This document shows positions 1 to 64,000 of a stretch of 64,000 bases of DNA, one piece after another (positions within the stretch are counted from its first letter, which is position 1; each line of letters opens with the position of its first letter). The position numbers and the translations under genes are program-made. The notes beneath the pieces were generated by a model. It saw only the letters and a program-made list of their open reading frames with translations, ran no database searches and was not told the origin of the DNA. The DNA comes from Parietichytrium sp. I65-24A (Eukaryota; Sar; Bigyra; Thraustochytrida; Thraustochytriidae): NCBI GenBank assembly GCA_012862575.1, contig BLSF01000008.1:434001-498000 (forward strand). Direction: 5' to 3'.

Positions 1-1688
1 TGCGAGACTCTGCACATTTGCTCCTAGAAAGTGGAGCCTTCTTCCTGGATGAGAACCGTGCAATTGCAATGTCGTATCTCCTCGAAGCTCGGAAAAGGTT
101 CGCGTCATTGCACGGCTCCGAGAGGAACCTTGATGCAGCGAAATGCGTCGAGAAACTTGGAGAGCTGTACTACCAAGAGGGAAAACTGAATCTTGCGTTA
201 TTCATGTTCAAAAACGCTGTCGAAATCAGGAAGGATATCCTCGGAAACGACGATGAAGCGGTAATTAGTGGAACCTTCACGATTGCTTTCATGTACCGCG
301 AGGTGGGGAATTTTGATCAGGCTTTGAAGATCCTCGAATCTTCCCTAAACTTGGCGCGTGAAAAATTTGGTGAAACTAGTTTGCTACTTGCAAAAGGCTT
401 CTCTGCGGTCGGAGAGACATACTTTGAGATGTCAGAGTTTGACAAGTCCCTCGAAAATTTTGAAGCGGCCCTGAAAATTTTTCGCAACGACATGGAGAGA
501 AATGGTCGTTACATGGCGTTGCTGTACAACTCGCTCGCGCGTGTGTATCAGGAACTTGGCGAAGAGAATATTGCTCTGGAACTTTTAGAGAAATCCCTCC
601 TTCTTCTTATAGAGCTGGAAGGCCCGTCGCACCTTGAAGTGGCCAAGTCTTACGACAACATGGGCAAGCTATACCAGGAGCAAGGTCTGTTTGACGAATC
701 GCTAAAGTATTTTGAGATGAGCTTGAGCATACGTGTGAGACACTTCGGGGAGAAGCACGCCACCGTAGCTTTATCGCATGCAAATCTTGCTAGCCTCTAC
801 GGCCAGATGAATGAAGATCAGAAGGCCGCTTCGGAGTTCTCTACTGCAATTGCAACGTATAGAGATGTCTTGGGTGACTCTCATTATTTACTTGCCACCG
901 CTTATTGTGAATTTGCCGTGATGCTTGGGCATGTGCTGCAAAGTCACGCAAAGGCGCTTGAGCTGCATCAAAAAGCACTCGAAATTCGCCGAGCGGCCTT
1001 CGTGGAATCCCACCCCGACATTTTGCTAAGCTTGAATTACGTCGCCAGCGAGTTTTACGCCACGGGGGACTACGAGGGTGCAGCAAAGACCTATGAGGAG
1101 ATTTTGAGACTCGAGTCTCTCAAACTGGGCGCCAATCATCTTCATGTCGCCACCGCCTACAAAAATATTGCTACAATGTGTCACTGGGAAGGCAAGCTAG
1201 ATTTGGCCATGGAGAATTACGAGAGAGCGTTGGCGATTCAGCTAGCTCAGGGACAGTCGAATGACTTGGATCTTGCCGAGACTTATGGGGCCATGGCTGA
1301 AATCTCCATCGATATGGGTGACTATCAAGACGCGCTGGGGATGTATGAGAAGGAGCTTGAAATCAAGGTGAATAATTTCGGCGAGACTCATGAGCAAGTT
1401 GCGCAATGTCGTGAATGCATTGGCAGTCTGTTGTATAGTCTGGGACGATTTGACGAAGCGTTTGAGAGCTACGAGATGTCACTAGCGACTATCACTGCCA
1501 TACTTGGGAATGCGAGTGCAATTGTACTTGGATCTCAAGAATCCCTCGCCAAATTGTATGAGGAGCAAAATCGGCTGAAGGAGGCCAACCAACACTTTGA
1601 AAATGTCATGCACTGCAGGGAAGCGAGCCTTGGGCCTGACCACCCTCTCACCAAGCAGTCAACGTTGTTTTATAATCGTACAAAATGA
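1..1688 (+). CDS. Kinesin-light-chain-type tetratricopeptide repeat protein, 5' end outside window
   Basis: The frame is open from the first bases of the window, with no stop or convincing ATG before residue ~18, so the true start lies upstream. The visible ~560 residues are almost entirely 42-residue TPR units of the kinesin-light-chain type (TPR_10/TPR_12). Each has the form A..Y.N(L/M)A.(L/M)Y...G..DEAL..YE.AL.I....G..H. At least ten such units run to the C terminus, which ends shortly after the last one. Such repeats form a superhelical scaffold for protein binding. No catalytic domain is visible, though an N-terminal effector domain (for example kinase, NB-ARC or CHAT) could lie outside the window. 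The stop is followed within 170 bp by the 3' end of the convergent DinB-like gene. The family call is firm; the partner and process are unknown. Confidence 0.85.
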   Translation, partial: RDSAHLLLESGAFFLDENRAIAMSYLLEARKRFASLHGSERNLDAAKCVEKLGELYYQEGKLNLALFMFKNAVEIRKDILGNDDEAVISGTFTIAFMYREVGNFDQALKILESSLNLAREKFGETSLLLAKGFSAVGETYFEMSEFDKSLENFEAALKIFRNDMERNGRYMALLYNSLARVYQELGEENIALELLEKSLLLLIELEGPSHLEVAKSYDNMGKLYQEQGLFDESLKYFEMSLSIRVRHFGEKHATVALSHANLASLYGQMNEDQKAASEFSTAIATYRDVLGDSHYLLATAYCEFAVMLGHVLQSHAKALELHQKALEIRRAAFVESHPDILLSLNYVASEFYATGDYEGAAKTYEEILRLESLKLGANHLHVATAYKNIATMCHWEGKLDLAMENYERALAIQLAQGQSNDLDLAETYGAMAEISIDMGDYQDALGMYEKELEIKVNNFGETHEQVAQCRECIGSLLYSLGRFDEAFESYEMSLATITAILGNASAIVLGSQESLAKLYEEQNRLKEANQHFENVMHCREASLGPDHPLTKQSTLFYNRTK

Positions 1689-1856
1689 GTATAACCGCAT
1701 ATATGATAGATAGATATTTTTCTAAACCTTCCCTCTTCTACGAAGTGTGCGCTCTCGAAATGGTCATCGACATCAGAGCGGTGTTTGGGTACAAGGACGT
1801 GTCTACAGCGTGCGAGCCTTTTTTCTTCTTCGATCACATTGAAGAAGCGAAGACGT

Positions 1857-2438
1857 TCAGCCAGAGGCCTTGGCAGCCGTCTCAGTGTCTTGAAAATACG
1901 ATGTTGATGGAGCAAGGCCGAATCCCTTTGGGATTGCCTTTTCGAGAGCCTTAGCCTCGTCACAATTACTTGCAATGACTTTAATCATTGCCTGGTGGTG
2001 AATGGCGTGGTGTGCTACAAACCACATCTCACGCAATCCGTTCGATGGAAATATTTGCTTGGAGTTTCCCGTTCCGTCCAAATAGAATTCGACATCTATC
2101 GGAGCGGTGAGCCATTCCGGGTCCAACTGGGCCATCTTCGTGCTGCATTCCAACACGGCCTCGAATCCTGCGCTAAGGTCAGTTTCTACGAGCCCGCCGC
2201 GCGACCGCACATCATAATATATCGTCGGTGTCGACTTGCCACGGCCCTCCAGCAAACCGTCCACAAGGCGACTGTAGTGGTCCAAAGCGTGCCGGATGTG
2301 CGCTCCGATGGTCCCGCCAACATGCTTACACTTCCTCGCGTACACTGCTTCCAGGTGCAAGCGTTCCATTCCGCTCAACAGCACCTCTTTCTGCAATAGT
2401 ATCCGCCGCGAGAGCTCCACCACATTTTTCGCAGCCAT
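1857..2438 (-). CDS. DinB-like four-helix-bundle protein
   Basis: 193 residues from the ATG at 2438; the frame extends only three codons further with no earlier ATG. The protein has the DinB/YfiT-like layout. A helix carries 'GAHIRHALDHY' (residues ~45-55), giving the first metal-ligand histidine. A second helix carries 'AHHAIHHQAM' (~142-151), giving an H-x3-H pair. A C-terminal segment contains 'KGFGLAPST', a short motif typical of this subfamily. The histidine triad usually binds a divalent metal. Family members include thiol-dependent transferases and many uncharacterised eukaryotic proteins, so the substrate cannot be assigned. It is convergent with the TPR gene and divergent from the flavocytochrome gene across about 760 bp. 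No targeting peptide is evident. Confidence 0.75.
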   Translation of the reverse strand: MAAKNVVELSRRILLQKEVLLSGMERLHLEAVYARKCKHVGGTIGAHIRHALDHYSRLVDGLLEGRGKSTPTIYYDVRSRGGLVETDLSAGFEAVLECSTKMAQLDPEWLTAPIDVEFYLDGTGNSKQIFPSNGLREMWFVAHHAIHHQAMIKVIASNCDEAKALEKAIPKGFGLAPSTSYFQDTETAAKASG

Positions 2439-3198
2439 CTCTTCCAACCTATTTCAAGGCACACCAACAACCACAGTCATCAATCACATCAATCAGCTCT
2501 CTCTCTGCTCTGCTTGGCAAACAGCCCTCTGTTTCGGCGCTGTCCTCTCCAAATCCTGCAGACCGATTCAACGTACCTTTAATTTGGTCCACAAGTGTCC
2601 TCGTACGCGCACTTTACGTCTTCGCACTTGGCGAGGATACTCTCCAGCGCTCTCTTAGGCGGCTCGCTATTCAAGCAACTAGTACTGCCCCATTCCAAAA
2701 TTATTGCGTTGTGAAAAACACCGCGATTGGGACGTGTTAACGGAACAGTAAGACCTCGTGGGCACCGGGTAACGTTCGGGTAGCACTTGTATCGAGAGGA
2801 ACAAGCTCGTTGCGGGATTCAAGACTCTTCCCTTGAATCGAGCTTTGGAGGGTCGCATACGATGCACGTTTTAGCTTCTGAATACGGAATGTCAGTAGTG
2901 TGGGTGATAAGAGTCATTAACATCGCTGGCGTGCGCAAGGAAATGAGCTTCTGTGTGTACAACTGCAGGGACTATGGGGTGGTTATGATATAGGGTAGAA
3001 GCGTTGTACACCTTTCTTTCTGTATTCTCATTGAGATGTGAGTGACTGAGAGTGGGTCAAAATGGGTCAAAAGACACCTTGATTGAGGCATCGACAACAG
3101 TTCCCGAAGACCGCGAGAAGAGAGCTTTGGCGAAACGAGTTGGGCCGTGGAAGAACAAGTGCTCACTGGGCTGGTAATATATTGGACAGAGTGCCGTG
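2439..3198. other. Intergenic region between divergent genes (DinB-like / flavocytochrome)
   Basis: 760 bp holding the promoters of both flanking genes. The first ~200 bp downstream of the DinB start are C/T- and CA-rich. I see no protein-like reading frame, RNA gene or clear repeat here. Confidence 0.5.
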
Positions 3199-4854
3199 AT
3201 GGCAGGGGTCTGGAAACAGAGGTTGCGGTGGGCACTGCGGAGAAACCGTCTTCAGAATGCGCTGCTGCTGGGGTACTCTGGAGTGAACGTGTGGATGTTT
3301 TATCACAAATTCATGTACTATAGGTATCAGCGGCCGGAGGTCTTTGAGACGATGGGGTATTGCGTGTGCGTGGCCAGGGGTTGTGCGCTGGCACTTTGTC
3401 TCAATGTGGCGGTGGCCCTGCTACTCATGTCAAGATTGCTTCTTGGAGGCTTTTCTGGCCGAGTAGTTCTCCACAAAGTTGTCGGTTATTGGACGGCGGT
3501 TCTTGCAATAGTTCACAGTTTAGCTCACCTGTGTGACTACACGAAACTGGAGGCCGCGGACTGGCACAAGTTGCAGAACATGTGGCCAAATGTAGAGGTG
3601 GACGAAAACGGGTTGAGCCCATGGAAATTTTTATCGCTGCTACCCGTGTACACTGGCGCCGCAATGATCACCTGCGTTATACTAACTTTGATCGGGATTC
3701 TTTACAAGGAGAGACTCTATGAACTTTTTATTGGCAGCCACCAGCTGATGATTCTCATGGTCATCCTGCTCCTGTTCCACGGACAGATGGAGCTGCTGGA
3801 ACCAGCGCAGGCGCATTACTGGGTTGGCCCCCCTTTTGTTGTATTTCTCTTTGAAAAGATTGTTCGGCACCTGAAAACTTTTTCAAGTGCCAGTGTTTAC
3901 TCGGACGATCTTCAGGGCGTTGTATCGGCGAACATCGTAGGCAGTAATGGCGATGTGCTGGAGCTCGTGCTTCGCAAACCTTCCAACTTTTCCTTTGGTG
4001 CAGGAGCATTTCTCTACTTGAAGGTCCCTTGCGTTTCACGGTTTGAATGGCATCCGTTCTCGATTGCTTCTGCCCCAGAAGAAGAGCATCTTAAACTTTA
4101 CGTCAAAGTGCTTGGTGACTGGACTCAGCGGGTTGTGTCTGCGTTTGCGAAGCCTGTTGAAGCCGAGGCAATCGGCTCTAAGCTGGATATGGGCACAAGC
4201 AAGGGCACTCCAGATCAACCACGTACAAAATGGCCAACCGTTCTTGTTCGTGGCCCCGAAGGTGCACCGGCACAGCAATGGGGAGCTTTCGATGTGGTGA
4301 CGTTTGTGAGCACCGGAGTTGGCGTTACGCCGTACTTGTCAATATTGAAACACTTGATGTACTGCGAGGCTGCTGCTCGAGCCAAAACCTTTAGTAGTAG
4401 CGACAGTGATGATGGCCAATCGCTTGATTTCGACGACCTTGAGCAAGGCCATGCGTCCACCGAGCTTCCAAGCAAGGTTTACTTTGTTTGGGTGTGTAAA
4501 ACGTTGGAAGAACTCTCCTGGGCATCGCAGGTCCTCCGGCAAATTACAGAGCAAAATGGCAATGGTTTCCTCTCTATTCACTGCTATTTGAACTGTGACG
4601 AAGAAGAAGGCACGCTCAAAACCTTTGCCGAAGATGCAATTGGATCGCGGGTAGAATTCGGAAAGCCTGATTGGACAGAGCTCTTCACCGACATTCGAGC
4701 GTCGTGTACCGGCACCATTGACAAGAGCTCCTTCCGCGCTGGAGTGTTTTCAACAGTTCCAGCTTCTCTTGACAACGAACTTGAGCAAGTGGTACTGTCT
4801 TTCAGTGACCGAAATGTATACTTTGAATACCATTCCGAGCTATTCGCCACCTAA
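3199..4854 (+). CDS. NADPH oxidase / ferric reductase-type transmembrane flavocytochrome b
   Basis: 551 residues from the ATG at 3199. The N-terminal half is a hydrophobic helical bundle with two bis-histidine pairs at NOX spacing: H92 and H106 (13 residues between) and H181 and H194 (12 between). These would ligate two haems across the membrane. 'HPFSIASAP' at ~285-293 is the FAD-binding signature, and 'GVGVTPYLSIL' at ~372-382 is the NADPH pyrophosphate loop. The enzyme should carry electrons from cytosolic NADPH through FAD and two haems to O2 or ferric iron on the far side. A Ser/Asp-rich stretch at ~397-425 is inserted after the NADPH loop, and the last residues are 'HSELFAT' instead of ending in the Phe usual for NOX. 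No EF-hands are present. NOX and FRE activities cannot be separated from sequence alone. Confidence 0.88.
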   Translation: MAGVWKQRLRWALRRNRLQNALLLGYSGVNVWMFYHKFMYYRYQRPEVFETMGYCVCVARGCALALCLNVAVALLLMSRLLLGGFSGRVVLHKVVGYWTAVLAIVHSLAHLCDYTKLEAADWHKLQNMWPNVEVDENGLSPWKFLSLLPVYTGAAMITCVILTLIGILYKERLYELFIGSHQLMILMVILLLFHGQMELLEPAQAHYWVGPPFVVFLFEKIVRHLKTFSSASVYSDDLQGVVSANIVGSNGDVLELVLRKPSNFSFGAGAFLYLKVPCVSRFEWHPFSIASAPEEEHLKLYVKVLGDWTQRVVSAFAKPVEAEAIGSKLDMGTSKGTPDQPRTKWPTVLVRGPEGAPAQQWGAFDVVTFVSTGVGVTPYLSILKHLMYCEAAARAKTFSSSDSDDGQSLDFDDLEQGHASTELPSKVYFVWVCKTLEELSWASQVLRQITEQNGNGFLSIHCYLNCDEEEGTLKTFAEDAIGSRVEFGKPDWTELFTDIRASCTGTIDKSSFRAGVFSTVPASLDNELEQVVLSFSDRNVYFEYHSELFAT

Positions 4855-5569
4855 AGTGTCGTGCTCATCGCGAGCCGTTCCCGATTTTTGTACGACTTTG
4901 ACTGTACGCAATGAAGAGTACTTATTATGAAGACTGGGGTGAGTTGCTGAGTTGCGACAGGTGCGACAGCCGTGCGCACACTACGATACCGTACCAGAGT
5001 CCTCTGACAATCACTTCATCTGAACAGAATTCTAGAACATGAATCCATTTTTCCTCTTGATCAAAAGCACAATCAATCAAAACAATTATTTACAGTCCAT
5101 GCTAGAAGCAACTTTATTGCGCTTATTCAAGATTGGCAAGGGTATTCAACAGAACGTGGTCTAGAAAACGTCCCAAACTGGTCTCGCAACCCACCTTCGA
5201 GAAGCCTTGCGAGGCAGTCCACTTTTTCCTCAAGTCCGCAACGCAGCACCATCGAGCAGATACTCTAATTGAGTACACACAAAACACTTGTTCCAAGTTC
5301 GAATAGCTGCTTGCAGAGTGGGGAGCGAGAAGCACGCCCTGCGAGGTTGCAGCAGACCTGCAATGCTTGAACGGAGCAGGCGGCGCAGACGTTTGCGAGA
5401 GGCAGAGGTAAGGCCCGCGCAAGCACATGCAAAGCGCCTCGCGTCGAAGGCAAAGTGGACACACCATTGTCAAAGTGCAACCACGAAGGCAGAAGCATAA
5501 TTCCTGCCCTTGTACATGTGCAACCCCGAAGGCAGAAACATAGTTCCCGAGAGTTGAGCTTGATCCACG
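4855..5569. other. Intergenic region upstream of the FAD monooxygenase
   Basis: 715 bp. It contains the 3' flank of the flavocytochrome gene and, immediately upstream of the monooxygenase start, a pair of imperfect 30-bp direct repeats (listed separately). Frames on both strands are open for about 180 codons, but they look like low-complexity Cys/Arg-rich translation of the repeats and I do not call a gene. Confidence 0.45.
5475..5547. repeat. Two imperfect 30-bp direct repeats, 43-bp period
   Basis: Copies at 5475-5504 and 5518-5547 share the core 'CGAAGGCAGAA' and differ at only a few positions. The second copy ends 22 bp before the ATG of the monooxygenase, so it lies in the 5' leader or core promoter. 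The repeats could be regulatory or a recent local duplication. Confidence 0.7.
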
Positions 5570-6775
5570 ATGTCGGATTTCCGAGCAGAGGAGCCCGACA
5601 GAAGCCCACGCGTCGCTATCGTGGGCGGCGGACCGGGAGGTCTGTGTTGCGCACGGGTACTCCAGGTGCATGGATTCTCCGCTGTCGTTTACGAGGGCAC
5701 GGAAGGGCCCTCCAACGAGTCCGCGGGCGGAGAACCGAGACTAGGCGGCTCGCTGGACCTCCACACGGCCACGGGCCTGGATGCCATGAGAAAGTGCGGG
5801 CTTGAGGATAAGGTACGGGACAAGATCCAGGTTGGGGCCGACGCTTTGTCGATTTTGTGCGCGAAGACGGGATCCAAGCTCTACGGCGACGACGGGGACG
5901 GCTCGCGGCCGGAGATTCAGCGTTCAGATTTGACCAGGATTTTGTTGGACTCCCTGCGTCATGGGACGGTCAAGTATGGTAAGAAGCTCGCAAAGTTATC
6001 TGGCGAGAATCACGTCAGGCTCGAATTTGAGGACGGAAGCGTGGAAGAGGCAGATTTTGTCGTTGGCGCAGATGGGGCGAGATCAGTGGTGAGGCAAGTT
6101 TTGACCAATGCCAAACCAAAGTACACTGGTGTCACGTTCGTCGATGTCGAGTCGAAATGGGGAGGGAAACTCCCCCTCGGAACGCTGATGGCAACTGATG
6201 GAAACGGCCAGGCAGTCATGGGGCACATCGGAGAGAGCAAGCAGCATTTGTACTTTGCGAAACGCTGCCCTGAAGGCAGCTTAGGAGCTGATGATGCCCA
6301 TGAGGTGGTGAATGGATGGGCCCCTCTTTTTCAGGAGGCGGCAAAAAGCGGGGTTCGGCGAAAGATCACGGCGCTAGAACCTGGCCTGAGATGGCAACGC
6401 GATTCTGCCTGGAAGTGGCGAGTGGCGCTAATTGGAGACGCGGCGCATTTAATGTCCCCTTTTGCCGGAGAAGGCGTAAACCTTGCTCTGGCAGACGCAG
6501 CGGATCTAGCTGAGAGTTTGTGCTATGCTCTCTCGGGTAAGAAAGCATTCAAAGGCGTGGTGGAAACGTTTGAAGAGAAGGTTCTGTGGCCGAGGTCGCA
6601 TCGAGCTGCTGATGAATCAGCCAAGAACCTTGAAGTGTTCTTCGGTCAGAATGCTTCGGAACAGCTCGCAAGATACATGCAAGACATGATGAGTTGGAGC
6701 TCGATCTTCAAGATGTCGATGGTTTGGATGAGTGACCGGTTTTGGTCACTCTTTGGATATAAATTATCCCTTTGA
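5570..6775 (+). CDS. FAD-dependent monooxygenase, TetX-like class A
   Basis: 401 residues from an ATG with no earlier in-frame alternative. It shows the class A flavoprotein monooxygenase signatures: an N-terminal Rossmann motif GGGPGG (residues 19-24), 'GGSLDLH' near residue 60 with the following 'TGLDAM' that is characteristic of TetX-like enzymes, 'GADGARS' in the DG region, and 'IGDAAHLMSPFAGEGVN' near 305-321 (the GD motif contacting the FAD ribose). Such enzymes hydroxylate aromatic or polyketide-like small molecules with NAD(P)H and O2. The TetX-like subgroup is found mainly in bacteria and fungi, and the substrate here is unknown. The C-terminal ~40 residues form the amphipathic helix usual for the group. 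No signal peptide or membrane anchor is seen. Codon use resembles its neighbours, so any lateral acquisition is not recent. Confidence 0.88.
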   Translation: MSDFRAEEPDRSPRVAIVGGGPGGLCCARVLQVHGFSAVVYEGTEGPSNESAGGEPRLGGSLDLHTATGLDAMRKCGLEDKVRDKIQVGADALSILCAKTGSKLYGDDGDGSRPEIQRSDLTRILLDSLRHGTVKYGKKLAKLSGENHVRLEFEDGSVEEADFVVGADGARSVVRQVLTNAKPKYTGVTFVDVESKWGGKLPLGTLMATDGNGQAVMGHIGESKQHLYFAKRCPEGSLGADDAHEVVNGWAPLFQEAAKSGVRRKITALEPGLRWQRDSAWKWRVALIGDAAHLMSPFAGEGVNLALADAADLAESLCYALSGKKAFKGVVETFEEKVLWPRSHRAADESAKNLEVFFGQNASEQLARYMQDMMSWSSIFKMSMVWMSDRFWSLFGYKLSL

Positions 6776-7444
6776 TGACATCCATTGTGGACGTTAATTA
6801 ATTTAAACAACGCGCTCAGCTCGATTGTAAATATGATCCAAACAACAACTGGCTTCCGTTTCTTTTTTTCCCCCGAAAAAACTAATTACACAACTGAAAC
6901 CAATAAGCTATTCCACAATCTGTCGGTGGCGAGAAAAGTTTCTGTCTTCGGGCATACGCTACCGTACGAATGCCAAAGTGAACGTCCTGCCTAATTCTTC
7001 CAAATACATTTCGCTCACTGTGCTGCCAAACCAGGCAGATCTCGAGAGAGAAATCGTCGCATTTTGAACTTCGTCCTAACCACTACCGCCAACCGCCCTC
7101 GATCTATCTCGATCTTGCGCTTGGAGGGAACAAAAAGTGCGATTAGAGCGTCGGGTAGCAGCATGATATGTTCGCGTGCCACGTGGTAGGAATTTATACT
7201 CGCTCAAATGTGCGATCTAAATATCTCCATTACCTTGTTGGCCAACCGAAACACTGGGAGTTTACGGTCACCAAATCGCACCTTGTGTGGACTGTGTGGA
7301 CGTCGAAAAGGTTGTCGCTGAAGATCCGCGCTTTCAAAACCTTGCTCATCCCTCGCCCAACTTGAACTTACTTAGTGCATTCGCGTTGCAACTTGCGAAT
7401 CGTTCTGCTAGTACTGAGTACCGGTACAGCCAGAGTTAGAGCAC

Positions 7445-7492
7445 CATCTCGCTCATCTCGCTTCATCTCGCTTCATCTCGCTTCATCTCGCA
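7445..7492. repeat. 10-bp tandem repeat (CTTCATCTCG)n, about 4.5 copies
   Basis: Near-perfect decamer array in intergenic DNA. It is followed directly by a related run of GATCCGAGAT/GATCCAAGAT units (about 7518-7545) with opposite-strand similarity. Confidence 0.8.
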
Positions 7493-8691
7493 GCTGAATG
7501 AATAGAATGAATACAGCGATCCGAGATGATCCAAGATGATCCGAGACTCCACTTTGCTGTTGTATGCTACCAGCGCTGCACTGGAGACCTCGTATGCGCT
7601 CTCTGCACTCACTGCACTCATCAACTGAGCTGTGCCAAGTGCATGTGCATGTCTGTGCTGAGCTGAGCTGAGCTGAACGAGGCTTGTTATACTTTCGAAG
7701 AGCATGTTGGCGTTCTCGATCAACAATAATGTTGTCAAAACCAATGATCGTCTTGCCTATTGCGATCCTATCGGTCTCCTAATGCCACGTGTAGACGAGT
7801 GGCTGGCATTTTCTCAGAACTCAGCAGAAGTGGTTGCTGACGTCATTACCTGGAGTAGCGGACCGTATGAATTACCAGGTCTATGGCGTAGCGAACCGAG
7901 GACAAGTTTTGGTCACGCGCAGCTGATTCCTCATTACGAAGTACACCATGAGAGAGTGGTAGGAAGACGAAGGTGTGCTATGTCTGCTCGCCAGGCGTAA
8001 GTGATAAGACTCTCTCTCTCTCTCTCTTTCGTTTCTCGTGAGCAGCAGCCCAAGAATGAATGCGATCATTGCGATCGCACTTGTCGCTTTCTTGGTCAAA
8101 CACTCTCATGAGATTCGAAAGTCTGAACGTTTGCTTGCTTTGAAACACCACACTTTCAAGGCTGTCCGTCATCTACGTGCTGCGCTTCGAGACGAGTTGA
8201 CAAAGGCTAACTTATTTCTGTTTCGCTCCTTCCAAGACGTCTTTACATTCATTCATCTTTTCTTACAGTCGATTCTAAAACTTCAAAAACTGTACTTGCT
8301 ATGGTATTGCTCTCCTATCAATCAGTACCATCTCCGCCTTCAAAAACTGAGTGTCTACTCTCCGGACTAGCTCGCTTCTATTGCTAACGCAGCAACTTAT
8401 GTAGTGGTAGTAGTGGTTGAGAAGGCTGGAAAGAAACTTTCGACTCACCGCCAAGCCAACACTTTTCTTCTCCCTCCTTATCCCTTTGCTACCACGTGCC
8501 TTAGCACCTCTCCTTCTTCCTCCCCCTACCTTCAGCGCAACCACCGGCGTTCCTACCTCATCCTACACTTTCTCCTATCCATCCACCGTCCGGTGTACTA
8601 GGCCCTCCTACGTCCCTCCCAGCCACCCTGCGCTATGGATGGCTATAGTTAACGCTGACCGTGCACATCGACTGGACTGTCTTGAAAAGTT

Positions 8692-8694
<3 letters not shown>

Positions 8695-8726
<32 letters not shown>

Positions 8727-8757
8727 ATTTCCCTCTCTCTATCTCTCTCTCTCTGTT
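8695..8757. repeat. (TC)n dinucleotide microsatellite
   Basis: About 60 bp of almost pure CT repeat with small interruptions, about 430 bp upstream of the ankyrin-gene start. Similar pyrimidine tracts precede several genes in this window (near 14525, 52555 and 59403), so they may be a common promoter or leader feature of this genome. Confidence 0.85.
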
Positions 8758-9181
8758 GTGACGGAAAACGAAAGCACTTTGTGTGCGAGCGAGGACAGCA
8801 GAGAGGAAAGAGGCAAGGACAGAGTGTACGCGGGGACACCTTGCGACACCGTTCACGTCCTCAGGTGGCGCAGTGTTTCAGAGGGGGTTGGCGAGGCGGC
8901 GGGACAGTGGGACAGTCAGTCGGCGCAGCGGGTGGGTTTGGACGCTGGTTCAAGCACCTCAAGAGCTCGTCTTTCTTGTCAATTGTCAATCGTCAATTGT
9001 CGCTCGTTCCATTCTTGCGAAAGAGGTTAGGTTAGCGTTGGAGGAAGGCAAAGCACAAAGCAAGCAGTTTCGTGCTCGAAAGACGTTGGCGTCTGACGCT
9101 TTTTGGTGCCGGCCAGGAGGAGGTGTGCACCCGGTGTGCGTGGTTGATCAAGTCAGCAACAATCGAGTAGTGGGGGCGGAG

Positions 9182-11677
9182 ATGGCGGCGGAGGTGCAAA
9201 TGTACTACGGGGAGAGGAAGAAGGTCCGGTTTGTGGACGAGGAGCTTGCTGGAAGCTGCTCCGAGGATGATGCGGGAAATACGTCCAGCCCGGAATTGGG
9301 GTCTCGGAATCCGTATGGCGTGAAACCGTTCCGGCCACTGATTAAAAGACGAACGCGCAGGCGCGGGAAGATCCCGGACCAGGACTCGCCGGAAGTCTTG
9401 GCCGCGCAATTCAATTGGGCGCGCAAGTCCAAGGATGTGGACATGTTGCATAATGTACTTCAGAAAAGACAAGAGGAAGAGGAGGGAGGACCTATTCATG
9501 AGAGATTGACACAGGTGATGTTGGACGAAGCACTGCTTTTCTCGATGCTTAGCAAGAATATTAAATTTACTGAAATGTTGATCGAAGCCGGCGCGTCGGT
9601 GACTGGAGCTGATGACATCTTTAATGACCTTAGAGGTGAGCTGTCATCGTGCTCGTGCGGAGACCATCCGGGCATGCTACTTGTGACTTTGGTGAGACAG
9701 TCTTCGGAGCGCATGATCGAGCTTGCTCTGGACGAACTTTCTGTGGACTCTTTCATCTGCGACGGAGACACAAGGAAGATGTGGTGGACGATGGGCTACA
9801 CACTACAGGGGTTGACAACTGTCAAAGCTCCAGTCCTTAAGAGTTTAGTCATGAAGACTACGCCTCTATCAGCTGCGATCGCCAACAACGATTTGCACAT
9901 CGTGCAACTCTTGGTCTCCAGGGGAGCAGATATGACCGCATACGAGTGCATGGCGTTTGCAGAAGCCGCCAGACTCGTCGAAGACCCAAAACACCGTATT
10001 CTCCGGTTCCTGTTCCAACAGATCACCTCGTTGCCCAATTTTGGGCACGACCAGAGGCTCGCTGCGCTATTCGAGAAGGCAAGTGCTGCTGCATTGCGGT
10101 CCGCAGCGGAAAATGGCGACGCTCTCAAACTCAAATTTGTTATCGAGCTCATCGAAGCCGAGCAGGAGTGGACACAGAGCACCAGGAGTGGAAAGCACAA
10201 GGCGCGGCCGAGCATTTTCAAAGAGAGGAAGCCTCTTGGCGGCTCTCTAGACGGCAGGATCTTGTATGAGCCTACCAACCAGCACTCTTCTCTGTCGTCC
10301 AACTCCTCCTGGGGCTCCAACTCCTCCATGAACAGTGGCTCGCTCTGCGCTTCCTCCATGGAGAGGTTTCACGCCCAAAAGCAGTCTTTTCAGGTCATCA
10401 AGCCGCTTATCGATCAGAACGCCATCCGCTCGCGAAAGAGGGGGCGCCAAGCCGGTGTCAGCGATTCGCGTGGAGACTTTGTTGAACGGGCTCTCAGTCT
10501 TGCAATTGGCCAGTTAATCGAGGAAGGCGCAGACCCTCAGCTCTCGAATCGTGCCGCCGTCTCCCGCGCCCTCGAAGGCCTTGCACTCCTTGACTCGCAC
10601 ACCTTCCACGAGCGCCGCGAAGATCTTTTCGGCGTTTTCCTCGCAACCCTCGAGCATCCAGGAAAGACCGCGGAAGTTTCCGCACTCGCCCTGCTTGACT
10701 GTGGGTTGGATGACTTTTTGTTGTTTTCTTCCACTCCTGATCAGGTTAACAGCGCGACGAAGGATCAAACAGAGAGGCTTTTCGGCCAAAAGATGGAAAC
10801 TGTCTCCGCTCACAAGCCGCGAAAGTCAGCGTGGGGCAAGCTCAAGTCAGGCATCGCCAAGTCCCTGAGCAGCTCTTCCTCAAGCTCGAGCTCAATGAAA
10901 AAGAGTAGCTCCTCCAAGAGCAAAACTTTGCGCCGTGCCTCTTCGCAAGAGCAGCTCAAGGCAATGACGTTGGCTTGTGAGGGTGGCCACGCCAGCGTGC
11001 TTGTGCGGCTTCTGCAACAAGTTCCTGGAGACATGCTTCCAGTCATCGCTCCGAGGCTGCTTTGTGTGGCGGCGCAAGGTGACAATAAGTCTCTCCTCGG
11101 CACCTTGATGCCGTACCTTGGCGCAGATAACCAAGAGTCTCTCATTTCGGCCTATGGAGTTGCTCTCGAGCATCAATCCATAGAGTTTGCTGAGGCTCTT
11201 TTGGAGGCAGGGGCGATCCCAGAAAAGTCAATTTATGTTGACGCCCTTCGTGCTGCTGCCGGAAATGAAAATTATCGAGACGAAAACTGCGATATGCTGT
11301 GCAGCTTGATGGCGAACCAGGGTGTATCCCTCAACTTCGACGATGCGAAGGAAATCACCACAGCCATCACCTTGGCCAAGACGCCAAACTTGTACGTATT
11401 CGCGTCAGTTCTCGACATGCACGAGACCTTCCGCGACACCGTGGAAATCTCGCACCTGATTAATGTTGTGCGCGCCAGCGCTCTAGCGACGAACAACCCT
11501 GACTACCCAGAGTTGCTATTAATTCTTCTCAAATGCTTGGAGACTTCTGACGACTTTGAAGCGGCTGTCGGCGAAGCCTACGAGGAGGCAGTCTCCCAGA
11601 GTCCAGTGCACCCTGGGGTGCTCACAATCCTCATGGACCAAAGCGGCCACCATGATCAAGAAGAAACCTGGGTCTGA
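9182..11677 (+). CDS. Divergent ankyrin-repeat protein with poly-serine basic linker
   Basis: 831 residues from the ATG at 9182. The frame stays open about 400 bp upstream but contains no earlier ATG and crosses a TC tract. Degenerate ankyrin repeats are visible near residues 224-250 ('TPLSAAIANNDLHIVQLLV') and in the C-terminal third, where motifs of the form A...GH..VL..LL and S.EFAEALLEAGA recur. Between them are Ser/Asn-rich disordered stretches, including a run of nine serines next to Lys-rich sequence (around residues 560-590). No enzymatic domain is recognised. It is probably a cytosolic or nuclear adaptor built on an alpha-solenoid. The large amount of ankyrin-like sequence with poorly conserved turns suggests a fast-evolving lineage-specific protein. 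The ankyrin call is solid; the function is unknown. Confidence 0.8.
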   Translation: MAAEVQMYYGERKKVRFVDEELAGSCSEDDAGNTSSPELGSRNPYGVKPFRPLIKRRTRRRGKIPDQDSPEVLAAQFNWARKSKDVDMLHNVLQKRQEEEEGGPIHERLTQVMLDEALLFSMLSKNIKFTEMLIEAGASVTGADDIFNDLRGELSSCSCGDHPGMLLVTLVRQSSERMIELALDELSVDSFICDGDTRKMWWTMGYTLQGLTTVKAPVLKSLVMKTTPLSAAIANNDLHIVQLLVSRGADMTAYECMAFAEAARLVEDPKHRILRFLFQQITSLPNFGHDQRLAALFEKASAAALRSAAENGDALKLKFVIELIEAEQEWTQSTRSGKHKARPSIFKERKPLGGSLDGRILYEPTNQHSSLSSNSSWGSNSSMNSGSLCASSMERFHAQKQSFQVIKPLIDQNAIRSRKRGRQAGVSDSRGDFVERALSLAIGQLIEEGADPQLSNRAAVSRALEGLALLDSHTFHERREDLFGVFLATLEHPGKTAEVSALALLDCGLDDFLLFSSTPDQVNSATKDQTERLFGQKMETVSAHKPRKSAWGKLKSGIAKSLSSSSSSSSSMKKSSSSKSKTLRRASSQEQLKAMTLACEGGHASVLVRLLQQVPGDMLPVIAPRLLCVAAQGDNKSLLGTLMPYLGADNQESLISAYGVALEHQSIEFAEALLEAGAIPEKSIYVDALRAAAGNENYRDENCDMLCSLMANQGVSLNFDDAKEITTAITLAKTPNLYVFASVLDMHETFRDTVEISHLINVVRASALATNNPDYPELLLILLKCLETSDDFEAAVGEAYEEAVSQSPVHPGVLTILMDQSGHHDQEETWV

Positions 11678-12001
11678 GAAATATACATAATTCTTCTTGA
11701 ATTTTTCTGACTTACTTTTCGCATCTTCGACCATAAGTTCTAAGTTCTAAACAGTTTTCCCTTCTCAGCACACTCTTCCATCCATCGCCAGCCTGCACAA
11801 GCAATCTTCAAAACCGCTGGCAAGAGAGGCTCTGCCACTGCACCTAGAAAATCCGACTTTGTTGCTCATGTTGTGTTGCATGTTGTGTTGATTTTGAGAT
11901 AGATAGATAGATGCCATGCGAGCTTTAGTAGGCTCGCCTCTAAACAATCTCAACCAGTCGCTTCAACCAATGGCAAAGAAAGCATAGCGCACACCACGGA
12001 C
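11678..12001. other. Short intergenic region between tandem genes
   Basis: 324 bp containing the 3' flank of the ankyrin gene and the promoter of the methyltransferase gene. A short (AGAT)n run is at about 11898-11911. Nothing else is identifiable. Confidence 0.5.
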
Positions 12002-13270
12002 ATGAAGCAAGCTCTCGCAGCTGGGCTGGTTTTGCCTCGTACAGGGAGAGCAAAGGCAGGGCGGGGGCACTTGAAAGCCGGCTGGAGAGCATTCGGTAGC
12101 ATTATGGGAGACTCGAATGCTGCGGGCAAGTTTGTGGCCCAGAGCGTGAGCGCAGCGCCAGAGCTGGCAGCTCCCGAGAGAACGGCCGCTGAGCTGGGAG
12201 GAGCGACCTGGGAGCTCCTTGGGAACACTGTGAACCACACTTATGCAAAGAAGAGCTTTGAGGAAATGAAGGCGCGGTTTGCGCAAGATGCCGCGGACAA
12301 CGTACCGTCTGCAGAGCACCCGAGAGGCGTTGTGGTGGAGGACACTGTCACATTCAGACTACTGGCGAAACTCGTGCGAATTGGCGATGTTGTTCTCGAG
12401 ATTGGGTGCTCATACGGCAAATGCACAGAGTGCATAGCTCGAGCCAACCAAGCGCCGGAAAAAATCGTAGCGATCGACGTGTCTGAGCATTGCTTGGAGA
12501 ACGCGAGGACTCGCGTTCCTGGAGCCAGATTCCATAAAATTAATGTTCTCCGAGAGTGGACGGAAGTGGCGTTCATGATGGACTCGATACGACAAGTGGA
12601 CCAATCTGATCTTGTTATTATGTGCGATATTGGGGGCAATCGCGAGCTTGAGTCCGTGGTGTCTGTGCTTCCTTTTCTGTTAGTGAATTTGAAACCTAAA
12701 TTGTTGCTTGTGAAAAGCGAGCAGGTGTACCATGCAGGGGTCAAGCTCGGCGGCTTGAACGATGAACACTGGGTGCAGCTCCGGACCTTAGCAAAGGATG
12801 CATTTATTGAGCGACGCAAGAGGGAAGCCAGTGACTTGGCGAAATTCAAAGCTCAGCAAGAGCCTCTCAGGCTGAATCCGCAGGGACTTCCGATTTGTAG
12901 ATACCATAATTATGACGTAGGACGGGGATGTCTGCGGTACAAGGACCAGGTCAACTCGTGCGAGTTCGACCACGAGTATTGTCACGGTAAGTGAACAGTT
13001 CGTACAGATTCAAATTTGGTTTTTGGTCTTGGTTTTTACTAACGGCACACCCGCCAACACACAGCTTGTGGAAGTCAGGGGCACAGAGCGTTTGAATGCA
13101 CGTTTCCCGGTCGCGAACAAAATTTGGAGATGTTTCTTGTGGAAAATAGCCAACAATCAGACAGGTTCCCGTGGCCTCCTGAGGCAAGGTCCATACATCA
13201 ATCTCACTTTGCACTTGTCGGCGAATACTTGCAAAAGCAACAGAGTCTCGCGAGCGGCGAAAAACCTGAG
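12002..13270 (+). CDS. SAM-dependent methyltransferase with CCCH and CCHC zinc fingers, two exons
   Basis: Exon 1 is 12002-12986 and exon 2 is 13065-13270, joined across a 78-nt intron (phase 1), giving 396 residues. Exon 1 encodes a Rossmann-fold methyltransferase with SAM motif I 'VLEIGCSYGKCTE' (~137-149) and acidic motif II 'VAIDVSEHCLENAR'. It ends in a CCCH finger of spacing C-x10-C-x9-C-x3-H. Without splicing, translation would stop six bases into the intron. With splicing, the product continues into C-x2-C-x4-H-x4-C, an exact zinc-knuckle pattern starting 'CHACGSQGHRAFEC', then a ~50-residue tail. The two zinc fingers imply RNA binding, so an RNA-modifying role is likely (inference). 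The first 34 residues, before a second ATG at 12104, are basic with no acidic residue and could be a mitochondrial presequence. A poly(A) signal at 13342 supports the extended 3' end. Confidence 0.85.
12987..13064 (+). other. Spliceosomal intron (78 nt) in the methyltransferase gene
   Basis: The donor is GTAAGT at 12987, immediately after the phase-1 base G12986. A canonical branch point TACTAAC lies at 13037-13043, followed by a C/A-rich stretch and acceptor ACACAG ending at 13064. The in-frame TGA at 12992 lies inside the intron. Removal keeps the frame open for 68 further codons and completes a CCHC zinc knuckle across the junction, which is strong independent support. Confidence 0.88.
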
Positions 13271-13341
13271 TAATGGACCTGCGTGAAAGACTCGGTAGCA
13301 AGACAGTCCTAATTTAATGTTTTGTTTACTTTCTATATGTC

Positions 13342-13347
13342 AATAAA
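13342..13347 (+). promoter_or_regulatory. AATAAA polyadenylation signal
   Basis: AATAAA occurs 72 nt after the exon-2 stop of the methyltransferase gene and 95 nt before the 3' end of the convergent BCDIN3D-like gene. Confidence 0.55.
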
Positions 13348-13441
13348 AACGAAGGAGGAAACGCTAACAACATGCGACATTTGTGTGCAAGCTAAGTGAC
13401 AAATGCTCGGTCAATTCTGTTCTGTATTGTTCCATTAGTTT

Positions 13442-14407
13442 TCAACCCGACCGATGCCGCTTGGCACCCAGCGCAGCACTTGCCGGGAGAGGCTCCTGCT
13501 CGGCGGCTGCCTCTCGTTCTGTCCGCAGGGCCAATTCGGCCGATTCCGCTGTTTCGTCTGTGGCAGCACCACCCAGCGAGTACTTGACAATGTACCGATT
13601 CCAATTCGTCTCTCCGAGCACAGTCTTCTCGGAGAACTTTGTCATCATGACCTCGTCGATGAGCGCTCGCACGGCGTCGTCTCCGCACACTTTGACCTCA
13701 AAAAACGATGCTGGGATCATCTCCCCTGCGACCCTTAGTCTGCGCTTGGCGTTTCCGTACGAGCGCCACCTCTGCGGCTCGATGATCACCGCCGCGCGCG
13801 CAGTTTCTCTAATAAACTCCAGCATCTTCCGCAGCCCTTGGTCGCCGCAGTTCAAGTGCACCCACATAGTCGTTCCAAAGCACGTCACCAGGTCGAAGGA
13901 GTCCTCGCGTGCCTGCATCTCCGCGGCGTTTCCTGTGCTGAATCCGCAGTCCGGGTACTCCTTCCGCGCCCTTTCCACCAGCGCCGCGTCAATGTCCACG
14001 CCATCCGCCCGCACCTGCACGTGGCCAGTGCGGCCAGTGCGGCCAGTGTCCTCGGAGCTGGCGTCCCCTGGGTTTTTCATTGGAGCCCCTGGAGCCCGCT
14101 GGGACTTGTCCCAGTCCGCCGCAAGTCCGGCTTGAGCGGCGGCGCGGAGGGCGTGCGTCAGGGATCCGTCATTGCAGCCCACATCTAGCAGCGACAGACG
14201 TCCTCGCGCAGCGTCAGCATCAGCAACAGCATCAGCATCAGCTTCGAGCCCGCGCCACCACCCGTCGCCCATGGCGCTCAGCCGCTCTGCCGGCGGGTTG
14301 AACGCGTAGTACCTGGGGAAGTTGCCAAGCACATGACCGCTGTCCCGCGCACCCGCCCGCGCTGAACCACTGTCCGCGCTACCGTCCCCGCTCCCCACAG
14401 CTGCCAT
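13442..14407 (-). CDS. Bin3/BCDIN3D-type RNA methyltransferase
   Basis: 321 residues from the ATG at 14407. The N terminus has the Bin3-family signature 'GNFPRYYAFNPPAERL' (28-43), followed by SAM motif I 'LLDVGCNDGSLT' (73-84), 'GVDIDAALVERA', and the family-specific block containing 'TCFGTTMWVHLNCGDQGL' then 'IIEPQRWRSY'. MePCE and BCDIN3D methylate the 5' gamma- or monophosphate of small RNAs. The compact N terminus and GNF..YY.F.PP motif are closer to BCDIN3D (tRNA-His or pre-miRNA 5'-phosphate methylation), but 7SK/U6-type capping cannot be excluded. A 40-residue Gly/Asp/Thr-rich insertion (~95-135) separates motif I from the next strand, and the last ~45 residues are a low-complexity tail. 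It lies convergent to the zinc-finger methyltransferase and divergent from the oxygenase, 270 bp apart. Confidence 0.85.
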   Translation of the reverse strand: MAAVGSGDGSADSGSARAGARDSGHVLGNFPRYYAFNPPAERLSAMGDGWWRGLEADADAVADADAARGRLSLLDVGCNDGSLTHALRAAAQAGLAADWDKSQRAPGAPMKNPGDASSEDTGRTGRTGHVQVRADGVDIDAALVERARKEYPDCGFSTGNAAEMQAREDSFDLVTCFGTTMWVHLNCGDQGLRKMLEFIRETARAAVIIEPQRWRSYGNAKRRLRVAGEMIPASFFEVKVCGDDAVRALIDEVMMTKFSEKTVLGETNWNRYIVKYSLGGAATDETAESAELALRTEREAAAEQEPLPASAALGAKRHRSG

Positions 14408-14677
14408 CTCCTCGCAGGCAAGACAGATAAGGCAGACAACGCTGCTAGCTACTTGCTTAATCGCTCGCTACCGCTCCTCTCTGTGTGCTGCGGGGGAGGC
14501 GTACGCGAGGACACTTTCTTCTTCTTCTTCTTTCCGTCGCGCCCCGCTCTCTGCTCTCTGCTCTCTGCCCTCTGCTCTGTGTGTGTTAGAGAGTGGAGGA
14601 AAAGCAGTGACTGACTGACTGGCCAGGGGAGCAGGGAACAGCGCGGGAACGTTCCTGCGAGGACACATTCGGCGAGG
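14408..14677. promoter_or_regulatory. Probable bidirectional promoter (methyltransferase / oxygenase)
   Basis: 270 bp separate two divergent ATGs. The region holds a TTC-repeat run (about 14516-14533) and a CTCTG-unit tandem array (about 14547-14580). No TATA box is obvious. Confidence 0.5.
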
Positions 14678-15451
14678 ATGGGCAAGGGCAAGCGGCACGC
14701 GGACGGTAAGAAGAAGGGCAAGCAGGCGTCGGCGTCGGCGTCGGCGTACGTGGATCTTCACGCGACAGTGCGCGGGCCGGCGCTGGTCCCTCCCGGCGAA
14801 GGCGAGGACACCGACGGCGAGGACTATGCATACGCAGGCGCGGACCAGGCGTGGTTCGAGGGACAGCTGAAGCGGCTGGCGCTGCTGCAGGACGTGGTGT
14901 ACGCGGTGGCGGACGTGCTGAGCAAGGAGGAGTGCGCGGCGTGGATGGCGTGGGGCGAGGCCAAAGGGTTCGTGGAGGCCAAGCAGGCCGCGAGCAGGAA
15001 CTACGCGCACAGGGACAATGGACGGATTGCAGTGTACTGCCCGCGGACCGCGCAAGCCATCTTTGAGAGGGTCAAGGCGCTTGTGCCGCAGGAAATACCT
15101 GGAGCAAGAGGCGAAGCGCCGAGGATCGCAGTGGGCTGCTCAGCGAATATTAGATTGTACAGGTACCTTCCCGGGCAGCGCTTCGGCAAGCACATTGACG
15201 AGAGCAACTTTGAAGAACACTCGCAGGCGTGGTCCGAGTTTACGCTGCTCTTTTACCTGAACGACGACTTGGAAGGCGGCGAGACGGTGTTTTATAAAGG
15301 CAGCACTGGGGCGAAGGAATGCTTGCGAGTTGCGCCAAAGGCAGGCTCGGCGTTGTTGCATTGGCATGGAGACCGCTGCCTGTTGCACGAGGGCGCAAAT
15401 GTGCGAGCAGGGACCAAGTACCTCCTGCGCACAGATGTTGTATATAGATGA
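14678..15451 (+). CDS. 2-oxoglutarate/Fe(II) dioxygenase, prolyl-4-hydroxylase type
   Basis: 257 residues. The double-stranded beta-helix core shows the iron triad H172-x-D174 in 'RFGKHIDES' and distal H237 in 'LLHEGANV', with R251 in 'KYLLRTD' positioned to bind the 2-oxoglutarate C5 carboxylate. 'GGETVFY' at ~200-206 is the conserved beta-strand before the distal His. The sequence between strands ('RYLPGQRFGKHID') matches the cytosolic P4H-like and oxidoreductase group found in plants, fungi and stramenopiles. There is no signal peptide or TPR-type peptide-binding domain, so it is not a classical secreted collagen hydroxylase. The first ~20 residues are Lys-rich and could be a nuclear or nucleolar signal. 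Substrate unknown. It shares a 270-bp divergent promoter with the Bin3-type methyltransferase. Confidence 0.85.
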   Translation: MGKGKRHADGKKKGKQASASASAYVDLHATVRGPALVPPGEGEDTDGEDYAYAGADQAWFEGQLKRLALLQDVVYAVADVLSKEECAAWMAWGEAKGFVEAKQAASRNYAHRDNGRIAVYCPRTAQAIFERVKALVPQEIPGARGEAPRIAVGCSANIRLYRYLPGQRFGKHIDESNFEEHSQAWSEFTLLFYLNDDLEGGETVFYKGSTGAKECLRVAPKAGSALLHWHGDRCLLHEGANVRAGTKYLLRTDVVYR

Positions 15452-16299
15452 CTTGCCAGTCGCGTAATTTGTGTTTCCTTCTATCCTCGTCGTCATCCGC
15501 AGCGGACGTTCCGCAGCAGCACTCCTTTTACTTTTTTTGGCTTTGTTTTCATCGAAGATGTGCTCCCCTCATCCCCCAGTTCAGTCCCCCATTTCCCACT
15601 TCCCATTTTCTAAACAAATTGTATTCGCCCAATGGCCATGGACAGGAAGAAACTCGTCCAAAGACACGACTTTCACCATGCATCATCATGACGAATCACC
15701 CAAAACTGTAAACTTTAGAAACCTAGAGAATTTGGAGAAGTTCAAACTGCAATGGCCTTTCAAGACGAAGGTCCTCGCCCTTCCTTATCCTCTCACCTAT
15801 GTTCTCGCACTCCCCCAAGACCCCGAAGCATCTCTCCTTCTTCGGACCTGACGCAACTCCGAGTAGCTGTCTACGCACTCACCCATACAGTTACCAGTAG
15901 TCTGTGCGGTACTCTACTCTACCCTCCGCGGTAGCTGAGTACTTGAGTCACACAATCGTGCTAGCTAATGCTACCGAGTATGATGATCACACATAGCACA
16001 CAGCCATCTTGCCAGCGCTGAATTAGACGAAACGGTAGGACATTTCGGAGGTGTGACAGTGAAGATTTCACGTATTTCATGATGCATGATGTCAATGATG
16101 TCAATAATGTCAATAATGTCAATTCATGATCATACTCAGAGGCTCGCAGACAGATTGGCTTGGCTATCATCATCACACTCAGTCACCGAGTCGGTGTCAG
16201 TTTTGGCAGCGAGAGTTGGCGGCACGGAAGGAAAGAGCAGGGACACAGAGAGAAAGAGCGGAGAAAGAGAGTGCGCAGCGGTCGGTCAAGAGCAGAAAG
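15452..16299. other. Intergenic region upstream of the phosphoglycerate mutase
   Basis: 848 bp with no supported gene. It contains pyrimidine-rich 3' flank of the oxygenase and the short repeat array at 16078-16128. An in-frame ATG at 16126 could extend the downstream protein by 58 residues, but that extension is low-complexity (Arg/Glu/Ser) and precedes a good presequence start, so I assign it to the leader. Confidence 0.45.
16078..16128. repeat. 9-10 bp tandem repeat (ATGTCAAT-A/G)n
   Basis: Four to five imperfect units of 'GATGTCAAT' / 'AATGTCAAT', about 170 bp upstream of the mutase ATG. Confidence 0.7.
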
Positions 16300-17961
16300 A
16301 TGTTTTCCAAGCTGGGCAGAAGCAGCGGGAGGGTCGTGGTGCGGCAGGCGGCGTACCGACTGACGCAGCGGAAATGGCTGAGCGAGTCGACCAAGCAGAA
16401 CAAGCTGGCGGTGCTGTGCATCCTGGACGGGTGGGGATACAATGAGAACCACAAGATGAACGCGGTGCTGCTAGGCAACACCCCAAACTTTGACAAGCTG
16501 TTCGGGCATCACAATCAGCAGAGGCAACAAGCTTTCCTGAACGCTTGCGAGAAGCACGTGGGCCTTCCTCAAGGACAGATTGGAAACAGTGAAGTTGGCC
16601 ACATGAACATTGGCGCGGGCCGCGTCGTCTGGCAAGACATTTGCACCATCGACAACGCCATCGAGGACAACTCTTTGCACTCTCAGGCTGCGCTGAAAAA
16701 CCACATCCAGAAACTGAAAGAGAGCGGCGGCACGTGCCACTTGATGGGACTCGTGTCACCGGGTGGAGTTCACGCTATGGACTCCCACATTGCAGCCCTT
16801 GCCAACATTGTCAACGGGGAAGGCGTTCCTGTCGTGATTCACGCCTTCACCGACGGCCGCGACGTGCCGCCCCAGAATGCTGTGGAAACTTTCCCAAAAT
16901 TCATGGAGATGCTCGACAAGGGTATCACTGTCGGCACGGTGACTGGGCGCTATTACGCCATGGACCGCGACAATCGCTGGGAGCGTGTTGGTAAGGCTTA
17001 CGACGCCATCATGCACGCAAAAGGCTGTGCACCTAGCGTGAAAGATCCTCTTGCTGCTATCAAGCAGGCCTATGACGATAAAAAAGGCGACGAATTTGTT
17101 CTCCCAACGATCATCGATGGTTACGAAGGCTTCAAGGACAACGATGGTGTCTTGATGGCAAACTTCCGCGCTGATCGCGCACGCGAAATTCTCTACGCGC
17201 TCGTGGACCCAGAGCCACCTAAAGAGCTCGGCATTGGAAGTGAGCGACCGCAGCGCCCAAAGGCTGCAGATGCTACTGGCATGGTCAAGTACAGTGACCG
17301 CACCGAACCATACATGGAGGCAATCTTCCCAGTGAAAAAGATCGAAAAGTCCCTCGGTGAGGTGGTGGCAGACAACGGGCTCAAGCAGCTCCGCATCGCC
17401 GAGACGGAAAAGTACCCGCACGTCACCTTCTTCTTCAATGGCGGACGGGAAGCTACCTTTGAGGGCGAAGACCGCATCCTTGTGCCAAGCCCAAAGGTTG
17501 CGACTTACGATTTGCAGCCAGAGATGAGCGCACCTGAGGTCGGCGAGAAGGTCTGCAAAGCTGTAGACACAGGCAAGTACAACTTGGTGGTTCTCAACTT
17601 TGCCAACCCAGACATGGTTGGCCACACTGGTGATTTGGATGCAGCAATCAAGGCGGTGGAAAGTGTGGATGTTTGCCTGGGCAACCTCGTAGAATCCGTC
17701 AAGCGCCAGAAGGGAGTTCTTCTTGTCACTGCCGACCATGGAAACTGCGAGCAGATGTGGGACGAAACCACCAATGGACCGCACACCGCGCACACTCTCA
17801 ACAAAGTCCCAGTCATCCTAGCCGACTACAGTGGCGAGGATCGCCAGTTCCGCATCCAGAACGGTGCTCTATGCGATCTTGCGCCAACAATCCTCCAGGT
17901 CCTCGGGGTCAAGCAGCCTGAGCAAATGACCGGAAAGAGCCTCATCAGCGATTCCAAGTAA
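16300..17961 (+). CDS. gpmI: Cofactor-independent phosphoglycerate mutase with mitochondrial-type presequence
   Basis: 553 residues from the ATG at 16300. The alkaline-phosphatase-superfamily metal sites of iPGM are all present: 'LDGWG' near residue 45, nucleophile Ser97 in 'GNSEVGHMNIG', 'TDGRD' (~186), 'GRYYAMDRD', 'NFRADRARE', 'NFANPDMVGHTG' and 'TADHGNCE'. It interconverts 3- and 2-phosphoglycerate using two Mn2+ and a phosphoserine intermediate. The N-terminal ~32 residues before the catalytic core are Arg/Ser/Ala-rich with no acidic residue until 'SES', typical of a mitochondrial presequence. Lower-half glycolytic enzymes are known to be mitochondrial in several stramenopiles, so this fits both the location and the lineage. 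An upstream in-frame ATG at 16126 would bury the presequence and is less likely. Confidence 0.93.
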   Translation: MFSKLGRSSGRVVVRQAAYRLTQRKWLSESTKQNKLAVLCILDGWGYNENHKMNAVLLGNTPNFDKLFGHHNQQRQQAFLNACEKHVGLPQGQIGNSEVGHMNIGAGRVVWQDICTIDNAIEDNSLHSQAALKNHIQKLKESGGTCHLMGLVSPGGVHAMDSHIAALANIVNGEGVPVVIHAFTDGRDVPPQNAVETFPKFMEMLDKGITVGTVTGRYYAMDRDNRWERVGKAYDAIMHAKGCAPSVKDPLAAIKQAYDDKKGDEFVLPTIIDGYEGFKDNDGVLMANFRADRAREILYALVDPEPPKELGIGSERPQRPKAADATGMVKYSDRTEPYMEAIFPVKKIEKSLGEVVADNGLKQLRIAETEKYPHVTFFFNGGREATFEGEDRILVPSPKVATYDLQPEMSAPEVGEKVCKAVDTGKYNLVVLNFANPDMVGHTGDLDAAIKAVESVDVCLGNLVESVKRQKGVLLVTADHGNCEQMWDETTNGPHTAHTLNKVPVILADYSGEDRQFRIQNGALCDLAPTILQVLGVKQPEQMTGKSLISDSK

Positions 17962-18379
17962 GCATAATCATCTTTCCAACTTGAATTCCCAGCTCTCCTC
18001 TGGTCTTGTATCGCCTTTTGCTGTACGTTTGTCTGTTGATTATCTGAATTCTGTAAAAACCTGCTCTTGAATTGATTCCAATTGCCACCAACAACATACC
18101 GATACGTCACAGTAGTCCTGCCTGGGACAGACACTCTCTCCGTACTAATGTTTGTCACCTCATCACCATCATCAGCAACCACAACTACACTAAAAAAGCA
18201 ATGCACACTGAGGCTATTAGTAGTACTGTCATTTCCACCAAGAAATGAACCGCCCTCGAAAAGCCGAAGGCACACCGCAGCGATTTGCTGCGATGTCGGG
18301 CCACTCTTTTCTGTCTTCTCAAAGTCGCTCACTCAGTCGCTAACGTCACATCCCATCCCAGTCACTCACTCCAACGCGG

Positions 18380-18411
<32 letters not shown>

Positions 18412-18695
18412 AACAACGCCCACTGGCCCAACCAACATCATCAGTCACTCGCTCTCTCACATTCTCACACACACTGTCAGCACAGTACCATGGTGCAGTA
18501 AGTGTGCAGTACACAGCACGCAGCACACAGCACAGTAAGCTCCAGCCTATATCTCTATCAGCAAGCTACCAGCTTTTGTGTCGCGCTGCCCTCCAACACT
18601 ACTATCGATACTCTTGGTCTTATGATGTCTTCTGTTTGTGAAAGTGGAGACAGCAGAGTGGGCAAGGGACGCGGACGAGAAGCGGCGCACGACGC
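17962..18695. other. Intergenic region upstream of the M6 protease gene
   Basis: 734 bp. It contains a (CAA)n run at 18380-18416 and a CAGCACA-rich stretch at 18500-18540. A donor-like GTAAGT directly follows ATGGTGCA near 18490-18497, and acceptor-like AGs follow at about 18535 and 18562. A 5' untranslated intron of the protease gene is possible but unproven. Confidence 0.4.
18380..18416. repeat. (CAA)n trinucleotide microsatellite
   Basis: About 12 CAA/AAC units with one TAA interruption. Confidence 0.85.
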
Positions 18696-20639
18696 ATGTG
18701 CGCGCGCGGGGAGGGGGCGATGGCGGTCCTGTGGACAAGGCGTGCTGCCCTGATGGTTATTGCAATGTGTATGTGTATGTGGCTGCTCGCAGGCCTGGGG
18801 AGCGGGATCCCAGCGCTGGCGGAAAGCGCCTTGGGAGGCTGCGCCGGCGAAGAGGAGTTTGTGCGTACAGGGGACGCTTTCTCTGGCGAGTTCTGGGTGG
18901 GGCCGGGGAATCAGTGGTTTTGCAGGGCGCTGGACGGAGATTTTTTCTTCTTGGTGGACGGAGTGTGCTCCGGAGAGGCGGTGACGTGCGAGAGGAGAGC
19001 ACCGGAAACGCAGGTGGCCGCGCAGAAAGAATCGGGAAAACGATGGTCATCGAGAGCAAGCGCGACGGGGTCTCTGCGCCAGTCGAAGAGAAAGGTAAAG
19101 CTTGACGAGCCTCGCACGCTGGACCCTGCAGAGTATGCGGTTCCAGAGTCGCGAAGACTGGCGTCTGGTACGCCACAAAGCGTAAACAACTTGGTGCTGA
19201 TGATCATGTTTGCTGATCACAGCGAGGACGATGTGCCCAAGCTAGAAGATTATGAAACCCTTTTTAACAGCGAGGACGGGCCTGACGGAGACATAGTGAT
19301 CTCGGAGTCTGTGAAGACCTTCTACCAGAAGCAGTCTTATGGCAAAATTCAAATAAATAATGTGTTGACGGGGTGGATAAATGTTAGCTACACCGAAAAG
19401 GAAGCTGCAGGCTCATGTTACACGTACACTTCCACCGGGGAGTTTGAGTGTTGCAACGGTCTGTGCGGCTTTGATGAAATGCTCCGCGTCGCAATAATGG
19501 AAGGGCTGGAGAAGTTAGAAGCGCTGTGGGGCGCTGAGGCCCTCTTACAATTTGACATGGACGGCGACTCAATGGTGGACATGATCACCATTGTGCATTC
19601 GGGCAAGGGCGCGGAGGCTCTAACGTCCACTGTGTTTAGTTATAAGATTTGGTCTCACAAATGGGTTCTCACCCCGGAGACGTGCGAGGAAAATGCGTCC
19701 TGCTTACCTTTTAGACTGCCAGAGTCAAATTTGGGTTTCTTTGATTACAATATAAATCCGGGAATTTGGCACACCTCCACTCCCGAGAACCAGAAAATCA
19801 CGCACATTGGTGTCATTGCCCATGAGATGGGCCACTTTCTAGGCCTCGGAGACTTTTATGACACAGATTTCTCTAGTCAGGGGCTTGGTGTGTACTGCTT
19901 GATGGCGGATGCGTGGGGAATCGACAAATCACAGCACTTCCCACCGAGCCTGAGCAGTGCGGCAAAGCATATGCTGGGTTGGGTTGACGCCCAGGAAATC
20001 TACGACACTACAAAGTCCGTGCAAAAGACAGTCTCACTGGACGATGTACACGCGTCTTCGATAGTTGCGAAAATAACACTGAGCAGCAGCGAGTACTTTA
20101 TCATCGAAAATCGCCAACCCGTGGACACGGATAGATATCTTGTCGGCGGCATTCTAATTTTTCATGTTGACACGTCAGAAGCGTCTAATAACAACGAGCT
20201 CTTGTATAAGGAGCCCGATACTTGGTCAAGCCATCATCCAAAAGTGCGCCTTATTCAGCCAGACAATTCGTTTGACTTGGAGAATGCAGGCAAGTACGAT
20301 GCCGGCGATTGGTTTCCGTACCTGAATCAGACCTTCGGAGATAGCACTTTGCCCTTGCCAAATATCAACGTCTATAGTAAGCTCGGAGAAGCCTCCAATA
20401 TAGAATTGGACATGTTTTCCGAGTCAGGGTCTACGATGACTTTCCGTATTACCTCAGATCCGCCCCCAAACGATCGCGCGTTAGTCATAATTCTCGTCTC
20501 TGTGTCTCTTGCTGTGGTTGGTATTGCAGGCTTCGTGGGATTCGTGCTACGTCACAAGCGAAAAGCAGTCCAGAAAGAGGCATCCTCGAACACCTCGAAC
20601 CAAGGAAACGGCCTTGACCTTGTTCCTCCGCCAGTCTAG
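18696..20639 (+). CDS. Membrane-anchored M6-family (immune inhibitor A-like) metalloprotease
   Basis: 647 residues. A hydrophobic stretch at ~17-35 following basic residues acts as signal peptide; a second ATG at residue 9 is an equally possible start. The zinc-binding signature HEMGHFLGLGDFYD starts at H376 (HExxHxxGxxD, a metzincin-type site with the third ligand Asp). The Met-turn 'YCLMADAWG' follows around residue 405. M6 peptidases are mostly secreted bacterial enzymes, with eukaryotic members in amoebae, oomycetes and thraustochytrids. After a C-terminal beta-rich region, a hydrophobic helix (~595-620) is followed by basic residues and a short Ser/Asn tail, so the ectoenzyme is probably tethered to the plasma or ectoplasmic membrane by a single pass. 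Residues ~115-150 are basic and could form a cleavable propeptide region (inference). Confidence 0.88.
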   Translation: MCARGEGAMAVLWTRRAALMVIAMCMCMWLLAGLGSGIPALAESALGGCAGEEEFVRTGDAFSGEFWVGPGNQWFCRALDGDFFFLVDGVCSGEAVTCERRAPETQVAAQKESGKRWSSRASATGSLRQSKRKVKLDEPRTLDPAEYAVPESRRLASGTPQSVNNLVLMIMFADHSEDDVPKLEDYETLFNSEDGPDGDIVISESVKTFYQKQSYGKIQINNVLTGWINVSYTEKEAAGSCYTYTSTGEFECCNGLCGFDEMLRVAIMEGLEKLEALWGAEALLQFDMDGDSMVDMITIVHSGKGAEALTSTVFSYKIWSHKWVLTPETCEENASCLPFRLPESNLGFFDYNINPGIWHTSTPENQKITHIGVIAHEMGHFLGLGDFYDTDFSSQGLGVYCLMADAWGIDKSQHFPPSLSSAAKHMLGWVDAQEIYDTTKSVQKTVSLDDVHASSIVAKITLSSSEYFIIENRQPVDTDRYLVGGILIFHVDTSEASNNNELLYKEPDTWSSHHPKVRLIQPDNSFDLENAGKYDAGDWFPYLNQTFGDSTLPLPNINVYSKLGEASNIELDMFSESGSTMTFRITSDPPPNDRALVIILVSVSLAVVGIAGFVGFVLRHKRKAVQKEASSNTSNQGNGLDLVPPPV

Positions 20640-22057
20640 TACTGGTAATGTAAATTTTATGCTCACTATTAAAGCAGTAAACTCTGTTTCTGAACGTTCT
20701 GACCGTGAACATCTACTAGAAAAGCCAGTTTGGAGTCTATAGGAACTCGGGCGCATTTTACCTATCTCGTTGCACACCTGGATTTGTGTCTTTCACATCA
20801 AAGCTTTCGAACCCGATGATCTGACCCATTCCGAGAGATGCCTAGCACCTGATACCAGCGTGTTGCCATGCCAGTTTGCCGCAGGTTGCCACGACGAACG
20901 AAGACGAAAAAGACAGTAGATTACACTATCGTGAACTGCACTGTCAATGCCAGCCAGTCCGAGTCACAGCGAGCGCTTCATCCTGCAGCTTGCTAGATGT
21001 CGTATGTAGAACAGTGAACGTCCGATCCACTGGCACACTGTTGAATCAATTTGGATACAAAAGCCCCAGTACGGCTTTGACAGTGAATACCAGTGTCACC
21101 ACACTCTGTGGCGATGCGACGAAAACAAAGTCCTCCCTTGCACCGCGGGCTAACCAGTACCGGTACTGTACTGACAGTGAGTACACGTTTCCACGAAGCC
21201 AACAGCGGGAACCTGAAAACAGCCAGTCAGTTGCCGGCTTCGCATAGGCTTCGCAATGCGCAATGCGACACCATTTTTGATTGACATTGTGAATTACTGA
21301 TTTTAAATTTATAATCAAAATAAAACAAACTGTAAGCTTAAAATCAAATCTCATTCTTTACTTGCTGCTTTTGCTGCACCGGCACATTCATCAACCATCC
21401 TTTCCACAAACTGCAATCAGTGCTCAATGCCTCAGACACTAACACTCCAACTAAGCTTCTTACCGCCACTGCCACGAAAGGTGTGCGAGTAGTCTCTTCC
21501 AGACGATACCATAGTCCCGATCTTTATCGTTTCATAGCCGCGTCTAGTTGTCCCGCACCGAGCTCCTCCAGAAGTCTAAGCTTGCTATGCTCTGCTATTG
21601 ATAAATGCTAACAGGGCTACTTCGGTCTACTGTGCTATCACTTCTGGAGTATACGTGCTATGCTCATGTTAGTGCAGTACGGCTATGAGTTGGGTATGGT
21701 CTCGGGTAACAGTAAAGGGATGTCGAAGTACAAAGCGTAACCTATAAGTTGACAGAGAGAGAGGGAGAGAGAGAGAGAGAGTTGGCGTTCGTTGTCACCG
21801 TGACAGACATTCACAGACTGACAGTGAGTCAATTGGACATGTGAACAGGCGTAGCCGAGTCTGCAGACACGAGACACAAGACACACGCAAACGCAGAAAC
21901 GAAGAGTGACCGAGGAGCGCCGAGATTTCTTCCTTCTTTGAAAGGGCCTGGCACTCTAGGACAGGCAAAGTCACAAGCACACGGGCTTGCAGGGTGGTTT
22001 TTGCGGAGCTTTAGCAGAGCGGCAGGTTGAGGTTGGGGTTGAGGTTGGGTGCATAGA
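20640..22057. other. Intergenic region, 1.4 kb
   Basis: Contains the ATTAAA-like 3' flank of the protease (about 20668), an A/T-rich segment near 21290-21350, a (GA)n tract at 21757-21783, and GGTTGAGGTTGGG units at 22025-22050 just before the kinase ATG. No frame looks protein-like and no RNA gene is recognised. Confidence 0.45.
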
Positions 22058-24328
22058 ATGGGCCGCGAAGCAACGCAAAAGCTGACCCGGCTCAGCGAGG
22101 CCGTGGGCGTGATTCAACGCGATGGGTCGCTGGACATTCGCGCTCTGACTCTGACGATGTGGAAGTGCCGGTCTGATCCTGCAATGGTGCAAGGCTTGGG
22201 CGACTTGCTGATGGACAAGCACGCAAGCAAGGAGGTGTTCGAGGGCGTTGAGTTCTACCTCCCGCAGCTCGTGCACATGATCTTGCACCTGGAGGTCGAC
22301 TGGCCGAAGGACCTGCTGCAAGAGTTTTGCTACATGGTGGCTCAAGTTTCAATCCACTTTGCGTTGGAAATGCACTGGATTTTGGTTGGAGCAATGGAAG
22401 ACACACAACCAGAGCTGGCTGACGGCCGTAGAAACCCTCATGGAAATCCGGAGATGTTCTTGCTTTGCTCCACATTGCTTTTCTCCATAGAGCGTGCTGT
22501 GGTTCACGGAGGTGACATTCCTCAGATCCGAGAGTTGGAGAGGGACTATTCGCGCGGGTACATTTCCAAGACGCAGATGGATCAACGGATGCGGGAGATT
22601 CGCCAAAAAAATGCCAAAGACCTTGTCGCTTCTGGGCACGTTGAGGCCGCGCTGCTCGAAGGCAACCTGTTGTACAAGAGATTTGCTCGTACCGGAACGT
22701 TGGCTAGAAAAGGCTGGAAGGAGAGAAAATTTGCACTGCGCAATCGCCTGCTTCTGTGCTACACAACGGATAGCAACACTCTGAAAAGGGCCATCCCACT
22801 GTACAACTGCGAGATTATCGAAAAAGAGCACCACACTCACCAATTCTACTTTGAGATCCATGAGAAGAACGCACAGAGAAAATTTTACCTTGCCGCGCCA
22901 AACGAGAGTACGCGGGCCAAGTGGATCCGCGAGCTGCGCAAAGCAGCGGACGAGCCTTCTATCATGAAGTCTGCGTTCGGGGAGACGTCTAGCATCACCC
23001 CAGAACAAAAGACAAGGTTCTTGTGGATGAAAGCGGAGTTGGACTTTGTTCGCAAACTAACGACATTGGCTGAGGAGATGAGGTTCATGAGCGTCACCGA
23101 CCGCGCAGCTGCCCTTCGCCGGAGGCTGATGAGCCTCAACAAGGAGTTCCGGCTCATGGATCCAAACGTGGACCTCTACAACCCGCTCTGCAAGTCCACC
23201 GACAAGTTTCAAAAGATCGTTCGTGTGGACTTTAACGAAGCAAAGGCGTTTTCCACACGCGAGAGATGCCCCATTCTGGCGTCTTTTGAGACGGCGGTCC
23301 CTCAGATCGAGGGGTCCATCGATGTGGCCAACTACCTTCATGACAAGTACGGCGACCATGCCGAGGAAGGCATCAGAGAAAAACTTAAGGCGTCTCTTGC
23401 CCCTCTCCTGTCAGTTTCCGTCACAAGTGCCAGTCTCTGGGACGAAGAAGACGATGTTGTGTCCCTGACAAAGACCCCTTCCAAGTTGAACATCCATGGC
23501 CACACCAAACTCATTGCCAAATCGCACGATGACGTGCGGCAGGAGGCATTCATCATGCAGCTGCTCAAGTTCCTCGAAGAAGTGTGGGCGAAGGAGGAAG
23601 TTCCTGTTTGGGTCCGCCCGTACCAGATTTTGTCAACGTCGTCCTCCACCGGCCTAATCGAGTTTCTCGATAAAACGGCCTCCTTAGATTCGCTCAGCGA
23701 AGAAAGCACGGAAAAGCGCGGCATAAATCTTCTGGATTACTTTAAGACCAAATTTCCGGATGAGAACGACTTGGAGGAGGCGCAGATTCGTTTTACTGAA
23801 TCGCTGGCTGGTTACAGTCTCGCTTGCTACATTTTGGGGATCAAGGACAGGCACAACGGCAACATCCTTCTCGCCGAGGACGGCTCTGTAATTCACATCG
23901 ACTTTGGCTTTGTTCTGGGCATGGCTCCGGGCAAGGACAAGATCCGCGGCACCAACTTTAGCCTCGAAAGGGCTGCATTCAAGCTCACCAATCAGATGGT
24001 AGAGGTAATGGGAGGTGTAGACAGCGCTCTCTGGAAGCACTTTCATGACCTCTGCTTCCGAGGCATGTCTGTAGCTCGCAAACACTATGACACCATCGCA
24101 GGACTCATCGAAATTTCTGGCTACAAATCTCACTATGCCTGCTTTGCACAGCACGGTGGTGTGGAGCGCGTGCTACGCGACCTCAAGGCGAGGCTCATGC
24201 TCGATCTTTCGGAAGAGCAACTCGAGAAGAAAGTGCAGCAGATGGTCACTCATGCCCGACAACATGCGGGTACTATTCTCTTCGAAAAGTTCCAAAAGAA
24301 GAGCAACGGCATCCGCCCCATCTACTGA
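22058..24328 (+). CDS. Phosphatidylinositol 4-kinase (type III beta-like) with internal PH domain
   Basis: 756 residues from the ATG at 22058. Residues ~25-150 form the helical lipid-kinase-unique/PIK region ('MWKCRSDPAMVQGLGDLL' and following helices). Residues ~200-300 form a pleckstrin-homology domain ('YKRFARTGTLARKGWKERKF' through 'KWIRELR'). The C-terminal ~300 residues are the catalytic domain, with 'SHDDVRQEAFIMQLL' in the N lobe, catalytic loop 'GIKDRHNGNILL' with D597, and the DFG at D615 in 'HIDFGFVLGMAPGK'. The activation loop and 'KLTNQMVEVMGG' that follows match PI4KB rather than PI3K or PI4KA. Predicted to make PI4P at Golgi or endosomal membranes. A PH domain between helical and kinase domains is absent from animal and yeast PI4KB and suggests product- or GTPase-dependent targeting. 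Confidence 0.9.
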   Translation: MGREATQKLTRLSEAVGVIQRDGSLDIRALTLTMWKCRSDPAMVQGLGDLLMDKHASKEVFEGVEFYLPQLVHMILHLEVDWPKDLLQEFCYMVAQVSIHFALEMHWILVGAMEDTQPELADGRRNPHGNPEMFLLCSTLLFSIERAVVHGGDIPQIRELERDYSRGYISKTQMDQRMREIRQKNAKDLVASGHVEAALLEGNLLYKRFARTGTLARKGWKERKFALRNRLLLCYTTDSNTLKRAIPLYNCEIIEKEHHTHQFYFEIHEKNAQRKFYLAAPNESTRAKWIRELRKAADEPSIMKSAFGETSSITPEQKTRFLWMKAELDFVRKLTTLAEEMRFMSVTDRAAALRRRLMSLNKEFRLMDPNVDLYNPLCKSTDKFQKIVRVDFNEAKAFSTRERCPILASFETAVPQIEGSIDVANYLHDKYGDHAEEGIREKLKASLAPLLSVSVTSASLWDEEDDVVSLTKTPSKLNIHGHTKLIAKSHDDVRQEAFIMQLLKFLEEVWAKEEVPVWVRPYQILSTSSSTGLIEFLDKTASLDSLSEESTEKRGINLLDYFKTKFPDENDLEEAQIRFTESLAGYSLACYILGIKDRHNGNILLAEDGSVIHIDFGFVLGMAPGKDKIRGTNFSLERAAFKLTNQMVEVMGGVDSALWKHFHDLCFRGMSVARKHYDTIAGLIEISGYKSHYACFAQHGGVERVLRDLKARLMLDLSEEQLEKKVQQMVTHARQHAGTILFEKFQKKSNGIRPIY

Positions 24329-25006
24329 TCCAACTCTTTTTCTCGCGTTCCTTCTCCTCCTTTTACTATTTCCCTCTAGAATATCCCAAAAAACACCAAT
24401 CTTGTTCGCCTGTGTCACATCACTTGCGCCGACTGCACGACGACTTTCACAGACTCCGCAAACAAATAGCCCAGCCCACTACAAAAGGAGCGGCCTTCCC
24501 ACCTCCTTTCCATAGCAATATCGACTCCTCCTCATGCTCCCCTTTCCTGTTTTTATTTCCTATTTCAAACAGAGGCACTGACCTGTTCGGTCAAAGCGAA
24601 CACGCATCTCCATCTCTTGCAGTCACCTTCGCCGTGCTGGCTGGCTGTGCTCATGTGCATAGCCCGCATCTCTCCATCTCTTCTCGTCCCATGCTCAAAT
24701 TGAATAATTCATCAGTTCACTCACTCGGACATGACAGTGCCACAGTGTGTGGTCCTACTAACGCACTTATTTTTGTCCAGATCTTTCAGTCCCCTTTCGC
24801 CAATACAAAGCGCGAGCTAGCCACTTTGCGCGCGAGACCCGCAGCCACACGGTCAGCCACAGTCCGCAGTGCCCAGACAAAGTCGGCGGAGTGTTTGCTT
24901 TTGCTTTTGCGTTTGTGTTTGCGTTTGCGTTTGCGTTTGCGTTGAGATCAAGTCACGGGATCCGGACACTTCCGCGGAGAGTCGAGCGGGGAAAGCGGTT
25001 GGCGAG
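24329..25006. other. Intergenic region upstream of the CAP-Gly gene
   Basis: 678 bp. A textbook-like 3' splice site (TACTAAC at 24756-24762, a T-rich stretch, then TTTTTGTCCAG ending at 24780) lies here, but no matching strong donor is visible upstream, so a leader intron is only possible. A TTTGCG hexamer array follows (listed separately). No coding gene is supported. Confidence 0.4.
24895..24943. repeat. (TTTGCG)n hexanucleotide repeat
   Basis: About eight units of TTTGCG/TTTGTG/TTTTGC immediately upstream of the CAP-Gly gene, in its leader. Confidence 0.8.
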
Positions 25007-27107
25007 ATGGTGAGGGTGGGCAGCCGGGTGTCAGTGCCGCATCTGTGCGACGGCACAGTGCGATTCGAGGGCCCGGTTCACTATGCAGCAGGGGAGTGGG
25101 TAGGCGTGGAGCTGGACCTGCCAGTAGGGAAGAATGACGGGAGCGTGAAAGGAGTGAGATATTTTCAATGCGCTGAAAAGCACGGGGCGTTTGCCAAGCG
25201 CAGCTCGGTGAACGAGCTCGCGAGCGGTCCTGGGGACGCGACTGTCGTAGCGCCCGCTGGGAGTAGCAGCGATGAGCTGAAGAGGCTTGGAAATGAGCAC
25301 TTCGTGGCCAAGAGATTTGATCGGGCACTTGAAATGTACACACAGGCGATCGAAAAGGGGAGCGCGGAGATGCACGTACTGCTCTGCAACCGCGCTGCAT
25401 GCTCACTGGAGCTTGGCGCGTTCGAATTAGCTCTGAACGACGCCTTGCGGGCTGTGGAGATCGAACCCGGGTGGTGGAAAGCGCACGCGAGAATGGGGAA
25501 AGCTCTTCTGGGGATGGAGTGTTATGAAGATGCGTTAGAAGCGCTGGAAGAAGCAGAGAGACTCGTCGACGATCCTGCTCAGAAAATCCAATTACAGACC
25601 TTGATGAAGACCTGTGTGGAGGGCAACGGCGCTGAGGACGAGTTGAACGATATTTTGATGGCTGCCATGAATCCTGGCAGGGATAAGAAAACGTCGCTGC
25701 ACCATGGCGTCCCGCCAACAAGTGACCGACGGATGGCCTCGCGTCCACCAATGCCTCCATTTTTTCGGCGACGAAGCCGGAATGGGGGGCGAGGATGACG
25801 AAGCTTTCTTTGAGGAGAGAATTCAGGCGATGAAGGATATGGGCATGTCTCCTGACCAAATATTGACTGCTTTGGAGGCGGAGATGTCAGGAGGGATGCC
25901 TTCTTTCGGTGATATGGGCTTTCCTGGCATGGGTGCCGGGTTTGGCGAGATGGACGAAGGCGATTTCGCCGCTGCAATGTTTGGGTCAGCAATGGGGCAG
26001 TCGGGATTCGACGGAACAGAGGAGAAAACCCGTCTGAAGAAGCCTGTCTTGATTGAGCTGGAGCTTCACAACGCTGTCAAGAGTGGGGACGCAAACATGC
26101 TCCTGGGCGTAATTGCGCAGGAAAAGGAGAACAAGACGTTTGACGTGAACGAGCTCGACGATCACGGGCGGAGCGCGCTCGCATGGGCTTGTCAGATTGG
26201 CAATAGTGAAATGGCAAGGATTCTCATAAAGGAGGGTGCAAAGGTCAATCCGGATCGCAAAGAGCCGGCTCCCGCCGAGGGCAAAGCCGATGAGGACGAA
26301 GACGAAGATGATGTCGCAATTCCTCTGTTCTTTGCAGTCAAAGGCGGTAGTATTGACGTTGTCAATGTATTACTCGAGAATGGGGCTGACGCATCCGAGA
26401 CAGAGCCTATTCTCGGGCACACAGTCATGCATCAGGCCGTCAAAAGCGGCAACTTGGCTATGGTCGAGCACCTTCTCTCCAGAACTGGGAACACTTTGTG
26501 CAACGTGGAAGATTTGCGCGGAATATCAGCGCTTGCTCTGGCCTGTAAGATTCGCCTTCCGGATGAAAGCGTTCGCGACAAGATTGTCTCGGCCATGCTC
26601 AAGGGTGGGGCCATCGTCAATGCGCCGGTAGTTTTCGCCATCTTGACGAGCTTGGAACCTGCGAAAATGTGGGCATTGGTGGAAAATCACCAAAAGGTAG
26701 TGCTTAATAGCCAGCCACCGTTGAGAGCCTCGAATGGTGCCACACTAGTCCATCTTGCAGCGAGAATGAAACCTGAAAAGGATGCTGTCGGTATGTTGAA
26801 GGAGTTGTTTGGTAAATATGGCCTTCAAGCTCTGGTAAATGAGACAGACGAAAAAGGGTATTCCCCACTCGGCTACGCTTGTCAGGGACCGGCTTATACT
26901 GGTGTCTTGGAACTTCTTGCGAAGCAAAAAGCTGACGTGAATCAAATGCAGGGGTCAACCACTTTGTTGCACATGGTTGGCGACGAATCAAATGAGAAGG
27001 CGTGGGAGAAACTCTGCGCGCTTGGCGCGGACACAAACAAGTTGAACGCAGAGGGGCAGCCCCCAAAGCTTCGGCCAAATCTCGGTGATAAGTGTGTCGT
27101 AATGTAG
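25007..27107 (+). CDS. CAP-Gly / TPR / ankyrin protein with one apparent frame break
   Basis: The 5' part from the ATG at 25007 encodes a CAP-Gly domain (residues ~5-65) with groove motif GKNDG and flanking 'WVGVELD' and 'RYF.C'. Three STI1-like TPRs follow (~85-200, 'LGNEHFVAKRFDRALEMYTQAI'). The frame stops at 25798, but an overlapping +1 frame, open from 25704 and earlier, continues with an acidic Gly/Met-rich linker and ankyrin repeats (~'DDHGRSALAWACQIGNSEMA' onward) to 27107. The most economical reading is one gene of ~700 residues. The shift can be placed at a T6 run (25760-25765) or G6 run (25784-25789), or at a poor 55-nt GT..AG intron (25722-25776). CAP-Gly domains bind EEY/F or EB1-type tails on microtubule plus ends, so it is probably a cytoskeletal scaffold. 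Two overlapping genes remain possible. Confidence 0.72.
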
Positions 27108-27307
27108 TCATAAATTGCCTCAAGCCAAGAATTCGTGTATTGTTTGAAGCACGGGATGGGAAGGGAAATTTGTATGATCCTGGCTTGACTGTGTTTTCAT
27201 TTCTCACTATAACCTTAATTGCTTTTCTCGAATCTGAATGCGTTCATTGAAGTTCTGTTAATTTTAAAAAAAAAACTAATGAAAATGAGTCGAACGCAGC
27301 ATAGCTA

Positions 27308-30300
27308 CTAGCGACCTGATACAGAATCACAGCATACAAGGCGAACCTCCCGAAGCACTTGACTAGGCACTTTGTCACCAAGCCCGAGTTCCAGGCAACT
27401 TTTATAAGCAGCTTTCACGGAGGACTTTTCGGTGAATGCGCGGCATAGAACCAGCATAGCTTTAGAGAGGATTTTGCGGATCATGCTCAAGTGCAAAACG
27501 TCTTCGTCGGACGAATTAGCATCTAAGATAACACTCTCGTCGGGGCGTTCGCCCGCCTCCGTCAAGATCAACACAGCTTCAACCGGGAGACTCTTGATCA
27601 CTGAAGAGTTCCAATTACCGCTTTGCATGCTCGGCTTGGGTTGTCCGAATGATTCCCAGACCTGCAGAAACAGTCTCGCCGCTTCCACTCGCATCACCAA
27701 GCTGTCAATAGCCATCGAGGAGTCCTCCACTTTGGATGCTGCACTTAAGGCTGTAAACAGATACTGCGCAGAACTCTTTAACAGTCTCTCCGTCAATCTT
27801 GCATCTTTGTTGGTTGAGGTGGAGCTCAGCTTTGCAGAGGTGATCAAAAAAAGGGCGAATTGCGTTCGCGAGTGGAGAATCGCATCGGAGTCGCGAAGGG
27901 CGCCAAGCAGGCCAAAGAGATGCTTTGAGGCTTGTTGTGCATCAAACCGCACACTGGCTACGATGGAGTGGCGAAGAATTATCGTAGCGCAAGCGCTGCA
28001 AATTTCGTCAGCGACTTCCATTTGACTTTTGTCTGCAGTATCACGAAGCTGCTTCAGCTGTGGCAAGAGAGAAAGCGCGCATGCAAGAGGCTCCTCATAA
28101 GCGGCTGGATCCAACGAACAATTGGAGTCACGGTTTGCCGTCCCAACTCCCATTTTGACCGCAAGCGAATTTGAGTCCGTGAGCACAGCGACGAGCGTCA
28201 GAGGCGAGGATTCTTCCAGGTCTTGCACATCCACCCCACACTGAAGTTGCATTCGAAACGCGGCAAACTGCATTTTAGACTGCAAAGCGTAGAGCTCACT
28301 TCCAAGAGTCTTGAAAAGTTGCTCGCCACGGCTGACGTGGCGCATTGCTTGAGTTACTCGGCCTCCGCGCACATAAAAATCGCCAATACCAACATAGGTA
28401 TCGTAAAGGAACTTGAGCACAAAATCACGCGAAAGAAGAGCTCTCCGAGAGCTGGAAACGCGCATAGAGCCCAGGCATCGCAGCAAATAGCTCATCAAAA
28501 GTTGAAGCACCTCCTCTTCTGAATTTGGTAAACCATTTGAGGCCTCGATTTCTCTCACAAAAGCTCTCTCCCCTTGGTGCAGCCACTTTGGGTTCTCCGT
28601 CTCGCACTGAAGTTCATGCCACGCTCGACCCCACGAGTCATCCTCATCCTGCTTCGTTGTCGCGTCGTTATCCTTACAGCTGCAGAAGAACCATTGCGTG
28701 AGCGTGCATGCTACTAGATAACATGTGAGGTCCGCATTCCGTTCGCTGCCGTTTTGATCCAAAACACGAGCGGATCTTAGAGCACACTGAATTGCAACTT
28801 TGAAACGCCCGGCCTTTTCAAGCTCGAGAGAGTGAAGCCCAGTTTTAATGTAGCACAGAAACAACGTCTTCCGCAGTCTTCTCTCCGCCACCTCACAGGA
28901 CTCGCTGTTCAGATCCAAGGAGAGATCTTCCGAGCGATCCCTCCCACCAATCTGATAGTCACTGCCGCTCATCCCTTCCTCACGCAATCGCTGCCTTCCA
29001 GCAGATCTCAGACGAAGCACGGCCTCAAGCGCGCCAGATAAGAGCGCGGTCCCACTCTGAAGGTGCCAAACAATCTCCTTGGCCAATGGCTTTGGTGTGA
29101 TAAGGGAGAAGCCATGCTTGAGCTCGTTTGCCTGAATTAGTTTCTGAGACTCCCGAATGAAGCAGTGCGCCAGAGCTTCTTGGCAAAGCACAGAAGTCCC
29201 TAAGAATCGAAGAGCAATCGAGCGCTGCAGTGGTGTCAACCACGAAACCTTGGGGCTACATATTTCCTCCAGCAAGCGAACCGCTCTTTGAAGTAGAAAC
29301 TTTCCTTGTTCGCTGTTCTCATCCTCCTCCAAAAGTCGCTGAGACAGGCGGTAATACAAGGTCGCAACTGGGCCGGCGAGAGAGGCATCGCTTTCCCTCG
29401 AACTTTTCGAGGGATAGTTCGACAAGTCATCGCTCGCGGCGTCACTCCCACTTTTGTTTACGGGGCATTGCTCCAAGCCACCGCTTTCTGTGACCTGAAA
29501 GAGGCAAATGTCTGAGGAATTGGCCTTCTTGCGCAAGATATAGGTCCCTCCGTCCTGGGTGCAGTGGCGCTTGAGGAAGCGAAAGATGTTGCACGCTCCG
29601 TCACTGACGGCTTTCGGGCGAAACCAGCTCGCGGAACTGTCCGAGGGCTTGTCAAAGACGATCCAGTCGTTGGTGGGGACAAGCTGATAGCCCTGGACAA
29701 TGCCTTCCCTATGAAAGCACACGGCCGTACTTTCTGCGCCATTGATGTAGTTGTCCAGCCACGCATCAAGGCATAATTTGGCAGTCAGATTGTCCTTCAC
29801 TTCGCGCAGCTTAAGCGACACACGTTGATCGTGCTCGTCTTTGAAGATGAGAAGATTGCTGCCCAAGACCATATTGTAGTCGCCCACCTTCCACCTCACG
29901 ACCCTCCTGAACTCCACTTCATTAGCCTGCGACGTGTGGCTCTCCACCTCTTCGAGCAAATTCAGCGGCACAGACTTGTCCTTCACCACGGTCACCGAGC
30001 CATGCTTGCGGAACCTTCCTGGCATCGCGCGTTTGCGCCCAACGACACCCTGCCCTTCGTCTTCATCGTCTTCCTTGTCCCTCTTGACGGTGTGCGCTTC
30101 CTTCACCGAGTAGAATAAAAACTTGGACACGAGCGGCGTCGCTTTCTCGCCAGCGGGATTGGCCCTTGTATTTCCTTCTTCCGCCTCCTCTTCGCACTCC
30201 AACTCTGGCAGATCTGCGCTGTCCAGTACCAGCGAGTCCCCAACTCTCTGCACCAGAATGTCGCATTCCGCCGCCTCGGGAAACAGCGAGATTTCGAAAA

Positions 30301-30865
30301 CCTTCTTCACCTCCCTGTCCGTCGCCACAAAGTCGGTCTTGTGCTCGCTCCCGCTCTCGTCCTCCCTGAACGGCAGCAGCGCCCCGAGACTGCCGCCAGC
30401 AATTCTTCTCGACTCGCCACTTTCCCTGCCTTGCCCACCATTCCCACCATCCCGCCACCCACCAACGCTCATGAATGATCCCCCACTTTCCCCACTTTCC
30501 CCACTTTCCCCACTTTCCGCTTGTTCGCCATTTTCAACATTTTCAACATTTTCAGCATTTTCAACAGTTTCGGCACTTGGACCACTTTTCCCGTCGCTCG
30601 CTCCGGCGCGTTTCGCGTCTGCGGCGTCTGCTGCGTCTGCGTCGCGGTTGGTGCGGTTGCCCTGATAGACCACAATTTCGTTGAGGTTGGCGTTGGGGTG
30701 GAGCCTGCTAAAGTCGCGCAGGACGTGCGAGCTGAACAGTATCTCCGATTTGACAGCCTCCCACAGCCTGTCGGGTTCTTGCGCGGGGTCTGCACTCGGT
30801 TCTCCGGCCGGTTCTGCCAGGGACGGCATGGCCGCCCGCGCCACCTGCTGCGCGCGCATCGACAT
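27308..30865 (-). CDS. EDRF1: EDRF1 homologue (erythroid differentiation-related factor 1 family)
   Basis: 1185 residues from the ATG at 30865. The region at ~310-440 carries the conserved EDRF1 N-terminal core: 'RWKVGDYNMVLGSNLLIFKD', 'VSLKLREVKDNLTAKLCLDAWLDNY', 'FHREGIVQGYQLV', and a segment ending 'THYIL'-like before 'CLFQV'. The remaining two-thirds is a helical, TPR-like solenoid ('LEKAGRFKVAIQCALRSARV', 'VGIGDFYVRGGRVTQAMRH'). EDRF1 is conserved in animals, plants and protists; its best-known link is to GATA1 and haem-iron regulation in human cells, and its basic cellular role is unclear. Residues ~85-130 are a low-complexity Glu/Asn/Ser tract encoded by 9-bp repeats. The 3' end is convergent with the CAP-Gly gene, 200 bp apart. 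The acidic, Asp/Glu-rich N-terminal third is probably disordered. Confidence 0.85.
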   Translation of the reverse strand: MSMRAQQVARAAMPSLAEPAGEPSADPAQEPDRLWEAVKSEILFSSHVLRDFSRLHPNANLNEIVVYQGNRTNRDADAADAADAKRAGASDGKSGPSAETVENAENVENVENGEQAESGESGESGESGGSFMSVGGWRDGGNGGQGRESGESRRIAGGSLGALLPFREDESGSEHKTDFVATDREVKKVFEISLFPEAAECDILVQRVGDSLVLDSADLPELECEEEAEEGNTRANPAGEKATPLVSKFLFYSVKEAHTVKRDKEDDEDEGQGVVGRKRAMPGRFRKHGSVTVVKDKSVPLNLLEEVESHTSQANEVEFRRVVRWKVGDYNMVLGSNLLIFKDEHDQRVSLKLREVKDNLTAKLCLDAWLDNYINGAESTAVCFHREGIVQGYQLVPTNDWIVFDKPSDSSASWFRPKAVSDGACNIFRFLKRHCTQDGGTYILRKKANSSDICLFQVTESGGLEQCPVNKSGSDAASDDLSNYPSKSSRESDASLAGPVATLYYRLSQRLLEEDENSEQGKFLLQRAVRLLEEICSPKVSWLTPLQRSIALRFLGTSVLCQEALAHCFIRESQKLIQANELKHGFSLITPKPLAKEIVWHLQSGTALLSGALEAVLRLRSAGRQRLREEGMSGSDYQIGGRDRSEDLSLDLNSESCEVAERRLRKTLFLCYIKTGLHSLELEKAGRFKVAIQCALRSARVLDQNGSERNADLTCYLVACTLTQWFFCSCKDNDATTKQDEDDSWGRAWHELQCETENPKWLHQGERAFVREIEASNGLPNSEEEVLQLLMSYLLRCLGSMRVSSSRRALLSRDFVLKFLYDTYVGIGDFYVRGGRVTQAMRHVSRGEQLFKTLGSELYALQSKMQFAAFRMQLQCGVDVQDLEESSPLTLVAVLTDSNSLAVKMGVGTANRDSNCSLDPAAYEEPLACALSLLPQLKQLRDTADKSQMEVADEICSACATIILRHSIVASVRFDAQQASKHLFGLLGALRDSDAILHSRTQFALFLITSAKLSSTSTNKDARLTERLLKSSAQYLFTALSAASKVEDSSMAIDSLVMRVEAARLFLQVWESFGQPKPSMQSGNWNSSVIKSLPVEAVLILTEAGERPDESVILDANSSDEDVLHLSMIRKILSKAMLVLCRAFTEKSSVKAAYKSCLELGLGDKVPSQVLREVRLVCCDSVSGR
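30476..30570. repeat. Two 9-bp coding tandem arrays inside the EDRF1-like gene
   Basis: About four units of CCCCACTTT (30480-30516) and about four of TTTTCAACA (30531-30567), read on the minus strand as Gly-Glu-Ser and Val/Ala-Glu-Asn tripeptide repeats. Units are in multiples of three, so length changes would keep frame. Confidence 0.8.
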
Positions 30866-33397
30866 TTTTCACCAGCGCTCCCCCGGTCTTGCGGCTCGGT
30901 TCTCCGGGGCTGCCTCGGTTCTCTGGTTCTCTGGTTCTCCGACGTTCTCCCGCGCTGTGAGGCGGCAGCTGGCGAGAGCCCGGGCTAATGCGTTCCGCTG
31001 AATCTGTGCCGCGACGGCGAAGGTGCGCAGAACCGTGCGCGCAAAAGTTGCTATTGAGATAAGCTGTACAACCTGAGTGGTCTAGAAGGACGTGTCTCGA
31101 AAGGGTTCCTCGAATTGGGTTCCGGGAACGCATACGACGTGAAGGTACGTGAAGCTTCGTGAATGACGTCGGTACTCTTACTGTTTTGTTTGATTGGGGT
31201 TATGTAATAGCGGCTGTAATAGTGTTGTGTTGAACGCGTTGCATGCGCAAATAAATTCCCTTTCGAAATAATTCAAAAATTCAAATTGCGTTTGCTTCAA
31301 ACTAACTAAGCTTATGTTCGTGTAGAAGGCTCATTCTTTTGTTCCCTCTCCATAGAGAGAGCAAGGAGCCCATGAGTGTCCATTCGCGGAGTACGACGCA
31401 AGAGTTGGAGAGCAATGGGCCACACAGTTTCCAACGTCAAAAAGTTGGCGCTATCTGTTCTGTCATCAGTTTCGGAGGTGCTATTTTCGCATCACTTGAA
31501 CCCTAAGACTCGGAGGAATGAATCGGTCGCCAGGATTCGTCCAGGAGATCTACATTATTGCCTATGAAACGCTTACCTAAATTGCATGCCAAACACGAAC
31601 TGGCACCTTGAGGACCTTGAGGGGCAGAACTGGGGTTGAATTTGTGCTCCCCATGTAGTCATTTCTACGTACACTCTTACCCTTTGCACTCCAAAAGTTT
31701 GGTTTGGGAGTCCAACATTCATTCCACAACCGATGATGCTAGAGTAGTATCTATCACCAGCTATAGTACCAGCACCTGGCACACAGGTGGATGGATTAGC
31801 ATCCCGTTTTCGTCTGGAGCTGAAGGAGCTATTACTTCGGAAGAGAAGTTTTTAAGAGTTTGGAAATGTTTGGAAGTGAGAATTTAGGGCTTGGATCAAA
31901 TGTCACAGTCTGCGAATGATTCAAGAACAGCAACTTCCCATCGTTGACAGCGGTTGGAAGCTAAGTTACGCATGTGGTCATGTGTGATCAAGATCCCTCC
32001 GTAAGGTGGCAACGTCCGTGCGTTTGCCAAAAGTAGAATTTTGCAATTTCGGCGCACCAGAGAAATTTGAGCTTCGGATGAGGTTGCACGGAGTGGGGGA
32101 CAGTGTCACGGCGCTAAATAGATTATTATCAAGTTTGCGCCGGTCGACAAAGCTTGCTTGCTAAGGGAGTAACACAACACTTGCCTCTCTGTGTCTCTCT
32201 CTGTTGAGGAAAGTTGCTATGTTGTTCAGCCTACTAGAGCAGAGAAATTTCACGTCACCATCAAACTTCAAAACACATCAAAACACCCTTGTTCGAACCC
32301 TCTCAATGAGAGACATTCAATAGTACTATTACTCCTCACGTAGCAGTCGGCGCAAGTTCCCACAGCCTCTGTCAGCAAATGTCAACACAAGCCGCTCTCT
32401 CTCCCCTCTCAGCAGGTCAATCATTCAATTTTTGCGTTTGAGCATATGTCATCTATGTCAGACTCAGAATTGCCCAAATTAGATCAAACCATAATAAAAA
32501 TCCAATGTGAAAACTGTTCTGCTCAAAATCAAATTTATAACTAACTTGTATGATACGAGTCTCATACTAGTTTTTCGTGTCTATGTCAACGTTCTATGTG
32601 GGTATCAATTAACGACTTTCAAATGCTTGCTCGCATAGGACGGGACTTCTCCACTAAACCGGTGCAACACTTCACACGCCCCTTACAAATCTCCACAAGG
32701 CTGTTGTACTCTATGCCTTTCCCGCATCGCTTAAGATTCTCCTCCCAACCTTGTAGACTGCAATTCGCTGTCAGTCGCTTTTGTCGCTCTCTCCCTTTCC
32801 CAAAAGAGGGGTGGCCAGCCCCGCAAACCACAATGCAATCCATCCTCAAATTGCAGAGGCGCGGCCTATCCAGTGGCTTCAAAGCAGATTCTTTTTCTTT
32901 CTCGCAAATCCCAGTTTACTCAAGTTAACTCATTCATTCACAGGCACAAGCACACAACAATTTCAACAAACTGTAGACCAACAAGAAACCATTCTCATTT
33001 TCAAGTGCACAATTGCCCTAGCGCTTTCCGTGGCTGAGCCTTATCATCCTCAGATGCACGATAACAATTTCCTCTCCCAGCACTATTGTATAATGCAGTA
33101 AGTCAGCCAAATCTCCCTCTCACCGCACTGTCAACAACTTGCCTGCCACATCTCCCTCTCTCTCTGTCCCTCACAGTCTCACAGTAGGACCAACACAAAG
33201 GAGGAGTCAGTCAGTCACTAGCCGCAGGCGCACATGTCTTCCAAACAAGTTTGCCACCCACTGTGAGCAAACGGGACGGTACTAGCCAGAGGCAGAGGCA
33301 GAGCAGAGCCGAAATCACCTCCAGCCAACACCAGAGCTGAAACCTGAAACGAGCGGGCTTGCAAAGTGTCTAGGGCGCGAGCGTGACTTCCGAGGAG
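30866..33397. other. Intergenic region between divergent EDRF1-like and sulfotransferase genes
   Basis: 2.5 kb. Apart from a probable leader intron at 33098-33176, I find no gene. Frames of 60-110 codons occur but none looks like a protein family. The central part (about 31150-32600) is more A/T-rich than the genes. Confidence 0.4.
33098..33176 (+). other. Probable 5'-untranslated intron (79 nt) of the sulfotransferase gene
   Basis: Strong donor GTAAGT at 33098 and a C/T-rich tract ending in TCCCTCACAG at 33176. The length matches the 78-nt intron at 12987. Splicing does not join an ATG in frame with the sulfotransferase start at 33398, so it would be a leader intron. Confidence 0.45.
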
Positions 33398-34483
33398 ATG
33401 ATGTTGTCGGTGCAAGGGCGCGGTGCGGGGTGCGAACTCCTGTCAAAGAGCGCAGGCGGCAGGCGGGAGACACCGGCGTCGAGTGAGAGCGAAGAGGATG
33501 CGCCGCAAAACGTGCCCGAGTGCCTGCCGCTGGAGCACATTCCGATCGCGTGGGAAGAGGGGTCTACAATCAGTCCGGAAAGCATGCAATGGGCAGTGGA
33601 CAATTTCAAGACAAGGCCCTCGGACGTGATTTGCGCAACGACGCCCAAGTCCGGGACGACGGTGCTGACCTGGATTTGCCAGATGCTCAGAAGTAACTGC
33701 GACACGGATTTCGACGACATGTACCAGATCATGCCATGGATTTTACCGGGTAAGGACATTGGAGTCAATCCGAACACGGACGGTAACCCATACCACCCTC
33801 GCGTGTTCAAGTCCCATCTCCGGCTGGCCTCCGTCTTCAGGGGGTGCAAGTACCTCGTGGCCATCCGTGACCCGCTCAAGACGTGCTTGTCGTTTTACCA
33901 TTTCTTAAAAGCCAAAGAGTTTCCGGGAATGGATAACACAAGCATAGATGAGTTCATCAAATCGCATCCAATGGTCACTGGGAAGGATGCAGGATTAGTG
34001 CGCGCAAGCTTGTGGGAGTTTTACAAAGAGTACTTTGACTGCAGAGACTGCTCGAGTGTGCTTGTCATCGTTTATGAGGACATTGTGAAGAACCCAACCT
34101 CTGTTGTCAAGCTAATCGCAGATTTTATGGACATCAATGCGTCAGAGGAGCTTATAGACCGCGTAGTAAAGTGCAGCACGAAGGAGTTTATGGTGGGCCA
34201 CGAGTCGAAAATGGACCACAGCTGGGTGTACCCAAGGGCGCTCAAGTTTGGCACTGCGCCCTTTAACGCGGCAATGTGGCGTCCAGCCTCCAGGGTGGTT
34301 TTGGAGAGTAAGACCTCGAACATTAGCCAAGAGACAAAAGACCTCTTGGCGCGGCGCTGGGAGTCAATGGTAGGGGGTCCGACGGGCTTTGAATCATACG
34401 AAGACTTCGCCAACGCTTTCCGCGAAATAAATGCCAGGAAACTCGAGGCTATTGAAGAAAAAGCGCGAAAGCCTGTGAAGTAA
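33398..34483 (+). CDS. Cytosolic-type sulfotransferase (SULT family)
   Basis: 361 residues from the ATG at 33398. The PAPS 5'-phosphosulfate loop 'TPKSGTTVLTW' spans ~82-92 with Lys84. The catalytic His is H140 in 'RVFKSHLRL'. 'YLVAIRDPLKTCLSFYHF' is the 3'-phosphate-binding strand and helix with Arg and Ser in the expected places. The C-terminal signature 'RKG..G.W' is missing; instead the sequence reads 'PASRVVLESKT', so the usual PAPS-binding RKG loop is altered. SULTs transfer sulfate from PAPS to hydroxyls or amines of small molecules such as sterols and phenols; the acceptor here is not deducible. No signal peptide or membrane helix, so it is probably soluble in the cytosol. The first ~55 residues are a Ser/Glu-rich extension. 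Confidence 0.88.
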   Translation: MMLSVQGRGAGCELLSKSAGGRRETPASSESEEDAPQNVPECLPLEHIPIAWEEGSTISPESMQWAVDNFKTRPSDVICATTPKSGTTVLTWICQMLRSNCDTDFDDMYQIMPWILPGKDIGVNPNTDGNPYHPRVFKSHLRLASVFRGCKYLVAIRDPLKTCLSFYHFLKAKEFPGMDNTSIDEFIKSHPMVTGKDAGLVRASLWEFYKEYFDCRDCSSVLVIVYEDIVKNPTSVVKLIADFMDINASEELIDRVVKCSTKEFMVGHESKMDHSWVYPRALKFGTAPFNAAMWRPASRVVLESKTSNISQETKDLLARRWESMVGGPTGFESYEDFANAFREINARKLEAIEEKARKPVK

Positions 34484-34835
34484 TACTCCTGTGACCTCGA
34501 CACTGTATCATAAAAGTTCAAGCCTCATGACATGTGCATAGTTTTTTCATTAAAAAATTGAAGAAGAATTGTGTTTTCCCATTTGACAAGACCGGCCTTT
34601 GTTACAGTACTTGAGAGCGCCTGCCTCGCGAGGCATCTCAACAGTTGCTCGAGAAGAATTTGGCAAGCCCTTCGTTCGATGGCTACAAGAAGTATTGGTT
34701 TACCCATGACAGCTACCGACTGGCACTACTGCGGTGGTAGCTAGAGGACAATGGAATTGCCACCACCACAATGTGCGTCTCCAAGAGCCGGCACTGCGCT
34801 GCGTCTCAAGCTCTGAGAGAAGCCCTGTGAGAAGC
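34484..34835. other. Intergenic/leader region before the TyrRS gene
   Basis: 352 bp. It contains an upstream ORF (34751-34816, ATG to TGA, 21 codons) that ends 20 bp before the TyrRS ATG and could reduce its translation. A frame-matched extension from 34734 lacks any ATG. Confidence 0.45.
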
Positions 34836-36125
34836 ATGGCGGCAATGCGGCTCATAGAGTCACTTCAGGCGCGGCGGCTTTTTGCCGCCGCCACGAGCGA
34901 CGCATTAAAGTTATCGATAGGCGCTGGAGCTTACCTTGGCATAGACCCTACCGCAGACGGGCTCCACGTGGGGAATCTCGCCGGGGTGCTCGCGCTACAA
35001 AAATTGCAGGCGCAGGGTTGCAGGCCAATTGCGCTGGTGGGAGGGGCCACCGGGCTGATTGGGGATCCGAGCGGCCGCAGCTCGGAACGCGACTTGCAAA
35101 GTGTGGAAAAAGTGGCAGGAAACCTGGATGGCCTTCGGCGGGACCTGGGTAAGCTGTTGGATTTTGATCAAGGCTCTGCCGCGGCCACGATGGTGAACAA
35201 TGCAGACTGGTTCGGCCAAATGACGTCGCTAGAGTTTCTGCGCAATGTCGGAAAGCACTTCAGGGTAGGGACTATGCTTTCCAGAGAAAGCGTCAAGTCA
35301 AGGATGGATAGCGATGAAGGGTCTGGAGGCATAAGCTTTACAGAGTTTAGTTATCAGCTCCTGCAAGCGTACGATTTCTTGCATTTGTACAGAACCATGA
35401 ACTGCAAGATTCAGCTCGGCGGTTCCGACCAGTGGGGAAACATCGTTTCCGGGATAGACCTAATCCGCAGAGTGGAGCAAAAATCAGACGCTTGTGGTAT
35501 CACGATTCCACTTTTGACAACTAGCTCAGGGCAAAAGTTCGGGAAAAGCGCTGGGAACGCTGTTTGGCTCAGCCCAGACAAAACTTCAGACTATGCCTTT
35601 TATCAGTTTTTTGTGCGCACGGAAGATGCGTCCCTGGAAGACCTCCTCTTCAAAATGACCGACGTACCTGCGGAAGAGATACTGGCACTAATGGCTGACC
35701 ACAACAAGAGCCCACACTTACGAAAGGGACAAAGGCGCTTGGCGGAGGAGCTCATGCTTAAAGTGAGGGGTCCAGAGCGCCTCAAAACTGCACAGCTTGC
35801 GTCGGAGGTACTGTTCGGATCAGATCTCGAAGGGCTCGCCGCGGAAGATCTCTTAGCCATCGCCAAGTCAGGCGACGTCCCACTTTGTCAACTCCCTTAC
35901 GATCAGGTGAATGGCCAGCTGATCGTCAACGTGGCTCACTCCGCAGGGCTCACAAAGTCAAAGGGCGAAGCAAGGCGGCTCGCAGATGGAAACGGTCTGT
36001 ATGTGAATAATCGCAGGGTTGGCTCGTCGGAAGGGAAGGTGGATATCGCCATTGATGCGATCGAGGGCACCGTACTTTTGCTCCGGTCTGGCAAGAAGAA
36101 CTACGTCCTCGTGCACATAATTTGA
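34836..36125 (+). CDS. YARS2: Tyrosyl-tRNA synthetase, bacterial/organellar type
   Basis: 429 residues. The class I HIGH motif reads H44-V-G-N in 'DPTADGLHVGNLAG' and the KMSKS motif reads K234-F-G-K-S in 'SSGQKFGKSAGNAVWL', both the forms used by bacterial-type TyrRS. 'QLGGSDQWGNI' is the tyrosine- and ATP-binding segment. The C-terminal ~80 residues form an S4-like RNA-binding domain ('LTKSKGEARRLADGNGLYVNNRRV'). The cytosolic eukaryotic TyrRS is of a different type, so this is the mitochondrial (or plastid-derived) enzyme, encoded in the nucleus. The predicted N terminus is short, with only ~20 residues before the conserved core and no obvious presequence. About 34 codons upstream in the same frame are basic but have no ATG, so an upstream non-ATG start or exon is possible. 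Confidence 0.92.
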   Translation: MAAMRLIESLQARRLFAAATSDALKLSIGAGAYLGIDPTADGLHVGNLAGVLALQKLQAQGCRPIALVGGATGLIGDPSGRSSERDLQSVEKVAGNLDGLRRDLGKLLDFDQGSAAATMVNNADWFGQMTSLEFLRNVGKHFRVGTMLSRESVKSRMDSDEGSGGISFTEFSYQLLQAYDFLHLYRTMNCKIQLGGSDQWGNIVSGIDLIRRVEQKSDACGITIPLLTTSSGQKFGKSAGNAVWLSPDKTSDYAFYQFFVRTEDASLEDLLFKMTDVPAEEILALMADHNKSPHLRKGQRRLAEELMLKVRGPERLKTAQLASEVLFGSDLEGLAAEDLLAIAKSGDVPLCQLPYDQVNGQLIVNVAHSAGLTKSKGEARRLADGNGLYVNNRRVGSSEGKVDIAIDAIEGTVLLLRSGKKNYVLVHII

Positions 36126-36291
36126 GAGGCGGCCGGGCTCCTCCTGGCACTTGATGTTTGCGAGCCGAGGAAATTAAAAGGGGGACCAAGCTCAATCCTC
36201 GGAATCTAGCTACCTCTAGAGGAGAGCTCTTGCCCTTAAGAGTGAGTCATCACTGCTGAGAGAAAAAAATGAACGAGATAGAAAATAAATG

Positions 36292-37020
36292 TTACTCAAA
36301 AGGTTTGGGTGCTGTTAATGTTGATCGAACATCCGCGAAGGAAGCTTTTGACTTGAAATTCATGTGTTGGTCTCTTCTGAACCCGCATGTGCAATAGCCA
36401 TAGCCTTCTTTGTTCTGCAGGTCAAGCTGGAAGTGCTGGCATGGCTTGGATGGGTCGCCACGCTCGACCTTTTTCTGTCTCTCGAGCTCCGCCTGCTTTT
36501 TGGCAGTCATCTCGGTCCGCAGTTTGGCGAGATTGTCATGCTCAACTTTCCCAAACCCGCACACGCAAAGCCCGTACTGCTCTCCCTCCAAATTAATCCT
36601 AAAATTACCGCACGCTTCCCCGGTTGCTTTGCTTAGCACAACCTTGCCCTTCGTCAGCGAGAAGCGCTGACTAACTCTCCTCGCAATGCCCGTCACCAAT
36701 TTTGAAAGCCTCTTCGACGACCGCTCCTCCGCCTGTTCGTGCTCCTTCTTGGAGAAACCGCACACGCACTCACCGCTGCCGTTCTTGTCTAGCTTCCACG
36801 TAAAGTTATGACACGCCCGCCTCAGCTCCTCTGCCTGCACCTCCTCCTCATGCTCGCCTTCGGCCGTCCTGCTCTCCTCTTCGAGCGCCTCGTTCAACGC
36901 CTCTTGCGCGGCCAAGTGCTCCGCCAGGGAGAATCCGCACGCTCTGCATATCCCAAACGCCTTTTCATTCGCTTCGAACGACCCGCACAGCTTACGCTCG
37001 CGCCTGCCTAGGCTTGCCAT
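36292..37020 (-). CDS. Protein with four copies of an unnamed C-C-C-G-F-H motif (putative zinc-binding repeats)
   Basis: 242 residues from the ATG at 37020. Four units share C-x2-F-x(9-12)-G-x-C-x(1-2)-C-G-F-x4-H: C12..C25..C28..H35, C70..C85..C87..H94, C137..C152..C154..H161 and C194..C210..C212..H219. Spacings are C-x12-C-x2-C-x6-H once, C-x14-C-x-C-x6-H twice, and C-x15-C-x-C-x6-H once. The C3H ligand set, aromatic at +3 from the first Cys, and invariant CGF strongly suggest a tetrahedral metal site per unit. I do not recognise it as a named domain. Linkers are Glu/Lys-rich coiled or disordered. It lacks signal peptide and membrane helices. It lies convergent to TyrRS, 166 bp apart. Function unknown; adaptor or phospholipid/protein binding are guesses. 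Confidence 0.72.
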   Translation of the reverse strand: MASLGRRERKLCGSFEANEKAFGICRACGFSLAEHLAAQEALNEALEEESRTAEGEHEEEVQAEELRRACHNFTWKLDKNGSGECVCGFSKKEHEQAEERSSKRLSKLVTGIARRVSQRFSLTKGKVVLSKATGEACGNFRINLEGEQYGLCVCGFGKVEHDNLAKLRTEMTAKKQAELERQKKVERGDPSKPCQHFQLDLQNKEGYGYCTCGFRRDQHMNFKSKASFADVRSTLTAPKPFE

Positions 37021-38184
37021 CTCCCCGCCCTTGCCCCTTGCGCAAGCAGTGTGCTCTATGCTATGCTATGCCTCGCCCAAACTTCCCTCGGCTGGGATCT
37101 CTTGCGGGTGTCCGCGCGCACCCCCGAGCGATGGATTCCCTGCCTCTGTCTTACGCCAGAGAGTAACGGACGCGAGTACTGTACTCGAGTACTGACTGTG
37201 AGTGTACGTACGTACTAGAGTACCGCCCCTACTGCCGTGGACGTGCAAAAGTGCACTTGCAGAACACGGCCTAGTGATTTGTATAGCTGGGTCTATAGGA
37301 TAGACTAGTTGGTGAAGTATATCACGTCTTCAAGTCATTGAGCTCATTGAGCAGTGCTACTGGGATTGATAAGTGGACGCTAGACGGTCTGTGAATTTCA
37401 CTTGGGTAAAACGGCCGTAGTATTACTCAGTGTTTCTTCTAGACGTGCACACCCTCGCTCTTTTTATTTTACTAGGCCCCGCTAATGTTATCAATAGGCT
37501 GGCGAGGGGTATGGCGACATAGTCACTGCTAGGGACTGTCAGGTCGAATTGTCTCTGTTTTATCCCCCCTTTACCAGGGGTTTTCGTTATGTGATGATTG
37601 GGAGATTATTTATGAGTAAAGATATGAACCGATGGCTAATTAGCACGAGATAGTAAAGAATTCCATAATCATTGGGATATAAGACTAACTAGACGCCNCT
37701 AACTTTTTGGAAAACGAATGATAGCATTAGACTTACTTCGCGCAATGGGAATTGAGATGGAAGGGCGAGTGGGGGATTTGAGAAGCAAAAGATGAGTCAT
37801 ATGATACACTGGTGGAGTCTCTGTCGCGGGCAGGTAGGTGGGTTGGTTGGTAGGTTGCTCAGGTAGGTATTTCATGGTGTTTTCTGGGAGGTCGTTAGTT
37901 TTTCCGACTACGGACCTGCTACGACGATTGTGCAGGCCACTACGACGAGTGTATAGGATTGTGTGTGGTGGACTACGATACCCCTAATCGTGTCTAAAGC
38001 TCTGTATTATTGACTACGATGCTCCAATCGTGTCTAGAGCTCTCTGCATGTCTGTCTATGCGATGGGTTACACAAGCACATTGGAGTGCCCTACAAGCTA
38101 CTGTAAGCCTTGAGGTAGGATCCTATTAAAGTTTCACTGGAGATTCTGTTACTCCAGTATAGAACGGTATTTGTTCTTTGCTGT

Positions 38185-38256
38185 TCGCTGCTTCGTGCGC
38201 GATTCGAACCATGGGGGGCCTCGCTGCTTCGTGCGCGATTCGAACCATGGGGGGCC
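38185..38256. repeat. Perfect 36-bp tandem duplication
   Basis: Copies at 38185-38220 and 38221-38256 are identical. The unit includes GATTCGAACC, which resembles the complement of a tRNA T-arm, but no tRNA fold is possible. Confidence 0.9.
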
Positions 38257-38274
38257 TGATTTGCTTCTTAGATA

Positions 38275-38495
38275 CTCGAGCTGATAGTGCTGATAGCCGT
38301 GCGTGGGCTGAATGAAGGAATGAATACGGGGCCTCGCTTGCCTCCGTGTGTAGGGAAGATTGTATTAGCTTCCGTAATGAAAGATGTTGCTCGAGCTGAT
38401 AGTGCTGATAGCCGTGCGTTGGCTGAATGAATACGGGGCCTCGCTTGCCCCCGTGTGTAGGGAAGATCGTATTAGCTTCCGTATGAAAGAAATGA
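38275..38495. repeat. Imperfect tandem duplication, about 115-bp period
   Basis: Copy 1 starts at 38275 and copy 2 at 38390, both beginning CTCGAGCTGATAGTGCTGAT. They share the internal block 'ATACGGGGCCTCGCTTGCC' and differ by one 8-bp indel and a few substitutions. Confidence 0.85.
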
Positions 38496-39735
38496 AGTAG
38501 GTAGCATGTATGTGGCTCTAAGAAGTAAAAGATGGTATCCAGTCTTTACCATCTGGATCACCAGTGCATCGTATGCTCAACTATCTGGTACAGCACGTTG
38601 TATATATATATGTAAGTCTTGAATCTCCTTGACAGTTTCCTTTCGCGGTCGTGTTTTCGAGTTACGTTGCCTGAAGTAACACAGTAACGCAGTCAGTTAC
38701 ATTTAGTGCACGACTCAGAATCCAAACGATCGAAGTTCCGCACCGCCACTTTAATGTGTAATAACTTTGTGATTTCTCCATACCAGCTTTTCTCGAGCTT
38801 TGTTTCTCTCGCAGCTCGACACAGCTCTCTTCAACGAGACCATTCACAGCTCACTCGGACTCCACAAGCAAATCCATCTCGCGCGAAAAGATATTCTGGT
38901 GGCACTTGTGCCGATGCACAATTTCCAGTGGCAAAGAGTGGATGGGCAGGCAGACTGGCAGGCAACGCGGCAATAGATTTGTGTGCACTGCAGGTGGCAA
39001 ATAGCAACAGGCTACACTTTCACCGTGTACGAGCATCTTAGAAGTCTGGCTACAACTCTCCGCGCCACACACGTGCACGACCTCCTTCCCTCCCTTGTGC
39101 AGCTGTCGAGGGAAGAGACTGTGCATACTGTGCATACTGTGCATGTGACAGACAATTGCGCTTCGCAGAGTGCGAAATTTTGAGACGTCGAAAAGTGATG
39201 GCGCGAAGAAGAGGAATTTGCAGCTCGAGCGCCGCAATGCAGCTTTGCATTTTTGAAGAGAAGAGGTCCAGTTGCGGCGCCGCGGCCGCGTAAAAGAGGA
39301 TAGGGGATATTAGTGAGCATGCATTTCGTGCACACGTGGCCACGATGCGACGAAAAAAGAAGAGAGAGCGAAAGTGGATTGGTGTTCAATGAAAACTTCA
39401 TTCAGTAAACTAATATTTATGGCTCTGCGCCAAAACAATGCCACCTTGCTGTCTTAGTGCACACAGGTTCGTCGTGTAGGTCACGATCAAGTAAGAGCTC
39501 GCGCCACACATTGTGTTCAAGCAAACTATGTCTAGCAGCATGTATGGGTTGAGTCAGGTCAGTCTGCCAAGTTAAGTGACTACAGATGCTGGGCTACCAT
39601 TGCTTTTCACAGAGTTTGCGCGGTCCACTGGAGCAGCAGCCGAGCGGAAGGCAGACCGGAAACTCGGAAGCACTTGACGAATCTGTACATCGAGCAAGGA
39701 TAAAGGTGTGTTTAGAGGCAAACACTGGTGGCCAA

Positions 39736-41829
39736 ATGTTTCGGCATGTCGTCGTCGGGCTAGCGTGCGGTGTGATAGCGGCACAGGGAAGCTTTCACGT
39801 ATCGCGAGCTGAACGCAAGCTGACTGTGACTACTGGAGTCACATCGGAACAACTCGTGGCGCAGATCCTGGACAGTTCTATCAGCTCACTGGTCGACGTC
39901 TCGGATGCTGCGATTGCTTGCAACTCCCTAGCATATGCCAGCTTCACTGCACTCGACAGCGCAAATGCCATCTCTCAGACCGCCGACGAAGGAGTCATTC
40001 TCTCCACGGGGGGTGCGGGCGTGCTGAGCCAAACTAGTAACGACAACATGTGCACTACCACAGACTTTGGCACAGACCTCACTGATGCAGACCTTGAACC
40101 TTTTGCAGACTCGACAATGCACGATGGCTGCGTGTTAACTTTCGGCCTGAAATTCTCTGCTTCTGCCCCGTACTTTGGCAAAATGCTCTCTTTAAAGTAC
40201 ATGTACGTCTCCGAGGAGTACAACGAGTACGTCGAAAGTGAGTTCCAGGACTTTGCTGCTGTTCTCGTGGACGACGTTACGGAAGGAGTCTTCCGGGACG
40301 TCGCGGCAATCAATGGCTCACCTCTTGGAGCCCAGACCGTTAACCAGGACAGCAACCAAGCTCTCTATGTTGACAATAGCGCGTTATCGTCTTCCACGCC
40401 AAACACTGAATACGATGGACGCACCATACTGCTGGAATCCGACGCATTTGCTGTAACGAAAGAAAGGGTTGTGTCCTTCAAAATTGCGGTGGTCGACGTT
40501 GCGGATGGTGTTGGAGACTCTGCATTCATCATCAAAGGTGGCAGCCTTGGAGTGTCCCTCACGGCAACGACTTCAGCTCCAACTGCAACACCAACTGATT
40601 CTCCAACAGTGTCACCAACTGATTCTCCAACAGTATCGCCAACTGATTCTCCAACAGTATCACCCACGGACTCTCCAACAGTGTCACCAACTGATTCTCC
40701 AACAGTGTCACCAACTGATTCTCCAACAGTGTCACCAACGGATTCTCCAACAGTGTCACCAACTGATTCCCCAACAGTATCGCCAACTGATTCTCCAACA
40801 GTATCACCCACGGACTCTCCAACAGTGTCACCGACTGATTCCCCAACAGTATCACCAACTGATTCTCCAACAGTGTCACCAACGGATTCTCCAACAGTGT
40901 CACCAACTGATTCGCCAACAGTATCGCCAACTGATTCTCCAACAGTGGCACCAACTGTTTCTCCAACTGCAGCACCAACTGTGTCGCCAACTCCTGCCCC
41001 AACTGATTTTACTGATTGTACTGGTGCAGCAATTCTTCTTGCCTTCGATCAGTCGCAAAGTATCACCTCCAAGGAATTCCTTTTGCAGCAGAAGGTTGTG
41101 GAGAACATGCTTGATTTCATGCCGATCGGAGGCCAGACGGGAGTCCAAGTTGCTGTTTCACGATTTGGAATCTCTGTGAAGGACCTGGTATCGGTTGACA
41201 CCGTCCAGACTGGCTCTGTGGAGGCAACCGTTCGCGCCCAAGTGTCAGCGTTCTTTTCGAACCCAGCGGCACGTCAGAAATATACTGACTTTACGAATCT
41301 GTTCAACTCAGAGCACGGTATCAAGCTTGCAGAGTCTGCTGAGCGACCAAGTATCATCATCTTGTCGGATGGTCAACCATACACCAAAAAGTACAAGGGA
41401 GGAAAGAAGTCAGTTGCCCAAGCTTGCAAGTCAGCGAACGCTTTCAAGGCAAACTTCCCAAGTGCCAAGATCCTGTGCTTCCAGTCCACCTCCAAATCCA
41501 AATCGGCATCGTTCTTCAAGTGTGCTTGTGACGCTCGCTGGCTTGCAAACGACCCAAGGCAAGACTACTCTTCCGAGGCAGTGTCCACTGAGATGGTGCA
41601 AAATCTTGTGTGCTCTCCGAGCGTTCAACAGGCCAATCCATGTGACGCAATCAACAGCCTAAATCGCAACACAAAAACCCAGCGAGCTCTTTGCTTAAAG
41701 GTTGCGAAAAACTTCCGCGGATTGGACAACGACAGCTCCAGCGCGTTCACGTCCGTACTGCGCAAGCAGTGCTACTGGAAGAGCAAGTGCCGCGTCTATG
41801 ACAGATACGCTTCGCTTTACAGCTCTTGA
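39736..41829 (+). CDS. Secreted choice-of-anchor L domain / PTDSPTVS-repeat / VWA protein
   Basis: 697 residues from the ATG at 39736. The frame continues 50 codons upstream, but only this start gives a signal peptide ('MFRHVVVGLACGVIAAQG'). Residues ~25-280 match the choice-of-anchor L domain: 'GVILSTGGAGV' early, 'YMYVSEEYNEYVESEFQDF' centrally, and 'YDGRTILL' then 'FKIAVVDVADGVGDSAFII' at the end. That domain is known mainly from secreted bacterial proteins. Residues 286-405 are 15 PTDSPTVS octapeptides, a likely O-glycosylated stalk. Residues ~425-620 form a von Willebrand A domain with MIDAS-like D-x-S-x-S ('FDQSQS') and 'IILSDGQ'. A Cys-bearing tail ends the protein. Probably a secreted or cell-wall adhesin; I see no C-terminal membrane anchor. 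Confidence 0.85.
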   Translation: MFRHVVVGLACGVIAAQGSFHVSRAERKLTVTTGVTSEQLVAQILDSSISSLVDVSDAAIACNSLAYASFTALDSANAISQTADEGVILSTGGAGVLSQTSNDNMCTTTDFGTDLTDADLEPFADSTMHDGCVLTFGLKFSASAPYFGKMLSLKYMYVSEEYNEYVESEFQDFAAVLVDDVTEGVFRDVAAINGSPLGAQTVNQDSNQALYVDNSALSSSTPNTEYDGRTILLESDAFAVTKERVVSFKIAVVDVADGVGDSAFIIKGGSLGVSLTATTSAPTATPTDSPTVSPTDSPTVSPTDSPTVSPTDSPTVSPTDSPTVSPTDSPTVSPTDSPTVSPTDSPTVSPTDSPTVSPTDSPTVSPTDSPTVSPTDSPTVSPTDSPTVSPTDSPTVSPTDSPTVAPTVSPTAAPTVSPTPAPTDFTDCTGAAILLAFDQSQSITSKEFLLQQKVVENMLDFMPIGGQTGVQVAVSRFGISVKDLVSVDTVQTGSVEATVRAQVSAFFSNPAARQKYTDFTNLFNSEHGIKLAESAERPSIIILSDGQPYTKKYKGGKKSVAQACKSANAFKANFPSAKILCFQSTSKSKSASFFKCACDARWLANDPRQDYSSEAVSTEMVQNLVCSPSVQQANPCDAINSLNRNTKTQRALCLKVAKNFRGLDNDSSSAFTSVLRKQCYWKSKCRVYDRYASLYSS
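40591..40950 (+). repeat. 24-bp coding tandem repeat, 15 units, with 144-bp higher-order period
   Basis: Exactly fifteen 24-bp units encode PTDSPTVS. Synonymous variants show units 2-7 and 8-13 carrying the same order of third-base and ACT/ACG/CCC differences, so a six-unit (144-bp) block was duplicated. Because 24 is divisible by three, all six frames are open across the array. Confidence 0.93.
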
Positions 41830-43019
41830 AAATTCTAAAATGAGAAACTTAAGTCGTACTACAGAACTCTTCCACCTGTCTTACATGGTCAAGCGAAAGC
41901 CTTTCTCAATAGGTCTATTGTTCAAATTATTCGAGCACCAACACCGCGATCAGGTTGCGCAGAGGAGCAGAGCGAGGACCATGCATACGAATCATGAATA
42001 TAAAGATATTGATGGCGGAATATTTTATATTCGAAGATATGACTCGGAGTCAGTGGCACGGTAGGTACAGTAGCAGTACATTTGACCACCTGATACTATT
42101 TTCTATCGAGGAGTAGGCCGAGAGAGACGTTACGAAGTAATTTCTCAGGCTCAGGCTCCGTGAAGAAGGCTTTGACTGACTTGAGCAAGGTCATGATGAC
42201 TGCAACACAGAAAGATGCTTTTCCTTGTTCACGAGTTGAAAAGAGCGGCTTGGAGCAGATGTGGGCGAGCGAGATCGCCAACTTTCACGTATCCCAACTT
42301 TGTTGCACAAGGATGGCATCTTCGACCTATTCTTCAAAGTTGAGCTCTTCCAAGCTTAGACCATCAAATCGCATGCAAGATCGCTTTCTGGAAAAGAAAA
42401 GGAGATTTTGCGCACGCACATCGTGGTGGTACATAAAGTGCGCACAACGGCAGAAAAAGAAGTGTGTTTCCGTCTAGCCGTGAGAAAGTCGATGTGTATC
42501 TAACTATTTATTCACTGTGAGTAATGCGAGGCTTTAACTTTTGTCGTCAAACCATAACGTCAGGGCGCAGAGCTTGTAAGACAGGCGCCAAGTCAGTCAA
42601 ATTGAAGGTCTGCTTACCTCGTTTCATCAGCCGATAGCTCGCTAGCGGGCCAGCCATTACAACAAGTAGAATCCTCGAGTTGGGGGGCGGATAAAGCGCA
42701 AGGAGTACTCGAATTCGTCACCACTGGCTGGCCCATTCGTTCTTTCATTCACTCTGCATTTCCAACTTCAACGAAGGGGGAGAAGACCTGTTCTTATCGG
42801 TACGTCTGCTGCGGCTGCAGAGAGACTGGTGCGGTCAAAAAGACGAACGAGGGGAAGAAGCGTGAGCGACAATCAGTCGAGACTCTGAAATATTGTTCGG
42901 GCAAGCCTTGTGTCTCAGCCTGGGCGTCGTCGATCGCTCTTGGTGTCCTCGAGGCGTCCTCTTGACAGTCCACAGCGCGTAGCTCGTGAATCTGCGTTCT
43001 GAGAGAGCCGCAAGAGGGA
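41830..43019. other. Intergenic region upstream of the ArfGAP gene
   Basis: 1.19 kb. It holds the 3' flank of the VWA gene and the leader of the ArfGAP gene. The only coding candidate is a 36-codon minus-strand ORF at 42547-42657 (listed separately). Confidence 0.45.
42547..42657 (-). CDS. Possible 36-aa small ORF or first exon
   Basis: ATG at 42657, stop at 42547, starting 'MAGPLASYRLMKRGKQ' with an amphipathic remainder ending 'RPDVMV'. AATAAA lies about 35-40 bp past the stop on the same strand. A donor-like GGTAAGC sits after codon 13, so it may instead be a first exon. No homologue is recognised and chance occurrence is quite possible. Confidence 0.22.
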   Translation of the reverse strand: MAGPLASYRLMKRGKQTFNLTDLAPVLQALRPDVMV

Positions 43020-46000
43020 ATGACGTGCCCTGCCTGCTCAGGAACGGGGCCGGATTCAGGAGGTCTAAGTGCAGATGTTCTTCAGGTCGAGAATGCGAAA
43101 CTCCGGGCTCGCGTTGCGGAGCTAGAGGCTCGTCTCGTTGAGAAAAGCGAAGGCAAAGAGGGCAGAGATGCTGCGAAGGGTCTCGCTGCCGGAGAGGAGC
43201 TGAAAGCTAAGGAACTCAAGGCCTTAGAGGATTGTTGGGCCTCGGGAATCTCGCTCATGTCTTTTACGGAAGACTCTCCGCACTTTGAAGCACAAGTGAG
43301 CGAGAAAATGGAGCAATGTACGGCATTGTCACTACATCTCACAAAGATCATCGAGGCCTCTAAAAAGTGGAAGAAGCGATCTCGGGACCTCCAAGAGGCA
43401 GAGTTGTCATTCGCTGAGGCTTTGAAAGACTGCAAACCCTCCTTCATCAAGGGCGGCATGGATCTCTTCGCTTTGACGGCCGCTCAATTTGGATCTGTGT
43501 TTGAAGCGATGGCAGGATCGCGAGAGGTCTGCCTCACAGTTCTCGAGTCCACCTTTACAGATTGTATTGAACAGTTTAACTCAGTAGAGGTCGAGCAAAC
43601 GAGAGAGCTTCATCGCAACATGACACGAGCATTTAATGAATATGGGACTGCGATGACACACTTTTTAAATACGCGCAAGCCAAGCAAGCATAAAAACCTT
43701 GCTACACAGAACCAGTTCTTGATCACATTGGCCCAGAAGGAGAGCGATGCGATCGTAGCGTTTGAGCAGTACGAACTTTGCAGGCTAGACTTGACACGAC
43801 AACTTAATCGTCTTGAAATCAAAAGGCAGTATGATTTAGCCGAAGCTGTCGTGAGGGGAATCTTTGCACTCCAGAATGGCGTGCAGAAAAATCACGAAGG
43901 CCTCGTCAAGCTGCTCCCCGAGTGCAGAGGCTTGCAGCAAGTCTTCTCTACCATACACACATTTTTGCAAGAGATTGACTCCAAGTACGGTCAGCTGAGA
44001 TTCGAGTTGTGCAGAACTTTATGCCGCTCCGTCAAGCTCTCTTCTACACGTATCGACACGGGTGGCTCCACTGACACAGAGGAGTCAAAAGATTCTGCGG
44101 GTGCCTCTGAGCAAACCTCCATTGACTTTTGTGGTGAGACGGCAGACTCGCAGTACAAGCATACCAGAGGAGGTTCTTCCATAGACTTTGTCCGACGCTT
44201 CACCAACCTGGGGCACTCCAGCACGCCTCCGTTGCCAGCAGCGTCCTCTTCCAGTGCCGTAAACTATGGTGGCGCTGGTACATTGAACAATTCGATTCAA
44301 TCGAATCCAAATGCCCCTACACTATCAACCGCAATGTCTGGTTTGCCCCTGGGAGGTGGAAGAAGCCGCGGAGGACTCAACACAGCGGAGAGCTTCATCC
44401 TGCTGAAAAAGTCCCCTGTCCTGAGCGACATCCTTCGTCACCAAAGAGACCTGAACTCGTTTTTGAAATTTGTCATTGCCGAAAACAACTCTCATCACAT
44501 TGCCTTTTGGCTTGACGTGGAACGATTCAGAACGATTGACGAAGCCCACACGCGGAATATTCGAGCCCAGGCGATTTTCGAGAGGTACATCATCTCTGAA
44601 GACTCCATGCTTTTGCTCAGCCACGGCCGCAAGTCTCAGCTCACAAAAGCATACGAAGAGGCTCTCTCACGCCAAGGCGGGGGTGTCCCAAGAGCCTTCT
44701 TCGACCAAGCACAGAGCGAAGTCTTGGACATTATCTCTGCCGACACTTACACGCGATTCTTGCGATCGGACGATTGGATCAACACGCAGATGGCATCACA
44801 GCTTGCCAATGAGCCAGCCTACGACCCGCGTCATTTGGAATCCGCAATTGAACCCGTCCATCTCGCCGCACTCCGTCTTATTGGTTTGTCGAGAGGAGAA
44901 ACCAATTTCATGGAAGACCAAGTCGCGCGAAGCATTGTGGATACAAATTCCCGAGTAATTATCCATGGGCCATTCGACATGTCCTCTGCCGACTGCTTCA
45001 ACCTGGAGTATAGCTCCAGCAAAGCTCTGAGCCTGCTCGAGAAAGATATGCATGGGGTGTATAGCTCTGCTATGGGAATCGCCGAAGAGCTCGAGAAAGG
45101 GTGCGTGGGAAAGTCCCCGCGACCAAGCTCGAGCTTGCTCTCACTGTCTCCAATTCGAAGTATGAAGATGCAATCGCCCCTGCCATTAACGGAAGCAGTA
45201 GAAGCAAAAAAGAGTGCGCAGTCAACTCGAAACCGAAGGTCCCACTCTGCCGACGCTGAGTTCAGCGCAATGTTCATTGTGGAGACGGAACCTTCACCTT
45301 CTGCGCCAGTAGGAACATTTCTCAACCAGAGTGCCACAGCTCCAACGCCAAGTACAGCCGTGTCAAGCGGGCGTCCAATAAAGCAAGCCCCTCCGTCCGG
45401 CAAGCACTCAATGTTAAAGTCCAGGATTCGCACGTGGGCTTCGAAGAGATTTTCGAAGAATGATCTACCAACAGCAACGTCCAATATCCCTGCAATCGCC
45501 GAGAACGACACACCGGCAGAAAGCGGCCTCGAGAGCTCAGTTCTGAATTCCCCGCAATCCTCGTTCAAGCTCGTCGTCAAAGATGCCGCCAAGCTCGGAA
45601 GACTCGTCGCGTCGGGTTCCCCCGTGCAGTCACCCCTCAATAGCGCCAGTCTACTCGAGAATGTTGAGGAAACGCCAATGCCTCCGCTTGATCTGAACGC
45701 ACCTGCTGTTGTTGATCCGGTACCCGTTGCCTCAACCGAACAATCGCAAAAGCAACCTCCAGCTCTGACGCACAATCACAGAAATTTCAGCGAGTCGGCT
45801 GACCTAGCGATTGTGAAAGAAGGTTACCTCAGAAAGCGCTCATCGAAGATGCGAAAGTCTTGGAAACGGCGCTGGTTTGTGCTCCGTGCAAACCGGCTCT
45901 ACTATGTTCGTGACTTTCATCACTTGAACAACCCGGAGCTTGTGTGTGAGGTCGTGCTAGCGACAGTGCGAGAGGCGGACCCGGCCAGCGTGCACGAAAT

Positions 46001-47102
46001 GCAGTTTTGTTTCGAGCTTCTCTCCCCGAACCGTAGGACATATGTTGTGCAGGCCGAAAGCGAGTCAAGCATGCGGGCCTGGGTGGACGCCATTCGAATG
46101 TGCACCGAGAAGATGATTACGGGTCTCTCTCATGAATTGACCCCCGCATCACTGGTGCTCGATGAGTTGGAGAAATCCCGAGGCTTGTCTGTGAAGCATT
46201 CTTCTTCTTCCCAAAGCCAGAGCTCAACGACTTCTTCGCAGTCGTCGAAATCCAGCGGCACTACCGCATCTTGCGCTCCAAATCATGTAAATGGCGCAGT
46301 ATGCTCAGGTTGTGGCGAAGCTGCCTGCATCTGCTTCGTTGAGCCTGGAAAATTGAGTTCGGATGAAGAGCTCAAGGCTATTCAGGAAGAGAACAGGACC
46401 TGCGCGGAGTGCGGCAGTCCACAACCGGATTGGGCAATCATCAATTTGGGGTTGTTGGTCTGTATCGAGTGCTCAGGCATCCACCGCTCTTTAGGAGTGC
46501 ACATCTCCAAAGTGCGCTCGGTGACATTGGATACCTGGACTGCCTCTTCCAAGGCCTTGTTGAAGTCGATGGGAAACAAGGCGGCCAGCAAGATTTGGGA
46601 AGGTGACATCGAGTCTCAGACTGGATGGAATAAACCTCTTCCAACTGCTCCTCGAACTGTCAAAGAAAGGTTCATTAAGGCCAAATATTTATGGAAAGGG
46701 TTCATCGGGGACAATGCGCTTGAAAAGCACCACCCCAGGCACGAAGCAGTCCACCCCGAGACAGAAGGCGCAATCGGGCTTGACGGGTGGTGTGAATGTA
46801 GTCAAGATCGCAACAAACTCTTTCTGGATGCTATATCCAGGGGCGATGGCCAGCAAGTGATGTGGTATATAGTGCACGGTGCGATGAAGTGGTGCGACCC
46901 CGTGCAGAATGGAGAGCACAGCATCGGAGTAGGAACAACTCCAATGCACGAGGCCGCTCGAACTGCGAGCTTGGGCGTGTGCGAAATTCTTCTGCAGAAT
47001 GGGGGAAAGTCCCTCCTGAAGGCACTAGATTCGGACGGAAAAACGCCGCTTGAAATTGCAGAGAGCTCTGAAGTGAGAAATCTTCTCTCCTCGTGTGCCT
47101 GA
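43020..47102 (+). CDS. BAR-RGS-PH-ArfGAP-ankyrin protein (ACAP-like Arf GTPase-activating protein)
   Basis: 1360 residues. Residues ~20-330 are long helices resembling the BAR domain of ACAP/ASAP proteins. Residues ~463-592 form an RGS domain ('LRHQRDLNSFLKFVIAENN', 'FWLDVERFRTI', ending near 'YTRFLRSDDW'). A disordered Ser-rich stretch follows, then a PH domain at ~929-1040 ('KEGYLRKRSSKMRKSWKRRW'). The ArfGAP zinc finger starts at C1127 with C-x2-C-x16-C-x2-C and the arginine-finger motif 'SGIHRSLG'. Two to three ankyrin repeats close the protein. Animal ACAPs have BAR-PH-ArfGAP-ANK; the RGS between BAR and PH is the unusual addition. It should stimulate GTP hydrolysis by Arf on curved membranes, and the RGS may couple this to a G-alpha. 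AATAAA follows at 47114. Confidence 0.88.
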   Translation: MTCPACSGTGPDSGGLSADVLQVENAKLRARVAELEARLVEKSEGKEGRDAAKGLAAGEELKAKELKALEDCWASGISLMSFTEDSPHFEAQVSEKMEQCTALSLHLTKIIEASKKWKKRSRDLQEAELSFAEALKDCKPSFIKGGMDLFALTAAQFGSVFEAMAGSREVCLTVLESTFTDCIEQFNSVEVEQTRELHRNMTRAFNEYGTAMTHFLNTRKPSKHKNLATQNQFLITLAQKESDAIVAFEQYELCRLDLTRQLNRLEIKRQYDLAEAVVRGIFALQNGVQKNHEGLVKLLPECRGLQQVFSTIHTFLQEIDSKYGQLRFELCRTLCRSVKLSSTRIDTGGSTDTEESKDSAGASEQTSIDFCGETADSQYKHTRGGSSIDFVRRFTNLGHSSTPPLPAASSSSAVNYGGAGTLNNSIQSNPNAPTLSTAMSGLPLGGGRSRGGLNTAESFILLKKSPVLSDILRHQRDLNSFLKFVIAENNSHHIAFWLDVERFRTIDEAHTRNIRAQAIFERYIISEDSMLLLSHGRKSQLTKAYEEALSRQGGGVPRAFFDQAQSEVLDIISADTYTRFLRSDDWINTQMASQLANEPAYDPRHLESAIEPVHLAALRLIGLSRGETNFMEDQVARSIVDTNSRVIIHGPFDMSSADCFNLEYSSSKALSLLEKDMHGVYSSAMGIAEELEKGCVGKSPRPSSSLLSLSPIRSMKMQSPLPLTEAVEAKKSAQSTRNRRSHSADAEFSAMFIVETEPSPSAPVGTFLNQSATAPTPSTAVSSGRPIKQAPPSGKHSMLKSRIRTWASKRFSKNDLPTATSNIPAIAENDTPAESGLESSVLNSPQSSFKLVVKDAAKLGRLVASGSPVQSPLNSASLLENVEETPMPPLDLNAPAVVDPVPVASTEQSQKQPPALTHNHRNFSESADLAIVKEGYLRKRSSKMRKSWKRRWFVLRANRLYYVRDFHHLNNPELVCEVVLATVREADPASVHEMQFCFELLSPNRRTYVVQAESESSMRAWVDAIRMCTEKMITGLSHELTPASLVLDELEKSRGLSVKHSSSSQSQSSTTSSQSSKSSGTTASCAPNHVNGAVCSGCGEAACICFVEPGKLSSDEELKAIQEENRTCAECGSPQPDWAIINLGLLVCIECSGIHRSLGVHISKVRSVTLDTWTASSKALLKSMGNKAASKIWEGDIESQTGWNKPLPTAPRTVKERFIKAKYLWKGFIGDNALEKHHPRHEAVHPETEGAIGLDGWCECSQDRNKLFLDAISRGDGQQVMWYIVHGAMKWCDPVQNGEHSIGVGTTPMHEAARTASLGVCEILLQNGGKSLLKALDSDGKTPLEIAESSEVRNLLSSCA

Positions 47103-47448
47103 CTGTGAATACAAATAAATTGGACGGCGCCATACGCTCAGCCTTGGTATGCACAATCCGTAACCATGGCCCAAAAAAGCTCATGCGTAGCATTGCGATT
47201 GGCAAAAAATTTACATACAATTACGAGAGCTGACATAGGAATAACGACTGTAATAGTTTTTTTTATTCAAACTGATCGATTGATTGATTGATTTGTTGAT
47301 GTTTAAAGAAATGAATCGAGAGGGATCGGCATCGCAACGTCAACTTTTTTAGGAAAGAGAACCAGGTGCCGTTTACATTCAGAGAGCAAAGTATGTACTG
47401 TTACGATCTTGGAGCAAAGAGGCTGAGAGATAAATAAGTGCGCATAAA
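47103..47448. other. Convergent 3' intergenic region
   Basis: 346 bp between the 3' ends of the ArfGAP and acyl-CoA dehydrogenase genes. AATAAA on the plus strand is at 47114-47119, and a T-rich and TGAT-repeat stretch is at about 47258-47300. No gene seen. Confidence 0.5.
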
Positions 47449-48702
47449 TTAAAGCATGCCCTTGAGAGCGAGGCGAGCACTCGCGTCTATGATAACGTCA
47501 GAGCTGCCTCCAGGAATTGCCAGGGAAAGTACGTGGCGGTACAGATTTTCAATCTTGTTGCCTTTGACATACGAGTTGCCACCGTGAATCATGGCGGCCT
47601 CCCTGGCGCAAAACTCAAACGTGTCTGTTGCCAAGACTTTGGCCAAACCCGCGTCCGCTCCGAGGCGAAGAATGCCGTCAAACCAATCGTCGTCTCCTCT
47701 GCGTTCTTGAGCCACAATGCGAAACGCGAGGCTCTCCAGGAAAGCGTGGGTCGACTCTACCTTCATTGCCATGTTGGCAATCTTTTGGCGCACCACAGGC
47801 TGGTCTTCCAGCTTCTTGCCAAAGGCTTGCCTGCGTTTGGCGTACTCGATGCTCTCCTTCAGGCACTCGCGAGCAAAGCGATTTGCCTGAAGCGCAATCC
47901 CGATGCGCTCCGTCACGAAGTTCCGCAGCAAGCAAGTTACATCCCCGATATAGTTTTCTTTCGGGACCTTGACCTCATCAAATTCGACGTATGCCGTGCC
48001 GCTGCCCTTAGCACCCATGCACTCCATAGCGCGAGTAGTGACTCCTGGGCGGTCACGTTCCACGAGAATGAGGCTGATGCCCATCATTCCTTTTCCGCCG
48101 GTGCGAGCGGCGACCGTGTAGTAGTCGGCAAAGAGGCCGCAGGTGATCCATTTCTTAAGCCCCGTAATGACGTAGTGGTCGCCATTGTCAACAGCGACCG
48201 TGGACAAGTTGGCCACATCGCTGCCTGCGGTAGCTTCAGAGACAGCCAGCGCGATGTTCTTTTTGCCTTCCAGGCAAGGACGAATGACGCGCTCCTTCAT
48301 CTCATCGGATCCGTAGTGAAGGACCGGCGGGGCGCCGATTCCAAGGCCTCCGACCAGGCCCCAAACGATGCCCCCGCTCGCGCAGCGGCACAGCTCGTCA
48401 AATGCAATCACCAAGAACAGCCCATCGAATCCCGCTGGGCGAGGCTTCGACGTGCATTCTTCCGGCCAGCCCAGAATCGTCGGAATCAGGCCCACTTCGG
48501 CCGCTTTCAGGAACGCTTCGCGCGGAATTCCGTCCTTTTCCCACGCATCCACGTTCGGGATCACATCTTTGTCCACAAACTCTCGCAGCCGTGCACGGAA
48601 CTCGCGGTGTGCTTCCGTGTAGTACGGCGACTCGTTCTTCGGATTGTACCACGCCGGCTCACTCCACGCCAGCGGGCAGCCGAACTTGCCGTCGTCCTCC
48701 AT
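47449..48702 (-). CDS. Acyl-CoA dehydrogenase family protein
   Basis: 417 residues from the ATG at 48702. An in-frame ATG at 48846 would add a low-complexity Arg/Glu stretch encoded partly by CA/TC microsatellites and is less likely. The ACAD fold is shown by 'ALAVSEATAGSDVANL' (~151-166, FAD/substrate loop), 'GLKKWITCG' and 'RRQAFGKKLEDQPVVR'. The MCAD-type catalytic Glu at the 'YEGTS' position is replaced by Gly ('IPGGSSD'). Glu265 in 'FVTERIGIA' sits where isovaleryl- and long-chain ACADs place their base. It should oxidise an acyl-CoA at C-alpha/C-beta and pass electrons from FAD to ETF. No mitochondrial presequence or PTS1 tripeptide is evident, so location is uncertain. Chain length or branched substrate not predictable. 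Confidence 0.87.
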   Translation of the reverse strand: MEDDGKFGCPLAWSEPAWYNPKNESPYYTEAHREFRARLREFVDKDVIPNVDAWEKDGIPREAFLKAAEVGLIPTILGWPEECTSKPRPAGFDGLFLVIAFDELCRCASGGIVWGLVGGLGIGAPPVLHYGSDEMKERVIRPCLEGKKNIALAVSEATAGSDVANLSTVAVDNGDHYVITGLKKWITCGLFADYYTVAARTGGKGMMGISLILVERDRPGVTTRAMECMGAKGSGTAYVEFDEVKVPKENYIGDVTCLLRNFVTERIGIALQANRFARECLKESIEYAKRRQAFGKKLEDQPVVRQKIANMAMKVESTHAFLESLAFRIVAQERRGDDDWFDGILRLGADAGLAKVLATDTFEFCAREAAMIHGGNSYVKGNKIENLYRHVLSLAIPGGSSDVIIDASARLALKGML

Positions 48703-50053
48703 GTCTCTCACACACACACACACTCTCTCTATATGTTCCTCCCTTTCTCGGTCTCTATCTCTATCTTTCTCCAATGAGGATCCGGAAGCTCGCTCGCGTT
48801 TGGGGTTTGCTGCGCTCAGCGAGTCCTCGCTTTCTGTACATTTCATTCGGAACAAAAACTTGCATCAATCAATTACTTTCATTGTTTGAAACAGAGTAAA
48901 CAGAGTAAAAGAGTAAACAGAGAGAGAAAGAAAGAATGAGTTGAGTGAGTGAGTGAGGATGAGAGAGCTGCTATCATTCGAGACACAGCTTGTGCCCTGA
49001 TAGCCCAGGCAAATAGGCTAGGCTAAGCTCTCTACATCTCGATGAGAAGGTATGCGCGACCAGAAGTATCTTCTTGTGAAGTGCCCGTAATAGCTGCGCT
49101 ACGTTTGTGCGCTGCTTGCTTGCTTTCCTTTCTTTCTTTTACTTTCTTCTTTTTCTTTTTGTACTTTTTATTCGCATCAATCCATGAATCAATCAATCAA
49201 AAGAAAGGCATTTTGCTTTCGGAGCTGGTGGTGGTTGACTCGTCAAGTTATTAAAGTCAGAGAAGTTCTAGTTCAAGGACAGTCCGGTCTTCGGGTTCAT
49301 GGACACAGTGAGTAAAACGTACCAATACGAATGAATAGGTTTGGCAGAATAGGGGAAGGGGGACGAGGAGGAAACGCGAATGGAAGGAAGGGTGGTTTTA
49401 ACGTCTTGGATGAAGAAGTGAGACTAGTGAGCCTCGAAGCCAGGCACTGCACCAACTATCACTAACGACTCTGCCAGCACGGTACTCATAGTCAGTATCG
49501 GTGCAGCAGCGCAGATCATGAATCGAGGAAGTCCCACATCATCGTAATTCACACACCCTAGGGCACTCTTCTGGGAATATGAGGAATTCGATGAGCCGGT
49601 TCTCGCGACAGCGTGCGAGCGCTCCAAAAGTCTGTGCAGCGTGCCTGAAAGATGATCCGCATGGCGAGCAATCTGACGAGCTGGCCGCAGCAGGCGAGGC
49701 GCTGTGTGGCGTTGGGTGGCCTTGCTGAGCCTGGCGGGAGAAATCGGGAGAAGGAAGGTTGTATTTCGCACCTTTCACTCCTGATTGCGTTGAAGTTCGA
49801 CCCGCGTTCGCGAATGATCGCTAAGGCGAGACCAGCCCGCGCTATGGAGCCACACGGGCGGAGACACAAGAAACATGAGGAAACTGAGCAATATGTCGAA
49901 AGGCAAGAAACCACAAGTTGGGTTGGTTAATATTTACTTTTAGTATTCAGAGGATCACGGCATATCGCTCCTCGCGATGACGCCGGTCCACAGTTGTCAA
50001 GTGCCGTTTTTTTCCTGCTAGGATCGAAAACGAGGCGATTTCAAATAGTAGGA
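48703..50053. other. Intergenic region, 1.35 kb
   Basis: Contains (CA)n/(CT)n repeats at 48710-48735 and AGAGTAAACAGAGTAAA units near 48892-48925. A minus-strand frame at 49424-49771 without an ATG could be a second exon joined to a 33-codon first exon starting at 49876, but the proposed 48-nt intron is weak. No certain gene. Confidence 0.4.
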
Positions 50054-51022
50054 TTACCGAGGGGATCGGGAAACGAGTGCATTACCTGGCCTTTGCAAGG
50101 ACATAAAGCTGGGCTTGAAGGACTTGAAGCTGCCGGTGGGCAGAGAAGATTGACGAGTATTGTCTTCGTCTCTTTCTTCCGCATAGCTCTTCGACTGCGC
50201 ATCAAAAAACTCCTCTTCATCACGAGTGTTCTTGGGAGAAGATTTCGCGAATTTACTTTTCTGAAGGCTGTCGTCGGCACACTTTTCTTCCTCTTGGATG
50301 TTATTGAGCGGAACGTCACGGTGTGTAGAGTCTTCGTATTTCTCTTCGTGCTCATTGTCATCAGAGTCATCGTCCAGATCCATGTATACCTTGCTGGACT
50401 CGTTGCCTTCATCGTCAGAGTCAGCCTTTTCTTCCTCTTCTTCCTCCTCTGTCTCAGCACAATCCTTCGCCTGGGAGTCTTCCTGGTTGTTTTGTTGGAC
50501 AAATTCTCTCCGGTAAGCGAAAAACTTCCCAAGCGCAGAGTTTGCGTCGCTCTCTTGAGGCGGAGTTGGAAATGAAAACGCCACCCCAGAGCTACGCATG
50601 CGAGCGAGGCTTGCCATCTCGAGCCGCTTGATTGCCTCAAGGCGAGCCATGATTCCAACGAGATCAAGGTCTGGGCGATCTACGAACAACTCAATCTTAT
50701 CTTCCAACGAGAGTCGGCGTGGGCCCGCCGGGCGCTGCGTTGGAGGCGCCGCCGTCTCGGCAGTCCATTGCACTCTCTTCCTGTCCTCGTCTCTGGGTTT
50801 GCGCTTGGAGCCGCTGCTGATAAGACTCATTGGAAAAGCCTTGCTCAATGTAAGCTCCTTCTTGAGCTTCGCAAAAGTGTTCGGGGCCGGCTTTCTGCAG
50901 AGCTCCACCGGCACGACTTGGCTCTTGCGGCCGCAGTCTCCATTGTCTCCTACGTTTAAGACCACATTGCTTTGCAGGCGCTTGGAAATGAGCACAGCGT
51001 CCAGCTGATTCTCGCGACTCAT
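50054..51022 (-). CDS. Acidic, mostly disordered protein of unknown function
   Basis: 322 residues from the ATG at 51022; a further 25 open codons upstream are a Leu/Cys-rich translation of CTGTGC repeats and lack an ATG. The N-terminal half is basic to neutral, with 'RRLSLEDKIELFVDRPDLDL' (~105-124) and a short amphipathic helix 'GIMARLEAIKRLEMASLARM' as the only likely ordered part. Residues ~180-260 are a strongly acidic Glu/Asp tract, and the tail is Ser/Lys-rich. No family is recognised. The composition, alternating basic and acidic disordered regions with a small helix, is common in nuclear or nucleolar and RNA-associated proteins, but that is only an analogy. Reading-frame length and absence of low-complexity DNA in the N-terminal half support a real gene. 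Confidence 0.6.
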   Translation of the reverse strand: MSRENQLDAVLISKRLQSNVVLNVGDNGDCGRKSQVVPVELCRKPAPNTFAKLKKELTLSKAFPMSLISSGSKRKPRDEDRKRVQWTAETAAPPTQRPAGPRRLSLEDKIELFVDRPDLDLVGIMARLEAIKRLEMASLARMRSSGVAFSFPTPPQESDANSALGKFFAYRREFVQQNNQEDSQAKDCAETEEEEEEEKADSDDEGNESSKVYMDLDDDSDDNEHEEKYEDSTHRDVPLNNIQEEEKCADDSLQKSKFAKSSPKNTRDEEEFFDAQSKSYAEERDEDNTRQSSLPTGSFKSFKPSFMSLQRPGNALVSRSPR

Positions 51023-52978
51023 TTTGGGCCCTCCGAAAAGTTGTCTCCGTTCACAGCACACGTACAGGCACAGGCACAGGCAAAGGTCGAACAGCAATGA
51101 GGTTTGTCGCAGAGCTGCTCGCGGGATTGAGGTCTGCTTGCGCCAAAGTCAACTCTTGTGGCCAGCTTGGAGGGACTCTATTTGCGTTCTTGCATAACTA
51201 TTGTTCCGGTCAGGGTTCAGGTCGCATGTGTCAGTTGTGGAGCCCCTCGACTCGGACGTGTCCTCTGGGCTGGGCTCTAAGCCGAAAGAAAAGTGGCCGG
51301 ATAAAAATGGCTGCAATCGTAGTGTTTCTGTCAAGAGTGTTGTCTTCTTCTACGAGTGGCCAAGTTCAGTGGGCAAAGGCGCGTGGCCACTGCTATCAAG
51401 GTCAGTTTCTTCAACATGTGAAGGATGTTTGAGCGGATAACTTTGGCTCACATGTCAGTCGGTCTGTGGAGCTCAGTGTCAACTCCTCTGTCCACACATT
51501 GTTAATCACTTCTTCAACCGATTTTTACGTCGAGATTGAAAAGTGCTTCACTTCGTTCCAAATACAAAAGGAAAGGATTCGAAAACAATGCGGCGTCTCA
51601 GACAGCCGTCCATTTAGCATCTCGGCTTAAGCTAAGCCATGCAAGAAACGAATCCTTTTTCCTTGCAAGGGAAAGAGAGGAGTTCGAGTTCAGGCACACT
51701 GGAAATTAGGTTATATTAAGCTAGCATTTCTTTCTTTATGCTTTGAGATCGGAGAAGCTTTTACTTGTTTCTTGGTTGTCCACGGAAATAAACAAATGTG
51801 GACAAATCTGCAACTTCTTGCTCGGCTGGCCCCACTTCTCTACTAGAAAGCCACGGGACAAAGGATTACACAATTGATTGGCCCGAATCATTCTTCAACG
51901 CGTTGCTCATGTTTCTGAGCTGGGATGAGCACGGCGTCATTGGCAGCAAGCCACTTCAGACAGCCAGTAAAATTCTTCCTCATGGCCATAGATTGAACAC
52001 GTCGCCGGTGTCTCTCGGCTCAAGTTTTCGAACTCACTCTCAAACTCTCAATATCTGTCTCACACTGACAGTGAGTCCGAGAGCAGTTTTCTAAAATGAA
52101 AAGATCCGTTCAAGGAACAACCCTCCCTTCCTTCTCAAGAACCCATTCTCTATTCACGATCAATGATCTCTTCCTCGTCTTCAAAAGATCCATGCACTAC
52201 GAGCCTTCATACCATATCCACTGGTACTGCCAGCACTTGGAGCTCTCTAGCGCGGCCTACTCCGGCTCATTTAAATTCGCTGCGACCCGCTAGAGTTGCC
52301 GCTGACTAACTACCTAAGACTGGCTTGAAGCGCTCTAACGTTTCCGGTAGCGGCGTTGCAGAAAGATAGAGTGAGAGCCCTTCACTTCGTAATCTCCAAA
52401 TAATCTAAAGTCTAAACGTTTGCTTGGTGAGAGACAAGACAGCAAGAAGAAGAGGAACTACTAAAAGGGCAACTACGCGACTTCCCTAGTTCCTCTACCC
52501 ACACTCACAAATCCAACGAGGAGCGGTGGTGTACGCGCGCACGATATCAGGCAGCGCTTTCCTCCCTCTCTTCCTCTCTTCCTCTCTTCCTTCCTTTCTT
52601 CCCTCCCCACCGCCCTTACCTTCTTCTCCCCGCGGGGACTCCCCTCTGGCGAACGAAAATTCTGCGCTCACGGGCCATCTTGCTCTTGCCGCCGCCCGTT
52701 TTTTTATCCCGCTGTCTCTCGCGGTCTCTGTTGGTGCCGTCCTCAAGCCCGGCCGGCCAGCGCGTACCCTTGCGCGCACCCCGAAAGCGTCCGCGGCGAG
52801 CGGAGTAGTCCGGGGCAGCACCACCCCACCGCCCAGATCTCAGATCTCAGTTCCCATATCCCGGAGTGCGGTTGCGTAGGCGGTTGCGCCATAGTCTCGC
52901 ACGTACATCGCGCGCACATCGTGCGTACATCGCGCGTACGGGGGGGCGTACGCTCAGCAGCACAGCAGCACCGCGAGG
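51023..52978. other. Intergenic region between divergent genes, 2 kb
   Basis: An ATG-started 111-codon frame at 51097-51432 (+) begins 75 bp from the divergent acidic-protein gene, and an overlapping frame at 51201-51440 also looks moderately protein-like. Neither matches a family. A CCTCTCTT pyrimidine array lies at 52555-52610, and GTACATCGCGCG-type 14-bp repeats lie at 52898-52940, just before the cold-shock gene. Confidence 0.4.
52898..52940. repeat. Three GC-rich 14-bp units (GTACATCGCGCG-like) in the promoter of the cold-shock-domain gene
   Basis: Units CACGTACATCGCGC, GCACATCGTGCG and TACATCGCGCGTACG are partly self-complementary and end 38 bp before the ATG at 52979. Confidence 0.65.
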
Positions 52979-55900
52979 ATGAACTGGGCGGACGAGGTGG
53001 AGAAGGACGATGCGGACGCCCTTCCGGAAGTCAAATTCCCCGCCAAGCTCAAGAAACAAGCGGCCAATGCGCCGCGAGCGTCGCACGAACCCAAACCTGC
53101 TGCGCCACCCAAGGCATCAGTATGGCAGCAGCCGCCGTCAGCCGCGAGGCCGGTTCCAGGACCGGGAACCGGGCCGAAGCCTGGGCACGGGCCTGGGCCT
53201 GGGCCGGCGATGCACTCGTTGAAAGGCCGGGCGGCGTCCGGTGCCGCGCAGGAGCCGCAGGTAGCGAGCGGCGGCAGTGGTGGCAATGGTGGCAGTGGCG
53301 GCGCAGCGTCTAACAAGTGGAAGAATTTCTCGCAGCAGGCGCAGCAGCAGGAGATGGAGAGGCAGCAGCGGATAGCGGCCGCCAGCTTTCACAGGGGCGC
53401 AGGCGATTTCCATGCGGGACCCCGCGGCAACTTCAACGACTTTGGCCCCCGCGGCGGCGCTCATGGCGGCCACGGGGGACACGGCGGACACGGCGGTGGC
53501 TGGCATGGAGGACACGGGCAAGACGCGGGGCGGCCGAACGGAGCGTGGGTGGACCAGAGCGGGCCGTCCAATTGGAGAAGTGCGCCTCCACCGCGGGCAC
53601 TTCCAGCGCCACATGGGGCACCGGTCGCGCAGCAAGGTGCCGCGCCGCCGCGCGGACCCCCTGGGCCTGCGGCTGCGCACGGAAACTTTAGCTCGCCGCG
53701 ATCAAATGCTGCGGACATGCCAATGCAGAGAAGAGACTCGCGCGCGTCGGTCAGTTCAACCAGCACTCACGGGTCGGTACGCATCCAAAAGAACCCGAAC
53801 GCACCTGCAAGTCACAGCGCAGCGCCAGTCGTGAAAAGGGAGCCCGCAGCCCCGCCGCGCCACCAGTGTTTTGGGGTAGTGACCTCTCTCAAGGACAAAT
53901 TCGGTTTCATGCAGGTTGTGTCGGAGCCGCAGAGCTCAGATGTGTTCTTTCATTTCGACGAGGTGGCCAGGAGTGGAAGCTTCGACCCCAGTAAGCTACA
54001 GCTTGGGAATGAGGCGGAATTTGATCTTGTAGTTGGGCAAAACAACAGGCTCAGTGCCAGTCGGGTCAAAATATTAGACAAGGGCTCCATAGCTGTAGAT
54101 CAAGTGGTTGAGGGCAAATCTGGACTCTGCGGAGTTGTGATCTGTGACACCTTTTTCACGGCGCGGGGGAGGCAACTCGTTCAATTCCGGTGGCCCTGGG
54201 GCGAATACTGGTGACTTGGGACGCTTTGCTGACTATTTTGACGCAAAGACAAACCTCAGGCATTGGACTGGGAGGATCGTGGTGGTCCCCGAGGATGAAG
54301 TCGATGATTTGACCGAGCTGGTGCCGGGCAACGTCAAGGCTGCGGTTGCAGACGGCTCTAGCATCTTTTGTTTTGCGACTCGAGGAATCTCGAAATCAGC
54401 AGGTGGGAACGTCTCGAAGGAGCAGGCAGAGCCGAAGGATGTCAACAAAACAGCTCCAACGGGGGATGGTGCAGATGACAAGGCAGACGATGGCACAGCG
54501 GATAATGAGGAGGACAAAAAATCCGAAACTGCGAGTGTGTCGAGCAAGCCAAATAGCTCTCGCTCACAGAACCAGCGCTCTCATCGATCCTTAACGCCAA
54601 TGCGTGGAGACGTGGTCAAATTCGATGTGGGACGAGAGCTGGCCACTGGCCGACTGCACGCCATCAACATCCAGATTATAAAAAGTGGAAAATCGCGTAC
54701 TCAGGAGATTGTTCGGAAGGAGATCGAGAAGAAGGGGCTCAAACGTGAACGAGGTAAGGTTGCAACTCTTGCGCCGAGCAGTCAGCTAAGCTCTCTGGGA
54801 AGTGTGGAGTGCGAAGAGAGAAGCGAGCGCGTTCTCTTCGCTTACCGCGACTTGCCGGAGAAATTTAGACCCAAGGCTGCCCAGCCAAAATCACAAGGCC
54901 CAAAGAAAACTTCAGATTGGCGCCAGCCCCCTGATATCCATGGTCGAGGTCGATCGAACTCAAACGCTGACGGTCTTCGACTCGGCTTGGAGCTCGAGTT
55001 TTATGTCGTCAGTGATCCGCTCAACCCAGAAAAGCTTATCGCGTACGACATCAAAGAACTCCCTGCTGGAACCGTCCAGTTCGAAGAGCTGCTCCTTGAA
55101 AAAGCGCGAGCGATTGTTGTACAGACTTTCCGTTACCCAAAGCGCCACGGCTCTGCTGCTAGTGGTCACGACAATCGCGACAGGCCGATTGCCAGGATCA
55201 GGCTTTTGGAGGTCGACGAAAAGCTGAAGGGTTGCAAAGCTCCAAAGTTGCAGCCTCTGCCTCATGCAGATGCCTCCAAAAGAGGGAAGGACTCTTCCAA
55301 CCATACGTCACAGGAGGATTCCAGCAAGGATGTTGTAGAAACGGACGCAAAGGAGGAAACTTCTGGCGAGGAGCAAACCTTTGAATTTGACATTACCGTG
55401 GAAGATGTCGTGATGCCTGGACCAAGATCTCACGAGAATGACATCGTTGCTCTAGACGTGCACAAGATGAAGAGAACTGGATTGCTCGTTCCCCGTGCTG
55501 TACAGCTGGTGGAGCCTGCCGGAGAGAAGGAGCGGCGGGAATCAGACCCAATATCTGTCTGGCAAGGTAAATGCAAGAGGGAGACGGGCGTTGTCAGCAA
55601 CGTGCGCGACTCTTTCGGGTTCATCGACTGTGCCGACCGCCCGGGACAAATATTTTTTCCTCTAAAGGAAGTGATTGCTATTCGTTCTGTCGAGCCAGCG
55701 CATGGCGACTTCAAAGCTCGAAGGTCTCTCCGAGAGGAGCTTGTGAAGGAAGGCGATAGTGTGTCGTTCCAAGTTGATCTCGATTCATTCCACGGCAACT
55801 CCAACACTTCTTCTGCGGCTTCGGTGTCTTCCGGTGGACGTGGCGGGGGCAGCGTTCGCTCACTGCAGAATCATACCGACCGCCGCACTGTTGCTGTTCG

Positions 55901-58382
55901 CGTGATGAAAATTGACCAGATGCCGAAGGATATTGTGATTGCCGAAAAAGTGGTTGGGTTTGTTTCAAAGACGCCACATTCCGCCAAGTTCGAGCCGCGA
56001 AAAGTTGGTAACCGTCGTACTCTGCCTGGCCAAACGCAAAACTCGTTTCAGCAGCAGCAGTCGCATTCTTCTGGAGCTGACACTGGCATCATCCAATGCG
56101 AGCCAACTGCATTTATCGCGCCTGACTTGTTCGAAGCTTTGAAGAAGCTGTCGCAAGATCAACTGACCATTGAGGACAAAAAGGGTGGAAGTGTAGTGGC
56201 GTCTCAGATTGAGATATTTCCTGACCCAAATTTTTATCATGGCAAAGGCAAAAAGAATCAGAACAAGAGCAGAAAGGGCAAGAGTGACGGTTCTCAGGAG
56301 TCGGACCACACCGCCTACATGCGCGTGCCAGCGAACTACGAGTTTGTGCTCCGCGATTACTGTGCGTGGCTCGGCCTCCGTGCAATCTTTCACAATGGCG
56401 AGGATAACCACGACGGTGGAGTCATTGTCAAAAAGCGCGTTCTTCAAGGAAAGCTTGCTCCCCGTTCCAAGAAGAAGGACAAAGGCGATAACAAGCATCC
56501 GTCCGCGGGAAAAAGCGAGGATGCTGGTGAACACTCTGAAGAGCAGAATGACTCTGCGTCAGTAGAGGAGGGGTCCACGCAAGAGTCTGAGGCTGACGCG
56601 GAGCATGGCGACTCACCGAAAGTGACAATGCTCGCTTCTTTTGGGCAATCGGCAGTGTACGATCGCAAACATCTTCATGCTGGGGACAAGGTGGAGTTCA
56701 CATTGTGCCTTGATCGCAAGACCATGCGCCACGTGGCACATGGTGTCACGATCCTGGAACAGGCGAAAAAGAAGCCTGGTCCAGTGAAGCGTCGCCCAAA
56801 CACAGAGACCGGCGTAATTGCTGCGATCCACGAGCAAGGACACGGTTTCATACAAGGTGCAGATCGCATGGAGCGCATGTATTTTCGCTTAAGCGATTGT
56901 GAAGGGGCATACAAGAGCAGTGTTCAAGCTGGGGACGAGGTGGAGTTTCGCGTTCAAGACGCCAAGAAAGGGAACCGGGCTGTGGCCATTCGCTTTCTTC
57001 CTAAAGGCACGATAGTATTGGATGACCCGGTGATGAATCCTGAGACTGGAGAACAGGAGAAATTCCGCGGTATCGTTCTTCGAGAACCCAAGAGGTCGGG
57101 CGATTCGCGCAGCAATAAGTGGAAGGAAGACCATCCTAATGCGCTCAAGATCAGTCAGCTCTTTGCCCCGCAACACATGTTTGGGCGCCTCGTTGACAGC
57201 GACACAATTTTAGAGCCGACACAGCCAGAGGAGGAATACGAGAAGCCGGACTGGCGGCGCGCCAAGGAGCTCCACAATATGGTGGAAAAGTTCTCCACTT
57301 CCAAAGACAAAATTTGGAAAGTTGACACTTCTTTCACAAAAGGAGAGCTCAAGGAAATAGAGCGCATCGCACGTAAAGACAAGCTCTTCTCTGGGTGGTT
57401 TGATGGTGCACTGGTAATTGCGCGGCATCGAAGCGTCATGACTCAATACCGGGATGGCAAGCTGGTCGAAGATAGCAGCGATGCTTCCAAGGACGACGCC
57501 GGCGACGACGCAAAGACTGAAAACGCTGCTGATGGAGAGGATGAACAGTCAAAAGAAGATGATGAAAGCCAGCCTTCTGGCGAGGGGGAAACCGCAAAAA
57601 GAGTTAGTGCTGAGGGCGACAACGACGAAGATAATGACGACGAAGAGGATGGTGGTGCTGCGACTGCGAAGACTGACGCTGCAGAAGATGAGAAACCGCG
57701 TTCGATGCGATATCTCTTTGCCGTCAGCGACGTACTTCAACCCGAGCGTTCGGAGGAAGCGGGAGAGCGGAGCGGCAGCAGTGAGATGTTCGTGCCCCTT
57801 GTTGACGATGCCGTCGAGTTCACCCTGTGCATCAATCGACTGACGAAGAAAATTCGTGCGACTAATATCTCCCTGCTCAACTCTAACGCAAAGATCTGCC
57901 GTGGCGTCGTGGAAGGCGTCGTCTCCGAGCGCTTTGGCTTCATCCGACCTCTCGTTGCAGGGAAGGGAGCCCGAGGTGATGGTACGGATGTTGTCGATGA
58001 GAACTTTCGTCCTGGAGCCGGCGGCAGAGATGGGTCCTTGCGTTTCGAGCGCAGTCAAATGCGAGAAAATATCCATCTCAACGACGGCGATGAAGTGGAG
58101 TACCTTCTCATCACAGATCGCCACACAAAAGAAGCGAGGGCAACTCGGGTTCGTTTGGTGAAGAGAGCTGTTCAGGAACCACCATCCAACTCTGCGCCTC
58201 CACAACTGAATCGCAACGCGATCAAGAAACTTGGTGGTGCCGCTGATGCAGTAGCGGTCCAGAGATTCCACCTTGCAAAAGGTCCGGACGGAACGAAAGG
58301 GTTCCCGATTGGACGTGGCAGGAACTTGCCTCTGAGAACAAAGCTCCGTGTTACGGCCAAAGAATTTAAGCCGAATTTCTGA
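52979..58382 (+). CDS. Very large multi-cold-shock-domain (UNR/CSDE1-like) RNA-binding protein with one frame break
   Basis: The first frame (from ATG 52979) has 'MNWADEVE', a Gly/His-rich disordered region with 'HGGHGG' repeats, and a canonical cold-shock domain at ~294-360 ('GVVTSLKDKFGFMQVV', 'DVFFHFDEV'). It stops at 54214. The second frame overlaps it and runs to 58382 with at least three more cold-shock domains: 55564-55800 ('GVVSNVRDSFGFIDCA'), 56791-57010 ('GVIAAIHEQGHGFIQGA') and 57889-58160 ('GVVEGVVSERFGFIRPL'). Recurrent 'GDxVEFxLCxDRxTxxxxA' half-domains are interspersed. Together ~1800 residues, more than twice human CSDE1. The +1 shift can be placed at the T5 run 54152-54156; a GT..AG intron 54137-54248 is also frame-compatible. 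UNR-like proteins bind single-stranded RNA and control translation and mRNA decay. Confidence 0.78.
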
Positions 58383-58690
58383 ACAGATTTGGCTATGATT
58401 GAAAACGAAGAAAGAGATACAATTAGTTTTTGAGTTTTGACACAATAAGTTCTTTCCCTTGTTGACACTCCTGAGCTTGATGTCAGGTTCTTTTAATTTC
58501 GTAACCTTAGAACGAAGTGACAAGACAAAGAAACACAAAAACTTGTTTTTTTTTTTGTTAATTGATTGCTTCCTTGCATGTTAGGATGGTACGGAAACGT
58601 TAAACTTGCGGATGGTAGGCAAAGCCCTCAACATTGATCATGGCGGAGAGTACAGAGAGAGTGGCGAACATTGACCCTATAAGTTCGCAC
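58383..58690. other. Convergent 3' intergenic region
   Basis: 308 bp between the cold-shock gene and the minus-strand cysteine-rich gene. It includes a T11-12 tract near 58545. No gene seen. Confidence 0.5.
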
Positions 58691-59395
58691 TTAGCGCTCC
58701 ATCTCCTCGATTGCCGGGGCACCTTTGGCAGCGACGACCTTCTTCTCAGCAACTGTGTTGGATGTTGGCAGACGTCGCGGAAAACTGTTAGTGCATCTTT
58801 TCGAAGGGGTCTTCACTCCTCTCCGCTAGCTGGTCAAAAACTTACAGGCCAAGTTGCCTTTGTACTCCCCACAGCAGCAGGCGCAAGGATCCATAATAAC
58901 GTTCCCGGAGCAGCATTTGCACTACAATTTTCATGAAAGCAGTAAAAAATTAGAAAATTAGAAAATTTCGCCCCCTCATGAGCAGAGGTTGACTCCGTCA
59001 AGGCATCTACGACTTACCATGCAATAGCTGAAGCGGCAATCATCAAAGTCACAGCACTTTGGCCTGTGGCAGAACCCGCAGCAGCACCTGTCCGGGTCGT
59101 TCATGTCCAATGCGGCTGCATCGTTCTCTGCACAACATTCACAACTCAGCATCACCCAGCATCACTTTCCCTCCCGCCAAACATTCTCCACTTACTGCAA
59201 CAGCAGATCGCAAACGTCTTCCCGCAGCATCCCTGGTCCAGGCAGTCCGGCACCAAGTCGCAATAGCCTGCGCAACCTTCATCGTCAGCCTCCAAACAAC
59301 AAACAACAAACAACAAACAGCAAATACACGGTCCGCGTCCGACTTGACAGCTTCAGACGCCACAACTCACAGCATCCGTTGCAGCACACCGGCAT
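58691..59395 (-). CDS. Five-exon cysteine-rich small protein (114 aa, 26 Cys), unknown family
   Basis: Read on the minus strand, five short exons join without a frame conflict: 59371-59395, 59196-59267, 59018-59127, 58846-58921 and 58691-58752 (25+72+110+76+62 = 345 nt). Introns are 103, 68, 96 and 93 nt with donors GTGAGT, GTAAGT, GTAAGT, GTAAGT and acceptors GCGCAG, GTGCAG, TTGTAG, ACACAG; the last has an ACTAAC branch point. Intron phases are 1, 1, 0, 1. The product starts 'MPVCCNGCCYCD', contains 'CCCGFCHRPKCC' and 'CACCCGEY', and ends in a Cys-free Ala/Lys/Glu tail 'APAIEEMER'. Cys is 26 of 114. No signal peptide, so a cytosolic metal-binding, metallothionein-like or palmitoylated protein is possible; I do not recognise the family. 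Confidence 0.75.
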
Positions 59396-60997
59396 CTTTC
59401 CCTCTTCTCTCTCTCTCTCTCTTTATTGATTCGGCCTGCGTCCACCTGTCCCTTATTCGGCTCCTCGTTTCGCGTGTCTCGTTTCTCCTTTCGCGTTGGG
59501 TTTGTTGGGTTTGTCCTGTTTGCAATGGCAATTTGATGTCATTCGTCATCTTTCCGTCAGTCAGTCGTAGGGTGGATTAGAAGAGCGCTAGTAAGGCCCA
59601 CCTCGCGGCTCCCAGGGCATCCCAGGGCGACCACGCAACTACTAGCTAGGCTGGTAGGGATCGCCTAGTCCGACTGGTTGATGCTCTGTAGAGTGGAGCT
59701 TAACGAGAGCACTATGTGTTTGGGGATAGTGCTGGGTAGACGAAGTGTGTGAGGAAAATGCCGACCGCGCGACTTCTACCGGATGTGGTAGAGTCGGTAC
59801 GTACCGGTGCTCGCCAGCGCAGTAGATGGTGTAGGATGGCCTTACGGATGGGAGGGAGGATGTGACAGTGTGCGCTGTACCTATCAACTAAGGGTAACTC
59901 TTAAAAAGGTCATAGCAAGCGCTTACGACTCCTGCTGGCGTCATGCTATATAATTCTTTTCGTTTTATGTTCGTATTGTTTATTTATTCGCTCAGAGGCT
60001 CTTTCTTTCTCTTTTTTATTTTAATCGTCTTGGACGCAGCATGTTGTGGCTAAAAGGTGACTAGGCGATGATGACGGCGATGACGGCAGCCTGACATGAC
60101 ATCCTCCAGCAGTGAAGATTGCAGCCATGCTCGACAAAGCCGCACCAAGGCTCTCCGATCCCACGAGAGCCGGAGCGCTAAGGCGCTTTACCCTGAGTAC
60201 CTAATGCCGCTCAATCGTAAAAGAGACAAGGTGTGCACCATGAACACTTGTTTGTTCGCGAGCAAAAGAACAATCCGGTAACGGTCACCTTTTCAGGTTG
60301 GGGAAATGACATTGTGATTGATTTTGAGAGAGATGGACATTGGTCAATAATACATTGACACGGACAGTGAATGAAACGTCGTGATTATGATCAAGATGAG
60401 GAGGAGGGCTACAGGACGATGGGCTGGTTGCTGCGGTCAACGCTGATGGCATTGGGAATCGGAAGAAGTCGTGCAGAGACACATAGCTGGGGGAGAGTAA
60501 TGTAATGAATGTAATGAAGGCAATGAATGCAATGAATGCAATGTTCATTGAATGTAATGAGAGAAGGAGAGCGAGAGATATAAGAGATAAGAGATAGGAG
60601 ATAAGAGATAAGAGAGAGCGCGGTGGCGCGAATGGCTCGCATCCTCATTCGTTCGTTCCGCAGTTTGAGTTGTCGAGAGGTGCCGCCGGCGCGCAGTCTT
60701 CCTCCCAAGCCCATCCGACCAATTGGAGACACGGGTGACGCAGGCACTTGAGAGTTTTATACATTCTCACTCACTCTCCTTGGTCGCTCAATTGGTTTCG
60801 GGAAGGCTTTTCCTTTTGATCGACTTTGTGCTTGTCGAGCGGGGCAGAGGAAATTGGAATCCCGCGCGGCGTGCGAGTTGTGAGGTGCAGCGCTCGTCGC
60901 GCATCGCTCGCCGTTTGAACCGTCGCCGGACTTGGCCGCGAGTGGGTTTGGTGGTTCGCACAGCGGCCGTAGACGCCGCGCAACTGCTCCCGCCAAG
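59396..60997. other. Intergenic region between divergent cysteine-rich and EGF-protein genes
   Basis: 1.6 kb holding both promoters. A (TC)n tract (59403-59422) lies just upstream of the cysteine-rich gene. AATG-type repeats lie at 60500-60560 and GATAAGA repeats at 60575-60617. No coding gene seen. Confidence 0.45.
60500..60617. repeat. AATG-type and GATAAGA-type microsatellites
   Basis: Imperfect (GTAATGAAT/GCAATGAAT)n followed by (AGATAAG/AGATAGG)n. Confidence 0.75.
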
Positions 60998-63160
60998 ATG
61001 AGGTGGAGGTTGTTGTTAGCGGCCACTGCTGCCTTGTGGCTCGGCGTGGTGGAGGCCTGCTGCGAAAACAAGTGCAGCGGGCATGGCTACTGTGGAAGTA
61101 GCTGCATCTGCACATGTCACGCACAGTGGACCGGGGCAGACTGTTCGAGGAGACAGTGCCCAAGTGGCCTGCAGTGGGTCGGCGATGCGAAGGCCACCGA
61201 CTCGATACATACCGTATCGGCAGTGTGCTCGAACGTCGGCAAGTGCGACACGTCCACGGGGATTTGCACATGCCAATCGGGGTTTGACGGAATTGCCTGC
61301 GAGCGTCTTGCATGCCCATCCAATTGTAATAATCATGGAAGATGCATTAATCTTAAAGATGCTGCACTGGAACGCGACGACCGAAATTTTTTCCGGTCAG
61401 TCACTTATACAGGCTGGGATGCGGGAAGAATTTACGGCTGCATGTGTGACCTGGGCTGGACTGGGTATGACTGCTCACTCCGCGAGTGTCCCAAGGGAGA
61501 CGATCCGCTCACCACCGGGCAGGTCGACGAGGAGCAGATTCTTTCATGCCAGTGTGACACCACCTGCACAGGTACATTCTACCTGTCGTTTCGAGGTGAA
61601 GTCACCGCTGCCATCTCTCACTCGGCATCAGCTAGTCAAGTAAAGGCTGCACTTGAGGAGCTGAAAACAATTCGCACGGTTTCAGTGTCAAATGGAGGAA
61701 GCGTTTGCACCGACAGTTCCGCAGAGACGACCACCATTGTGTTCACTCATGACCATGGCGATCTTCCTCTCATTCGCGTCGCAAAAGATTCGCTTGTGAC
61801 ATCAGGAACCACCACGAGCTTGTCCATTGCAAGGAGTGTTGACGGAACTCGCGAGAACACCTATTGCAGCGGGCGAGGGTCATGCGACTTTAGTACTGGA
61901 GAGTGCTTGTGCGAAGCTGAATTCGAGCCCAGCGACGCAGACGGAGCCTCGGGAGTCGTTGGCGACTGCGGGTACCAAAGTTCCTCAGTTACGGACTGCC
62001 CAAACTCTTGCAGCTCACATGGAACTTGTTCCGGGGGAAGTTCTTATACTTGTACTTGCGACGAGGGATACCAGGGATTTGATTGCTCAGACAAGGTTTG
62101 TCCAAAGGGAGTGGCATGGTTTGCGGAGCCTGGTATAACACTGCCTGGTCTGGTGACAGCAACGCAGAGTTCCACGACTGTCACAACGACTTCGGACTTG
62201 ACCAACTACGTGATGGCCGGGGACACCATGGTAATTGATGGCAACGAAGTGACAATCAGCTCTGTTACATCGGGCACCGTGGTGCTGACGACCGCTTACA
62301 CAGATTCCACAGTTACTAATGTTGAAGCGTTTGCACACCCTCTTACGGCGCATCATTTGGTGGAGTGCTCTGGGAGGGGCAACTGCAATCGTGGCACTGG
62401 GCTCTGCAACTGCATGTCTGGCTTCACCGGCTCAGCTTGCCAGAAGACAGTCTGCCCGTCCGACTGTAGCGGCAGGGGCACGTGCCTTACCAACGAAGAG
62501 TTCGCGTCTACGACGGAGAGCAACGGAGAAGCGACTTCTTACACTTACGGAGAAGATCCCAGCAATCTCGCTACCTGGGATCACGACAAGCTGTTCGGGT
62601 GCAAGTGTGACAAGGCTATTTACAAAGGTGGAATGTATGATTACACCGGGCATGACTGCTCGCAGATCTCATGCCAGGTAGGCGACGACCCTGGTGTTAT
62701 TGGAGTTGACGAGATACAGAGCTTGACTTGCTCTTTGAGCTCGGGAACGTTCACGCTTACTTTCCGCCAAGAGACCTCTGAGGCTATTGACTTTGACGCC
62801 ACTGCAAGTGAGCTGAAGAGCGCGCTGGAAGAGGTGCTTACCATCGGTACCGTGACGGTTAGCATCACTGGCTCTTCAAGTGCGTCGGATCCCATCTGCT
62901 CTGGAGGTACGGTAGAAACCATGATCACATTCACATCTCGGCACGGGGACCTTCCGGACATGGTCAGCTCTGACGCAAACGCGGTTGTCGCTGAGGATAC
63001 GGCTGGGACCAAAAAAAACTACGAATGCTCCTCCCATGGACTTTGCGCACGTGATACGGGAGTGTGCGAGTGCTTCAACGGCTACGTGTCGAGTGACGGC
63101 CAAGGGAATGTCGGAACAAGAGGCGACTGTTCGGCCCGCGATGCCCTTTACTCTGGATAA
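60998..63160 (+). CDS. Secreted EGF-repeat (tenascin-like) protein with a recurring ~100-residue beta module
   Basis: 720 residues from the ATG at 60998, starting with a signal peptide ('MRWRLLLAATAALWLGVVEA'). Six or so EGF-like units ('CSGHGYC..C.C...W.GADC') are interspersed with linkers of the form 'CPKGDDP'. Two copies of a ~100-residue module occur (about 170-275 and 570-680). Each has 'GTF.L.FR.E.......A.....K.ALEE', a central 'I.TV.VS', and 'I.FT..HGDLP' near its end. This EGF-plus-module layout is common in predicted secreted proteins of stramenopiles and some other protists. Likely role is in the extracellular matrix, cell wall or ectoplasmic surface, by ligand or carbohydrate binding (inference). 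No C-terminal membrane helix or GPI signal is visible. Confidence 0.88.
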   Translation: MRWRLLLAATAALWLGVVEACCENKCSGHGYCGSSCICTCHAQWTGADCSRRQCPSGLQWVGDAKATDSIHTVSAVCSNVGKCDTSTGICTCQSGFDGIACERLACPSNCNNHGRCINLKDAALERDDRNFFRSVTYTGWDAGRIYGCMCDLGWTGYDCSLRECPKGDDPLTTGQVDEEQILSCQCDTTCTGTFYLSFRGEVTAAISHSASASQVKAALEELKTIRTVSVSNGGSVCTDSSAETTTIVFTHDHGDLPLIRVAKDSLVTSGTTTSLSIARSVDGTRENTYCSGRGSCDFSTGECLCEAEFEPSDADGASGVVGDCGYQSSSVTDCPNSCSSHGTCSGGSSYTCTCDEGYQGFDCSDKVCPKGVAWFAEPGITLPGLVTATQSSTTVTTTSDLTNYVMAGDTMVIDGNEVTISSVTSGTVVLTTAYTDSTVTNVEAFAHPLTAHHLVECSGRGNCNRGTGLCNCMSGFTGSACQKTVCPSDCSGRGTCLTNEEFASTTESNGEATSYTYGEDPSNLATWDHDKLFGCKCDKAIYKGGMYDYTGHDCSQISCQVGDDPGVIGVDEIQSLTCSLSSGTFTLTFRQETSEAIDFDATASELKSALEEVLTIGTVTVSITGSSSASDPICSGGTVETMITFTSRHGDLPDMVSSDANAVVAEDTAGTKKNYECSSHGLCARDTGVCECFNGYVSSDGQGNVGTRGDCSARDALYSG

Positions 63161-63310
63161 AATCACCCTCCCTCAACGTTTGTTTTACAAAAAATTATTT
63201 TTTCCAACTAAATCTTCTCTTCCGGTGCTGAGCAGAGCTCACACTGTCAATCATCAGCACCCCTTGGCTCTCAGACATCGTCACCATCGCCCAGTCCCAC
63301 TGTCTTCATC

Positions 63311-63550
63311 ATGAAAAGAGGAGCTGGAGGTCGCGCCATTTCGAGCCGAGAACTTGAGTGCCTCATCTTGGATAGAATTGAGGGCCGTGGAGATCCATCT
63401 ATTCGTGACAGGACCCGGTTCTCCGTTCCTCATTGTTTGGTTGAAGACAAGCTTCGTTTGGAACACTTTGAGGGCTGTCTAACCGCTGAAGTACATTTGA
63501 CAAAAGGAAACAAACAGACGCTCAGACAGAAGAAAAGGCACCTTGGCTGA
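63311..63550 (+). CDS. Small hypothetical protein, 79 aa
   Basis: ATG at 63311, preceded by C/T-rich sequence. The product is basic and charged, without a signal peptide or membrane helix, starting 'MKRGAGGRAISSRELECL' and ending in a Lys/Arg-rich 'LRQKKRHLG'. Codon use is similar to the surrounding genes. No family recognised. It begins 150 bp after the EGF-protein stop and could alternatively lie in that gene's 3' flank. Confidence 0.4.
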   Translation: MKRGAGGRAISSRELECLILDRIEGRGDPSIRDRTRFSVPHCLVEDKLRLEHFEGCLTAEVHLTKGNKQTLRQKKRHLG

Positions 63551-64000
63551 CTCTGTTCTCATGCGTTCACACTACCGGTACCATGTTCATGCTCAATTGA
63601 AGAATGCACGAGGGTTAGTTTATAGTGTTGGTGTGCGATTGATTGCAGCGCGAATGCGAAGAGGAGTGCGATGGCTTCGGGGCGTATGCTTCACGCCTAC
63701 GCATGTCTACGCTCGTTTATATTGAATTTTGATATATTTTATTGGACTTACGGCACACTCTATCTAGCTAGCTAGAGTCCAGTTGAGCATAGTTGAGCCC
63801 CAGCGTGAGCCTGAGACTCCTGAGACAACGTAGCTGGCCTCTCGCGCCTCAGGGTAGTGAAACCAGTTTCATTACGCTTATTACAGTAACGTGTGGCGCT
63901 TTTACTCGTTCACGTGCCAATCACGCAGTGGCTTTCCAGAGTCTCCGAGTTTGCAGCGCGTGGTGCGGACAGAAAAGAAAGGAGAAGAGACAGGAGGTCG
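63551..64000. other. Terminal intergenic segment
   Basis: 450 bp to the window edge. TCTAGCTAGCTAGAG near 63763-63776 is a short palindromic run. I see no gene. Confidence 0.4.

Follow-up and report, generated by a model that had tools for sequence, protein, structure and literature searches.

A probable five-exon gene for a cysteine-rich, possibly metallothionein-like protein in Parietichytrium sp. I65-24A

Introduction

Metallothioneins are defined, in the part of PMC7216689 available to us, as cytosolic proteins of at most 300 aa with less than 10% aromatic residues and 15-35% Cys. Among protists, the ciliate cadmium metallothioneins (CdMTs; MT family 7a, such as Tetrahymena MTT1 and MTT5) measure 99-181 aa among the rows listed in the excerpted PMC4862169, contain about 24-30% Cys and are built from modular repeats; TtheMTT5, for example, has 24 Cys in 99 aa. 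According to the same excerpt, the reading frames of the Tetrahymena MT genes are free of introns, a trait that has been explained as suiting fast induction (PMC4862169). Among the thraustochytrid and labyrinthulomycete papers listed, judged by title, no metallothionein or similar cysteine-rich protein was found described.

Clustered cysteines are also found in proteins that are palmitoylated. Cysteine-string-type anchors carry acylated Cys-rich stretches, and in cysteine-string and PLAC8-type membrane proteins Cys runs lie near Tyr and Phe. A third comparison is offered by the I-mfa domain of the MyoD family inhibitors (MDFI, PF15316), with about 80 residues and clustered Cys; we take that of MDFIC to be the closest palmitoylated domain to the protein considered here. 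The action of MDFIC on PIEZO channels needs palmitoylated Cys in its C-terminal helix, as stated in the accessible part of PMC12626003. Literature searches on PLAC8-type cysteine-rich stramenopile proteins returned nothing, and those on I-mfa in protists gave nothing relevant, judged by title.

The protein discussed below, of 114 aa, is of similar size to the ciliate CdMTs and has CC, CCC, CXCC and CXC clusters in common with them, its Cys content being 22.8% against their 24-30% (PMC4862169, in its excerpted part); it is likened to them by size, composition and cluster types. It differs from them in that modular repeats of the kind noted in that excerpt are not evident, in its 7% of aromatic residues, and in its gene, which has four introns where the Tetrahymena genes of MT family 7 have none.

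Structure of the gene

The locus lies on the minus strand of a 64-kb stretch of DNA, the whole of which was analysed and is referred to as the window. Between 59395 and 58691, five exons joined through four GTRAGT...YAG introns form a frame of 345 nt, rebuilt by script, which runs from ATG to TAA and gives a product of 114 aa with 26 Cys. The exons measure 25, 72, 110, 76 and 62 nt and the introns 103, 68, 96 and 93 nt; the donors are, in order, GTGAGT, GTAAGT, GTAAGT and GTAAGT, and the acceptors GCAG, GCAG, GTAG and ACAG.

Exon 1, 59371..59395, minus strand: 25 nt; MPVCCNGC plus one base; A at -3 of the ATG
Intron 1, 59268..59370, minus strand: 103 nt; GTGAGT...GCAG; in-frame stop; 36% T
Exon 2, 59196..59267, minus strand: 72 nt; encodes YCDLVPDCLDQGCCGKTFAICCC
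Intron 2, 59128..59195, minus strand: 68 nt; GTAAGT...GCAG; in-frame stops
Exon 3, 59018..59127, minus strand: 110 nt; encodes NDAAALDMNDPDRCCCGFCHRPKCCDFDDCRFSYCM; in-frame alternative acceptor at 59115
Intron 3, 58922..59017, minus strand: 96 nt; GTAAGT...GTAG; in-frame stop; CTAAT twice, branch-like
Exon 4, 58846..58921, minus strand: 76 nt; encodes CKCCSGNVIMDPCACCCGEYKGNLA
Intron 4, 58753..58845, minus strand: 93 nt; GTAAGT...ACAG; in-frame stop; CACTAAC branch motif
Exon 5, 58691..58752, minus strand: 62 nt; encodes AEKKVVAAKGAPAIEEMER and the stop; Cys-free tail

In each of the four introns the incoming frame meets a stop, so that the splicing of all four is needed. Moreover, since the introns of 103 and 68 nt are not multiples of three and in-frame stops are present, the protein is impossible without splicing. 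The exons have a GC content of 57% and the introns one of 39-50%. An earlier note on this DNA had proposed a five-exon cysteine-rich gene here, and its coordinates, donors, acceptors, frame, 114 aa and 26 Cys were all reproduced from the sequence; the CACTAAC of intron 4 has its branch A about 35 nt 5′ of the acceptor.

Evidence for a coding locus

On both strands of the whole window we looked for chains with a GTRAGT donor and a YAG acceptor at every intron, an intron length of 50-129 nt and no exon longer than 400 nt; a chain had to have at least four introns and at least 90 codons between its ATG and its stop. The search gave eight chains, every one of them at the cysteine-rich locus. Among 1797 Markov-3 control windows, six contained any such chain and five a chain of at least 114 aa, while none contained one with at least 20 Cys, the maximum being 14.

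Codon choice was assessed with a synonymous-codon score that ignores amino-acid content and takes the long ORFs of the window as its reference. The CDS scores 10.8, a value reached by none of 2000 background draws encoding the same protein (-5.6, sd 3.4), and same-protein draws from the codon usage of the long ORFs gave 5.0 (sd 3.0); the synonymous codon choice of the CDS is like that of the neighbouring genes. The score is still 10.8 when an out-of-frame stretch, 53000-54140 (10 stops), is excluded from the codon table. The Cys codons comprise 23 TGC and 3 TGT, in a window whose usage is 73% TGC. Of the TGY trinucleotides in the CDS, 26 are in frame and the two remaining frames have 4 and 5; for the full codon log-odds, the corresponding values are 15.6 versus -12.4 and -4.2.

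It could be argued that this is not a gene and that GTRAGT and YAG sites lined up by chance over a Cys-rich reading, and the six control windows do hold a chain of at least four such introns. Nevertheless, this is highly improbable in view of the codon choice, the concentration of TGY in one frame, the lack of any control window with at least 20 Cys, the in-frame stops in all four introns and the presence of branch motifs. Because the chain locus stands alone in the window, and because of the Markov control and the synonymous codon choice, the cysteine-rich locus is very probably a real spliced gene. The hidden gene postulated in the earlier note thus finds support in splice structure, codon usage and the chance control.

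The gene model is not unique. An exon 3 starting at 59115 keeps the frame and makes the product 4 aa shorter. Another exon 3 acceptor, at 59087 and in another frame, is used in four of the eight chains, which have 13-18 Cys and synonymous scores of 3.6-4.9, and two of the lower-scoring chains (4.9 and 4.1) begin at an ATG at 59549. The gene might also be real with a different last exon, beginning at acceptor 58784 and read in another frame, in which case the product would have 155 aa, 28 Cys and a different, basic tail. There the frame is equally open and the synonymous score is 11.6 versus 10.8, but the codon log-odds are -2.3 over 60 codons versus 6.3 over 19 for the exon that starts at 58752, and the AG of 58784 sits immediately after CTAAC, which is the intron 4 branch motif. 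We consider this form improbable, and on the full codon log-odds an exon 5 starting at 58752 is preferred; the matter is independent of the functional readings of the protein.

Layout of the protein and search for relatives

All 26 Cys of the 114-aa protein fall within residues 4-86 and are followed by a Cys-free tail of Ala, Lys and Glu. From residue 4 to 49 they are arranged as CC (4-5), CCxC (8-11), a single Cys (17), CC (22-23), CCC (30-32) and CCC (47-49), and from 52 to 86 as a single Cys (52), CC (57-58), a single Cys (63), CxCxCC (68-73) and CxCCC (82-86); five CxxC pairs are present. In composition, the protein has 22.8% Cys, eight Phe plus Tyr (7.0%; 7.9% counting one His) and no Trp. 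Seven of the eight Phe/Tyr residues lie in or beside Cys clusters, as in FAICCC, GFCHRP, CDFDDC and FSYC. Kyte-Doolittle means over 19 residues peak at 1.08, or at 0.48 with Cys set to zero, and by this measure the protein has no hydrophobic leader or membrane span. Its self-alignment score of 66 was equalled 4 times in 200 full shuffles and 3 times in 200 block shuffles, which is suggestive only of a possible weak internal repeat.

At E up to 10, the protein had no match in Pfam, NCBIfam, PHROGs or PDB, with the reservation that HMMER filters may lose Cys-rich matches, which bears on the Pfam and NCBIfam negative. Within these four libraries, the statement of the earlier note that no named family has this pattern is borne out. 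Pattern scans matched 9 stretches in IMG/VR and 25 in prokaryote genomes (GTDB), none of them confirmed as relatives, and tblastn against phages at E up to 0.1 yielded no relative of the protein. As the genome collections searched were viral and prokaryotic, the lack of a relative there is hardly informative for the native lineage.

One lead came from the run CCDFDDCRFSYCMCKCC beside CCESSDCLEICMECC, at the junction of exons 3 and 4, with a local likeness to the I-mfa domain of the form CCxxxDCxxx(x)CMx(x)CC. Full shuffles attained the pairwise score of 102 in 8 of 2000 cases, shuffles restricted to the first 90 residues in 58 of 2000, those that kept the Cys positions in 27 of 2000 and those of runs in 23 of 2000; the motif had been picked after the similarity was seen. 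A profile of four rows (two variants of MDFIC, MDFI and MDFIC2) scored -17.1, equalled in 97, 69 and 43 of 1000 shuffles across three controls. With the composition correction left off, the score was 38.2, and 30, 78 and 15 of 1000 shuffles attained it. The Pfam MDFI model finds a true I-mfa domain at 3.8e-43 and the 114-aa protein not at all. Membership in the I-mfa/MDFI family was therefore rejected, the score lying above most shuffles and not clearly beyond chance.

Possible functions

With 114 aa, 22.8% Cys and 7.0% Phe plus Tyr, the protein falls within the composition limits set out in the available part of PMC7216689. Its CC, CCC, CXCC and CXC clusters are among the types tabulated for Tetrahymena CdMTs in the excerpt of PMC4862169, and there is neither membrane span nor leader by Kyte-Doolittle. 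The best reading, held tentatively, is that of a cytosolic metallothionein-like metal-thiolate protein. The gene would be expressed to give a small soluble protist protein, presumably cytosolic, in which several d10 ions of zinc, copper or cadmium may be bound by clustered thiolates and so be buffered or delivered; a fixed disulfide fold would be lacking. Against it stand the four introns, as opposed to the intron-free reading frames of the Tetrahymena MT genes in the same excerpt (PMC4862169). The protein also has no Pfam match at E up to 10, nor any relative in which its Cys spacing is conserved, and no metallothionein family signature appeared at that threshold (0 Pfam and 0 NCBIfam models). 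In addition, the Phe and Tyr among the Cys clusters hint at a hydrophobic core. Classical metallothioneins are not known to have such aromatic residues among their Cys clusters. The metal buffering put forward in the earlier note is supported in so far as the composition fits the published limits (PMC7216689, in part).

The aromatics placed between Cys clusters and the five CxxC pairs would also agree with a folded zinc-cluster protein or adaptor, in which Cys, the single His and Asp residues would bind structural zinc in a small number of fixed positions, with a small aromatic core and with partner binding in place of metal buffering. A multi-module fold might likewise produce a weak internal repeat such as that scoring 66. 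On the contrary, no Pfam family or PDB sequence matched at E up to 10, and CCC runs fit classical zinc fingers awkwardly; we regard this explanation as unlikely. Ranked below it, and also unlikely, is a peripheral membrane protein palmitoylated at several positions, MPVCCNGCCYC being its acylated N-terminus. The Cys pairs right behind Met-Pro-Val, the CC and CCC runs and the absent leader peptide would agree with such a protein. Cys runs near Tyr and Phe are shared with cysteine-string and PLAC8-type proteins, but a J-domain or PLAC8 match is absent (Pfam, E up to 10). Charged residues are scattered across the Cys region, there is no strongly hydrophobic stretch, and the I-mfa of MDFIC, the lone palmitoylated Cys-rich domain compared, was not matched clearly better than by shuffles. 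Multiple palmitoylation, the other suggestion made from the sequence earlier, is possible and without specific support, and the I-mfa of MDFIC failed the profile test. The weights given to the metallothionein-like, folded-zinc and palmitoylated readings arise from composition and cluster types that fit, set against the introns and the interspersed aromatics. A further proposal, possible and rather doubtful, is that the protein represents a family new to the libraries searched and confined to one protist lineage, with Cys clusters interleaved with aromatics, namely an independently evolved metallothionein-like protein with a hydrophobic core.

Genomic surroundings

The window contains many long uninterrupted ORFs. 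A search that admitted only GTRAGT donors and exons no longer than 600 nt, and would thus miss any gene whose exons are longer or whose donors differ, found 22 chains of at least two introns and at least 80 aa, all at the cysteine-rich locus. As no other locus in the window gave even a two-intron chain within these limits, the four-intron gene stands out there. Chains with at least one intron number 65; of the seven other loci among those listed, four are antisense to long ORFs (one partly) and the remaining three cut into a same-strand long ORF. The nearby features are as follows.

54144-58382, plus strand: 1412-aa cold-shock-domain protein (CSD 2.2e-17, CSDE1 4.3e-17; Pfam), convergent with the cysteine-rich gene
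59406..59421, minus strand: (GA)8 tract just 5′ of the ATG of the cysteine-rich gene, known from sequence only
60992-63160, plus strand: 722-aa EGF-repeat protein (EGF_2 2.3e-23, five stretches; Pfam), divergent from the cysteine-rich gene

By eye, the N-terminus of the EGF-repeat protein resembles a signal peptide. Neither ARAGORN nor Rfam (gathering thresholds) found anything across the window. The (GA)8 tract before the ATG perhaps belongs to the 5′ UTR or core promoter. Tracts of (GA)5 or longer number five in the window, at 59421-59406, 8753-8742, 8723-8696 and 8026-8011 on the minus strand and 21765-21780 on the plus strand, and they are perhaps a core promoter element. One of them lies about 280 nt upstream of an ORF that looks, by eye, phosphatidylinositol-kinase-like.

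Elsewhere in the window, a long PTDSPTVS repeat occupies roughly 40550-41000 of the plus strand (estimated), within a 749-aa ORF at 39580-41829; repeats of this kind occur in stramenopile surface proteins. Such traits of the window as were noted agree with a stramenopile source. A possible plus-strand intron of 78 nt, 12987-13064 (ACG/GTAAGT ... ACACACAG/CT), taken from a candidate-intron table dominated by chance, lies at the end of an ORF named by eye as methyltransferase-like and is followed by about 68 open codons.

Implications

Protist annotation readily overlooks small multi-exon genes whose exons measure 25-110 nt. The present gene escapes simple reading-frame searches and, as the lone multi-intron locus detected in 64 kb, may have been missed by gene callers. 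The finding is a modest one, a single gene that is an orphan in the libraries searched, with a plausible and common type of function. If real and expressed, it would add a Cys-cluster protein to the labyrinthulomycetes, for which, judged by title, the papers listed describe none.
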